From Planctomycetota bacterium (GTDB lineage Bacteria > Planctomycetota > Phycisphaerae > Phycisphaerales > SM1A02): a DNA stretch of 32,629 nucleotides. The number at the start of each line of letters is the position of its first letter. Within the stretch, counting starts at the first letter, position 1. A program made the position numbers and the translations under genes. The notes under the pieces were generated by a model. The model had not been told where the DNA came from. It ran no database searches and saw only the letters and a program-made list of their open reading frames with translations. Location of the stretch: positions 1 to 32,629 of the forward strand of contig QWPW01000036.1 in NCBI GenBank assembly GCA_003671025.1, written 5' to 3'. Below are positions 1 through 32,629 of the stretch, one piece after another.

Positions 1-180
1 GGTTGGAATTGTGCCTGTCCCAAGTTGCCCTGTGCCTCGAAAGTGCCTGGCACATCGTTCCTCGCCGCGGTTGGAATTGTGCCTGTCCCAAGTCGGCCGA
101 ACCCTCTCGCAAATCGACCCACCGAACTGCCGGATGTGCCTGTCACAAATCGCTCAATGTGCCTGTCCCAAGTTGCCCTG
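1..180. repeat. Cluster of short direct repeats with core TGTGCCTGTCCCAAGT
   Basis: Three exact copies of the 16-base core start at positions 10, 78 and 158, and a variant (TGTGCCTGTCACAAAT) starts at 135. The copies at 1-25 and 69-93 are identical over 25 bases. The copies at 10-32 and 158-180 share 23 bases. A related inverted motif, GTGCCTGGCAC, lies at 43-53. Spacing is irregular (68, 57 and 23 bases), which argues against CRISPR. Small reading frames across the block are cysteine-rich translations of the repeat itself. TGCCTGtCcC/TGCCTGGCAC motifs are reminiscent of those flanking REP-associated tyrosine transposases. That link is from memory and no transposase is visible here, because the array runs off the window edge. 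Confidence 0.75.
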
Positions 181-183
181 CGC

Positions 184-212
184 TTGCCGCTGCGACTGAG
201 TCGCAATAAGAT
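184..212 (+). promoter_or_regulatory. Candidate promoter of the feo operon, possibly leaderless
   Basis: TTGCCG at 184-189 and TAAGAT at 207-212 are separated by 17 bases, each matching the sigma-70 consensus at 4 of 6 positions. Seven bases separate the -10 box from the feoA ATG, so the predicted transcription start falls on the start codon. No Fur-like box was recognised. Confidence 0.35.
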
Positions 213-219
213 CTAACCG

Positions 220-606
220 ATGACGCCTCGCCCGAACCTTCCTCAGCAGCCGCTGCGGTTGCCTTTGACGCAACTGAAACGCGGCGATCGTGCGCGCGTC
301 GAGTGGGATGCGGCGGCCACTCGAGCGGGCGCAATCTCGGACAACCAACTCAGTGATCAGGATCGCGAAGTTTTGCGCGCGATGGGTCTCGACGAGCTGT
401 GCGAATTCACGGTGTGCCGCGCGGGCGCGGGCGGACCATGCATCATTCAAGTTGATGCGATGCGATTGGGACTGTCACCGGATCTTGCGCGCCGCATCAT
501 GACGCGCCCATGCAACTGTCCCTCGACGGAGCGATGCGCAGCAGAGTCGAGCACGGCTGTTCCATCCACCACCTCGACTCCGTCACCACAGCCGCCGCTC
601 GCATGA
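220..606 (+). CDS. feoA: Ferrous iron transport protein A (FeoA)
   Basis: The 128-residue protein has a FeoA SH3-like core in residues 8-95. It opens with LTQLKRGDRARV, continues with LRAMGLDELCEFTV (the family's 'mGl..G..v.v' signature), and ends with a Pro-Cys-Ile-Ile-Gln-Val strand and a helix ending ARRIM. FeoA is a small cytosolic partner of the FeoB Fe(II) permease. At 128 residues it is longer than the usual 75-90. The extra C-terminal tail is rich in Ser, Thr and Pro and carries three cysteines (CNCPSTERC), function unknown. It lies 61 bp upstream of feoB on the same strand, so the two are probably co-transcribed. No Shine-Dalgarno precedes the ATG; a TAAGAT box seven bases upstream suggests a leaderless start. 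Confidence 0.85.
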   Translation: MTPRPNLPQQPLRLPLTQLKRGDRARVEWDAAATRAGAISDNQLSDQDREVLRAMGLDELCEFTVCRAGAGGPCIIQVDAMRLGLSPDLARRIMTRPCNCPSTERCAAESSTAVPSTTSTPSPQPPLA

Positions 607-624
607 ACAGCGTTGATGCAGAGA

Positions 625-640
625 CGCACATCGATGTGCG
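625..640. promoter_or_regulatory. Perfect 16-bp palindrome between feoA and feoB
   Basis: CGCACATCGATGTGCG is its own reverse complement and occupies the middle of the 61-bp feoA-feoB gap. It could be a protein-binding site or, in RNA, a 6-bp hairpin with a TCGA loop that tunes feoB translation. It does not resemble a Fur or DtxR box. One palindrome of this length is roughly what chance gives in 32 kb, so its placement is the main reason to list it. Confidence 0.4.
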
Positions 641-667
641 ACGCTTGAAGAACCCAATCATCGCGAT

Positions 668-2704
668 ATGTCTGACGCTCCAATGACAACTGTCGCGCCG
701 ATCGTTTCTTCTTCCGCGTCTCGCGTGGCGATGGTGGGAAATCCCAACGTCGGAAAAACTTCGCTGTTCAATCGGCTGTGCGGAGTGCGCGCGAAGACTG
801 CGAACTTTCCTGGCTCCACTGTGGACGCTCGCGTTGGCCGTTGCACCATCGGCGATGATGAACTCGAGTTCGTCGATCTTCCTGGCGTGTATGCGATCGA
901 CCTCGAACTTCCCGAGTCAAAGTTGTGTCGCGATTGTCTCGCGGGCAAACTCGCGGGTTGCACGCCGGATGCACTACTGGTGGTGATTGACGCGACCAAC
1001 CTCGCGCGCGGTCTGCGATTGTTTCGCTCGATCGCTGCAACGGGACGACCACTCGCGGTGGCGATCACCATGACGGACTTAGCGCGTGCGCGCGGACTTT
1101 CGCTCGATGCCACGCACCTCGCGGTTTCGCTTGGCGTTCCGTGCATCGAAGCAAATGGTCGCAGTGGAACGGGCATCGGTCCGCTCGTCGCAGGCATCGC
1201 CGCCGCGCGTGAAGCATCGCCACAGTTTCTCGCGGCGAGTCTCGCACCCACTTGGATCGACGACACCATCAGTGGCATCATCGGCGGTCCGCGCACGGTG
1301 GGTTCCGCAACCGATCGACTCACTGATCGACTCGACGCGGCGTTCACTCATCCGGTGATGGGCAGCATTGTGTTCGTGCTCGCGATGGCCATGTTGTTCG
1401 CCACGATTTACACACTCGCCGAACTTCCCATGAATCTCATCGAGAGTCTGTGCGCGTCGCTGGGATCGTTGGTGAGCAGCACGCTTCCGGCGGGTGACCT
1501 CACCGACATGCTCGTCGATGGAGTCATCGGCGGAGTCTCGGGCACCGTGATTTTTCTCCCGCAGATTTGCCTGCTGTTTTTCTTGCTCGCACTGCTCGAA
1601 GACACGGGATATCTCGCGCGCGCCGCGTTTGTCATGGATCGCATCATGTGTCGCTTCGGTTTGCCCGGCACCGCGTTTGTTCCGCTGCTCTCGAGTCACG
1701 CGTGCGCACTGCCGGGGATCATGAGCGCGCGTTTGATTCCTGATCGCAATGATCGTCTCGCCACCATTCTCGTCGCGCCATTCATGAGTTGCAGCGCGCG
1801 TGTTGGCGTCTATGTGCTGCTGGTCACGATTCTCTTTCCCGCATCGGGCTTCCTCGCGGGACTTGCCTTCGCTGGTTGTTACGCGCTCGGCGCGATCGCG
1901 GCGCTGGTCACTGCGGCAATTTTCCGCCACACGATTTTGCGTGGAAAGAGCCGACCGATGGTGCTCGAGCTGCCGCCCTACCGCGTCCCTGATTTGCGCG
2001 GCGCACTGCTTCTGACGTACGACCGCGCGATGGTGTTTCTCAAGAGCGCGGGCACGGTGATTCTCTCGATCTGCATCGTGATGTGGTGGATTTCTGCGTA
2101 TCCCAAGAGCGACGCGCCCGTCGAAGCAGTCGCGCTGAGCACGCGCGCGGTTGAGCTCACGCAGTTGAGCGAACTCGCAATCGACGACGTCGCGAAGACC
2201 GCGTACACGGACGAAGCGGAAAGCCTCGACGCGCAAGCAGAAGTTCTCACCGCGCGTCATCAACAACAGAACTCATTCGCGGGAATCATCGGCGCTGCGG
2301 TGCAACCAGTGTTCGCGCCGCTGGGGCTTGATGATCGCTTGACCGTCGCGGTGATGACGAGTTTTCTCGCGCGCGAAGTTTTTCGCAGCACGATGACAGT
2401 GCTCGTGGGCAGCGGAGATTCCGACGACGATCGAAAAGTCGCCGACGATCTCGCACTCGCCACGCGCGCCGATGGCAGCAAACTTTTCGACGCGCCCACC
2501 AGCGCATCGTTGCTCGTGTTTTATGTACTCGCGATGCAATGCTTGCCCACCCTCGCCGTGACTCGTCGCGAAACGGGGTCGTGGAAATGGGCTGCGCTGC
2601 AGTTCGGATGGATGTCACTCGTCGCCTATGCGTTGGCGTGGGCGACGTATGAACTCGTGAGCGCAAGTACGGACATTGCGATTCAGAGCGCAGGTGCGTT
2701 GTGA
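668..2704 (+). CDS. feoB: Ferrous iron transport GTPase/permease FeoB
   Basis: This 678-residue inner-membrane Fe(II) transporter has an N-terminal G domain and a C-terminal permease core. G1 is GNPNVGKT (24-31), G2 is around T51 (PGST), and G3 is DLPG (70-73). The position of G4 reads TMTD (134-137) where NxxD is usual, so the base-contacting Asn is Thr. The permease shows the first Gate motif (FLPQICLLFFLLALLEDTGY), then HACALPGIM in place of the usual GCxVP loop, then PFMSCSARVGVY, and near the end a conserved Cys (AMQCLP) and RRETGSWKW. A charged insertion of about 50 residues lies between transmembrane segments. The stop overlaps the start of the next gene by one base. Family identity is secure; the G4 change is directly visible in the codon ACC. 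Confidence 0.95.
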   Translation: MSDAPMTTVAPIVSSSASRVAMVGNPNVGKTSLFNRLCGVRAKTANFPGSTVDARVGRCTIGDDELEFVDLPGVYAIDLELPESKLCRDCLAGKLAGCTPDALLVVIDATNLARGLRLFRSIAATGRPLAVAITMTDLARARGLSLDATHLAVSLGVPCIEANGRSGTGIGPLVAGIAAAREASPQFLAASLAPTWIDDTISGIIGGPRTVGSATDRLTDRLDAAFTHPVMGSIVFVLAMAMLFATIYTLAELPMNLIESLCASLGSLVSSTLPAGDLTDMLVDGVIGGVSGTVIFLPQICLLFFLLALLEDTGYLARAAFVMDRIMCRFGLPGTAFVPLLSSHACALPGIMSARLIPDRNDRLATILVAPFMSCSARVGVYVLLVTILFPASGFLAGLAFAGCYALGAIAALVTAAIFRHTILRGKSRPMVLELPPYRVPDLRGALLLTYDRAMVFLKSAGTVILSICIVMWWISAYPKSDAPVEAVALSTRAVELTQLSELAIDDVAKTAYTDEAESLDAQAEVLTARHQQQNSFAGIIGAAVQPVFAPLGLDDRLTVAVMTSFLAREVFRSTMTVLVGSGDSDDDRKVADDLALATRADGSKLFDAPTSASLLVFYVLAMQCLPTLAVTRRETGSWKWAALQFGWMSLVAYALAWATYELVSASTDIAIQSAGAL

Positions 2705-2967
2705 TGAACAACGCGCGCCTCATCACGAGCGACTTCACGGGCGTCTTCACGTGGCAACTCGCCGCGTTGCCGCTGAATGAGTGGCAGTTTTGGCTCACGA
2801 CGACGATCGCGGCTGCGGCCGTGTTCGCCGTGATTCGCCCTTTTTTGCCCGCGCAACGCAAGAAAAAAACCAACTGTCCAGGCTGCCCTAGTGGTGAGAG
2901 TGCGCACGCTGCGAAGCGCCCCAAACGCGTCGACCTCACCATCGAAGGCAAGCACACGCGACGCTGA
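2704..2967 (+). CDS. Small FeoB-associated Cys-containing membrane protein
   Basis: The 87-residue protein has one hydrophobic segment (about residues 25-48, WQFWLTTTIAAAAVFAVIRP) followed by a basic stretch (QRKKKTNC) and a CPGCPSG motif. A single membrane helix followed by a CxxC-type cysteine cluster downstream of feoB is the pattern of FeoB-associated Cys-rich membrane proteins. The ATG shares its A with the feoB TGA stop, so translation is probably coupled; an alternative in-frame GTG lies one codon earlier at 2701. The basic C-terminal 30 residues look unstructured. Its role in Fe(II) transport is inferred from position and motif only. Confidence 0.7.
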   Translation: MNNARLITSDFTGVFTWQLAALPLNEWQFWLTTTIAAAAVFAVIRPFLPAQRKKKTNCPGCPSGESAHAAKRPKRVDLTIEGKHTRR

Positions 2968-3016
2968 CACGCGACGCTCGCGCGCTGCGCACGCGTTGAG
3001 CACGCGACGAATCTGC

Positions 3017-3043
3017 TTGCAAACGAACTCATGCTTGTACAGT
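3017..3043 (+). promoter_or_regulatory. Candidate promoter of the FN3/dockerin protein gene
   Basis: TTGCAA (3017-3022) and TACAGT (3038-3043) are 15 bases apart. TACAGT lies six bases before the ATG at 3050, the same TANNNT spacing seen at several other genes here. There is no Shine-Dalgarno. The short spacer makes the -35 assignment weak. Confidence 0.35.
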
Positions 3044-3049
3044 GCGTTC

Positions 3050-6000
3050 ATGCTCCGTATGAACGACGCGCACTCCATGATTTCAGCACTCAGCAGCAAC
3101 ACGACGCGCATGACGAAGCTCGTCGCGCCGCTATGCGCAAGGTTTGTCGCGACAATCGTCGTAGCGCTCATGTCACTAAACATGACGAGCCTCACGAACG
3201 CGCAAGTCTTCTCTGACGACTTCGGCGACGGCGCTGTCGGAGCCTATTGGCAAAAAGTTTCGGCGGCACCGAGCATCTCGATCAAGGAGAACGGTGGACG
3301 ACTCGAGTTCTCCGCGACGGCGTCGGCGTCGCTCACCAACGAATCCTTCGCGGGCTACTACGCGAAGGGTTGGTCGATTCGAACCACCAACGATTTCTTC
3401 ATGCGCGTGCAAGTGAACAGCGAACCCAACTCGGTGGGAACCACGCTCGGTTCCACCCACGGCATCGCGATCGGGCTCTCACAGTCGGGCACCCCGCCCA
3501 CTGCTGCAGGATTTCCTGTGGGCGGCGCGGTGATTTCTGTGGGCGCGCTGCGCGCTTCGGCAACGGTGAACGATCGCACGATCGACGCCAAGCGATACAC
3601 CGCGCTTTCCAGCGTAAACCTCTGGCCACGGCTCTACGCGTTTCCCGATGAGCCGTTTTTCTTTTACAACAGCATCGGCGGCGCGTGGGTTCTTGACCTC
3701 ACCTACACCGCAACGATTTTTCTCAGCTACAGCAGGACCACGGACACGCTGTATTTCAGCGCGATTGGTTTCGGCGATCCCGAGGCGTTGTTCATCACCA
3801 ACCTCACGCAAGGGCAGCACTATCCGGTTGCGCTCTCGCTCGGCGGATTTGCCAAGACTCCCGCAGCACTCTCGGGAAGCAATGCATGGCTCGACACGCT
3901 GCGCGTTGAAAGTGGTGTTGTCGACACGGCTCCCGCGAATGTCGCTGCGACTGATGGAACGCTCGCCAACAAAGTGCGCGTGACCTGGGGCGCTGCACAA
4001 AACGCTGTGGGCTACAAAGTACTGCGTCAGGCCGCTGGCGGCGATCTGGTGCAGCTCGCGCAGTTGCCCGCGGGCACCGTTGCACACGATGACACCACTG
4101 CACTTGCGCTCACCGACTACACCTATTTTGTGCGCACGGTCAACGCCAATGGCGATGGCTTCGAAGCGAGCGATGCAGGTTGGCGTAACGTCGAAACGCC
4201 GACGGGCGTGACCGCATCCGATTCAACGTACTCCGACAAAGTGCTCGTGTCATGGACCGCGGTCACCAACGCAGTTGGATACAGCGTGTGGCGCGGCATC
4301 GGCACGGCTGCACCAACCCTCATCGGTTCAGTGAGTGGCAGTGCGACCGTCACCTACGACGACACCTCCGCCGTCGCGGGAACGGTTTACACCTACGGCG
4401 TGAAGGCTGTGACCGCGCTCGGTTCGACAGTACTTTCTGCGACCGACACTGGTGCGCGCGCGCCCGCGGCACCGAGCGGAGTCACGGCCACGCAAGGCAC
4501 GGTGGCAAACAAAGTTCGCATCGACTGGACGCCGGCATCGGGTGCGACGGGATACAAGATTCATCGCGCCGTTGAAGGCGGCTCTGCGACATTGCTCACG
4601 ACAGTGAGTGGTGGAACGACCGCGGCGTTCAGCGATCTCACAGCGACGGCGCTGGTGATCTATTCGTACACCGTCAAGACCATGACCCTTGCGGGCGATA
4701 GTCCGTCGAGCAGCATCGCCACTGGTTGGCGCAACGCGCCGGCGCCCAAAAATGTGCTCGCTACCGCAGGAACAAGCACGACTGATGTCACGGTGCAGTG
4801 GACGACGCAAGCGGCGCTCACGGGTTACATCGTCAAACGCCAGCAAGGTGCGAATCCCATCGAGACTCTCGCGACGCTCGGTGCAGTCGGCTCCTACGTC
4901 GACAGTTCCGCAGTGGCGTTGACCAACTACAGCTACACCATCGTTGGTCTGCATGACGTTGCGACGGGAATGACCAACTCCAGCACCGCGTCGATTGGTT
5001 GGCGCAACATTGATGCGCCGACCATCACTGCGGCGAGCGACGGCGAGTACTCCAACAAAGTGCGTGTGACATGGGGAGCCCTCGCGCAAGCAACGGGCTA
5101 CACCGTGTGGCGTTCATTGGCTTCGGGCGGAACTCCTACGCAAATCGCCACCGTCACTGACGGTGCAACTGAAGTGTTCAACGACACCACCGCAATCATC
5201 GGCATCTCGTATCTCTATCAAGTGCGCGCGGTGCACGCGCTTGGTTCCACCGCGCTGAGTGTCGGCGAAACTGGTTGGCGCAACGCTGCCGCACCGACAA
5301 CGGTGCTCGCAGGTGATGGCACGTTTGCCAACAAGGTCGTCGTGACGTGGGTCGCCTCTGCGGGCGCCACGGGTTACAAGATTTATCGCGCGCTCGGAAG
5401 CGACCCCGCAGTCGCCATTGGGACGGTGAGTGGCGCGACGATTGCGACGTTCAGTGACACCACGGTTCCGCGCGCCGTTGCATACATCTACACCGTCGCC
5501 GCGACGACCGTTCCTGGTGAGAGCACGCGTACCGTCGGCGATTCTGGTTGGCGCACGCCTGCGGTTCCTGCGGCAGTCGCTGCGAGCGCGGGCACGTACA
5601 GCGATCGCGTCACCATTTCGTGGAGTGCCGCAGATAGTGCTGCGGGATACAAAGTGTTTCGACAAATCGGTGCCGCAGCGGCGACGCTAATAGGCACCAT
5701 CGTTGACGCGGGCACCACGTCATTTAACGACACCACTGTCGCGACGTTGACCAACGCCAACTACACAGTGAAGTCAACGTGCGCACTCGGCGCGAGTACC
5801 TCAAGCGTGGCCAGTGTCGGTTGGCGCAATGTCGCCGCTCCGATGAATGTCCTCGCCAGCGATGGCCTGTACACCAACAAGGTGCGCATCACGTGGTCGA
5901 GCGTTGCCGCGGCGACCTCGTACAAAGTCACGCGACAAATCGGCGAACTCCCGCCCGTTGTCATCGCGACTGTGGCGAGTTCAGCGTTGGCCTTCAACGA

Positions 6001-6631
6001 CAGCACGATTGCGGTAGATGTGATTGGTTCGTACACCGTGCAAGCGCTGCATGCGCTCGGCGCGACCGCGCAGAGCATGGCCGACACTGGCTTCCGCGCC
6101 ACTGCGCTTGCGGGCGGAATGCCGATTCCTCCATCGGATGATCCGAGCGAAGGCGCCAACGGCAAACCGAATGATCCATCAGATGGCGAGGGCCACGGCG
6201 CGCCAGTTGATGGAGATGCCGAGCACGATGATGCATCGACGGATGACTCGGTTGATGACTCCGTTGATGACGCACTCGACATCGATCTCGAGAACTACGC
6301 GCTCTCTTGCGAGTTGATTCACGCGCGCATCGACGCGTCGATTGCAGCGTTGTTCGATCAAGCAGATGCGGACTCGACTCTCGCGGCGCAACAACTCGCG
6401 GCGTTGCTGGTCGTTCCTGATCCGATTGATGATGCCTTCACGCAATCAGCGGCATGCGCCATGCTTTGCGGCGATGTCGATTGCGACGGCGCGATCACCG
6501 AGCAAGACTTCTCGCGCTTCATGGAAGCGTGGATCAATGATGACATGGTGCACGGCGACATCACCCGCGACGGACGCATCGATGCGTTCGATCTCGCTCT
6601 GGTGCTTGATGCACTGCTGCGCGACGCTTGA
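3050..6631 (+). CDS. Secreted protein with eight FN3-like repeats and a C-terminal dockerin-like domain
   Basis: A 1193-residue exported protein. A signal peptide is clear around residues 21-50 (MTKLVAPLCARF then a hydrophobic run ending LTNA, mature end QVFSDDF). Residues about 51-290 form a beta-rich domain (FSDDFGDG, GYYAKGWSI, AIGLSQSG) that could be a concanavalin-type lectin fold. Residues about 295-1021 are eight FN3-like repeats of about 91 residues, each with a VxWxxxxxATGYKVxR strand, a YTVxA strand and ending GWRNxxAP. An acidic linker (DDASTDDSVDDSVDD) follows. The last 54 residues are a type I dockerin-like pair (GDVDCDG, GDITRDG). The role is probably cell-surface adhesion or assembly; no catalytic domain is visible. 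Start 3050 follows the TANNNT spacing; 3110 is an alternative with a more classical signal peptide. Confidence 0.85.
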   Translation: MLRMNDAHSMISALSSNTTRMTKLVAPLCARFVATIVVALMSLNMTSLTNAQVFSDDFGDGAVGAYWQKVSAAPSISIKENGGRLEFSATASASLTNESFAGYYAKGWSIRTTNDFFMRVQVNSEPNSVGTTLGSTHGIAIGLSQSGTPPTAAGFPVGGAVISVGALRASATVNDRTIDAKRYTALSSVNLWPRLYAFPDEPFFFYNSIGGAWVLDLTYTATIFLSYSRTTDTLYFSAIGFGDPEALFITNLTQGQHYPVALSLGGFAKTPAALSGSNAWLDTLRVESGVVDTAPANVAATDGTLANKVRVTWGAAQNAVGYKVLRQAAGGDLVQLAQLPAGTVAHDDTTALALTDYTYFVRTVNANGDGFEASDAGWRNVETPTGVTASDSTYSDKVLVSWTAVTNAVGYSVWRGIGTAAPTLIGSVSGSATVTYDDTSAVAGTVYTYGVKAVTALGSTVLSATDTGARAPAAPSGVTATQGTVANKVRIDWTPASGATGYKIHRAVEGGSATLLTTVSGGTTAAFSDLTATALVIYSYTVKTMTLAGDSPSSSIATGWRNAPAPKNVLATAGTSTTDVTVQWTTQAALTGYIVKRQQGANPIETLATLGAVGSYVDSSAVALTNYSYTIVGLHDVATGMTNSSTASIGWRNIDAPTITAASDGEYSNKVRVTWGALAQATGYTVWRSLASGGTPTQIATVTDGATEVFNDTTAIIGISYLYQVRAVHALGSTALSVGETGWRNAAAPTTVLAGDGTFANKVVVTWVASAGATGYKIYRALGSDPAVAIGTVSGATIATFSDTTVPRAVAYIYTVAATTVPGESTRTVGDSGWRTPAVPAAVAASAGTYSDRVTISWSAADSAAGYKVFRQIGAAAATLIGTIVDAGTTSFNDTTVATLTNANYTVKSTCALGASTSSVASVGWRNVAAPMNVLASDGLYTNKVRITWSSVAAATSYKVTRQIGELPPVVIATVASSALAFNDSTIAVDVIGSYTVQALHALGATAQSMADTGFRATALAGGMPIPPSDDPSEGANGKPNDPSDGEGHGAPVDGDAEHDDASTDDSVDDSVDDALDIDLENYALSCELIHARIDASIAALFDQADADSTLAAQQLAALLVVPDPIDDAFTQSAACAMLCGDVDCDGAITEQDFSRFMEAWINDDMVHGDITRDGRIDAFDLALVLDALLRDA
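3931..6114 (+). repeat. Eight tandem FN3-coding repeats, period about 273 bp
   Basis: Eight diverged copies of a unit of about 91 codons. The most conserved DNA is the boundary GGTTGGCGCAAC, seen with small changes near 4180, 4724, 4996, 5275, 5547 and 5819. Copies differ enough at the DNA level that the array is old, but the near-constant length suggests expansion by unequal recombination. Confidence 0.8.
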
Positions 6632-6646
6632 TTAGAGCGCGACGCG

Positions 6647-7432
6647 CTAGAACCGCAGATGCGCCGCGCGATCGGCCGGCGGCGCGATGCTCAAGATCGC
6701 GCGCGCGAGTGCGAGGTCGTCGGTTGAAGTGATCTTGATGTTGCGCGGATCACCTTCGACGACCAACACCGTTTCGCCGAAGCGTTCCATAACGCTCGCG
6801 TCATCCGTTGTTCCCAGCAAATTCACCGACGCGTAGGCCTTGCGCAAGAGCGCTGCGTCGAAGACTTGCGGAGTTTGCACGGCGACAAGATTTTCGCGCG
6901 AGACCGTTTCAGTCACGCGTCGCCCCGTCGTCGATGCCTTTCCCAGATCGCCCAAGATGAGGTCCGCCACGGCGTCATCTTCGGTGGCGCTGAAGGACGC
7001 GTCACTCACGCGCTTGAGCGTGTCGCGCACCGGAACTCCTGGCACCACCGCGCTCGCCACACACGCCGCCGCGAAAACGCGATCGAGCAACTCGTTGCCC
7101 ACGCAAGGACGCGCGCCATCGTGCACCGCAACATGAGTGATGTCTGCAGGAAGCTCGGCCAACGCGCGCTGAATCGATTCCCATCGCTCGATGCGTCCGC
7201 CTTCAACGATGCGCGCGCCGTTGAATCCCAGCGACGCGCCGAAGCGCTGGCGAAATCCTTCGAGATCATCCGGTGGCGCCGCAACCACGATGGCCACGAC
7301 CTCGTCGCGTTTGGTAAACGCTTCGACGCTGCGCAGCAGCACTGCGCGTCCACCGAGATCCTGCGAGAGCTTGTCGCCCTCACCAAATCGAGTGCTGCGT
7401 CCCGCTGCGGCGATGATGACTCCGATGCGCAT
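6647..7432 (-). CDS. ispD: 2-C-methyl-D-erythritol 4-phosphate cytidylyltransferase (IspD)
   Basis: The 261-residue cytosolic enzyme joins MEP to CTP to give CDP-methylerythritol, the third step of the non-mevalonate isoprenoid pathway. Residues 8-21 carry the nucleotide-binding motif AAAGRSTRFG...K, with Arg15 and Lys21 matching the catalytic Arg and Lys of the family. The metal-site motif VHDGARP, the late QTPQVF motif and GTTDDAS are all present. It is a little longer than the typical 230 residues. Start 7432 was chosen because MRIGVIIAAAG is the normal family N-terminus and a TACTAT box lies eight bases upstream; a longer frame up to 7477 adds 15 residues without support. IspF is not adjacent. 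The gene converges on the FN3/dockerin gene with 15 bp between stops. Confidence 0.95.
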   Translation of the reverse strand: MRIGVIIAAAGRSTRFGEGDKLSQDLGGRAVLLRSVEAFTKRDEVVAIVVAAPPDDLEGFRQRFGASLGFNGARIVEGGRIERWESIQRALAELPADITHVAVHDGARPCVGNELLDRVFAAACVASAVVPGVPVRDTLKRVSDASFSATEDDAVADLILGDLGKASTTGRRVTETVSRENLVAVQTPQVFDAALLRKAYASVNLLGTTDDASVMERFGETVLVVEGDPRNIKITSTDDLALARAILSIAPPADRAAHLRF

Positions 7433-7440
7433 AGCGCGAA

Positions 7441-7446
7441 ATAGTA
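7441..7446 (-). promoter_or_regulatory. -10 box of ispD, likely leaderless
   Basis: On the minus strand TACTAT is followed by eight bases and the ispD ATG. No Shine-Dalgarno and no good -35 are present. Confidence 0.4.
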
Positions 7447-7529
7447 ACCACCACGCGCGCGCGGTTTCGTTGGCCATTCCAGTGGCGATTGAGTTGATGG
7501 TCTAAGAACGAATCAATCGCGCTCGGCCG

Positions 7530-9020
7530 TTAGGCAGCGACCTCGCGCACCGACGCGACTTCGCTGAGGTCTTGCACGCGCCCAGTTCCCACGCGCAATT
7601 GCAGTTTGCGATTCTCATCCCAACTGATCAGCAAGGGCCCCTTCACCGAGTCGTTGAAGCGCGCAATTTGATTACCCACAGCGAGAACGGTTCCCGCATA
7701 AATCACGCGATCGACTTCGATGCGCAGCACGCGTTGCGTTCCTGCTTCGAGAAGCAGTCGCGCTCGATGCTGGGCCAACAATTGCAATCGTCGTTGAACT
7801 TCTGCGATTTCGTACGCGAGTTCGGTCACGCGTTCTTTGTCCGCAGCCGAAGCGCGATCGCCCAGAAGCCCGATCTCTTCTTCGCGTTCAATGAGCGGCG
7901 CCGACTCCTTCGCGAGCGTGGTGATCAACGCCGCGAGACGCGCAGCTTGGCCTAACTCAATCGGGCGCAATCCCGCGCGAATGGTGGTGGTGACGCCGCC
8001 TTCAGTGCCAATTGAAACTGCTTTGAGTTTGCCGCCGACGACCAGCGAACCACCGACGATGGATCCACGCGTCACGCACACATTGCCGCCCACGACAAAG
8101 TCACAACCCACGATTTCGCGGTCGATGTTCATGTCCGCGCGAATGCGTCCGCGCACACCGTTGACATGCGCGGCGGTCAAGCTGCCATCGACGATGAGAT
8201 GTCCCTTGCTGCGCCCCGCGACGCCGCGTTCACATACGCAATCGCCTCCGACGATGAGGTCTGCAGATTCCACCAAACCGCGCACCAGCACATCGCCGGT
8301 GGCACGCACAGTGAAATTGTCGCGCACACCATCGCTCACTTTGACGGTGCCGACGAAGTCGATGTTGCCCGTCGAATAATCGACACAGCCTTTGACTTCG
8401 AGTTCATCGAGCACCGCAATCTTCAGCCGCGCCAGCGAAAACACGCCGTCTTTGAGCGCGCGAATCGAACCATCCGCTTCCACTTGCACGCTTCCATCTG
8501 GCTGCAGCGCCAACTTGCGCCCGCGGCGCGCGGCGATGGATCGCCCGCACACGTCTTGGCCATCACAACCACCATCGGGAGGCACGAGCACTCCGAGCAC
8601 CGTTCCCGCGATAATTTTGACGCGCTTGATTCTGTTGTAGTGATCCACCGGTGTCGCGCTGTCCCGATTCTCCTGCGCACCCGAATCATCACTTTCGCAC
8701 GCTGCCCGTGCGCACGCGCGAAACTCGGGCATCCAGTCGACGCGCGCATCGCTGCCATCGACGGCCGGCTGCGCACTGGCGATCACGGCTTCGACCACAC
8801 CTTCGTCGCCCGCGGCGCGGGATGTGTGCCGCGCCGCGAGCAAGCGAATCGCCTCGTTGACCGCGCGATCAACGACGACTCCCCGTTCTCTTGCCAGACT
8901 CATGAGCGCAGCCTCAGTTCCGAGCTCAGGAGCCGCTTCAAACGGAAGTTCCATGATGGCCCGACGTCCATCGTCAACGATTCGCACAATCGGAAGTCGT
9001 TCGATGATGGGTTCGGACAT
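7530..9020 (-). CDS. FapA/DUF342 polymer-forming beta-helix protein
   Basis: This 496-residue protein belongs to the DUF342 (flagellar assembly protein A) family. Its middle shows the family order: an entry motif PDGGCDGQDVCGRSIAA, then VDYSTGNIDFVGTVKVSDGV, then repeated short strands of the type V-A-T-G-D-V-L-V-R-G-x-V (positions about 240-370) expected of a right-handed beta-helix. The N-terminal 150 residues are less conserved, and a helical coiled-coil-like segment with EREEEIGLLGDR lies near residue 400. The start at 9020 has a good Shine-Dalgarno (GAAGGGG) and is preferred to an upstream in-frame start at 9077. It is third in a leftward cheX-cheY-fapA operon. Its function outside flagellated bacteria is not established, and the operon link to CheX/CheY suggests a role in motility, surface sensing or polar organisation. 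Confidence 0.8.
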   Translation of the reverse strand: MSEPIIERLPIVRIVDDGRRAIMELPFEAAPELGTEAALMSLARERGVVVDRAVNEAIRLLAARHTSRAAGDEGVVEAVIASAQPAVDGSDARVDWMPEFRACARAACESDDSGAQENRDSATPVDHYNRIKRVKIIAGTVLGVLVPPDGGCDGQDVCGRSIAARRGRKLALQPDGSVQVEADGSIRALKDGVFSLARLKIAVLDELEVKGCVDYSTGNIDFVGTVKVSDGVRDNFTVRATGDVLVRGLVESADLIVGGDCVCERGVAGRSKGHLIVDGSLTAAHVNGVRGRIRADMNIDREIVGCDFVVGGNVCVTRGSIVGGSLVVGGKLKAVSIGTEGGVTTTIRAGLRPIELGQAARLAALITTLAKESAPLIEREEEIGLLGDRASAADKERVTELAYEIAEVQRRLQLLAQHRARLLLEAGTQRVLRIEVDRVIYAGTVLAVGNQIARFNDSVKGPLLISWDENRKLQLRVGTGRVQDLSEVASVREVAA

Positions 9021-9088
9021 TGGTTCCCCTTCGATTGATTCAATGTGTGCGCTGCTGTCCGCGCGACACGCACACAAATTCGTGTGGC

Positions 9089-9157
9089 GGTCACGCCGCT
9101 TTGGCGCGCGACGTTACGCCGCTTTCGCGCGCGACGTTACGCAGCTTTTGTGCGCGA
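9089..9157 (-). repeat. Three tandem 23-bp copies of the cheY 3' end
   Basis: Units at 9135-9157, 9112-9134 and 9089-9111 each match the neighbouring unit at 20 of 23 bases. Read leftward, the first encodes the last residues of CheY (SRTKAA and the TAA stop). The next two would read SRAKAA-stop again, with TAA and then TGA, so the gene tail including the stop has been duplicated twice downstream. The 23-bp period is not a multiple of three. Confidence 0.8.
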
Positions 9158-9508
9158 CAACGTCTCGTTGATGCGCTGTGAGAGCACATCGGGCGTGAAC
9201 GGTTTGACCACATAGTTGTTGACGCCGGCTTTGATGGCTTCGACCACGCGCGACTTTTCGCTCTCGGTCGTCACCATGATCACTGGGCTTTTTCCGCCCA
9301 ATGCGCGGTAGTTTCGGACAAATGTGACGCCGTCCATGTTGGGCATGTTCCAGTCAACCAGCAGAAGCTCGGGCGCAAACGCGCTCACCTTAGAGAGCGC
9401 ATCCTGACCGTCGCAGGCTTCCTCAATTTCTTTGTATCCAAGTTGAATCAGAATGTTGCGCTGGATGGAACGCATGGTTTTCGAATCGTCGACAAGCATG
9501 ACTTTCAT
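9137..9508 (-). CDS. cheY: CheY-like single-domain response regulator
   Basis: The 123-residue receiver domain has no output domain. The acidic pocket is Asp7/Asp8, the phospho-acceptor is Asp52 (LLLVDWNMPNMDG), with Thr80 (MVTTESE) and Lys102 (YVVKPF) in the standard positions. It fits the CheY branch of cytosolic regulators that bind a flagellar switch or other target when phosphorylated. A GAGGA Shine-Dalgarno precedes the ATG. It starts 15 bp after the cheX stop, so the two are co-translated. The DNA encoding its C-terminus is tandemly repeated downstream. No histidine kinase lies in the window, so the phosphodonor is unknown. Confidence 0.9.
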   Translation of the reverse strand: MKVMLVDDSKTMRSIQRNILIQLGYKEIEEACDGQDALSKVSAFAPELLLVDWNMPNMDGVTFVRNYRALGGKSPVIMVTTESEKSRVVEAIKAGVNNYVVKPFTPDVLSQRINETLSRTKAA

Positions 9509-9523
9509 TGGTGGGTCCTCGGT

Positions 9524-10030
9524 TTACGCGGCTTTCGCAGCAGATGTTGATGTGGGAACAGCAGCAGACTTCGCGAGCTTCATCGCGACTTCAACCGAGA
9601 ACTGTCCGGCGGAACACGCGAAGGGAATGGTGATGCATGTGGCATCACTCGGCTGCGCCACTCGGTGACCTCGACCGAGCACGACCGATGGGCAAGAAAT
9701 CGAAACATTGGTGCACTCAAACTTTGCCTTCGCGGCACCAGAGATCATGTTCACCAGCTCGCCTACCGCATCGGCAAAGTCGGGTGAGGATGGATCCATG
9801 TCGGCACCCGTGAACGCGCGAATGACATTGCACGCAGTCGCGGTGGGAAACGAAAGCACCACCATTCCTTGCACGTCACCAGACATGCCGATGATGCCGC
9901 TCACCTCGCTTTCAAAGAGAGGAACGGTGCTACAGGAATACGGTTTGCCCGCAGTCACGGTGAGCGAGAGCATGGTCGAGAAGACCTGATGCGTGCTCGC
10001 GACGAAAGCTGTAATTGATTGCGCGTCCAT
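9524..10030 (-). CDS. cheX: CheX-type chemotaxis phosphatase
   Basis: A 168-residue CheC/CheX-family protein. The phosphatase motif ExxN is present as E91-L-V-N94 in DAVGELVNMISGAAK, in the single copy expected of CheX. Around it are the family strands SGIIGMSGDVQGMVVLSF and the ISCPSVVLGRGHRV segment. CheX dimers remove phosphate from CheY-P, and the gene sits 15 bp upstream of cheY. The C-terminal 20 residues are a low-complexity Ala/Ser/Thr tail. A strong GGGAGG Shine-Dalgarno decides the start. Confidence 0.85.
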   Translation of the reverse strand: MDAQSITAFVASTHQVFSTMLSLTVTAGKPYSCSTVPLFESEVSGIIGMSGDVQGMVVLSFPTATACNVIRAFTGADMDPSSPDFADAVGELVNMISGAAKAKFECTNVSISCPSVVLGRGHRVAQPSDATCITIPFACSAGQFSVEVAMKLAKSAAVPTSTSAAKAA

Positions 10031-10055
10031 GGAACCTCCCTATGCGGTGATGACT

Positions 10056-10152
10056 GCGAGAGCCGTTCTCGCGCCATTCACACTCGGATCGACGCCCTCA
10101 AATCGGTCTGCGCGCCGCGAGACTTAGGGTGTTGCGCACTGTTTCCTGTCAA
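10056..10152 (-). promoter_or_regulatory. Upstream region of the cheX operon: TTGACA box and 5' hairpin
   Basis: A perfect TTGACA lies on the minus strand at 10152-10147. No convincing -10 is seen at 16-18 bases (the best is CCTAAG), so the promoter is tentative. Nearer the gene, GCGAGA (10056-10061) and TCTCGC (10067-10072) form a perfect 6-bp stem with a 5-base loop in the presumed leader. No sigma-28 or sigma-54 promoter was recognised in the 278-bp gap 10031-10308, and nothing else was seen there. Confidence 0.3.
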
Positions 10153-10286
10153 GCGGGGAGCACGCCCCATCCACGAATTCAGCGGCTCAGCAGCGATAAA
10201 AATGCAGACGTGCGCGATTTGAAAGGCGGCATCGCGCTCGACTTGCTGCGAGAGAATTGCAACTTCGAGGGTTCACCGCGCATCGC

Positions 10287-10312
10287 GTGAGTGACGCGCC
10301 GCGTGCACTCAC
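10287..10312 (-). terminator. Stem-loop overlapping the stop of the toroid-protein gene
   Basis: GTGAGTG (10287-10293) pairs perfectly with CACTCAC (10306-10312), and ACG/CGT inside can extend the stem. It includes the stop codon of the leftward gene at 10309. No T-run follows on the minus strand, so it may be an RNA 3'-end stabiliser rather than an intrinsic terminator. Confidence 0.35.
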
Positions 10313-11583
10313 TTTGCTGCAGCGGCACTCGGTGACGAGTGTGCTTCAAGCAACGCGAGCACACTCATCGCCGTTCCATAGGCCGCGCTCTTGGCGAAGA
10401 CGCGATCATTCCACGTGCCATCTTGATCGCGCACGGTGAACAACAGTTCGCGAAACTTCGCGCGATGCACGTCGCGCTCAGCGGGCGGAAGAATCTCAAT
10501 CGCGGCGGCGGCGTAGGTGAATGCGTAGAAAAAGTAATACGGCGCAACTCCATACGGCGCGAGATGCGTGCCGCTCTTCTTGCGTCGCTTCTCAAGCTCA
10601 GGCCAGAACTCGAAGAAGCTCGTCACTGCCTTGCGCGCGCGTGCTTCATCGCCTTTGCCTGCGGCGTGCAGCGCAACTTCAACTGCACACATGCGTCCGA
10701 TGGCGCCAGGAATCTGACCCGTATCATCACGGGCAGGTCGCGATGCGTTGTAGGCAACGAATCCGCTGGCGCCGCGTGTGAGTTCGAGTGCGCGGGCGGT
10801 GCGCTCGATGAGTTCGTCGGAGACGGTGAGTCCGCTGGCCTTCGCTTCAAGCAACGTCATCAAACATGGCGCGGTCATGAACGGCGAGGTCGCACATGGA
10901 GTTTCAATCCCTGCGCTACGCGCGTATTGCCAGCCGCCGATTTGCGGAATCTCCGTCTTCACCAACGCATCGAGATAGAAGGCGATGGCCGCATCGACCG
11001 CGGACTTCTGCGCTTCACTCACCGCCGCGGCGCTCTTCGCTTGCAAGAGAAAGTGCAATCCATAGCAGTGCGCCCATCCACGCACGTCATAGCCACCGTC
11101 GTATTGCGGCGAGAGCAACGGCTCGTTGATCGCTTGCGCGACAAAGTCGATCGCGCGACTCACCGCATCTTTGCGCGCGCTGTCTGTGGCGAAATCCGGC
11201 GCACCCAGCAACGCCATCGAAACAATCGAAGTGCCTCCGACGCGATAGCCGTAGGGAATCTTGCCACCAACGCGATACACGCCCTCGTACGCCCACTCTT
11301 GCGCGATGTCCGCGCCTGGGCCCTTCTGTTGCAGCGCGAGAAGTTGGGCAACGGCCGCTGTGATCGCGTCCTGGTCGCTGGGAATCACCAGCGGCTTGGC
11401 GGTGGCGGGAACATCGCTCTTGGCTTTCTCTTGCGCCGACTTGTCTGCCGTTGATTTGTCGACGACTGGTGCGGTGGACTTGGTCTTCTCATCGGCAACG
11501 GGCGCATTGAGCGGCGGGGTTGCATTTTGCAACGAGAAACCAGCGAGTGTCACAGCGAACGACGCGACAAGAGTTAGAGCCAT
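10309..11583 (-). CDS. Secreted prenyltransferase/squalene-oxidase-repeat (alpha/alpha toroid) protein
   Basis: A 424-residue protein with a short hydrophobic N-terminus (ALTLVASFAVTLAGFSL), a Lys/Ala/Pro-rich linker to about residue 65, then a helical-repeat domain. Repeats end in turns such as GGTSIVSMALLG, GGYDVRGWAHCYGLHFLL, GGWQYARSAG and DGTWNDRVFAKSAAYGTAMSVLALLEA, the pattern of terpenoid-cyclase-like alpha/alpha barrels found in many secreted planctomycete proteins. No DxDD catalytic motif of true squalene-hopene cyclases is present, so it is probably not a cyclase. ATG 11583 is preferred to the TTG just before it; a TAGAGT box lies six bases upstream. Substrate and role are unknown. 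Confidence 0.65.
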   Translation of the reverse strand: MALTLVASFAVTLAGFSLQNATPPLNAPVADEKTKSTAPVVDKSTADKSAQEKAKSDVPATAKPLVIPSDQDAITAAVAQLLALQQKGPGADIAQEWAYEGVYRVGGKIPYGYRVGGTSIVSMALLGAPDFATDSARKDAVSRAIDFVAQAINEPLLSPQYDGGYDVRGWAHCYGLHFLLQAKSAAAVSEAQKSAVDAAIAFYLDALVKTEIPQIGGWQYARSAGIETPCATSPFMTAPCLMTLLEAKASGLTVSDELIERTARALELTRGASGFVAYNASRPARDDTGQIPGAIGRMCAVEVALHAAGKGDEARARKAVTSFFEFWPELEKRRKKSGTHLAPYGVAPYYFFYAFTYAAAAIEILPPAERDVHRAKFRELLFTVRDQDGTWNDRVFAKSAAYGTAMSVLALLEAHSSPSAAAAK

Positions 11584-11589
11584 CAATGC

Positions 11590-11595
11590 ACTCTA
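11590..11595 (-). promoter_or_regulatory. TANNNT -10 box of the toroid-protein gene
   Basis: TAGAGT on the minus strand is six bases upstream of the ATG at 11583. Just upstream, TTCGCGT (11604-11610) and ACGCGAA (11620-11626) form a perfect 7-bp inverted repeat, and ACGCGAA recurs at 11630-11636; this could be an operator. Confidence 0.35.
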
Positions 11596-11724
11596 GCAGC
11601 GCGTTCGCGTCTCGCGCGCACGCGAAGTGACGCGAATGCATGGGACAACAGGCGGCGCGTCGCGCAGCGGAACATCACACATCAAGAAAATCTCAACCAC
11701 GCCGGCGCGAAGCACGGCGCGCAC

Positions 11725-13800
11725 TCACATCGACGCGCCGTTCTCTGTCTCAAGATAGGTGTATCCCGCGAGACCTGACTCGTACGCGCGCACCAACGCA
11801 TTGGACTCGGCGACCGACATGTGCTTGTCACGCACCGCGCGTTCGCACTCGTGGCGAATCGCTTGTCCCAGCCGATTCACGTCGTATTGCACGTATTGCA
11901 ACACTTCGCGCACGCTGTCGCCTTCGACGATTTCGTCGATCCACCAATTGCCGTTGTCGTCAAGACGAATGTGCGCAACATGCGTATCGCCAAAGAGATT
12001 GTGCAAGTCACCGAGCGTCTCTTGATATGCGCCAACGAGGAACGCGCCCAAGAAATACTCATCGCCGTCCTTGATGTCGTGCAGTTCGACGAACTTCTTG
12101 ACATCGTGGTTGTCGACGAAGCGATCGATCTTGCCATCGGAGTCGCAAGTCATGTCGGCGATCGTCGCCTTGCGCGTGGGCCGTTCATCGAGGCGATGAA
12201 TCGGCATGATGGGGAAGAGTTGATTGATCGCCCAGATGTCGGGCAGCGACTGGAAGATCGACAGATTGCAGAAGTAGGTGTCGGTGGTGGAGATCTCGAG
12301 ATCCTCGAGTTCCTCAGGCATCGACTTCATCTCCTTCGCCTTGTCACGCACGCGCGCGCAGGTCGCCCAGAACATGCGCTCGGCCAGCGCGCGATGCTCC
12401 AGACTCATGTAGCCCACGGAGAAGAGGTTCATCGCCTCATCGCGTGATTGCAGCGCGTCGTGATAGCACTCGAGCAAACGTCGTTCGGTCACGCCGTTGT
12501 ACGCCTCATACAAGTCCACGATTGGCCGAGGAATTTCGCCGTTTTCGTCCTTGCTCACGGTCTCAAGCGACGCAGGCACGGTGAAGCGATCGAGACGATT
12601 TGCACCCAGCACATCGAAGACCAGCACGCTCTGCTGCGCCACCATCGCGCGACCAGATTCAGTCACGATGGTGGGATGCGCGACGCCTTCTTCGTCGCAC
12701 ACCGACATGATCTTGTAGACCACATTGGCGGCGTACTCCTGCAACGTGTAGTTGGTGGAGAACTCGAAATTGGTTTGGCTGCCGTCGTAATCGACGCCGA
12801 GTCCGCCACCAACATCGAGGTAGCGCATGCCCGCGCCCATCTTGGCCAGCTCGGTGTAGATGCGCGCGAGCTCATTGATGCCGGAAGTCACTTGACGAAT
12901 GTCGTGAATCTGCGAGCCCATGTGGCAATGGAGAAGTTGCAGGCAATCACCCATGCCGCGCGATTTCAAGATGTCGAGCACGTCAATCACTTCGGTGAGT
13001 GACAGACCAAACTTCGCCTTGACGCCCGAACTATGACGCCATCGTCCCGCGCCTGGCGTGGCGAGATTGACGCGCACACCGATCTTGGGACGGATCTGAT
13101 ACTTGTCGGCGTACTTGAGAATCAGCCGCAATTCCGTGAGGTTTTCGATCACGGGAATGATCTTGCGCCCCAACTTCGCTGCGAGCATGACGAACTCGAC
13201 GTAGCGATCTTCTTTGAACCCGTTGCAGATGATCAATCGATCAGACGAGTCGCTGGTGAGACCCATCACCGCGAGCAATTCAGGCTTCGATCCCACTTCG
13301 AGTCCAAAGCCATACTGCTCGCCGTACTCACGAATCTCATGCACGATGCGTCGCTGCTGATTCACCTTGATGGGATAGACCGCGTTGTAGCTGCCCTTGA
13401 AACCGTTCTCTTTGATCGCGTTGTCGAACGCTTCGTGGAGATCCTTCAAGCGTTGATGAAGAAGATCGCTGAAGTGCAGCAGCACGGGAGTGCGCAGTCC
13501 TCGTTCACGCAACCCTTGCACCACTTCAAAGAGATCGACCTCGCGGCCAGCGATGCGCGTCGGACGCACGATCACGTGCCCATTCTTGCCCACTTCGAAA
13601 AACCCTTTGCCCCAACCGCGCAGGTTGTAGACATCGGCCGCGTCGTCGACCGTCCATGGATCAATGCCTGCTTTGACGCGGGCAATGGTTGAAGGCGAAG
13701 GCGTGCTTGCGAGTGTCGTCGTGACGACCGCGGCGGGCACACTCGAAGCAGTCGCGGGGGTCGTGGCAGGAACGGACACGGATGGGTGAATCTGTGACAT
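11725..13800 (-). CDS. speA: Biosynthetic arginine decarboxylase (SpeA)
   Basis: A 691-residue PLP enzyme that converts arginine to agmatine, the entry to putrescine and spermidine synthesis. The PLP lysine lies in YPIKVNQQ (Lys145). Other family blocks are GFGLEVGSKPELLAVM, LQLLHCHMGSQI, YLDVGGGLGVDYDGS, the ESGRA motif, and the C-terminal helical part with GYMSLEHRALAERMFW and IMPIHRLDE. Length is close to the 630-660 residues of known SpeA proteins plus a Pro/Thr/Ala-rich N-terminal extension of about 40 residues. A frame up to 14073 exists, but the family fit begins near residue 45 of this model. A TATAGT box sits upstream. It stands alone; no agmatinase or agmatine deiminase lies in the window. 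Confidence 0.95.
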   Translation of the reverse strand: MSQIHPSVSVPATTPATASSVPAAVVTTTLASTPSPSTIARVKAGIDPWTVDDAADVYNLRGWGKGFFEVGKNGHVIVRPTRIAGREVDLFEVVQGLRERGLRTPVLLHFSDLLHQRLKDLHEAFDNAIKENGFKGSYNAVYPIKVNQQRRIVHEIREYGEQYGFGLEVGSKPELLAVMGLTSDSSDRLIICNGFKEDRYVEFVMLAAKLGRKIIPVIENLTELRLILKYADKYQIRPKIGVRVNLATPGAGRWRHSSGVKAKFGLSLTEVIDVLDILKSRGMGDCLQLLHCHMGSQIHDIRQVTSGINELARIYTELAKMGAGMRYLDVGGGLGVDYDGSQTNFEFSTNYTLQEYAANVVYKIMSVCDEEGVAHPTIVTESGRAMVAQQSVLVFDVLGANRLDRFTVPASLETVSKDENGEIPRPIVDLYEAYNGVTERRLLECYHDALQSRDEAMNLFSVGYMSLEHRALAERMFWATCARVRDKAKEMKSMPEELEDLEISTTDTYFCNLSIFQSLPDIWAINQLFPIMPIHRLDERPTRKATIADMTCDSDGKIDRFVDNHDVKKFVELHDIKDGDEYFLGAFLVGAYQETLGDLHNLFGDTHVAHIRLDDNGNWWIDEIVEGDSVREVLQYVQYDVNRLGQAIRHECERAVRDKHMSVAESNALVRAYESGLAGYTYLETENGASM

Positions 13801-13870
13801 TGAGGGCGAAATCAGTCCTTTCCGGACCGAGAGTCGGCCGGCGGGTGCGAGACGCAATGACAAGTCCCGC

Positions 13871-13876
13871 ACTATA
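13871..13876 (-). promoter_or_regulatory. Candidate -10 of speA
   Basis: TATAGT on the minus strand matches the -10 consensus at 5 of 6 positions. It would place the transcription start near 13864 and give a leader of about 64 bases. The -35 region (GCAAGG at 17 bases) is poor. Confidence 0.35.
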
Positions 13877-13984
13877 GAAGATTCTCCGCCGATCCTTGCC
13901 ATCTTCCTCCCGCGAATTCGTGGGGCGAAATCATGGGGCGAACGCGCTCCGCAAAATTCATCTATGAAATCCTCGGAGAAAGCC

Positions 13985-14013
13985 TTGGGAGTTGTCCAAA
14001 GCTGAGCCATACT
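13985..14013 (+). promoter_or_regulatory. Candidate promoter of the PEP-CTERM protein gene
   Basis: TTGGGA (13985-13990) and CATACT (14008-14013) are 17 bases apart, each 4 of 6 to consensus. The predicted leader is about 84 bases. The 303-bp gap between speA and this gene (13801-14103) holds this and the speA box and nothing else recognised. Confidence 0.35.
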
Positions 14014-14103
14014 GAGAGTGCGCCCCCCTCCTGCGCGAGTTGTGATCCCTTCGTTCCCTGTCCCTCGCGGCAAACCTCAGCCGCCCTCAAACCGAGTTTC
14101 ATC

Positions 14104-14853
14104 ATGAAATCCAACAACCTGTCTATCCAGCCGTCTATCAACCGTTGTGTCGTGAGTGCTGTTGTTGTTCCGTCTCTGTTCCTGATCGCGCTTGCTACCA
14201 CGAGTTCAGTCGCGCTTTGCGGCCCCGACTGGGATGAGGGAGCGCACGGCGACGCGGGCTCGACCGCGAGCACTGCGCAAGTCATCACCACTGCGGGCAC
14301 GGTCAACACGGTGCGCGGAAGTCTCACTGCGAATCTTCTCGGTGGCGACTATCAAGACATGTACGTGATCTATGTTGCATCGCCGACGAGCTTCAGCGTG
14401 AGCACACTCACCGCCGATGGTGGAAGCGCTACGTTCAACCCCATGCTGTACGCGTTTCGCGTCGAAGGCTTCGGCGACACCGCGCACGCGTTTGCGATGC
14501 TGGGCAACAACATCGCGATGGCGGGAGTTGTCGGCGCGCGACTGGGACCAATTGCCAATGACAATTCCGGCGTTCGTCTCACTGAGGCGGGGTACTACGC
14601 GATCGCCATTAGTGGCTTCTCGTCGCGTCCCACCAATGCGTTCGGCGAGTCGTTGTTTGGATCGAACATTTTCGGTGCGGGAAATCTCGTCGGACCCGCG
14701 GATGGATTGAACAACCTTGGACTTGCAGGCTGGGACTCCGATGGCCAGACCGGCGAGTATCTGTTGCATTTGTCGGGAATTACCGGGGTTCCTGCTCCTG
14801 GCGCGATCGCGCTCTTGGGGCTCGCAGGATTGATCAGCCGCCGCCGCCGCTAA
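14104..14853 (+). CDS. Secreted PEP-CTERM-type sorted protein
   Basis: A 249-residue exported protein. A signal peptide covers about residues 1-38 (basic start, then VVSAVVVPSLFLIALATTSSVALC). The body is a beta-rich domain with no family recognised (for example YQDMYVIYVASPTSFSVSTL). The C-terminus is VPAPGAIALLGLAGLISR followed by three more Arg: a Pro motif, a hydrophobic helix and a basic cluster, the variant of the PEP-CTERM sorting signal typical of Phycisphaerae. Such proteins are handed to an exosortase-type system and released to the surface or outside; no exosortase lies in the window. Start 14104 gives a proper signal peptide. The last 20 bp overlap the convergent kinase gene. Confidence 0.75.
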   Translation: MKSNNLSIQPSINRCVVSAVVVPSLFLIALATTSSVALCGPDWDEGAHGDAGSTASTAQVITTAGTVNTVRGSLTANLLGGDYQDMYVIYVASPTSFSVSTLTADGGSATFNPMLYAFRVEGFGDTAHAFAMLGNNIAMAGVVGARLGPIANDNSGVRLTEAGYYAIAISGFSSRPTNAFGESLFGSNIFGAGNLVGPADGLNNLGLAGWDSDGQTGEYLLHLSGITGVPAPGAIALLGLAGLISRRRR

Positions 14854-17155
14854 GACGAAGTCGCGCGACCATGCGCTCAACTTCGACGACGGTCGCCGCA
14901 TCTCCACCCTTGCGTTTGCGCAGAATGTCTAACGCTTGGGTGGCATGTTCGAGCGCAGCTTGACTGCGCGCGAGCGTCTCTTCGACCATCGCGCAGTTGT
15001 ACAAACTGCGTCCGATGCGATAGTCGTCGTGTGCGAGGATGGGCACAATGGTGGCCAGTGCTGCTTCGAATTCGGTGAGCGCGCGCGTGCTTTCGCCGCG
15101 CGCGAGATAGACGAACGCACGACCGTTGCGAATCGCCGCGAGTTCCGTCTCGCTGACGTCGCTCTGATTTTCCGCTCGGCTCCACGCATCATCAAACAGC
15201 GCGAGCGCTTCATCGAGTTTTCCTTGGCGACGCAAGCAACTCGCAAGATGCCGCTCCGTGAGCAACGTCAATCGATCGTCGGCACCGAGGTCGGCAATAC
15301 GAATCGCCAGCGCCTCGCGATAGGCGAACTCAGCGTCCTCGGTACGACGCTCGAGGAGGCGCAGTCGACCGATGCTGTGCAAACTCTCGGCGACTTCCAC
15401 CGCGGTGGCCTCGCCTCTTGAAGCGAGTGCGCGGCGCTCGAGCAGTGCCAGTTCGAGCGCGCGAGTCGCCAGCGGAACATCCTCAAATCCGAGATGAACC
15501 AAGCCAATGGTGTCGAGCACGCCCGCGAGGACACGAGGCTCCGTCCGTAACTCCTCCACCGCGTTCTGCTCGATCAATTCGAGAAACTGATCTACCGAAA
15601 TATCGGCCGATCCACGGCTGGTTTCGGGGTTCACGCTGCCCACCGCGTCGCGAAAACTTTGCAATGTGCGCTCGCTGCGAACGCGCTCGCGCTGAGCGTG
15701 TGCGTAGGCAAAGGCCAACGCGATTCCCGAGGCGACGATGGTGAAGAGCAGCGCAGACGCGGCGCTCGAAGCGATCCAGTGCCGGCGCACATTCTTGCGC
15801 AACACATAGGTGATGCTGTCGGCGCGCGCGATGATGGGACGCCCATCGAGAAAGCGCGTGAGATCTTCGGCCAGTGCATCGGCCGTGTCGTAGCGACGCG
15901 CGGGGTCCGGCGCGAGCAAGCGAAGCACGATGATGTCGATGTCGTGGTCGATCTTGCGATCAACATTGCGATCAACATCGCGATCAACATTGCGATCAAC
16001 ATCGCGGCGCACACGACTGGGACTCGGTGGCGCGTGTGTGGTTTTTTGCGCGACCAACTCTGCGATCGAACGCGCGCCTTCGAATGGCCGGCGTTGCGTG
16101 AGGCATTCGTAAAACACCACGCCGAGGGCGTACAGATCACAGCGCGAATCAATGGCGCTCGGATCGCCGCCGAGTTGCTCGGGCGCAGCGTAGGCAAACG
16201 TGCCGAGGAACTCGCCTGCGATCGACGCGTTGTCCGCGGCGCCGCCCGCTTCGCTCTGTTCCGTGCTGCGCGCGAGTCCGAAATCGAGAATGCGCGCGAC
16301 ACCATCCTTGTCCACGAGAATGTTGCCCGGCTTGAGGTCGCGATGAATCACGCCGCGACGATGCGCATACGCGACGGCATCGGCGATCTGATGAAAGAGC
16401 GCGATCATCGCACGGGTGGTCAGCGTGTTGTTCGCGATGAAAGTGTCGAGCCGCTCACCCTCGACATACTCCATGGCAAACCACGGCTCATTCCCGCGTG
16501 AAATGCCACTTTCATAGAGTGTGACAATCGAGCGATGGCGCAATCGTGCGACCACTTCGATCTCGCGCTCGAAGCGTTGCCGTTGTCGCTCGGTGGCGAA
16601 TCGTCCCGAGAGCAACATCTTCACTGCGCACGTGCGCCGCGTGGCCAACTGCTCCGCGAGATACACCGCGCCTTGACCGCCGCGCTGCAACTCCGCGCCG
16701 AGGCGATAGCCCTGAATCGGTTGCTCGAGAGTTTGCTCGAATGAATCGTGCGACGCTGGATTGCTCAGACGTGCCGACGCGCTTCGCTGCGCATGCGTGC
16801 CTGCATCGCCGCCGTCAGCCGTGTCGTCTGTCTTCATGAGGCGACGCGTGTCGCTCGCACGCATCGTCGCGTCAATCGCCTGGTGCTCTGGGCGAACCTC
16901 TCCGAACACTTTGAATTCGCCTAAAAACGCGTTGTCGGCGCACAGACGCTCCACGATGGCGCGACACACTAGGCACTGCTGCACATGCTCCTTGACCCCT
17001 TCAGGAACTGGCACTTCGTTGTCCACGATTGCGAGCGCGGCGAGTTCGAGCGCGTCGCGACTGCACCAACCGCAGCCAGCACCTCCACCGGTGCATGAAG
17101 CCATTGCTTCGATGCGAGTCTCGTCAGGTTGATGATCACCTTGTCCACCACTCAC
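14834..17155 (-). CDS. Membrane Ser/Thr protein kinase with N-terminal zinc motif and TPR sensor
   Basis: A 773-residue protein starting at GTG 17155, which overlaps the TGA of the sigma gene (GTGA); ATG 17104 is the alternative. Residues 57-64 are HVQQCLVC, the HxxxCxxC motif of zinc-binding anti-sigma factors, with further Cys at 21, 28 and 31. The kinase spans about 150-440: a glycine loop LQRGGQGAVYLA in which the first Gly is Gln, Lys179, catalytic HRDLKPGN (Asp273), DFG Asp291, and APEQ. A four-unit DVDR/NVDR repeat (385-400) interrupts the C-lobe. A membrane helix covers 461-483. The C-terminal 280 residues are TPR-like helical pairs, probably extracytoplasmic. The role is probably phosphorylating the neighbouring sigma factor or its targets in response to an envelope signal; this is inferred from the pairing. 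Confidence 0.85.
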   Translation of the reverse strand: MSGGQGDHQPDETRIEAMASCTGGGAGCGWCSRDALELAALAIVDNEVPVPEGVKEHVQQCLVCRAIVERLCADNAFLGEFKVFGEVRPEHQAIDATMRASDTRRLMKTDDTADGGDAGTHAQRSASARLSNPASHDSFEQTLEQPIQGYRLGAELQRGGQGAVYLAEQLATRRTCAVKMLLSGRFATERQRQRFEREIEVVARLRHRSIVTLYESGISRGNEPWFAMEYVEGERLDTFIANNTLTTRAMIALFHQIADAVAYAHRRGVIHRDLKPGNILVDKDGVARILDFGLARSTEQSEAGGAADNASIAGEFLGTFAYAAPEQLGGDPSAIDSRCDLYALGVVFYECLTQRRPFEGARSIAELVAQKTTHAPPSPSRVRRDVDRNVDRDVDRNVDRKIDHDIDIIVLRLLAPDPARRYDTADALAEDLTRFLDGRPIIARADSITYVLRKNVRRHWIASSAASALLFTIVASGIALAFAYAHAQRERVRSERTLQSFRDAVGSVNPETSRGSADISVDQFLELIEQNAVEELRTEPRVLAGVLDTIGLVHLGFEDVPLATRALELALLERRALASRGEATAVEVAESLHSIGRLRLLERRTEDAEFAYREALAIRIADLGADDRLTLLTERHLASCLRRQGKLDEALALFDDAWSRAENQSDVSETELAAIRNGRAFVYLARGESTRALTEFEAALATIVPILAHDDYRIGRSLYNCAMVEETLARSQAALEHATQALDILRKRKGGDAATVVEVERMVARLRLSGGGG
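15956..16003 (-). repeat. Four tandem 12-bp units inside the kinase gene
   Basis: GCGATCAACATT and GCGATCAACATC alternate twice each, giving a 24-bp higher-order period. On the coding strand they encode DVDR-NVDR-DVDR-NVDR. All units are in frame, so gain or loss of copies would change the kinase C-lobe length without a frameshift. Confidence 0.9.
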
Positions 17156-17799
17156 GCGTCGATTCCAGCGGAGGGACGCGGTCCCTTCGCATCCCAATCG
17201 CCGGGCGTTTCTTCGTACTCGCTCTCGAGACGAATGACGATTTCGCGAAGCTTGGCGGCAACACGACTCTTGGCGAGATAGACATCGTGCGCGGACATTT
17301 CCAATTCACTGGCCACCGCCGCAGTCGAAAGTCCGTGATAGACCAACATCTCAAATGCTCTGACTGTTTTAGGATCGGTCTTCGATCGCGTGCGCAATTC
17401 CTCGAGCGCTTCTTGCAACAACGCTAATCGTCGCTGTGTGTCGTAGGCTTGATCGACGGATTTCTCGTCGTCGAGATTTACGATGCCGCTCTCGCCGCGT
17501 TCGATGCGTGCCGTGCCCGTGCGTCGACGCGCATCCAACATGCGATAGCGCGCAATGGTCACCAACCATGCGCCGAGTCGGCCGCGGGTGCGATCGTATT
17601 TTCCATCGCGATATTCTTCGACGAAGCGCACGATGGTCTCTTGCGCGATCTCCATCGCTTCGCTTTCGCGCACGCCACAATTGCGAACAAAGCCCACGAG
17701 AATAGGCCGATAGCGACGATCGAATGCTTCCCATGCGGCGGCGTTGCGAGGGTCAAACAACCCGATCAGAAGCGCCGTCGTGGTGCGGTCGAGATTCAT
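17152..17799 (-). CDS. ECF-type RNA polymerase sigma factor
   Basis: A 215-residue sigma-70 family protein with regions 2 and 4 only. Region 2 is residues about 18-92 (AWEAFDRRYRPILVGFVRN, then EIAQETIVRFVEEYRDGKYD, then GAWLVTIARYRMLDARRR). Region 4 is about 130-195 (AFEMLVYHGLSTAAVASELEMSAHDVYLAKSRVAAKLRE), with a helix-turn-helix. The C-terminal 20 residues are Pro/Gly-rich. It begins 44 bp after the hscA stop and its stop overlaps the kinase start. ECF factors paired with Ser/Thr kinases are typical of Planctomycetes, where the kinase replaces or supplements a classical anti-sigma factor. A TAGCAT box lies seven bases upstream of the ATG, so it may also have its own leaderless transcript. 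Confidence 0.9.
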   Translation of the reverse strand: MNLDRTTTALLIGLFDPRNAAAWEAFDRRYRPILVGFVRNCGVRESEAMEIAQETIVRFVEEYRDGKYDRTRGRLGAWLVTIARYRMLDARRRTGTARIERGESGIVNLDDEKSVDQAYDTQRRLALLQEALEELRTRSKTDPKTVRAFEMLVYHGLSTAAVASELEMSAHDVYLAKSRVAAKLREIVIRLESEYEETPGDWDAKGPRPSAGIDA

Positions 17800-17806
17800 A
17801 AATCGA

Positions 17807-17812
17807 ATGCTA
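17807..17812 (-). promoter_or_regulatory. TANNNT box before the ECF sigma gene
   Basis: TAGCAT, then seven bases, then ATG at 17799, with no Shine-Dalgarno. It lies in the 44-bp gap after hscA and would allow sigma-kinase expression apart from hscA. Confidence 0.35.
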
Positions 17813-17843
17813 CCACGGACCTTGCGGCGCCCGCACCCGTCGC

Positions 17844-19733
17844 TCAGCGCCGCAGCGTCTGCGCGATCGCAACTTCATGGACATGCATCGACAAGCGATC
17901 GAGCGCCTCTTTCGCGCGGTGCAGCGCGTCCGCATCCACCGCGCGAGGATTGATCGCGGCCGCGTTGCAACCGGCGCGCACCGCTTCCATCGCGGCCTCG
18001 AGTTCGCTCACGTAACTCGATTCGAGCAATGTGCGCACGCGTTCGAGCGCTTCGCCGATCCACTTGAGATCAAGCTCTGCGTGGACGCGGAGATCAATCA
18101 CGCGATGAACCGTCATGTCCGCGCGGGCGTGTTCGACACTCTCGCGCTCCATGCGCTCAACTTCACTGCGCGTCAATCCGTAACTGGGAATGATCTGAAT
18201 CGAAGCTTCTGTTCCGCTGCGACGCTCGCGCGCGGTGACGCACAGCACCGCATTTTGATCGACGAGAAACGACACATCAATCTGCGGGATTCCTGCGGGC
18301 ATGGGCGGAATCCCCCGTAAATCAAAGACTCCCAACGAACGACAGTCCACCGCGAGTTCGCGTTCGCCTTGCACGACATGGATGCGCACGCTTGTCGATC
18401 CATCTTTTGAGGTGGAGAAATTTTCATGCGCACGCGCGGGAATCGGACTGTTGCGCATCACCAACTTGGCCACCGCGCCGCCGAGCGTTTCGATGCCCAA
18501 CGAGAGCGGCATGACATCAAGCAACAACAGATCGCGACGCGAACCCGCCACAATCGCGGCTTGCACGGCGGCACCGAGCGCCACCACTCGATCAGGATCA
18601 AGCGCGGTGTAGGCGTCGCGACCAAAGAACTCCGCAACGGCAGAACGCACACACGCCAGTCGAGTGGAGCCACCGACTAACACGACGCGATCAATCTCGG
18701 CGAGCGATGTGCTCGCGTCCTTGAGCGCGCGCGCGCACAACTCAATCGTGCGTGCAACCAACGGCGCGCAACACGCATCGAGTTCGCCCTGCGTGAGCGA
18801 AAACTCGCGATTTCCCGCGGCGAGAGCAACATTCACGCTGGTATGCGTCACCGTGGCCAGTGCGACTTTGGATTGTTCCGCCGCCTCCACCAGCGTGGCG
18901 CGATCAGCAGAAGTTTGCGCGAGCGTGGCATCGCTCGCCATCCATAACCCGGCGATGGCGCGATCGATGTCATCTCCGCCAAGCGCAGTGTCACCCGCCG
19001 TCGCGAGCACATGAAAGCAATCGGCGCCGGTTCCCACTTGTTCGGAAGGAACGATGTCGAGCACGGTGACGTCAAATGTTCCACCACCGAGGTCGTACAC
19101 CGCGATGCGTTCGGCGCGACGCGACTGACCTAGTCCATAGGCGAGCGCCGCCGCGGTCGGTTCGTTGACCACACGCACCGCGTCGAGTCCTGCCAAGCGC
19201 GCCGCATCGCGTGTCGCTTGACGTTGCGCATCATCGAAGTACGCAGGCACGGTGATGACCGCGCGCGTGACGGTGGTGCCCAGATCCGCTTGCGCCATCG
19301 CGCGCAACTCACGCAACACTTCGGCGGCAACTTCTTGCGGCGTGATGATCTTCTCGCCGACGACAAAGGCTGCGATGGCGCGCGGTCCTTCTGTGAGCGG
19401 TACTGCGAAACTCTGGGCAAACACGGCAGTTTCCGCGGCAGAACGCCCCATCAACCGCTTGGCGCTGGCGATGGTTTCGAGCGGATGTTGTGCGCGTTGC
19501 GCGCGCGGGCGCTCGCCGACGGTGATCACGCCGTCCGCTGCAAAGCGCACCACCGAGGGAACGATCGCGCCCAGCGCTCCACCACCAAGAATGCGCGGAC
19601 CAGAATCAAAGCAGTACGCGACCAATGAGTTGGTCGTGCCCAAGTCGATACCCACGATGGGGTCAAGGATCTGCTCGCGGAGTTCGCGGTTAGGACGCTG
19701 ATTTGGACTGGACTGGTTCTCGCGCTGCGACAT
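17844..19733 (-). CDS. hscA: Hsp70-family chaperone HscA
   Basis: A 629-residue Hsp70 protein. ATPase motifs: VGIDLGTTNSLVA near residue 27, AYFDDAQRQATRDAARLAGL, VVNEPTAAALAYG, YDLGGGTFDVTVL, and LVGGSTRLACVR. The substrate domain follows the HscA pattern more closely than DnaK: FSTSKDGSTSVRIHVVQGER, then DCRSLGVFDLRGIPPMPAG, then ASIQIIPSYGLTRSEVERM. HscA helps deliver Fe-S clusters from the scaffold IscU together with HscB, but no isc gene or hscB lies here. The start at 19733 was chosen because the conserved N-terminus follows at a normal distance and a TACTAT box lies nine bases upstream; the in-frame start at 19796 is unsupported. It leads a leftward run of hscA, sigma and kinase genes. 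Confidence 0.85.
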   Translation of the reverse strand: MSQRENQSSPNQRPNRELREQILDPIVGIDLGTTNSLVAYCFDSGPRILGGGALGAIVPSVVRFAADGVITVGERPRAQRAQHPLETIASAKRLMGRSAAETAVFAQSFAVPLTEGPRAIAAFVVGEKIITPQEVAAEVLRELRAMAQADLGTTVTRAVITVPAYFDDAQRQATRDAARLAGLDAVRVVNEPTAAALAYGLGQSRRAERIAVYDLGGGTFDVTVLDIVPSEQVGTGADCFHVLATAGDTALGGDDIDRAIAGLWMASDATLAQTSADRATLVEAAEQSKVALATVTHTSVNVALAAGNREFSLTQGELDACCAPLVARTIELCARALKDASTSLAEIDRVVLVGGSTRLACVRSAVAEFFGRDAYTALDPDRVVALGAAVQAAIVAGSRRDLLLLDVMPLSLGIETLGGAVAKLVMRNSPIPARAHENFSTSKDGSTSVRIHVVQGERELAVDCRSLGVFDLRGIPPMPAGIPQIDVSFLVDQNAVLCVTARERRSGTEASIQIIPSYGLTRSEVERMERESVEHARADMTVHRVIDLRVHAELDLKWIGEALERVRTLLESSYVSELEAAMEAVRAGCNAAAINPRAVDADALHRAKEALDRLSMHVHEVAIAQTLRR

Positions 19734-19742
19734 CGGGTCGCG

Positions 19743-19772
19743 ATAGTACGGGAGCATCGGCGATGAGGTCAC
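19743..19772 (-). promoter_or_regulatory. Candidate promoter of hscA
   Basis: On the minus strand GTGACC (19772-19767) and TACTAT (19748-19743) are 18 bases apart, each 4 of 6 to consensus. Nine bases separate the -10 from the ATG, suggesting a leaderless or near-leaderless mRNA. It lies just downstream of a strong terminator, as expected for a new transcript. Confidence 0.4.
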
Positions 19773-19783
19773 CCGCCAAACAA

Positions 19784-19810
19784 GCGCGCCCCGCATTGAG
19801 CGGGGCGCGC
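19784..19810 (-). terminator. Intrinsic terminator-like hairpin upstream of hscA
   Basis: GCGCGCCCCGC and GCGGGGCGCGC form a perfect 11-bp stem with the loop ATTGA. On the minus strand it is followed by TTGTTTGG, a weak U-tract, so it probably ends leftward transcripts from the small ORF at 20454. Rightward from here, 19811-19971 holds one more inverted repeat (19907-19931, 11-bp stem with a mismatch, 3-base loop) and no gene. Confidence 0.7.
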
Positions 19811-20061
19811 GGGAATACGTAAGCGTTTGTGCTGCTCGAGTCGGCAGCGCTGCGTGAAAAGCTCAAGAGCGACCGAAATCTCATTCGTCTATCAGAGTGC
19901 GCTGCGCAGTTGGAGCGTTGCGCCTCAACTGGCTGCCGTGCCATCGAATTCGGTCGCGCCGGTCACCCTCGTCACGCGAGCGGCAACGCTTCGTCCAAAA
20001 CTTCTTGACCGTCCTGCTCGAGCAACGCAACGATTTCCGCGTCTGTACTCGCTTCCGCGGC

Positions 20062-20454
20062 TTAAGCCTCTTCGCGCGCTTCGCAATTCGACACGCGCCC
20101 AGCACAGAGGGCAGCCAGGATGTTGCGCAGAGTGTCGGGATCCGTCTCCGCCGCGCGAAGGTCGTCAATGTGGATCGGATCTCTGTGCGCCGCATGCGCG
20201 GACGACTGCTCCAAGTGCGCGATACTCCGCAGTAATCGAAGGCGAGCCCTCTGCTTGCTCTGTGTTGCCTCCGCGAGCACTTGCGCAAAATGCCCGCCAA
20301 TCGCAGGCTCGACGCGGAGCGTGAGTGTTGGTCGAGTGCGATCCGCGGCAACCAGTTCGGAATCGATGTTTGCCACTTCGAGCGAACCATCGGCCGAAGG
20401 TGCGGCGTCAACTGGGCTGTGCGTTAGGGCGAAAGTGGTTGGTGTTTGGGTCAT
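20062..20454 (-). CDS. Small unknown protein; frame continues past an in-frame TAA
   Basis: A 130-residue protein with no recognised family. It is rich in Ala, Asp, Glu and Arg, predicted mostly helical after residue 50 (RLRLLRSIAHLEQSSAHAAH, DPDTLRNILAALC), with no signal peptide. A GGAG Shine-Dalgarno lies nine bases before the ATG. The ORF ends AREEA-TAA. Hand translation in the same frame continues AAEASTDAEIVALLEQDGQE and so on to a TGA at 19972-19974, with the same acidic, helical character. The TAA could be a GAA-to-TAA nonsense change, an assembly error or a readthrough site; the full frame would be 160 residues. Inverted repeats lie directly upstream of the Shine-Dalgarno. Other frames here are Arg-rich shadows. 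Confidence 0.5.
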   Translation of the reverse strand: MTQTPTTFALTHSPVDAAPSADGSLEVANIDSELVAADRTRPTLTLRVEPAIGGHFAQVLAEATQSKQRARLRLLRSIAHLEQSSAHAAHRDPIHIDDLRAAETDPDTLRNILAALCAGRVSNCEAREEA

Positions 20455-20473
20455 GAATGAGACTCCAATCAGG

Positions 20474-20616
20474 AACCGTCAGAAACCAGTCTTGGGTGGC
20501 ACTGGTCGAAGCGTCGTCTTCGAGAGAAGAGTGGGTGACGCTTGCTTGGTGTTCTGGGCAAACTGCCCGATGCACCTCTTGACGGTTATCAAGTTCTTCT
20601 CGCTGAACGATCAGCG
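20474..20616. ncRNA. Candidate structured RNA: four-way junction plus hairpin
   Basis: AACCGTCA (20474-20481) pairs with TGACGGTT (20580-20587), closing a junction with three arms. Arm 1: ACCAGT/ACTGGT (20485-20490, 20501-20506). Arm 2: AAGCGTC/GACGCTT (20509-20515, 20537-20543) topped by TCTTC/GAAGA with loop GAGA. Arm 3: GGTG/CACC (20548-20551, 20573-20576) and GGGC/GCCC (20556-20559, 20565-20568). Linkers are only 2-4 bases. A fifth stem, CGCTGA-ACGA-TCAGCG, follows at 20601-20616. The GAGA loop is a GNRA tetraloop only on the plus strand. If transcribed leftward instead, the element would sit 8 bases 5' of the Shine-Dalgarno of the gene starting at 20454, a riboswitch-like place. No known RNA family was recognised. 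Confidence 0.4.
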
Positions 20617-20644
20617 ATTCGTGTTATTCATTAGGGAGAACTCA

Positions 20645-21112
20645 CCATCTTCAATGTCCTTTCAAAAAAAATCTCATGCGCAAGATGGATTCGCATTTCG
20701 GGCGCATCGGCCGAAGCTCCACCTGCTCCCAACACCGCCTGCGTAGGCAAAAGGGAAGCAGCTGGGGATGTTTCCAATGGAAAAGCGCCCGTGCAGAGGC
20801 AACGCACGGGCACTCGGAGAGTTTCGAAGTTCTGAACTCGCGCACCTTCGAACGCGAGATGCGACGGCGCACGCTTGGTTGACGGACGGGAGTCCTCGGC
20901 CGGCCAGCCAAAGACCCCCGTCAGTCGGCGTGGCATTCACGTCTGCGTCCTTGCAGTGCGAATCCGCGCCCCGGGTTGCGGTCCATCGCAACACGCGCAC
21001 GCCTTTCCTCCGCGCGACACCACTCGTAAGAGCCAGTCCCGCGCCGGAGGTTGTTCGGTCGGAGTCGCGTTCCTTGCGACTCGTGCGGAGCGTCATGCAT
21101 TCCGCAGAGAAA
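20645..21112. other. Gene-free stretch dense in inverted repeats, possible ncRNA
   Basis: No reading frame here looks like protein. Visible stems: CCATCTT/AAGATGG (20645-20651, 20682-20688) and ATGCGC/GCGCAT (20676-20681, 20702-20707), which together would make a pseudoknot; GCCCGTGC/GCACGGGC (20787-20794, 20804-20811); a 10-bp stem with one mismatch (20885-20894, 20913-20922); GTGCG/CGCAC enclosing GTTGCG/CGCAAC (20956-21000); a long hairpin at 21007-21050 with an inner CTC-GTAA-GAG cap (GNRA on the plus strand); GAGTCGC/GCGACTC (21062-21082); and TGCGGA/TCCGCA (21084-21106). An A8 run at 20664-20671 is a T8 tract on the minus strand after the ATGCGC/GCGCAT stem, so a leftward terminator there is possible. 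21113-21247 holds nothing clear. Confidence 0.35.
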
Positions 21113-21247
21113 GAATCCATCGCCGCGCGTCCCTCTTTCACTGAAACGCCATGATTTCTCGGGATGTGACGCGCGTGCATGACAACGGGGTCTTCACCGC
21201 CGATTGGCCTGCGCGTTGGGGGGTGCGAGTTTCAGTACGGCGCCGAC

Positions 21248-21742
21248 TCAACGCGTGCGCGGACCAGCGTTGGGTTGCGCGTCAAGCACCGCATCGAATT
21301 GGCGCATCGAAATCTTGCGACACCACTGCAAGAGCGGCGTCAACCCAGGATCGCCGCCGCGCACATCAAACTCGTAGTGCTTGCCGTAGGTGGCAATGTT
21401 CAGTTTGTTGTGATCGCCCGTTTCCCCGACGCTCGCCCCACGCGACGCAAACTCGGTGGCGCGCACGAGCGACTCGAACTGTTGCAAGTCTTCGCTCGAG
21501 AGAGGCGTATCAAATGTCGTCGCGCGAATGGTCGCGTTCATGCCGCCGCCAGAATGAAACTCACCATCGGTCGTCACGTGGAAGTACGAAGTCTTGTCGC
21601 GCGCTTCGTTGCTCCAGAAGTAAGTCAGCTCAAGCCCACTGGTGCGATCGACTCGCGTTGAAATCGTTGCGCATGCGCCGAGCACGCACGAGAACGCGGC
21701 AGTGAGCAACAGCGGCGCGACCAATGAACGCGCGCGATTCAC
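21248..21742 (-). CDS. Predicted lipoprotein of unknown function
   Basis: A 164-residue protein. The N-terminus is a lipoprotein signal: MNRAR, a hydrophobic run, then a lipobox VLGAC with Cys at residue 24. The mature part is a small alpha/beta domain (YFHVTTDGEFHSGGG, then LSSEDLQQFESLVRATEF, then FDVRGGDPGLTPLLQWCRKI). No family was recognised. Its ATG overlaps the stop of the upstream lipoprotein gene (ATGA), so the two are translationally coupled. The order of a DG-containing strand, helix and second strand is similar in the partner, suggesting distant paralogues. Confidence 0.7.
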   Translation of the reverse strand: MNRARSLVAPLLLTAAFSCVLGACATISTRVDRTSGLELTYFWSNEARDKTSYFHVTTDGEFHSGGGMNATIRATTFDTPLSSEDLQQFESLVRATEFASRGASVGETGDHNKLNIATYGKHYEFDVRGGDPGLTPLLQWCRKISMRQFDAVLDAQPNAGPRTR

Positions 21743-22485
21743 TGCGTCCCACTCGGTTTGTTCTTGATGGCGTTGGACTTGTTGACATCCGCTGCGGGAG
21801 TCGTCAGTGGCGCAGTGAACCGCGCATAAGGATCGGGACCAAGATCATGTCGAATCGGTAACTCCGCCGTCTCGGCCAACGCTTCATCGCTCGACCACGC
21901 GAGTGACGCGATCGATCGAATCACGCTGCGAATCGCCTGCTCATCGTCGCCGCCGGGTTTATAGAAACGCACGAAACCGAAGCGCTTTCCATCCGCGTGA
22001 ACCATCAACGTCGCTAGCACTTCGCCCGCACTGGGCTCGATGAGTTGCACATTGCCGCGCGTATCGGCCAACGCAGGATCGACAAATCCTGCGGCGCTCA
22101 GGGTGAGCCACACGTCAACCATTTGCTCGCGCGCGAGCCGACGTACGCGTGCGGGACGCAGTCCTTCCGGCGGCACACGATCGCTCTCGCCATGAAGCGA
22201 GCCGTCAGGAAACACGATGAATCGCGCGGCGCGTTCTTCGACTTTCGCGCGCTCACCGACACCGCGGCCAGGAGTGACATTGATTTCAATCGCAAGGTCA
22301 GCAGGCACGCGTCCGGCGGGATCGCTCACAGAAGCAGTTGCCGGCGGCGGCGTTGTTGCGCAACCGATGAACACGTTTGACGCGCCCATCGCCGTCATCA
22401 TGATGGCGAGCATCGACCGCAGTGTTGGTTGCGTGATCACGACCGCGCCGCGCATCCGACCGTCGACATCGCTGCGTTGATTCAT
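21739..22485 (-). CDS. Predicted lipoprotein of unknown function, paired with the next gene
   Basis: A 248-residue protein. A hydrophobic segment (about residues 25-40) ends in a lipobox-like FIGC, followed by a Thr/Pro/Ala linker. The signal has an unusually long N-region, so a later start (ATG 22455) is possible. The mature domain contains ARFIVFPDGSLHGESDRVPP, a helix REQMVDVWLTLSAAGFVDP, and VHADGKRFGFVRFYKPGGDD, with a Lys/Asn-rich tail. Start 22485 is supported by TACCTT six bases upstream and the lack of a Shine-Dalgarno. No family was recognised; membrane attachment is inferred from the Cys. Confidence 0.65.
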   Translation of the reverse strand: MNQRSDVDGRMRGAVVITQPTLRSMLAIMMTAMGASNVFIGCATTPPPATASVSDPAGRVPADLAIEINVTPGRGVGERAKVEERAARFIVFPDGSLHGESDRVPPEGLRPARVRRLAREQMVDVWLTLSAAGFVDPALADTRGNVQLIEPSAGEVLATLMVHADGKRFGFVRFYKPGGDDEQAIRSVIRSIASLAWSSDEALAETAELPIRHDLGPDPYARFTAPLTTPAADVNKSNAIKNKPSGTQ

Positions 22486-22491
22486 GGCGGA

Positions 22492-22497
22492 AAGGTA
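22492..22497 (-). promoter_or_regulatory. TANNNT box of the lipoprotein operon
   Basis: TACCTT, then TCCGCC (six bases), then ATG 22485 on the minus strand. The divergent pheT has a matching box at 22533-22538, so the two promoters lie back to back within 59 bp. Confidence 0.35.
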
Positions 22498-22532
22498 GCG
22501 CAATCGATCACCGCGCGACGCAACAGACGCGC

Positions 22533-22538
22533 TACTCT
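22533..22538 (+). promoter_or_regulatory. TANNNT box of pheT
   Basis: TACTCT followed by six bases and the pheT ATG at 22545. No Shine-Dalgarno is seen. The predicted transcript would begin at the start codon. Confidence 0.35.
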
Positions 22539-22544
22539 GCGCGG

Positions 22545-24608
22545 ATGCGCACGAGTGTGAAGTGGATCAACGACTATCTCGACCGACCTGCCGACGCGAG
22601 TGAACAAGCGGCAGTACTCACCGCCGCCGGACTTCCGCTTGATGGCGGCGATACCGCGGAAAACGGCGAGATTTGGCAGGAGATTGAGACCACTTCCAAT
22701 CGGGGCGACTGCTTGTGCCACGTAGGAATGGCGCGCGAGATCGCTGCATCCACCGGCCGATCGTTGCGCCCACCGACCACCACGCTCGTGAGCAGTGGAC
22801 TGCCCGCGCGTGACTTCATTCGCGTCACCAATCACGAACACGCGATGTGTCCGCGCTACACCGCGCGCGTCATTCGCGGCGTCACGGTGGCGGCCAGTCC
22901 CGCGTGGCTGCAAACGCGACTGATTGCCATCGGACAAATTCCGCGCAACAACATTGTCGATGCCACCAACTTCGTGCTCTTTGAATTGGGTCAGCCCACG
23001 CATGTGTTTGATCTTGCGACGCTCAACGGCGCGCACATTCACATTCGCAAAGCGCGCGCGGACGAACCGTTTCTTCCGCTGGGCAGTGATGCCAAGGAAA
23101 TCAAACTCACCGCAAACGACTTGGTGATTGCCGATCAAGATCGCGTCGTGGCGCTCGCGGGTGTCAAAGGCGGTGCCAGCGCGAGCGTCAGCGAAACCAC
23201 GACCGACGTTGTGCTTGAAGCCGCGACGTTTGATCCCATCGCGGTGCGCAGCGCCTCGCGTCGTCACTCCATCGCCTCGGACTCGTCGTATCGCTTCGAG
23301 CGCATCGTGCATGCGGCGCAGATTGATGAAGCCGCCGATCGCCTCGCGTCGTTGATCCTCGAGATTGCCGGCGGAACGTTGTGCCAAGGCGTCGTCGAAG
23401 CAGGCGCGCCAATCCCTGAGCCACGCAAGATCACTTTGCGACCCGTTCGTTGCCGCGCGATTCTCGGATTCGATATCTCCACCGCACGCATGATGGAACT
23501 ACTAGCCACGCTGGGATTTTCGCCGCGATGCGTTGGAACGGGCGCGAGTGAAGTGATCGAAACCATCGCACCGCCGCGACGCGTTGATGTCGAACGCGAG
23601 ATAGATTTGATCGAAGAGATTTGTCGCCTGCACGGACTCGATGCGATTCCCGTGGCCGACACGATTTCCGTGCGCGTCCCCACGGAAAACCCCGTCGAAC
23701 GAGGCACGCGCGCCGTCAAAGATTTACTGGTGGGCATGGGCTACATCGAGACGGTGACCCACACGCTCATCGGCGAACGCGCCGCGGAACCGTTCTTGAT
23801 GCACGGCGCGAAGTTGCTCAAGGTCGATGACGAACGCGCCGGCGGCGAAGGTGCGCTGCGTCCCTCTGTGGTCGCGAGTTTGCTGCGTGTTCGTCGCCAC
23901 AATCTCGATCAAGGCGCGCACAACCTGCGACTGTTTGAGTTTGCCAGCGCGTTTCATTACGCGAATGGAACGCACGTCGAACGGCCAACATTGGCCATGC
24001 TCGCGGACATGCCTGAAGGCACGCGCGACGCGCAGATCGCCTATCGCTTGATGCGTGGCATGGTCGAGCGTGTGCTCGCGTTGGTGGTGCCGCGCAGTGC
24101 CACGATCGCGTTCGTCAAGTCGAATGAACCCGCATGGCTTTCTTCGTGTGCGCGCATCGTGGTCGATGCAGGACGTGGCGCGATCGACATCGGATGCGTT
24201 GGCTTGGTCGACACGCGCATTCTCAAAGCCAACGGCATCGATCGCCCCACCGCAGCGTGCGAACTGCAACTGCGCACGCTGCTTGCGCAGTATCCCCCGC
24301 TCAACGGTGCCGTCGAATTGCCCGCATTTCCCGCGAGTGAACGCGACATTTCCGCGATCGTTGCTGACGGCGTGGAGTACGCCGCGATCGAGCGCGAGAT
24401 TGTTGAGTTGCAGCTGCCGTGCCTTGAATCGGTGCAGTTTGTGACGACATTCCGCGGCAAGCAAATCGGTGAAGGCAAGAAGAGCGTGTCGCTGCGATTG
24501 CTCTTTCGCGCCAGTGATCGCACGCTGCGCAGCGAAGAAGCGGACGGCGCGGTGGCGCGCGCAGTCACCCAGTTACGCGACGCTCTGGGCGCTGAGATTC
24601 GTAGTTGA
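22545..24608 (+). CDS. pheT: Phenylalanyl-tRNA synthetase beta subunit, short form
   Basis: The 687-residue beta chain of the (alpha-beta)2 enzyme that charges tRNA-Phe; the alpha chain holds the catalytic site. Seen in order: the N-terminal domain (MRTSVKWINDYLDR, AAGLPLDG), a direct jump to ETTSNRGDCLCHVGMAREIA of the B1 domain, B3/B4 (VTNHEHAMCPRYTARVI, NNIVDATNFVLFELGQPTHVFD), B5 (ITLRPVRCRAILGFDI, EEICRLHG), the B6/B7 synthetase-like core (VKDLLVGMGYIETVTHTLIG), and the C-terminal anticodon-binding domain (FPASERDISAIV). The EMAP-type tRNA-binding domain of about 110 residues found in E. coli PheT (795 residues) is missing. pheS is not adjacent. Confidence 0.95.
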   Translation: MRTSVKWINDYLDRPADASEQAAVLTAAGLPLDGGDTAENGEIWQEIETTSNRGDCLCHVGMAREIAASTGRSLRPPTTTLVSSGLPARDFIRVTNHEHAMCPRYTARVIRGVTVAASPAWLQTRLIAIGQIPRNNIVDATNFVLFELGQPTHVFDLATLNGAHIHIRKARADEPFLPLGSDAKEIKLTANDLVIADQDRVVALAGVKGGASASVSETTTDVVLEAATFDPIAVRSASRRHSIASDSSYRFERIVHAAQIDEAADRLASLILEIAGGTLCQGVVEAGAPIPEPRKITLRPVRCRAILGFDISTARMMELLATLGFSPRCVGTGASEVIETIAPPRRVDVEREIDLIEEICRLHGLDAIPVADTISVRVPTENPVERGTRAVKDLLVGMGYIETVTHTLIGERAAEPFLMHGAKLLKVDDERAGGEGALRPSVVASLLRVRRHNLDQGAHNLRLFEFASAFHYANGTHVERPTLAMLADMPEGTRDAQIAYRLMRGMVERVLALVVPRSATIAFVKSNEPAWLSSCARIVVDAGRGAIDIGCVGLVDTRILKANGIDRPTAACELQLRTLLAQYPPLNGAVELPAFPASERDISAIVADGVEYAAIEREIVELQLPCLESVQFVTTFRGKQIGEGKKSVSLRLLFRASDRTLRSEEADGAVARAVTQLRDALGAEIRS

Positions 24609-24684
24609 TGAGACGGGTGGCGATTGCTGATTGATGTTGCATGTCGCATGCCTGATGCGACGCGTGATGCAAAACTTGGCTCTC

Positions 24685-25326
24685 ATGAATGCTCCTGCGA
24701 TGAACGCACAAACTCAACCACTCTCCTCGATGACCATCAGCGCGTTCATGGATGCGCTGGCCGCCGCGGCGCCTGTTCCTGGTGGCGGAGCCGTCGCGGG
24801 CGTGACGCTTGCGCAAGCCAACGCGTTGGGTGCAATGGTCGTGGGCTACGCGATTGGCAAGGCGAAATTCGCGGCGCACGATGCGTGTCACCGCGCGACG
24901 CACGAGCATTTCGAACTGGCGCGTCATGAGGCGCTGCGCTTGGCCGACGCGGACGCCGCGGCGTACGCGAAACTCAACGCGTTGTGGAAACTGGCGAAAG
25001 ATGATCCCGCTCGCGGCGGTTTTCTCGACGCAGTTCGCGGCGCGATTGCACCCGCAGAATCAACCGCACAAGCTGCGTTGGCCACACTCAACGCGCTCGC
25101 GCTTCTCGTAGGCACGACAAGCATCAGTCTGGCCAGTGACCTTCGCATCGCCATCGACCTCGCCGCCGCGAGCGCGCGCGCGGCCCAAGAAAATGTCCGC
25201 ATCAATCTGCCTTCGATCGCCGACGAATCAGAACGCGCAAACATCCGTGCGCGCACCGAATCACTGCTCCACGAAGCGCAATCGCTCGCGAACGAACTCC
25301 AAGCTCGCCTCGCGACCAATGCATGA
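24685..25326 (+). CDS. Cyclodeaminase/cyclohydrolase family protein (FTCD C-domain type)
   Basis: A 213-residue helical protein of the formiminotransferase-cyclodeaminase C-domain family. The signature is near the start: SMTISAFMDALAAAAPVPGG followed by GAVAGVTLAQANALGAMVVG. Further family blocks are ADADAAAYAKLNALWKL and TTSISLASDLRIAIDLAAAS. Relatives convert formimino-tetrahydrofolate to methenyl-tetrahydrofolate or hydrolyse methenyl-tetrahydrofolate in one-carbon metabolism; the exact reaction cannot be set from sequence. Length fits stand-alone versions. It lies 76 bp after pheT on the same strand. Start 24685 is one of several Met choices (24634, 24667, 24700); none has a clear Shine-Dalgarno. 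Confidence 0.8.
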   Translation: MNAPAMNAQTQPLSSMTISAFMDALAAAAPVPGGGAVAGVTLAQANALGAMVVGYAIGKAKFAAHDACHRATHEHFELARHEALRLADADAAAYAKLNALWKLAKDDPARGGFLDAVRGAIAPAESTAQAALATLNALALLVGTTSISLASDLRIAIDLAAASARAAQENVRINLPSIADESERANIRARTESLLHEAQSLANELQARLATNA

Positions 25327-25386
25327 AACTGCGATTGCAAGCGCGAGACGGCTCAAGTGCGCGCGAGTCGCAAGCCGAAAAACATC

Positions 25387-25659
25387 ATGATGCCTCACCC
25401 GCGCAAGCACACCGATCGAGTGGACATCGCGGCGTTGCGCGGCGATGAGAGCGCCGCGGCAAACACGCCAGCGCCGAGGGCGCGCGAAGAACCGAAACCG
25501 TTTCTCATGATTTGGTTTCGCTGCTGCAGCGTCTACGCACGACTCCCCAAGTCGGCCGATGGAACCGCGTACCAAGGTCGTTGTCCCAAGTGTCGCGCAC
25601 AGTTGCGCGTTGGCGTGGGCGAGGGCGGAACCAGCCGACGCATGTTTGAAGCGCAGTGA
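25387..25659 (+). CDS. Small zinc-ribbon-like protein of a planctomycete-type family
   Basis: A 90-residue basic protein. The N-terminal 38 residues are polar and probably disordered. Residues 43-90 form a compact domain: WFRCC (Cys46, Cys47), ARLPKSADGTAYQGRCPKC (Cys66, Cys69) and GEGGTSRRMFEA. Two Cys pairs separated by about 18 residues suggest a zinc ribbon. I recall similar WFxCC...GRCPxC...GGTxxRxF proteins in Planctomycetes, unverified here. It starts 60 bp after the cyclodeaminase gene. Its function is unknown. ATG 25390 is equally possible. Confidence 0.6.
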   Translation: MMPHPRKHTDRVDIAALRGDESAAANTPAPRAREEPKPFLMIWFRCCSVYARLPKSADGTAYQGRCPKCRAQLRVGVGEGGTSRRMFEAQ

Positions 25660-25764
25660 TGGCAACGCCGCGCGCGCGCTTTGACGATGCCTCCCCATTG
25701 CAACGACGAATCACGATGTGATCACGCGCACTGCTTCGCTTCCCCATCGCGCGCCCCGACGCGG

Positions 25765-25770
25765 TAGGCT
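25765..25770 (+). promoter_or_regulatory. Weak TANNNT box before the hydrolase GTG
   Basis: TAGGCT lies six bases upstream of the GTG start at 25777; only T, A and the final T match. Upstream, ATCAC-GAT-GTGAT (25710-25722) is a 13-base inverted repeat that might be an operator. Confidence 0.25.
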
Positions 25771-25776
25771 CATGTC

Positions 25777-26676
25777 GTGTTTGATGCCTCGTCTCTCTTG
25801 GGTGCCACTGCGTTTCTCGGCGCCACCTCCTTGATTTGTTACGGCGGCGCGCTCGGCGGAATCGTCGCCGAAGCGATGCGCCCTCAGCGCAAGACGGTTG
25901 GTTGGGCGCTTGGCCGAGGAACTCCCATCGAGCCCGATGCGTGGGGCTTGCCCGCGCGCACATGGATTCACACGTTTCGCGGCGCAAAATGCCCAGTTTT
26001 CGACATCGGCGACGCTGACCCCGCTGCGCCCACCGCAGTGGTGTTGCATGGTTTCGCACGTTCGCGCTACGACGCTCTCGCACGCCTGGGTCCCCTACTT
26101 CCTTTCGCGCGGCGCTTCATTCTGCCTGACCTCCCAGGACACGGCGATGCGCGAGGTCGCGGCACGCGTCTGGGTGCTGACGAGGATTGTTTCGTCTCCT
26201 CGCTGCTCACAGAATCCACCACAGCTTCGCTGCTGTTGGTCGGACATTCACTGGGCGCGACGGTCGCCATTCACGCGGCGACGGGTGATGCACTTCGTGA
26301 CCGCGTGCAAGGAGTGCTCGCACTCGCGCCCTATGAACGCTTGCGCACTCCGCTGGGCGCGCGACTTGATCTGCGCGGAATGCCGCGCGCTCCGCTCTTG
26401 GGTCCAACCATCGCGACGCTCGCGCTGCTGGGAATTCGTGAGCGGTCGACCCGCGCCGCCGCCGAGCAACTGCGTTGTCCACTCGCCGTGATCGCGGGCG
26501 AATGCGACCCCGTGACACCGATCGAGGAGGCGCACCTCATCGCGGAAGCAGCAAAACGTGGGCGTTTCACGCTGTTAGCGCATGGCCGTCATGATGATTT
26601 CCACACGGTCGGACGCGAAGAGATGAGCAATGCGTGCGCATGGCTCGCGCAGCAAACGCACACGCTCAACGCATGA
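25777..26676 (+). CDS. Alpha/beta hydrolase with N-terminal membrane segment
   Basis: A 299-residue serine hydrolase. Residues 5-34 are hydrophobic (LLGATAFLGATSLICYGGAL) and may anchor it in the membrane. The fold signs are VVLHGFARSR (oxyanion loop, 88-97), ILPDLPGHGDARG, nucleophile elbow GHSLG with Ser158, acid Asp244 in GECDPVTP, and base His272 or His276 in HGRHDDFH. It resembles lysophospholipase or monoglyceride lipase-like members; the substrate is unknown. GTG is the start because no in-frame ATG precedes the fold. It is convergent with the next gene across a shared terminator. Confidence 0.8.
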   Translation: MFDASSLLGATAFLGATSLICYGGALGGIVAEAMRPQRKTVGWALGRGTPIEPDAWGLPARTWIHTFRGAKCPVFDIGDADPAAPTAVVLHGFARSRYDALARLGPLLPFARRFILPDLPGHGDARGRGTRLGADEDCFVSSLLTESTTASLLLVGHSLGATVAIHAATGDALRDRVQGVLALAPYERLRTPLGARLDLRGMPRAPLLGPTIATLALLGIRERSTRAAAEQLRCPLAVIAGECDPVTPIEEAHLIAEAAKRGRFTLLAHGRHDDFHTVGREEMSNACAWLAQQTHTLNA

Positions 26677-26722
26677 GCGCGGGCTTGGTGAATGAATTCG
26701 CGTGACTTGCTTGCACGAAAAA

Positions 26723-26751
26723 CAAGCGCCGCGCGAAGTGCGCGGCGCTTG
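26723..26751. terminator. Bidirectional intrinsic terminator between convergent genes
   Basis: A perfect 12-bp stem, CAAGCGCCGCGC paired with GCGCGGCGCTTG, and a GAAGT loop. On the minus strand it is followed by TTTTTC, a real U-tract, so it mainly ends the leftward secreted-protein transcript. Plus-strand sequence after it (AGTTGTGTCTC) is only weakly T-rich. Confidence 0.8.
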
Positions 26752-26822
26752 AGTTGTGTCTCATTGAACGTGTGCTGCATGTTGACGATGCGTTGCGCAT
26801 GATCGACATGCGCGAGGCACGC

Positions 26823-28595
26823 TCACTTCGTCGCCGCAGGATAGATGCGGTAACGCGATGCAAATCCGTTGGACAGCGAACGCACATCAAACGTCGCGTC
26901 GCCAAAGCAGCGCTTCATCGAGTCCGCTTTCATGAGCGCGCGAAGTCCGCTGAGATCTCCCATGGCAACGCCCAGTCCAGGAATTTCAGCGTCTTCATCG
27001 ATGCCCGACATCGCGCCCATTTGCTCTTGCATCACCGTCATTGCGTAGGTCGCTGAAGCGAACTGCTGCGCAAAATCAGTCCAACCCATCGCCACCAATG
27101 GCTCCTTGGACATCGACGCGAGCGCCGCTGCAAACTGCGGATTTCCCGCGAGTCCGGCCTCGCCCTTGGCATCGACCGAGCGCAACCCTTGCTCCACTTG
27201 CTGCACCGAACCAAGGAGCATCGCGCCGCCGCCGATTCCCACCGCCATCGGTGCGAATTCGTCAGAGAGAATCGTCATGCCGTTGAAGTCGCGCGACTGC
27301 AGACCCAAGGGAAGCAGGTTCAGCATGTCACTCACTGCCGCTGCGGAGTCCTTGTCGTTCTTCATCGCGATCGCGGTCACGCTCGTGCTCGCCAGCGGAT
27401 TCTCCGCATCGAAGGCAGAACTCCAATTTTGCAGCTGTGGACCCATCGACGCGAATGCCGCGGTCATCGCGGGGCGGAACATCTCGAGCGAATCCTTCAC
27501 CATCTCCACTTGCTCTTCTGGAAGTCCCGCGATGATGCCATCGAGCACTGCAACGATCTGGTCGAACTTGACGTTGACGGTCATGTAACTCACGGCATCC
27601 GCAGGAACCATCGCGCTCGGCGCAGTGGGAATGCTTGACGCATCAACCAACGAAAGCACACCGCCTTTACCGTTGGGCATGTACACGCCGAAACCCTGCT
27701 CGAAGACGCCGTCGTTGGCGTGCAGACCAACGCTGATCGCTTGAATGTCGCCGAACACGCGCTCAAGCAATGGCTGGAACAAAATCATTTGCGGCACAGT
27801 GGACATCAGTGATGCAGCAGGCTTGGTCGTGAAGACCGCGTAGAGATCTTGGGTACCACCGGCGAGTTGCGCGGCGTTCTTGAAGGTCTCGGTCTCACCT
27901 GCCGACTTCGCGTGATCACCGTCGACGCGAGTCAGCAGCATGTCCATCGATGCGGTGGAGCCAGAGACGAGCAAGCGACCTTTGTCGGACACCATGCACA
28001 TCGACCTCGGGCCAAGCTCAGGCATCCCCATACCCATCGCATCCATTTCGTCGCCCTCTTCATCGCCCTCAGGTGCATCGGCACCGAGCGAGAGAACGAG
28101 CGCGCGACGGCCGCGAATCTCTTCGGCAGTGATCTTCTCGCCACCGGCCTCTGCGGTCTTCTCCATCTTCGCCATCATTGCATCGAGCACCTTCGCTGCC
28201 TTTTCACTGTCGGCGCCCCAGTCAGCGAAGAAGATGAACTCAACGCTAGGAATTCCCAGCTCTTCGTCGAGTTCGGCCACGAGCGCCGCGCCCAAACTCG
28301 AGGGCCATGTCAGTTCATCGCGTTGGAAACCAGCTTCATTTGCCGCTTCCGCAAGATCTTTCTCCATCTTGTCTTTGAACTTCTTCACTTCTTCCAAGAC
28401 GCCGGCATCGTTCCACAACTTTCCAAAGCCGGTGCTCTCGACACGCGACCACATGCCCTTCATATCGTCGACGCCCACGACAAGAAACGCCGTGTCAGGC
28501 GCGATGTCGCGAATGGTGAGTACATCGGCGGCGAACGCAGAAGATGCAACGAAGGAAGTACAGACGAGCAGTGAGGCGAGCGAAACTTGAGTCAC
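26823..28595 (-). CDS. Secreted protein of unknown function (DUF3352-like)
   Basis: A 590-residue exported protein. The GTG start at 28595 has a good Shine-Dalgarno (AAGGGAA) and gives a signal peptide VSLASLLVCTSFVASSAFA followed by ADVL. A longer frame to 28679 is unlikely. The mature protein begins IRDIAPDTAFLVVGVDDMKG, similar to the opening of DUF3352 proteins, and alternates helices and strands (TETFKNAAQLAGGTQDLYAV, then AVSYMTVNVKFDQIVAVLDG). A Met-rich acidic insert (EGDEEGDEMDAMGMGMPE) is present. Family assignment is tentative; no catalytic motif is visible. It ends 72 bp before a strong terminator and follows the protease gene on the same strand. Confidence 0.65.
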   Translation of the reverse strand: MTQVSLASLLVCTSFVASSAFAADVLTIRDIAPDTAFLVVGVDDMKGMWSRVESTGFGKLWNDAGVLEEVKKFKDKMEKDLAEAANEAGFQRDELTWPSSLGAALVAELDEELGIPSVEFIFFADWGADSEKAAKVLDAMMAKMEKTAEAGGEKITAEEIRGRRALVLSLGADAPEGDEEGDEMDAMGMGMPELGPRSMCMVSDKGRLLVSGSTASMDMLLTRVDGDHAKSAGETETFKNAAQLAGGTQDLYAVFTTKPAASLMSTVPQMILFQPLLERVFGDIQAISVGLHANDGVFEQGFGVYMPNGKGGVLSLVDASSIPTAPSAMVPADAVSYMTVNVKFDQIVAVLDGIIAGLPEEQVEMVKDSLEMFRPAMTAAFASMGPQLQNWSSAFDAENPLASTSVTAIAMKNDKDSAAAVSDMLNLLPLGLQSRDFNGMTILSDEFAPMAVGIGGGAMLLGSVQQVEQGLRSVDAKGEAGLAGNPQFAAALASMSKEPLVAMGWTDFAQQFASATYAMTVMQEQMGAMSGIDEDAEIPGLGVAMGDLSGLRALMKADSMKRCFGDATFDVRSLSNGFASRYRIYPAATK

Positions 28596-28641
28596 GTGAA
28601 GATTCCCTTGTGAGTGAGCGAACTGGAGCGAGCGAAGCGGC

Positions 28642-28684
28642 GGTGCTTGGAAAGGTGTCGCGCGAGGTTTCACCACCAAGCACC
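28642..28684 (-). other. Stem-loop between the protease and secreted-protein genes
   Basis: GGTGCTTGG (28642-28650) pairs perfectly with CCAAGCACC (28676-28684). Inside, GGTG (28654-28657) and CACC (28671-28674) extend it. It lies 38 bases after the protease stop and no T-run follows leftward. It may be a processing or attenuation hairpin between two genes of one transcript. Confidence 0.55.
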
Positions 28685-28721
28685 GATGAATGCCATAAAG
28701 GAGCGAAGAACTGTCGGACAG

Positions 28722-29756
28722 TTACGACTTCGATGGCGCGAGCGCTGTCGACTTCGCGGGCGAAACGTTGCCTGTTCCATCCTTCAACTCCGGCGGCGCG
28801 CCATCAGAAGTACGCGCTGGTGGCTTCTGATAGTTGTGACCGGAATTGGGATTGTTACGGTCGTAGGCGAACGCCTCGCGGTTGCGCACGAAGTCCTTCA
28901 CGTAGCGCGCGGGAATGGCAAATCCCAGCGCTTCTCCGCCGCGAATACCCATGTTGGTGATGCCGATGATCTCGCCTTGGGTGTTGAACAGCGGACCACC
29001 CGAGTTGCCCGGATTGATCGGCGTATCCGTTTGGATGTAAGTCAATCCATCGAAACTGCGCTGCGTGGTGGAGATCACGCCTTGGGTGAGTGTGCGCTCA
29101 AGCCCGAGAGGACTTCCGATCGCGAACACGCTCTGTCCGTTCTCCAGTTTTTCCGCGTCTTGCACGGGCGCGAACTGAAAGTCCTTGCCTTCGGGGTGCT
29201 TGAGACGGATGAGCGCAAGGTCGATGTGATTGTTCACCGCGACCAACTCAACGTCGTCAAGATCGGTGCGCTTGAGCGTGCCGTCTGCTTGCGCAAACCA
29301 TACCGTCGCGCGCAGATTGGTCTCGCCTTGCACGACGTGCGCGTTGGTGATCGCGTACCCGTCGCGCGAAAGAATAACGCCTGAACCAAGCCCGCTCGGC
29401 GTCGAAACTTTGATCACCGCAGGTCCAAGGATCTTCGCTTGCTCACGCGGCGGAAGTTCGAGCAGCCCCACCGCGGTGGTGTAGATCGACTCGACTTTCA
29501 ACTCGACGTTGGCAGAGGCGGTTTGCGAATCTACCGACGCGACATCGTCCACCGAAAAACTCAACACATCAGGACCGACATCGATCCAGATGCGGCGATC
29601 GGTGCGCTTGACGATCGTGCCATCGATCGATGCACCGCTCTTCAGGTTGACCACGTCAGACTTCATGATCGCGCCTGCGCCGAGCGCGCTCACGCACAGC
29701 GCAGCAATGCAACCGAGCGCGATCATCCGCACATTTCGTCTTGGCACCGAGTGCAT
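28722..29756 (-). CDS. Exported trypsin-like (HtrA-type) serine protease without PDZ domain
   Basis: A 344-residue protein. A signal peptide covers residues 1-30 (MHSVPRRNVR, then MIALGCIAALCVSALGAGA). A small beta domain (NLKSGASIDGTIVKRTDRRI) precedes the protease. The catalytic triad by motif is His140 (TNAHVV), Asp179 (NNHIDLALIRL) and Ser252 (NPGNSGGPL), with the HtrA-like loop GSPLGLERTLTQGVIS and LGFAIPARYVKDFV. HtrA/DegP proteases degrade misfolded envelope proteins, but PDZ domains are absent here; the last 45 residues are a disordered Pro/Ser/Lys tail. Start 29756 gives a normal signal peptide. A start at 29828, 11 bases from a TATACT box, would add 24 residues and is the leaderless alternative. 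Confidence 0.85.
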   Translation of the reverse strand: MHSVPRRNVRMIALGCIAALCVSALGAGAIMKSDVVNLKSGASIDGTIVKRTDRRIWIDVGPDVLSFSVDDVASVDSQTASANVELKVESIYTTAVGLLELPPREQAKILGPAVIKVSTPSGLGSGVILSRDGYAITNAHVVQGETNLRATVWFAQADGTLKRTDLDDVELVAVNNHIDLALIRLKHPEGKDFQFAPVQDAEKLENGQSVFAIGSPLGLERTLTQGVISTTQRSFDGLTYIQTDTPINPGNSGGPLFNTQGEIIGITNMGIRGGEALGFAIPARYVKDFVRNREAFAYDRNNPNSGHNYQKPPARTSDGAPPELKDGTGNVSPAKSTALAPSKS

Positions 29757-29839
29757 GTCGCGAGACTGATTGGCCAACTTAGACACGACGTTGAGTGGGT
29801 GGACGAATGGGAGTTGTTTCGGATCCATATGAAGGTCGT

Positions 29840-29847
29840 AGTATACC
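29840..29847. promoter_or_regulatory. Overlapping divergent -10 boxes (protease and FG-GAP genes)
   Basis: AGTATACC reads TATACT leftward (29845-29840, 5 of 6 to consensus) and TATACC rightward (29842-29847). It lies in GTAG-TATAC-CTAC, short inverted arms that could bind a regulator. Neither direction has a clear -35. If both are used, the two genes compete for one core. Confidence 0.4.
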
Positions 29848-29865
29848 TACCACTCTTGCGACGGA

Positions 29866-29936
29866 GTCGGTGAGGATGTTTGCGCAGAGAGTTCTCATGC
29901 GGCGACGCATGGATCTCTGCGTGCACTCTCACCGAC
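29866..29936 (+). ncRNA. Candidate cis-regulatory 71-nt nested hairpin upstream of the FG-GAP gene
   Basis: Three coaxial stems by eye: GTCGGTGAG (29866-29874) with CTCACCGAC (29928-29936); CGCAGAGA (29883-29890) with TCTCTGCG (29914-29921), extended by two G-U pairs; and CATGCG (29896-29901) with CGCATG (29906-29911). The loop GCGA is a GNRA tetraloop on the plus strand. Internal loops are 6x4 and 5x2. About 25 base pairs in 71 bases far exceeds chance. It ends 56 bases before the ATG at 29993, a normal place for a leader element. No known riboswitch family was recognised. Confidence 0.55.
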
Positions 29937-29992
29937 GACTCTCCGAGCACACTGACCGTTGCCCACACCACGAATTCCGTGAGCCTCTAACT

Positions 29993-32365
29993 ATGCCTAC
30001 GCGATCACCCACTTTGCGCTCAAACCCCTTGTTTTGTAGCCTTTGCGCCACTTCGTACTGCATCACGCCCCTCTTGTTGCTGCCGCTGGCGACAACGCTG
30101 AGCGCACACGCGCAAGACGCGCAAGTCGCGGGCCACTTTGGTTTTGATGGACTCGAAGTCATCAAAGTTGATTCGAATGCAGGCCCCGTGGCCGCCGGAG
30201 ATTTCGACGGCGATGGCCGCGCGGATCTGCTCACGGCCAACAACTTCAAGAGCCGACTCGAACTCCATCTTCAGAAACCAAACGCCTCGCCTGATGACCC
30301 CGTCGACAGCAACCTTGGCGTCAACGAGGTTCCGCCGCATTGGCGATTCAAGCGCATCGAGATTCCCGTCTCACATCAAGTGAACGCGATCGTCCCCTTC
30401 GACTTCAATCACGATGGCTTGCTCGACATTGTCTATGCGGGACAACCCGGAACGATCGTGTTTCTCATGCAGACCAAGCCGGGCGTGTTTGAAGTTGAGC
30501 GGCGCATCCCGCAAAAAGGATTGACCACCAGCAGCGATGGTTTCTTGATCGCCGATCTCATTGGCGATTCCAAACCAGATCTCGCGGCCATCGTTGCCGG
30601 ACAAGCCACGGTGTGGCAACTCAATGGCAGCAAACTCAGCGATGCGGTGGAACTCGGCTCGGGCGAACCAGTGGTCGCGTTGATCACCGGTGATTTCGAC
30701 GGCGATGGTCACACCGATCTCGTCGGCGTTTCGCCAGACAATGCCGCGCCGGTGCGCTTGTGGCTCGCGAGCGTCGAGACGTCGCCCACTGGTGACATTG
30801 CAATGCTCGGCGCGCAACGACGCTTCGAAATGCCGCCGCTGCGTGAGGTCACTGCGCTGCGTCTTCCGGGGGCGAAGAAAGATTTGCTTGCGCGCATCGA
30901 GCGCTCGAGCAAGCGCATCGTCATCGAAGAGTTGGTGCAAGACGCGGGCGCCAACAAAGATGCTTCGCTTGAAGTGTTCTCCAGCGCGGGCGGAAAGAAA
31001 CGCTCCTACGCCATCGCCGATCTTGATGGCGACGGACTCGCGGATGTTCTTGCGAGTGATCCCGCCGCGAGCGCGGTGCTCGTGTATCGCCAACAAAAAG
31101 GACGAGGACTGCAGCCTGGTGTGTTGCAACCGAGCTTCGCCGAAATCGACGCGATTGCTGCGGGAAACGTGGATGACAAACCAGGCGACGAAGTGTTCGT
31201 GCTCTCGGAAAAAGAAGGCGTGGTCGGACGCTCGAGTTGGAGCAACGGCGCGTTGGGATTTCCCGTGGCCATGCCGCTCTCGGCAGGATCGACGCCTGCA
31301 GTGCTCGAACTCGTTCGTCTCGACAGCGGTCCGCGCGTTGCAGTGGTGACCAAAGATGGGCGCAACTATCAAATGGAGTTGCTCCCGCTTGATGGTTCTG
31401 CGGCGACAGTTGTGAAGCTCGGCTCGCTGGTCAAAGGGCCCGATGCGATGCTCGATGTCGACGCGGATCAAGACGGCAAGATCGACTTGCTGCTCTTCAC
31501 CGCCGACAAGCCGATGGTGATGTTGCAGGCGATCGAAAAAGATGGCGCGACCAGCTTCGAGTTGCGCGAGTCGAAAGACATGGCGCAGTTCGGATTGGCG
31601 CAAGCGGCGACCGCGGGCAACTCGGTCGCGTTTGATATCGATGGCGATGGCAAGCGCGAGTTGGTTGTCGCGGACCGCAATTTCATTCGCGCGCTGCGTT
31701 ACGCGCCGACGGCCACGCCTCCGGGTTGGCAAGTCGTGGCGCAGATGAACGCCGCACGCGCCGATGCGAAGTTGGTCGCACTCGCAGTGCGCGGCGAAAC
31801 GCTTGTCGCCAACGACAAAGAAAACTCCGAACTCGTTGTCTTCACTAAAACCGCCGCGTCGACTCCGTCAAGCGCGACGTGGGCGCAGACGGATGAACAT
31901 CCCGTGACGGGTTTCAAGTTCGGTCCGATTCGCGTCGGTGCGTTTAGTGGTGGCACGACGCTTGATGTGATGCTCATCGGTGACGATGGGTTCGCCATCG
32001 CCGAGCTCGAAGGCACGCGCCTCGCGTTGCAAGAAACTGCGTCCTACCGCGGCAATCGCATCCAACAAGTCGACCACGAACTCGCCAGCGGCGATGTCAA
32101 CGGCGACGGATTCCTTGACCTCATCTCACTCGACGCCGGCGAGCAGTCGCTGGGCATCATGAGCTTCAGCGAAAGTGGTCGACTCATTCCCGCGACGCGA
32201 TTCACCGTGTTTGAATCGCGTCTGTTTCAAGGCGGCGAGCCGCGCGAGTTCGAGCCGAGCACCGCGCTCATCGCCGATCTCACCGGTGACGGCGCCAACG
32301 ATCTCATCCTCTTGTGTCACGATCGCGTGTTGCTTTATCCGCAGACGAAACAGATTGCGAAGTAA
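29993..32365 (+). CDS. Secreted FG-GAP/VCBS beta-propeller protein
   Basis: A 790-residue exported protein. The signal peptide covers residues 1-38 (SNPLFCSLCATSYCITPLLL, then a run ending LSAHA). The rest is built of about ten FG-GAP/VCBS repeats, each with a Ca-binding-like D-x-D-x-D-G loop and a hydrophobic strand: AGDFDGDGRADLLTAN, PFDFNHDGLLDIVYA, TGDFDGDGHTDLVGV, IADLDGDGLADVLAS, DVDADQDGKIDLLLF, AFDIDGDGKRELVVAD, GDVNGDGFLDLISLD, IADLTGDGANDLILL. Two or three loops are degenerate (IADLIGDSKPD, AGNVDDKPGDE). Such propellers bind ligands or carbohydrates at the surface; no enzyme domain is seen. ATG 29993 is preferred to upstream starts because the signal peptide follows it. Confidence 0.8.
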   Translation: MPTRSPTLRSNPLFCSLCATSYCITPLLLLPLATTLSAHAQDAQVAGHFGFDGLEVIKVDSNAGPVAAGDFDGDGRADLLTANNFKSRLELHLQKPNASPDDPVDSNLGVNEVPPHWRFKRIEIPVSHQVNAIVPFDFNHDGLLDIVYAGQPGTIVFLMQTKPGVFEVERRIPQKGLTTSSDGFLIADLIGDSKPDLAAIVAGQATVWQLNGSKLSDAVELGSGEPVVALITGDFDGDGHTDLVGVSPDNAAPVRLWLASVETSPTGDIAMLGAQRRFEMPPLREVTALRLPGAKKDLLARIERSSKRIVIEELVQDAGANKDASLEVFSSAGGKKRSYAIADLDGDGLADVLASDPAASAVLVYRQQKGRGLQPGVLQPSFAEIDAIAAGNVDDKPGDEVFVLSEKEGVVGRSSWSNGALGFPVAMPLSAGSTPAVLELVRLDSGPRVAVVTKDGRNYQMELLPLDGSAATVVKLGSLVKGPDAMLDVDADQDGKIDLLLFTADKPMVMLQAIEKDGATSFELRESKDMAQFGLAQAATAGNSVAFDIDGDGKRELVVADRNFIRALRYAPTATPPGWQVVAQMNAARADAKLVALAVRGETLVANDKENSELVVFTKTAASTPSSATWAQTDEHPVTGFKFGPIRVGAFSGGTTLDVMLIGDDGFAIAELEGTRLALQETASYRGNRIQQVDHELASGDVNGDGFLDLISLDAGEQSLGIMSFSESGRLIPATRFTVFESRLFQGGEPREFEPSTALIADLTGDGANDLILLCHDRVLLYPQTKQIAK

Positions 32366-32419
32366 GCGCGGCGCAGAATGACGACTGCGCGGCGAATCCG
32401 CCTGACAAAACACCTATGA

Positions 32420-32449
32420 AACTGCCGCCGTGCGAACACGGCGGCAGTT
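32420..32449. terminator. Bidirectional terminator hairpin
   Basis: AACTGCCGCCGTG and CACGGCGGCAGTT form a perfect 13-bp stem with a CGAA loop (TTCG on the minus strand). Rightward it is followed by GTGTTTGTTGG, leftward by TCATAGGTGTTTTG. It lies between convergent genes and can serve both. Confidence 0.8.
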
Positions 32450-32491
32450 GTGTTTGTTGGATTGTGCTTCGCGCTTTCTCGCGTGCGTGCT

Positions 32492-32629
32492 TTACTCGCC
32501 GTCGCCCCATGCACCGAGCAGGATCGCCAAGTCCGACGCGCCCACGATTCCGTCGCCGTCGATGTCGGCGAGGGTGTCGCTGCTGCCCCAGCTGTTCATG
32601 AGCGCGGTGATGTCTGCGGCATCGATCGC
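32492..32629 (-). CDS. C-terminal end of a dockerin-type protein (partial)
   Basis: Hand translation of the minus strand from the window edge gives 45 residues and a TAA stop: AIDAADITALMNSWGSSDTL, then ADIDGDGIVGASDLAILLGA and WGDGE. The D-I-D-G-D-G-x-x-x-x-x-D-L-A-I-L-L-x-x-W motif and the preceding helix are a type I dockerin-like repeat as found at the C-terminus of many Phycisphaerae secreted proteins. The rest of the gene lies beyond the window. It is too short for ordinary ORF calling and easy to miss. Confidence 0.75.
   Translation of the reverse strand, partial: AIDAADITALMNSWGSSDTLADIDGDGIVGASDLAILLGAWGDGE

Follow-up and report, generated by a model that had tools for sequence, protein, structure and literature searches.

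The CsrB and CsrC RNAs of enterobacteria (RF00018 and RF00084) carry CsrA-type sites in their hairpin loops. They are similar in length to the RNA described here, and CsrB has far more sites than the four that are conserved in it. Our RNA differs from both in giving no match to their covariance models. In Pseudomonas, RsmX, RsmY, and RsmZ combine several A(N)GGAX stem-loops with a rho-independent terminator, and four of these stem-loops are present in the 127-nt RsmZ of P. fluorescens (PMC4005645). The high-affinity Csr/Rsm site is the hexaloop ANGGAX, in which N and X can vary, closed directly by a stem (PMC4005645). RsmV and RsmW are GacA independent, so control of the GacA/UvrY type is not universal (PMC7366521).

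Sponge RNAs and the protein FliW have been described as mutually exclusive restraints on CsrA (PMC7366521). FliW is strongly anticorrelated with BarA-UvrY, the driver of sponge RNAs, and the Planctomycetes are listed among the groups that may use FliW (PMC4682653). The FliW-CsrA systems of Bacillus and Campylobacter are described as having no antagonist small RNAs (PMC4894983, PMC13407953, PMC7366521). According to a 2020 review, joint action of FliW and a small RNA in any species was still to be determined (PMC7652899). GGA-containing, putative CsrB/C-like RNAs have been proposed in Geobacter sulfurreducens, a FliW-bearing bacterium (PMC11934962), and a 2026 paper states that none of these has been characterized (PMC13407953). 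The idea of such RNAs is already in print; among the literature matches listed (titles and the starts of abstracts, with most subscription papers and preprints outside reach), we found neither a characterized example nor a planctomycete Csr small RNA. Here, we describe a conserved RNA, probably of this kind, in a planctomycete.

Results

The window, that is, the whole 32,629-nt stretch of DNA analyzed, contains a gap at 20455-21247 flanked by two minus-strand open reading frames, 21248-21742 (164 amino acids, named lip164) and 20062-20454 (130 amino acids). Pfam had no match to the latter, and the 13 relatives searched had none with an E value below 0.001. On the minus strand, the gap encodes a conserved structured RNA that occupies only about 21139-20777 (~365 nt) (Table 1). 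Its 5' end is approximate and corresponds to a conserved GAAAG; its 3' end is directly past the U-run of the terminator. From 5' to 3', the layout is H1, H2, a variable spacer, H3, H4, usually H5, and the terminator. In L005, L009, and L011, an insertion splits H5, which was not recognized in L004 and L014. The extra sequence in the first three loci amounts to ~200 nt within and after H5 and is partly repetitive in L011.

Table 1. Positions in the window of the RNA and its parts.
Feature	Position	Strand	Remarks
Whole RNA, inferred	20777..21139	minus	conserved blocks in 14 genus loci
Hairpin H1	21084..21106	minus	ANGGA loop in 12/13 aligned sequences; the exception is the window's own copy (AUGAC)
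Hairpin H2	21062..21082	minus	7-bp stem, loop AAGGAAC; ANGGA in 12/13 aligned sequences
Long hairpin of variable spacer	21007..21050	minus	sequence not conserved among relatives
Hairpin H3	20975..20992	minus	hexaloop AUGGAC; ANGGA in 12/12 aligned sequences
Hairpin H4	20927..20970 (inner part 20943-20956)	minus	hexaloop AAGGAC; ANGGA in 11/12 aligned sequences
Long hairpin H5	20881..20926	minus	23-nt arms, 78% complementary in the window
GAAACUCUCCGAG	20813..20825	minus	identical in 14/14 genus loci; CUCUCCG common to the sister genus
Terminator hairpin	20781..20814	minus	11-12 bp, 9-nt loop GUUGCCUCU, then U-run

A sequence-only reading of this DNA had proposed that the entire gap might encode an undescribed structured RNA. 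The RNA is present, on the minus strand and at ~365 nt instead of 793; the ANGGA loops that recur in it and its terminator, which together are decisive, had been missed. Three of the structures drawn in that reading are real once read on the minus strand: the stem at 20787-20811 is the terminator hairpin, that at 20885-20922 is H5, and the two adjacent hairpins at 21062-21106 are H2 and H1. The GTAA-capped hairpin of the spacer is also a hairpin on the minus strand, and its sequence is the one that relatives do not keep. An apparent pseudoknot at 20645-20707 was rejected: it lies past the terminator, outside the RNA, and is not conserved. Since the RNA that is conserved and covaries is encoded on the opposite strand, the plus-strand GNRA loops are irrelevant. 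We rejected an RNA on the plus strand because conservation, terminator, and ANGGA loops are all on the minus strand.

Folding against shuffled controls, which the same reading had proposed, placed the energy of the 793-nt gap below that of 20 of 20 shuffles on either strand (z of -2.8 for plus and -4.2 for minus). Past the terminator, at 20455-20770, folding was modest (z of -2.2 and -2.1 on the two strands), and a DNA search found no matches in relatives to this part with two exceptions: a 31-nt match (20693-20723) to a different contig of G007, and the G013 match, whose end reaches 20759. For the 14 RNAs of the genus (40 shuffles each), z of the RNA strand ranged from -1.9 to -7.3 and was more negative than that of the opposite strand in 12; the opposite strand was likewise below its shuffles in most loci. 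Promoter scans gave no convincing sigma-70 promoter for the RNA. A generic terminator scan of the region was not above chance, with 2 found versus 1.3 in shuffles, and no promoter passed.

The absence of a coding frame, also claimed from the sequence alone, was borne out. Searching the gap's reading frames against 13 relatives with tblastn returned short pieces (the best shown inside the RNA were 16 to 45 amino acids) scattered over both strands and several frames, which is what DNA conservation alone would give; a conserved protein frame, which the sequence-only reading had counted against itself, was not found in these relatives. The H2-H3 distances of 12 sequences, counted from the alignments, leave all three possible remainders on division by 3. 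A coding region was rejected on these two grounds. The failure to match a tmRNA or RNase P consensus by eye also held up. Gene-finding detected no tRNA or tmRNA in 20455-21247 and no tmRNA in the window, and RNase P RNA was found elsewhere in the genome; both candidates were rejected. We also rejected 6S RNA, whose model had no match here or in the genome; as this model detects only 5 of 14 control genomes, a negative outcome carries little weight. The Rfam search that had been proposed gave no match at the gathering score in the window gap or in 13 relatives, and known Rfam families were rejected. At E values up to 5, 20300-21400 yielded four subthreshold matches, to microRNA and lncRNA models and to the Pseudomonas small RNA P6; CsrB, CsrC, and RsmX/Y/Z were not among the four. 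A plasmid search with the region gave no match.

We scored the named structures for covariation on MAFFT alignments against 500 shuffles. L009, which is near identical to L005, was omitted from the H1/H2 and H3/H4 alignments (A2 and A3), and L014 was omitted from the latter (A3), with which its H3/H4 did not align. Covariation among homologues, another check suggested earlier, was found in both pairs of hairpins. For H3/H4 (12 sequences), double changes occurred in 13 of 22 pairs and amounted to 33 cells, versus 12.4 in shuffles, with 0 of 500 shuffles reaching 33. For H1/H2 (13 sequences), they occurred in 10 of 16 pairs and amounted to 25 cells, versus 9.6 in shuffles, again reached by 0 of 500. 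The fraction of cells paired was 86.4% for H3/H4 and 85.4% for H1/H2, values biased toward the drawn structures because these were derived from the same sequences; controls in which either structure was slid gave at most 55%. H1/H2 was weaker when further pair types were counted, a measure that 47 of 500 shuffles reached. RNAalifold recovered most of the same H1-H4 pairs. In these alignments, H1 to H4 covary strongly.

The loops of these hairpins are nearly invariant. A-N-GGA was kept at 47 of the 50 aligned loop sites of H1 to H4, with N being A in 15, U in 15, C in 11, and G in 6. The exceptions are H1 of the window, L014 at H2, and L008 at H4, whose ACGGA is one column off. Under a strict rule for ANGGA hairpins (6- to 8-nt loop on a stem with 4 or more pairs, 3 or more of them G-C), we counted 2 to 4 per RNA and 39 in the 14 RNAs, versus shuffle means of 0.06 to 0.20; the counts were reached by 0 of 200 shuffles in eight RNAs and by 1 to 4 of 200 in the other six. 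All 14 opposite strands together had a single strict hairpin. Across both strands of the 32.6-kb window, the only 380-nt stretches with three strict hairpins were those covering this RNA. As predicted sites, the H1 to H4 loops match the published CsrA/RsmE consensus; H3 and H4 of the window fit the high-affinity form, and H2 has a 7-nt loop (PMC4005645).

The core of the DNA match within the genus is, on the minus strand, GAAACUCUCCGAG-[hairpin]-UUU. The UGCCUC loop of the terminator is common to the genus and its sister genus, and the stem differs. When the terminator stems of both genera were aligned (18 sequences), 97.7% of cells were paired, and there were 19 double-change cells versus 5.3 in shuffles (0 of 500 reached this). 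Only 4 of 12 pairs contributed double changes, a number that 53 of 500 shuffles reached, further pair types did not exceed those of shuffles (471 of 500 reached them), and the double changes for the most part separate one genus from the other. Conservation in the RNA is highest at CUCUCC and at the terminator loop UGCCUC (window 20781-20825, L086-L089, L169, L170, L180, and L194).

Matches to the RNA in a DNA search of 61 genomes were found in 14, all of them among the 16 genomes of the window's own genus. The other two, with completeness of 78% and 80%, also yielded no match to the nearby gene p254. In the 14 loci, the conserved blocks span 364 to 589 nt between lip164 and the terminator, with variable spacers, and the gene order p254-lip164-RNA is kept in 13 genus relatives. 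The presence of the RNA in this genus is firm. Two of the records that carry the locus, L051 and L054, are titled Candidatus Kuenenia stuttgartiensis, and these titles look wrong.

Four genomes of the sister genus, g17, have p254 and a relative of lip164. Directly after the latter, on the opposite strand, stands ACUCUCCG-GGGAGCCYGUGC-ACUGCCUCA-GCAC...CUCCC-UUUU, with the same CUCUCCG and UGCCUC loop. ANGGA hairpins precede this terminator, for example, CCGCC-AUGGAC-GGCGG and CCGUC-ACGGAU-GGCGG. The RNA is at the same locus as in the window's genus but inverted, convergent with the lip164-like gene. With the rule relaxed slightly, to 2 or more G-C, the four RNAs have 2, 4, 2, and 1 ANGGA hairpins, reached by 2, 0, 1, and 44 of 300 shuffles, and the other strand has 0. 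Their folding z values are -4.6, -2.3, -2.4, and -0.3, with the RNA strand better than the opposite strand in two of four; one RNA thus combines a single hairpin, equaled by 44 of 300 shuffles, with an ordinary z of -0.3. The H1/H2 model matched two of the four loci at the expected position and on the expected strand (E values of 0.0019 and 0.0057), and the H3/H4 model gave no significant placement of the g17 RNAs. The RNA is well supported in this genus. That terminator and ANGGA hairpins are inverted together indicates an independent gene and favors the strand assigned to it.

Searches farther afield gave fewer convincing loci. With stricter filters, the H3/H4 model had 13 matches in 181 genomes of the family, all in the genus, and missed G004, G010, and G011. 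The exact pattern CTCTCCG...TGCCTC...TTT was present in 27 of the 400 genomes searched in the order. These comprised 12 of the 15 genus genomes, all 4 of g17, and 11 others, a number to be set against the 9 genomes that the reversed pattern hit. The terminator model matched 97 of the 400 at E values up to 0.5, including 13 of the 15 genus genomes (6.5e-12 or better) and all four of g17. We trust its matches in these 13 and 4 genomes and, probably, in G114, where an inverted match (7.4e-6) lies ~0.9 kb from p254 and has two hexaloop ANGGA hairpins shortly before it. The 12 other loci inspected, from G377 (8.4e-6, about as good a score as that of G114) to 0.0053, had no upstream ANGGA hairpin; the single ANGGA entry of L152 falls inside its terminator. 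Presence of the RNA in a third genus is likely. Among 40 p254 loci from 37 other genera, CTCTCC...TGCCTC...TTT occurred in 3 (g3, g43, and g56), each inverted and 516 to 628 nt after p254, and broadening the terminator pattern gave one further match, in g2, on the same strand and without ANGGA hairpins. ANGGA hairpins were not clearly enriched beside p254 in these genera (0.37 per kb inverted and 0.24 on the same strand, versus 0.28 in the background; 39 loci, one of the 40 being too short). The case for the RNA beyond the two genera is weak. On the strand opposite p254, ANGGA hairpins cluster near the end of that gene in L184 (G021, g7; five hairpins within 360 nt) and L197 (G028, g14; three within 160 nt). 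These clusters, which are without a matching terminator motif, are possible distant versions of the RNA.

All 16 genus genomes encode CsrA (PF02599), 15 of them in two copies, and it was found in 60 of the 61 genomes searched. Genera without a visible RNA also encode it, and with CsrA this widespread its presence or absence cannot test a partnership with the RNA. FliW was found in all 16 genus genomes. We read the CsrA residues in one copy, the main CsrA of the window genome: it starts MLVLSRQ, has VHRKEVY, and has L4, R6, V42, R44, E46, and N55. Residues L4, R6, V42, R44, and E46 are important for RNA binding. This assignment follows, in part, PMC11934962. The protein matches solved CsrA/RsmE proteins across its first 44 to 64 residues and has a C-terminal extension; in other bacteria, N55 and the C-terminal extension make the contact with FliW (PMC13407953). 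The fliW gene is just upstream, with the C-terminal part of its frame preceding csrA (PF02623 at C37:3092-3445). The arrangement resembles the FliW-CsrA pair of Bacillus and Campylobacter in having fliW beside csrA and a CsrA with the C-terminal extension and N55. A second, divergent CsrA-family protein is encoded in 15 of the 16 genus genomes (G000:C1:30032-30196, L064, and equivalents), and in the window genome its gene stands apart from the fliW-csrA pair.

Discussion

We consider it probable that this ~365-nt RNA acts in trans by binding several CsrA dimers and keeping CsrA off its target mRNAs, as CsrB and RsmZ do. As a separate gene, it would be transcribed from the minus strand up to the intrinsic terminator. 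Several CsrA dimers may bind through the ANGGA hairpin loops, and the resulting sequestration would lower free CsrA and allow more translation of CsrA-repressed mRNAs. FliW may act on CsrA at a separate site, and RNA and FliW together would then control CsrA. The window's own H1, which is without GGA, counts against a CsrA sponge. By its sequence features, the RNA is best classed as one that would work like CsrB and RsmZ and as a member of no Rfam Csr/Rsm family. It shares with the RNAs of Pseudomonas the A(N)GGAX stem-loops and terminator and differs from RsmZ in being about three times longer (PMC4005645). It differs from all three in that its host also has FliW, in its conserved CUCUCC and UGCCUC, and in having no Rfam match at threshold. 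The RNAs of G. sulfurreducens are software predictions, whereas ours covaries and is conserved across species. If it is indeed a sponge, its conservation in genomes that without exception encode FliW would provide a concrete case for testing joint control and would carry this class of RNA well outside the Gammaproteobacteria.

A CsrA-trapping role leaves CUCUCC and UGCCUC unexplained; neither is a CsrA site. The RNA might have a dual function, acting as a sponge with FliW in the same cell and pairing through these two motifs with Shine-Dalgarno regions, coupled to the capture and release of CsrA. We hold this doubtful, and the pairing itself is a guess. Such pairing could also be the main function, with CUCUCC and the UGCCUC loop directed at GGAGAG and GAGGCA and with the ANGGA hairpins loading CsrA only as a chaperone or stabilizer. 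The two motifs are the most conserved in the RNA, are single stranded in our model, persist in both genera though the intervening stem has changed, and recur at the same place in three more genera and in G114. By itself, a base-pairing small RNA does not account for four A-N-GGA loops with a free N, and we regard it as unlikely.

Sequestration of CsrA also explains the loops better than binding of another protein or of ribosomes. The divergent second CsrA-like protein could be such a partner, being present in 15 of 16 genus genomes, and ANGGA resembles the Shine-Dalgarno core, which would suit mimicry of that sequence to engage ribosomes. An ANGGAX hexaloop directly on a stem is, however, the documented mode of CsrA/RsmE binding (PMC4005645), and a ribosome mimic would need neither a loop nor an A before N. 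This alternative is quite improbable. A cis-acting leader or attenuator of a neighboring gene is hardly tenable. In the window's genus, the RNA is on the same strand as the upstream, lipoprotein-like lip164, and relatives have a same-strand open frame downstream, with sigma-70 domains in the one protein tested. In the sister genus, however, it is inverted and convergent with the lipoprotein-like gene, an inversion that largely refutes a leader and for which we rejected it. The RNA also closes with a terminator, and a promoter-like TTG-N16-TA, read by eye, stands between it and the downstream frame in several genus relatives. Chance structure is the least credible explanation and, as regards a conserved RNA, is already refuted: stems form easily in GC-rich intergenic DNA and the opposite strand is also below shuffles in most loci, but double-change cells exceed all shuffles and slides, the loop letters are near invariant, the terminator is conserved, and the locus shows synteny and inversion as a unit.

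Some features of the neighborhood were also noted. In the window, at 14834-19796 and 7530-10030, genes for a kinase-TPR protein, a sigma factor, and HSP70 stand in a row, as a set that recurs in several genus relatives, and genes for FapA and CheX are further on. The sigma-type frame seen downstream of the RNA in relatives was not recognized in the window; its sigma-70 domains were found by Pfam in the one frame run. A pattern search found a hairpin, GAGC-ANGGAACC-GCUC, in the upstream or start region of this frame in 9 of 13 relatives (L051:3865-3886 and equivalents); it is also present in three of the four sister-genus loci (L086, L087, and L089). If the hairpin is translated, its codon switches between His and Gln with N, as though the RNA motif set the constraint. 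It is a candidate CsrA target beside the putative sponge.
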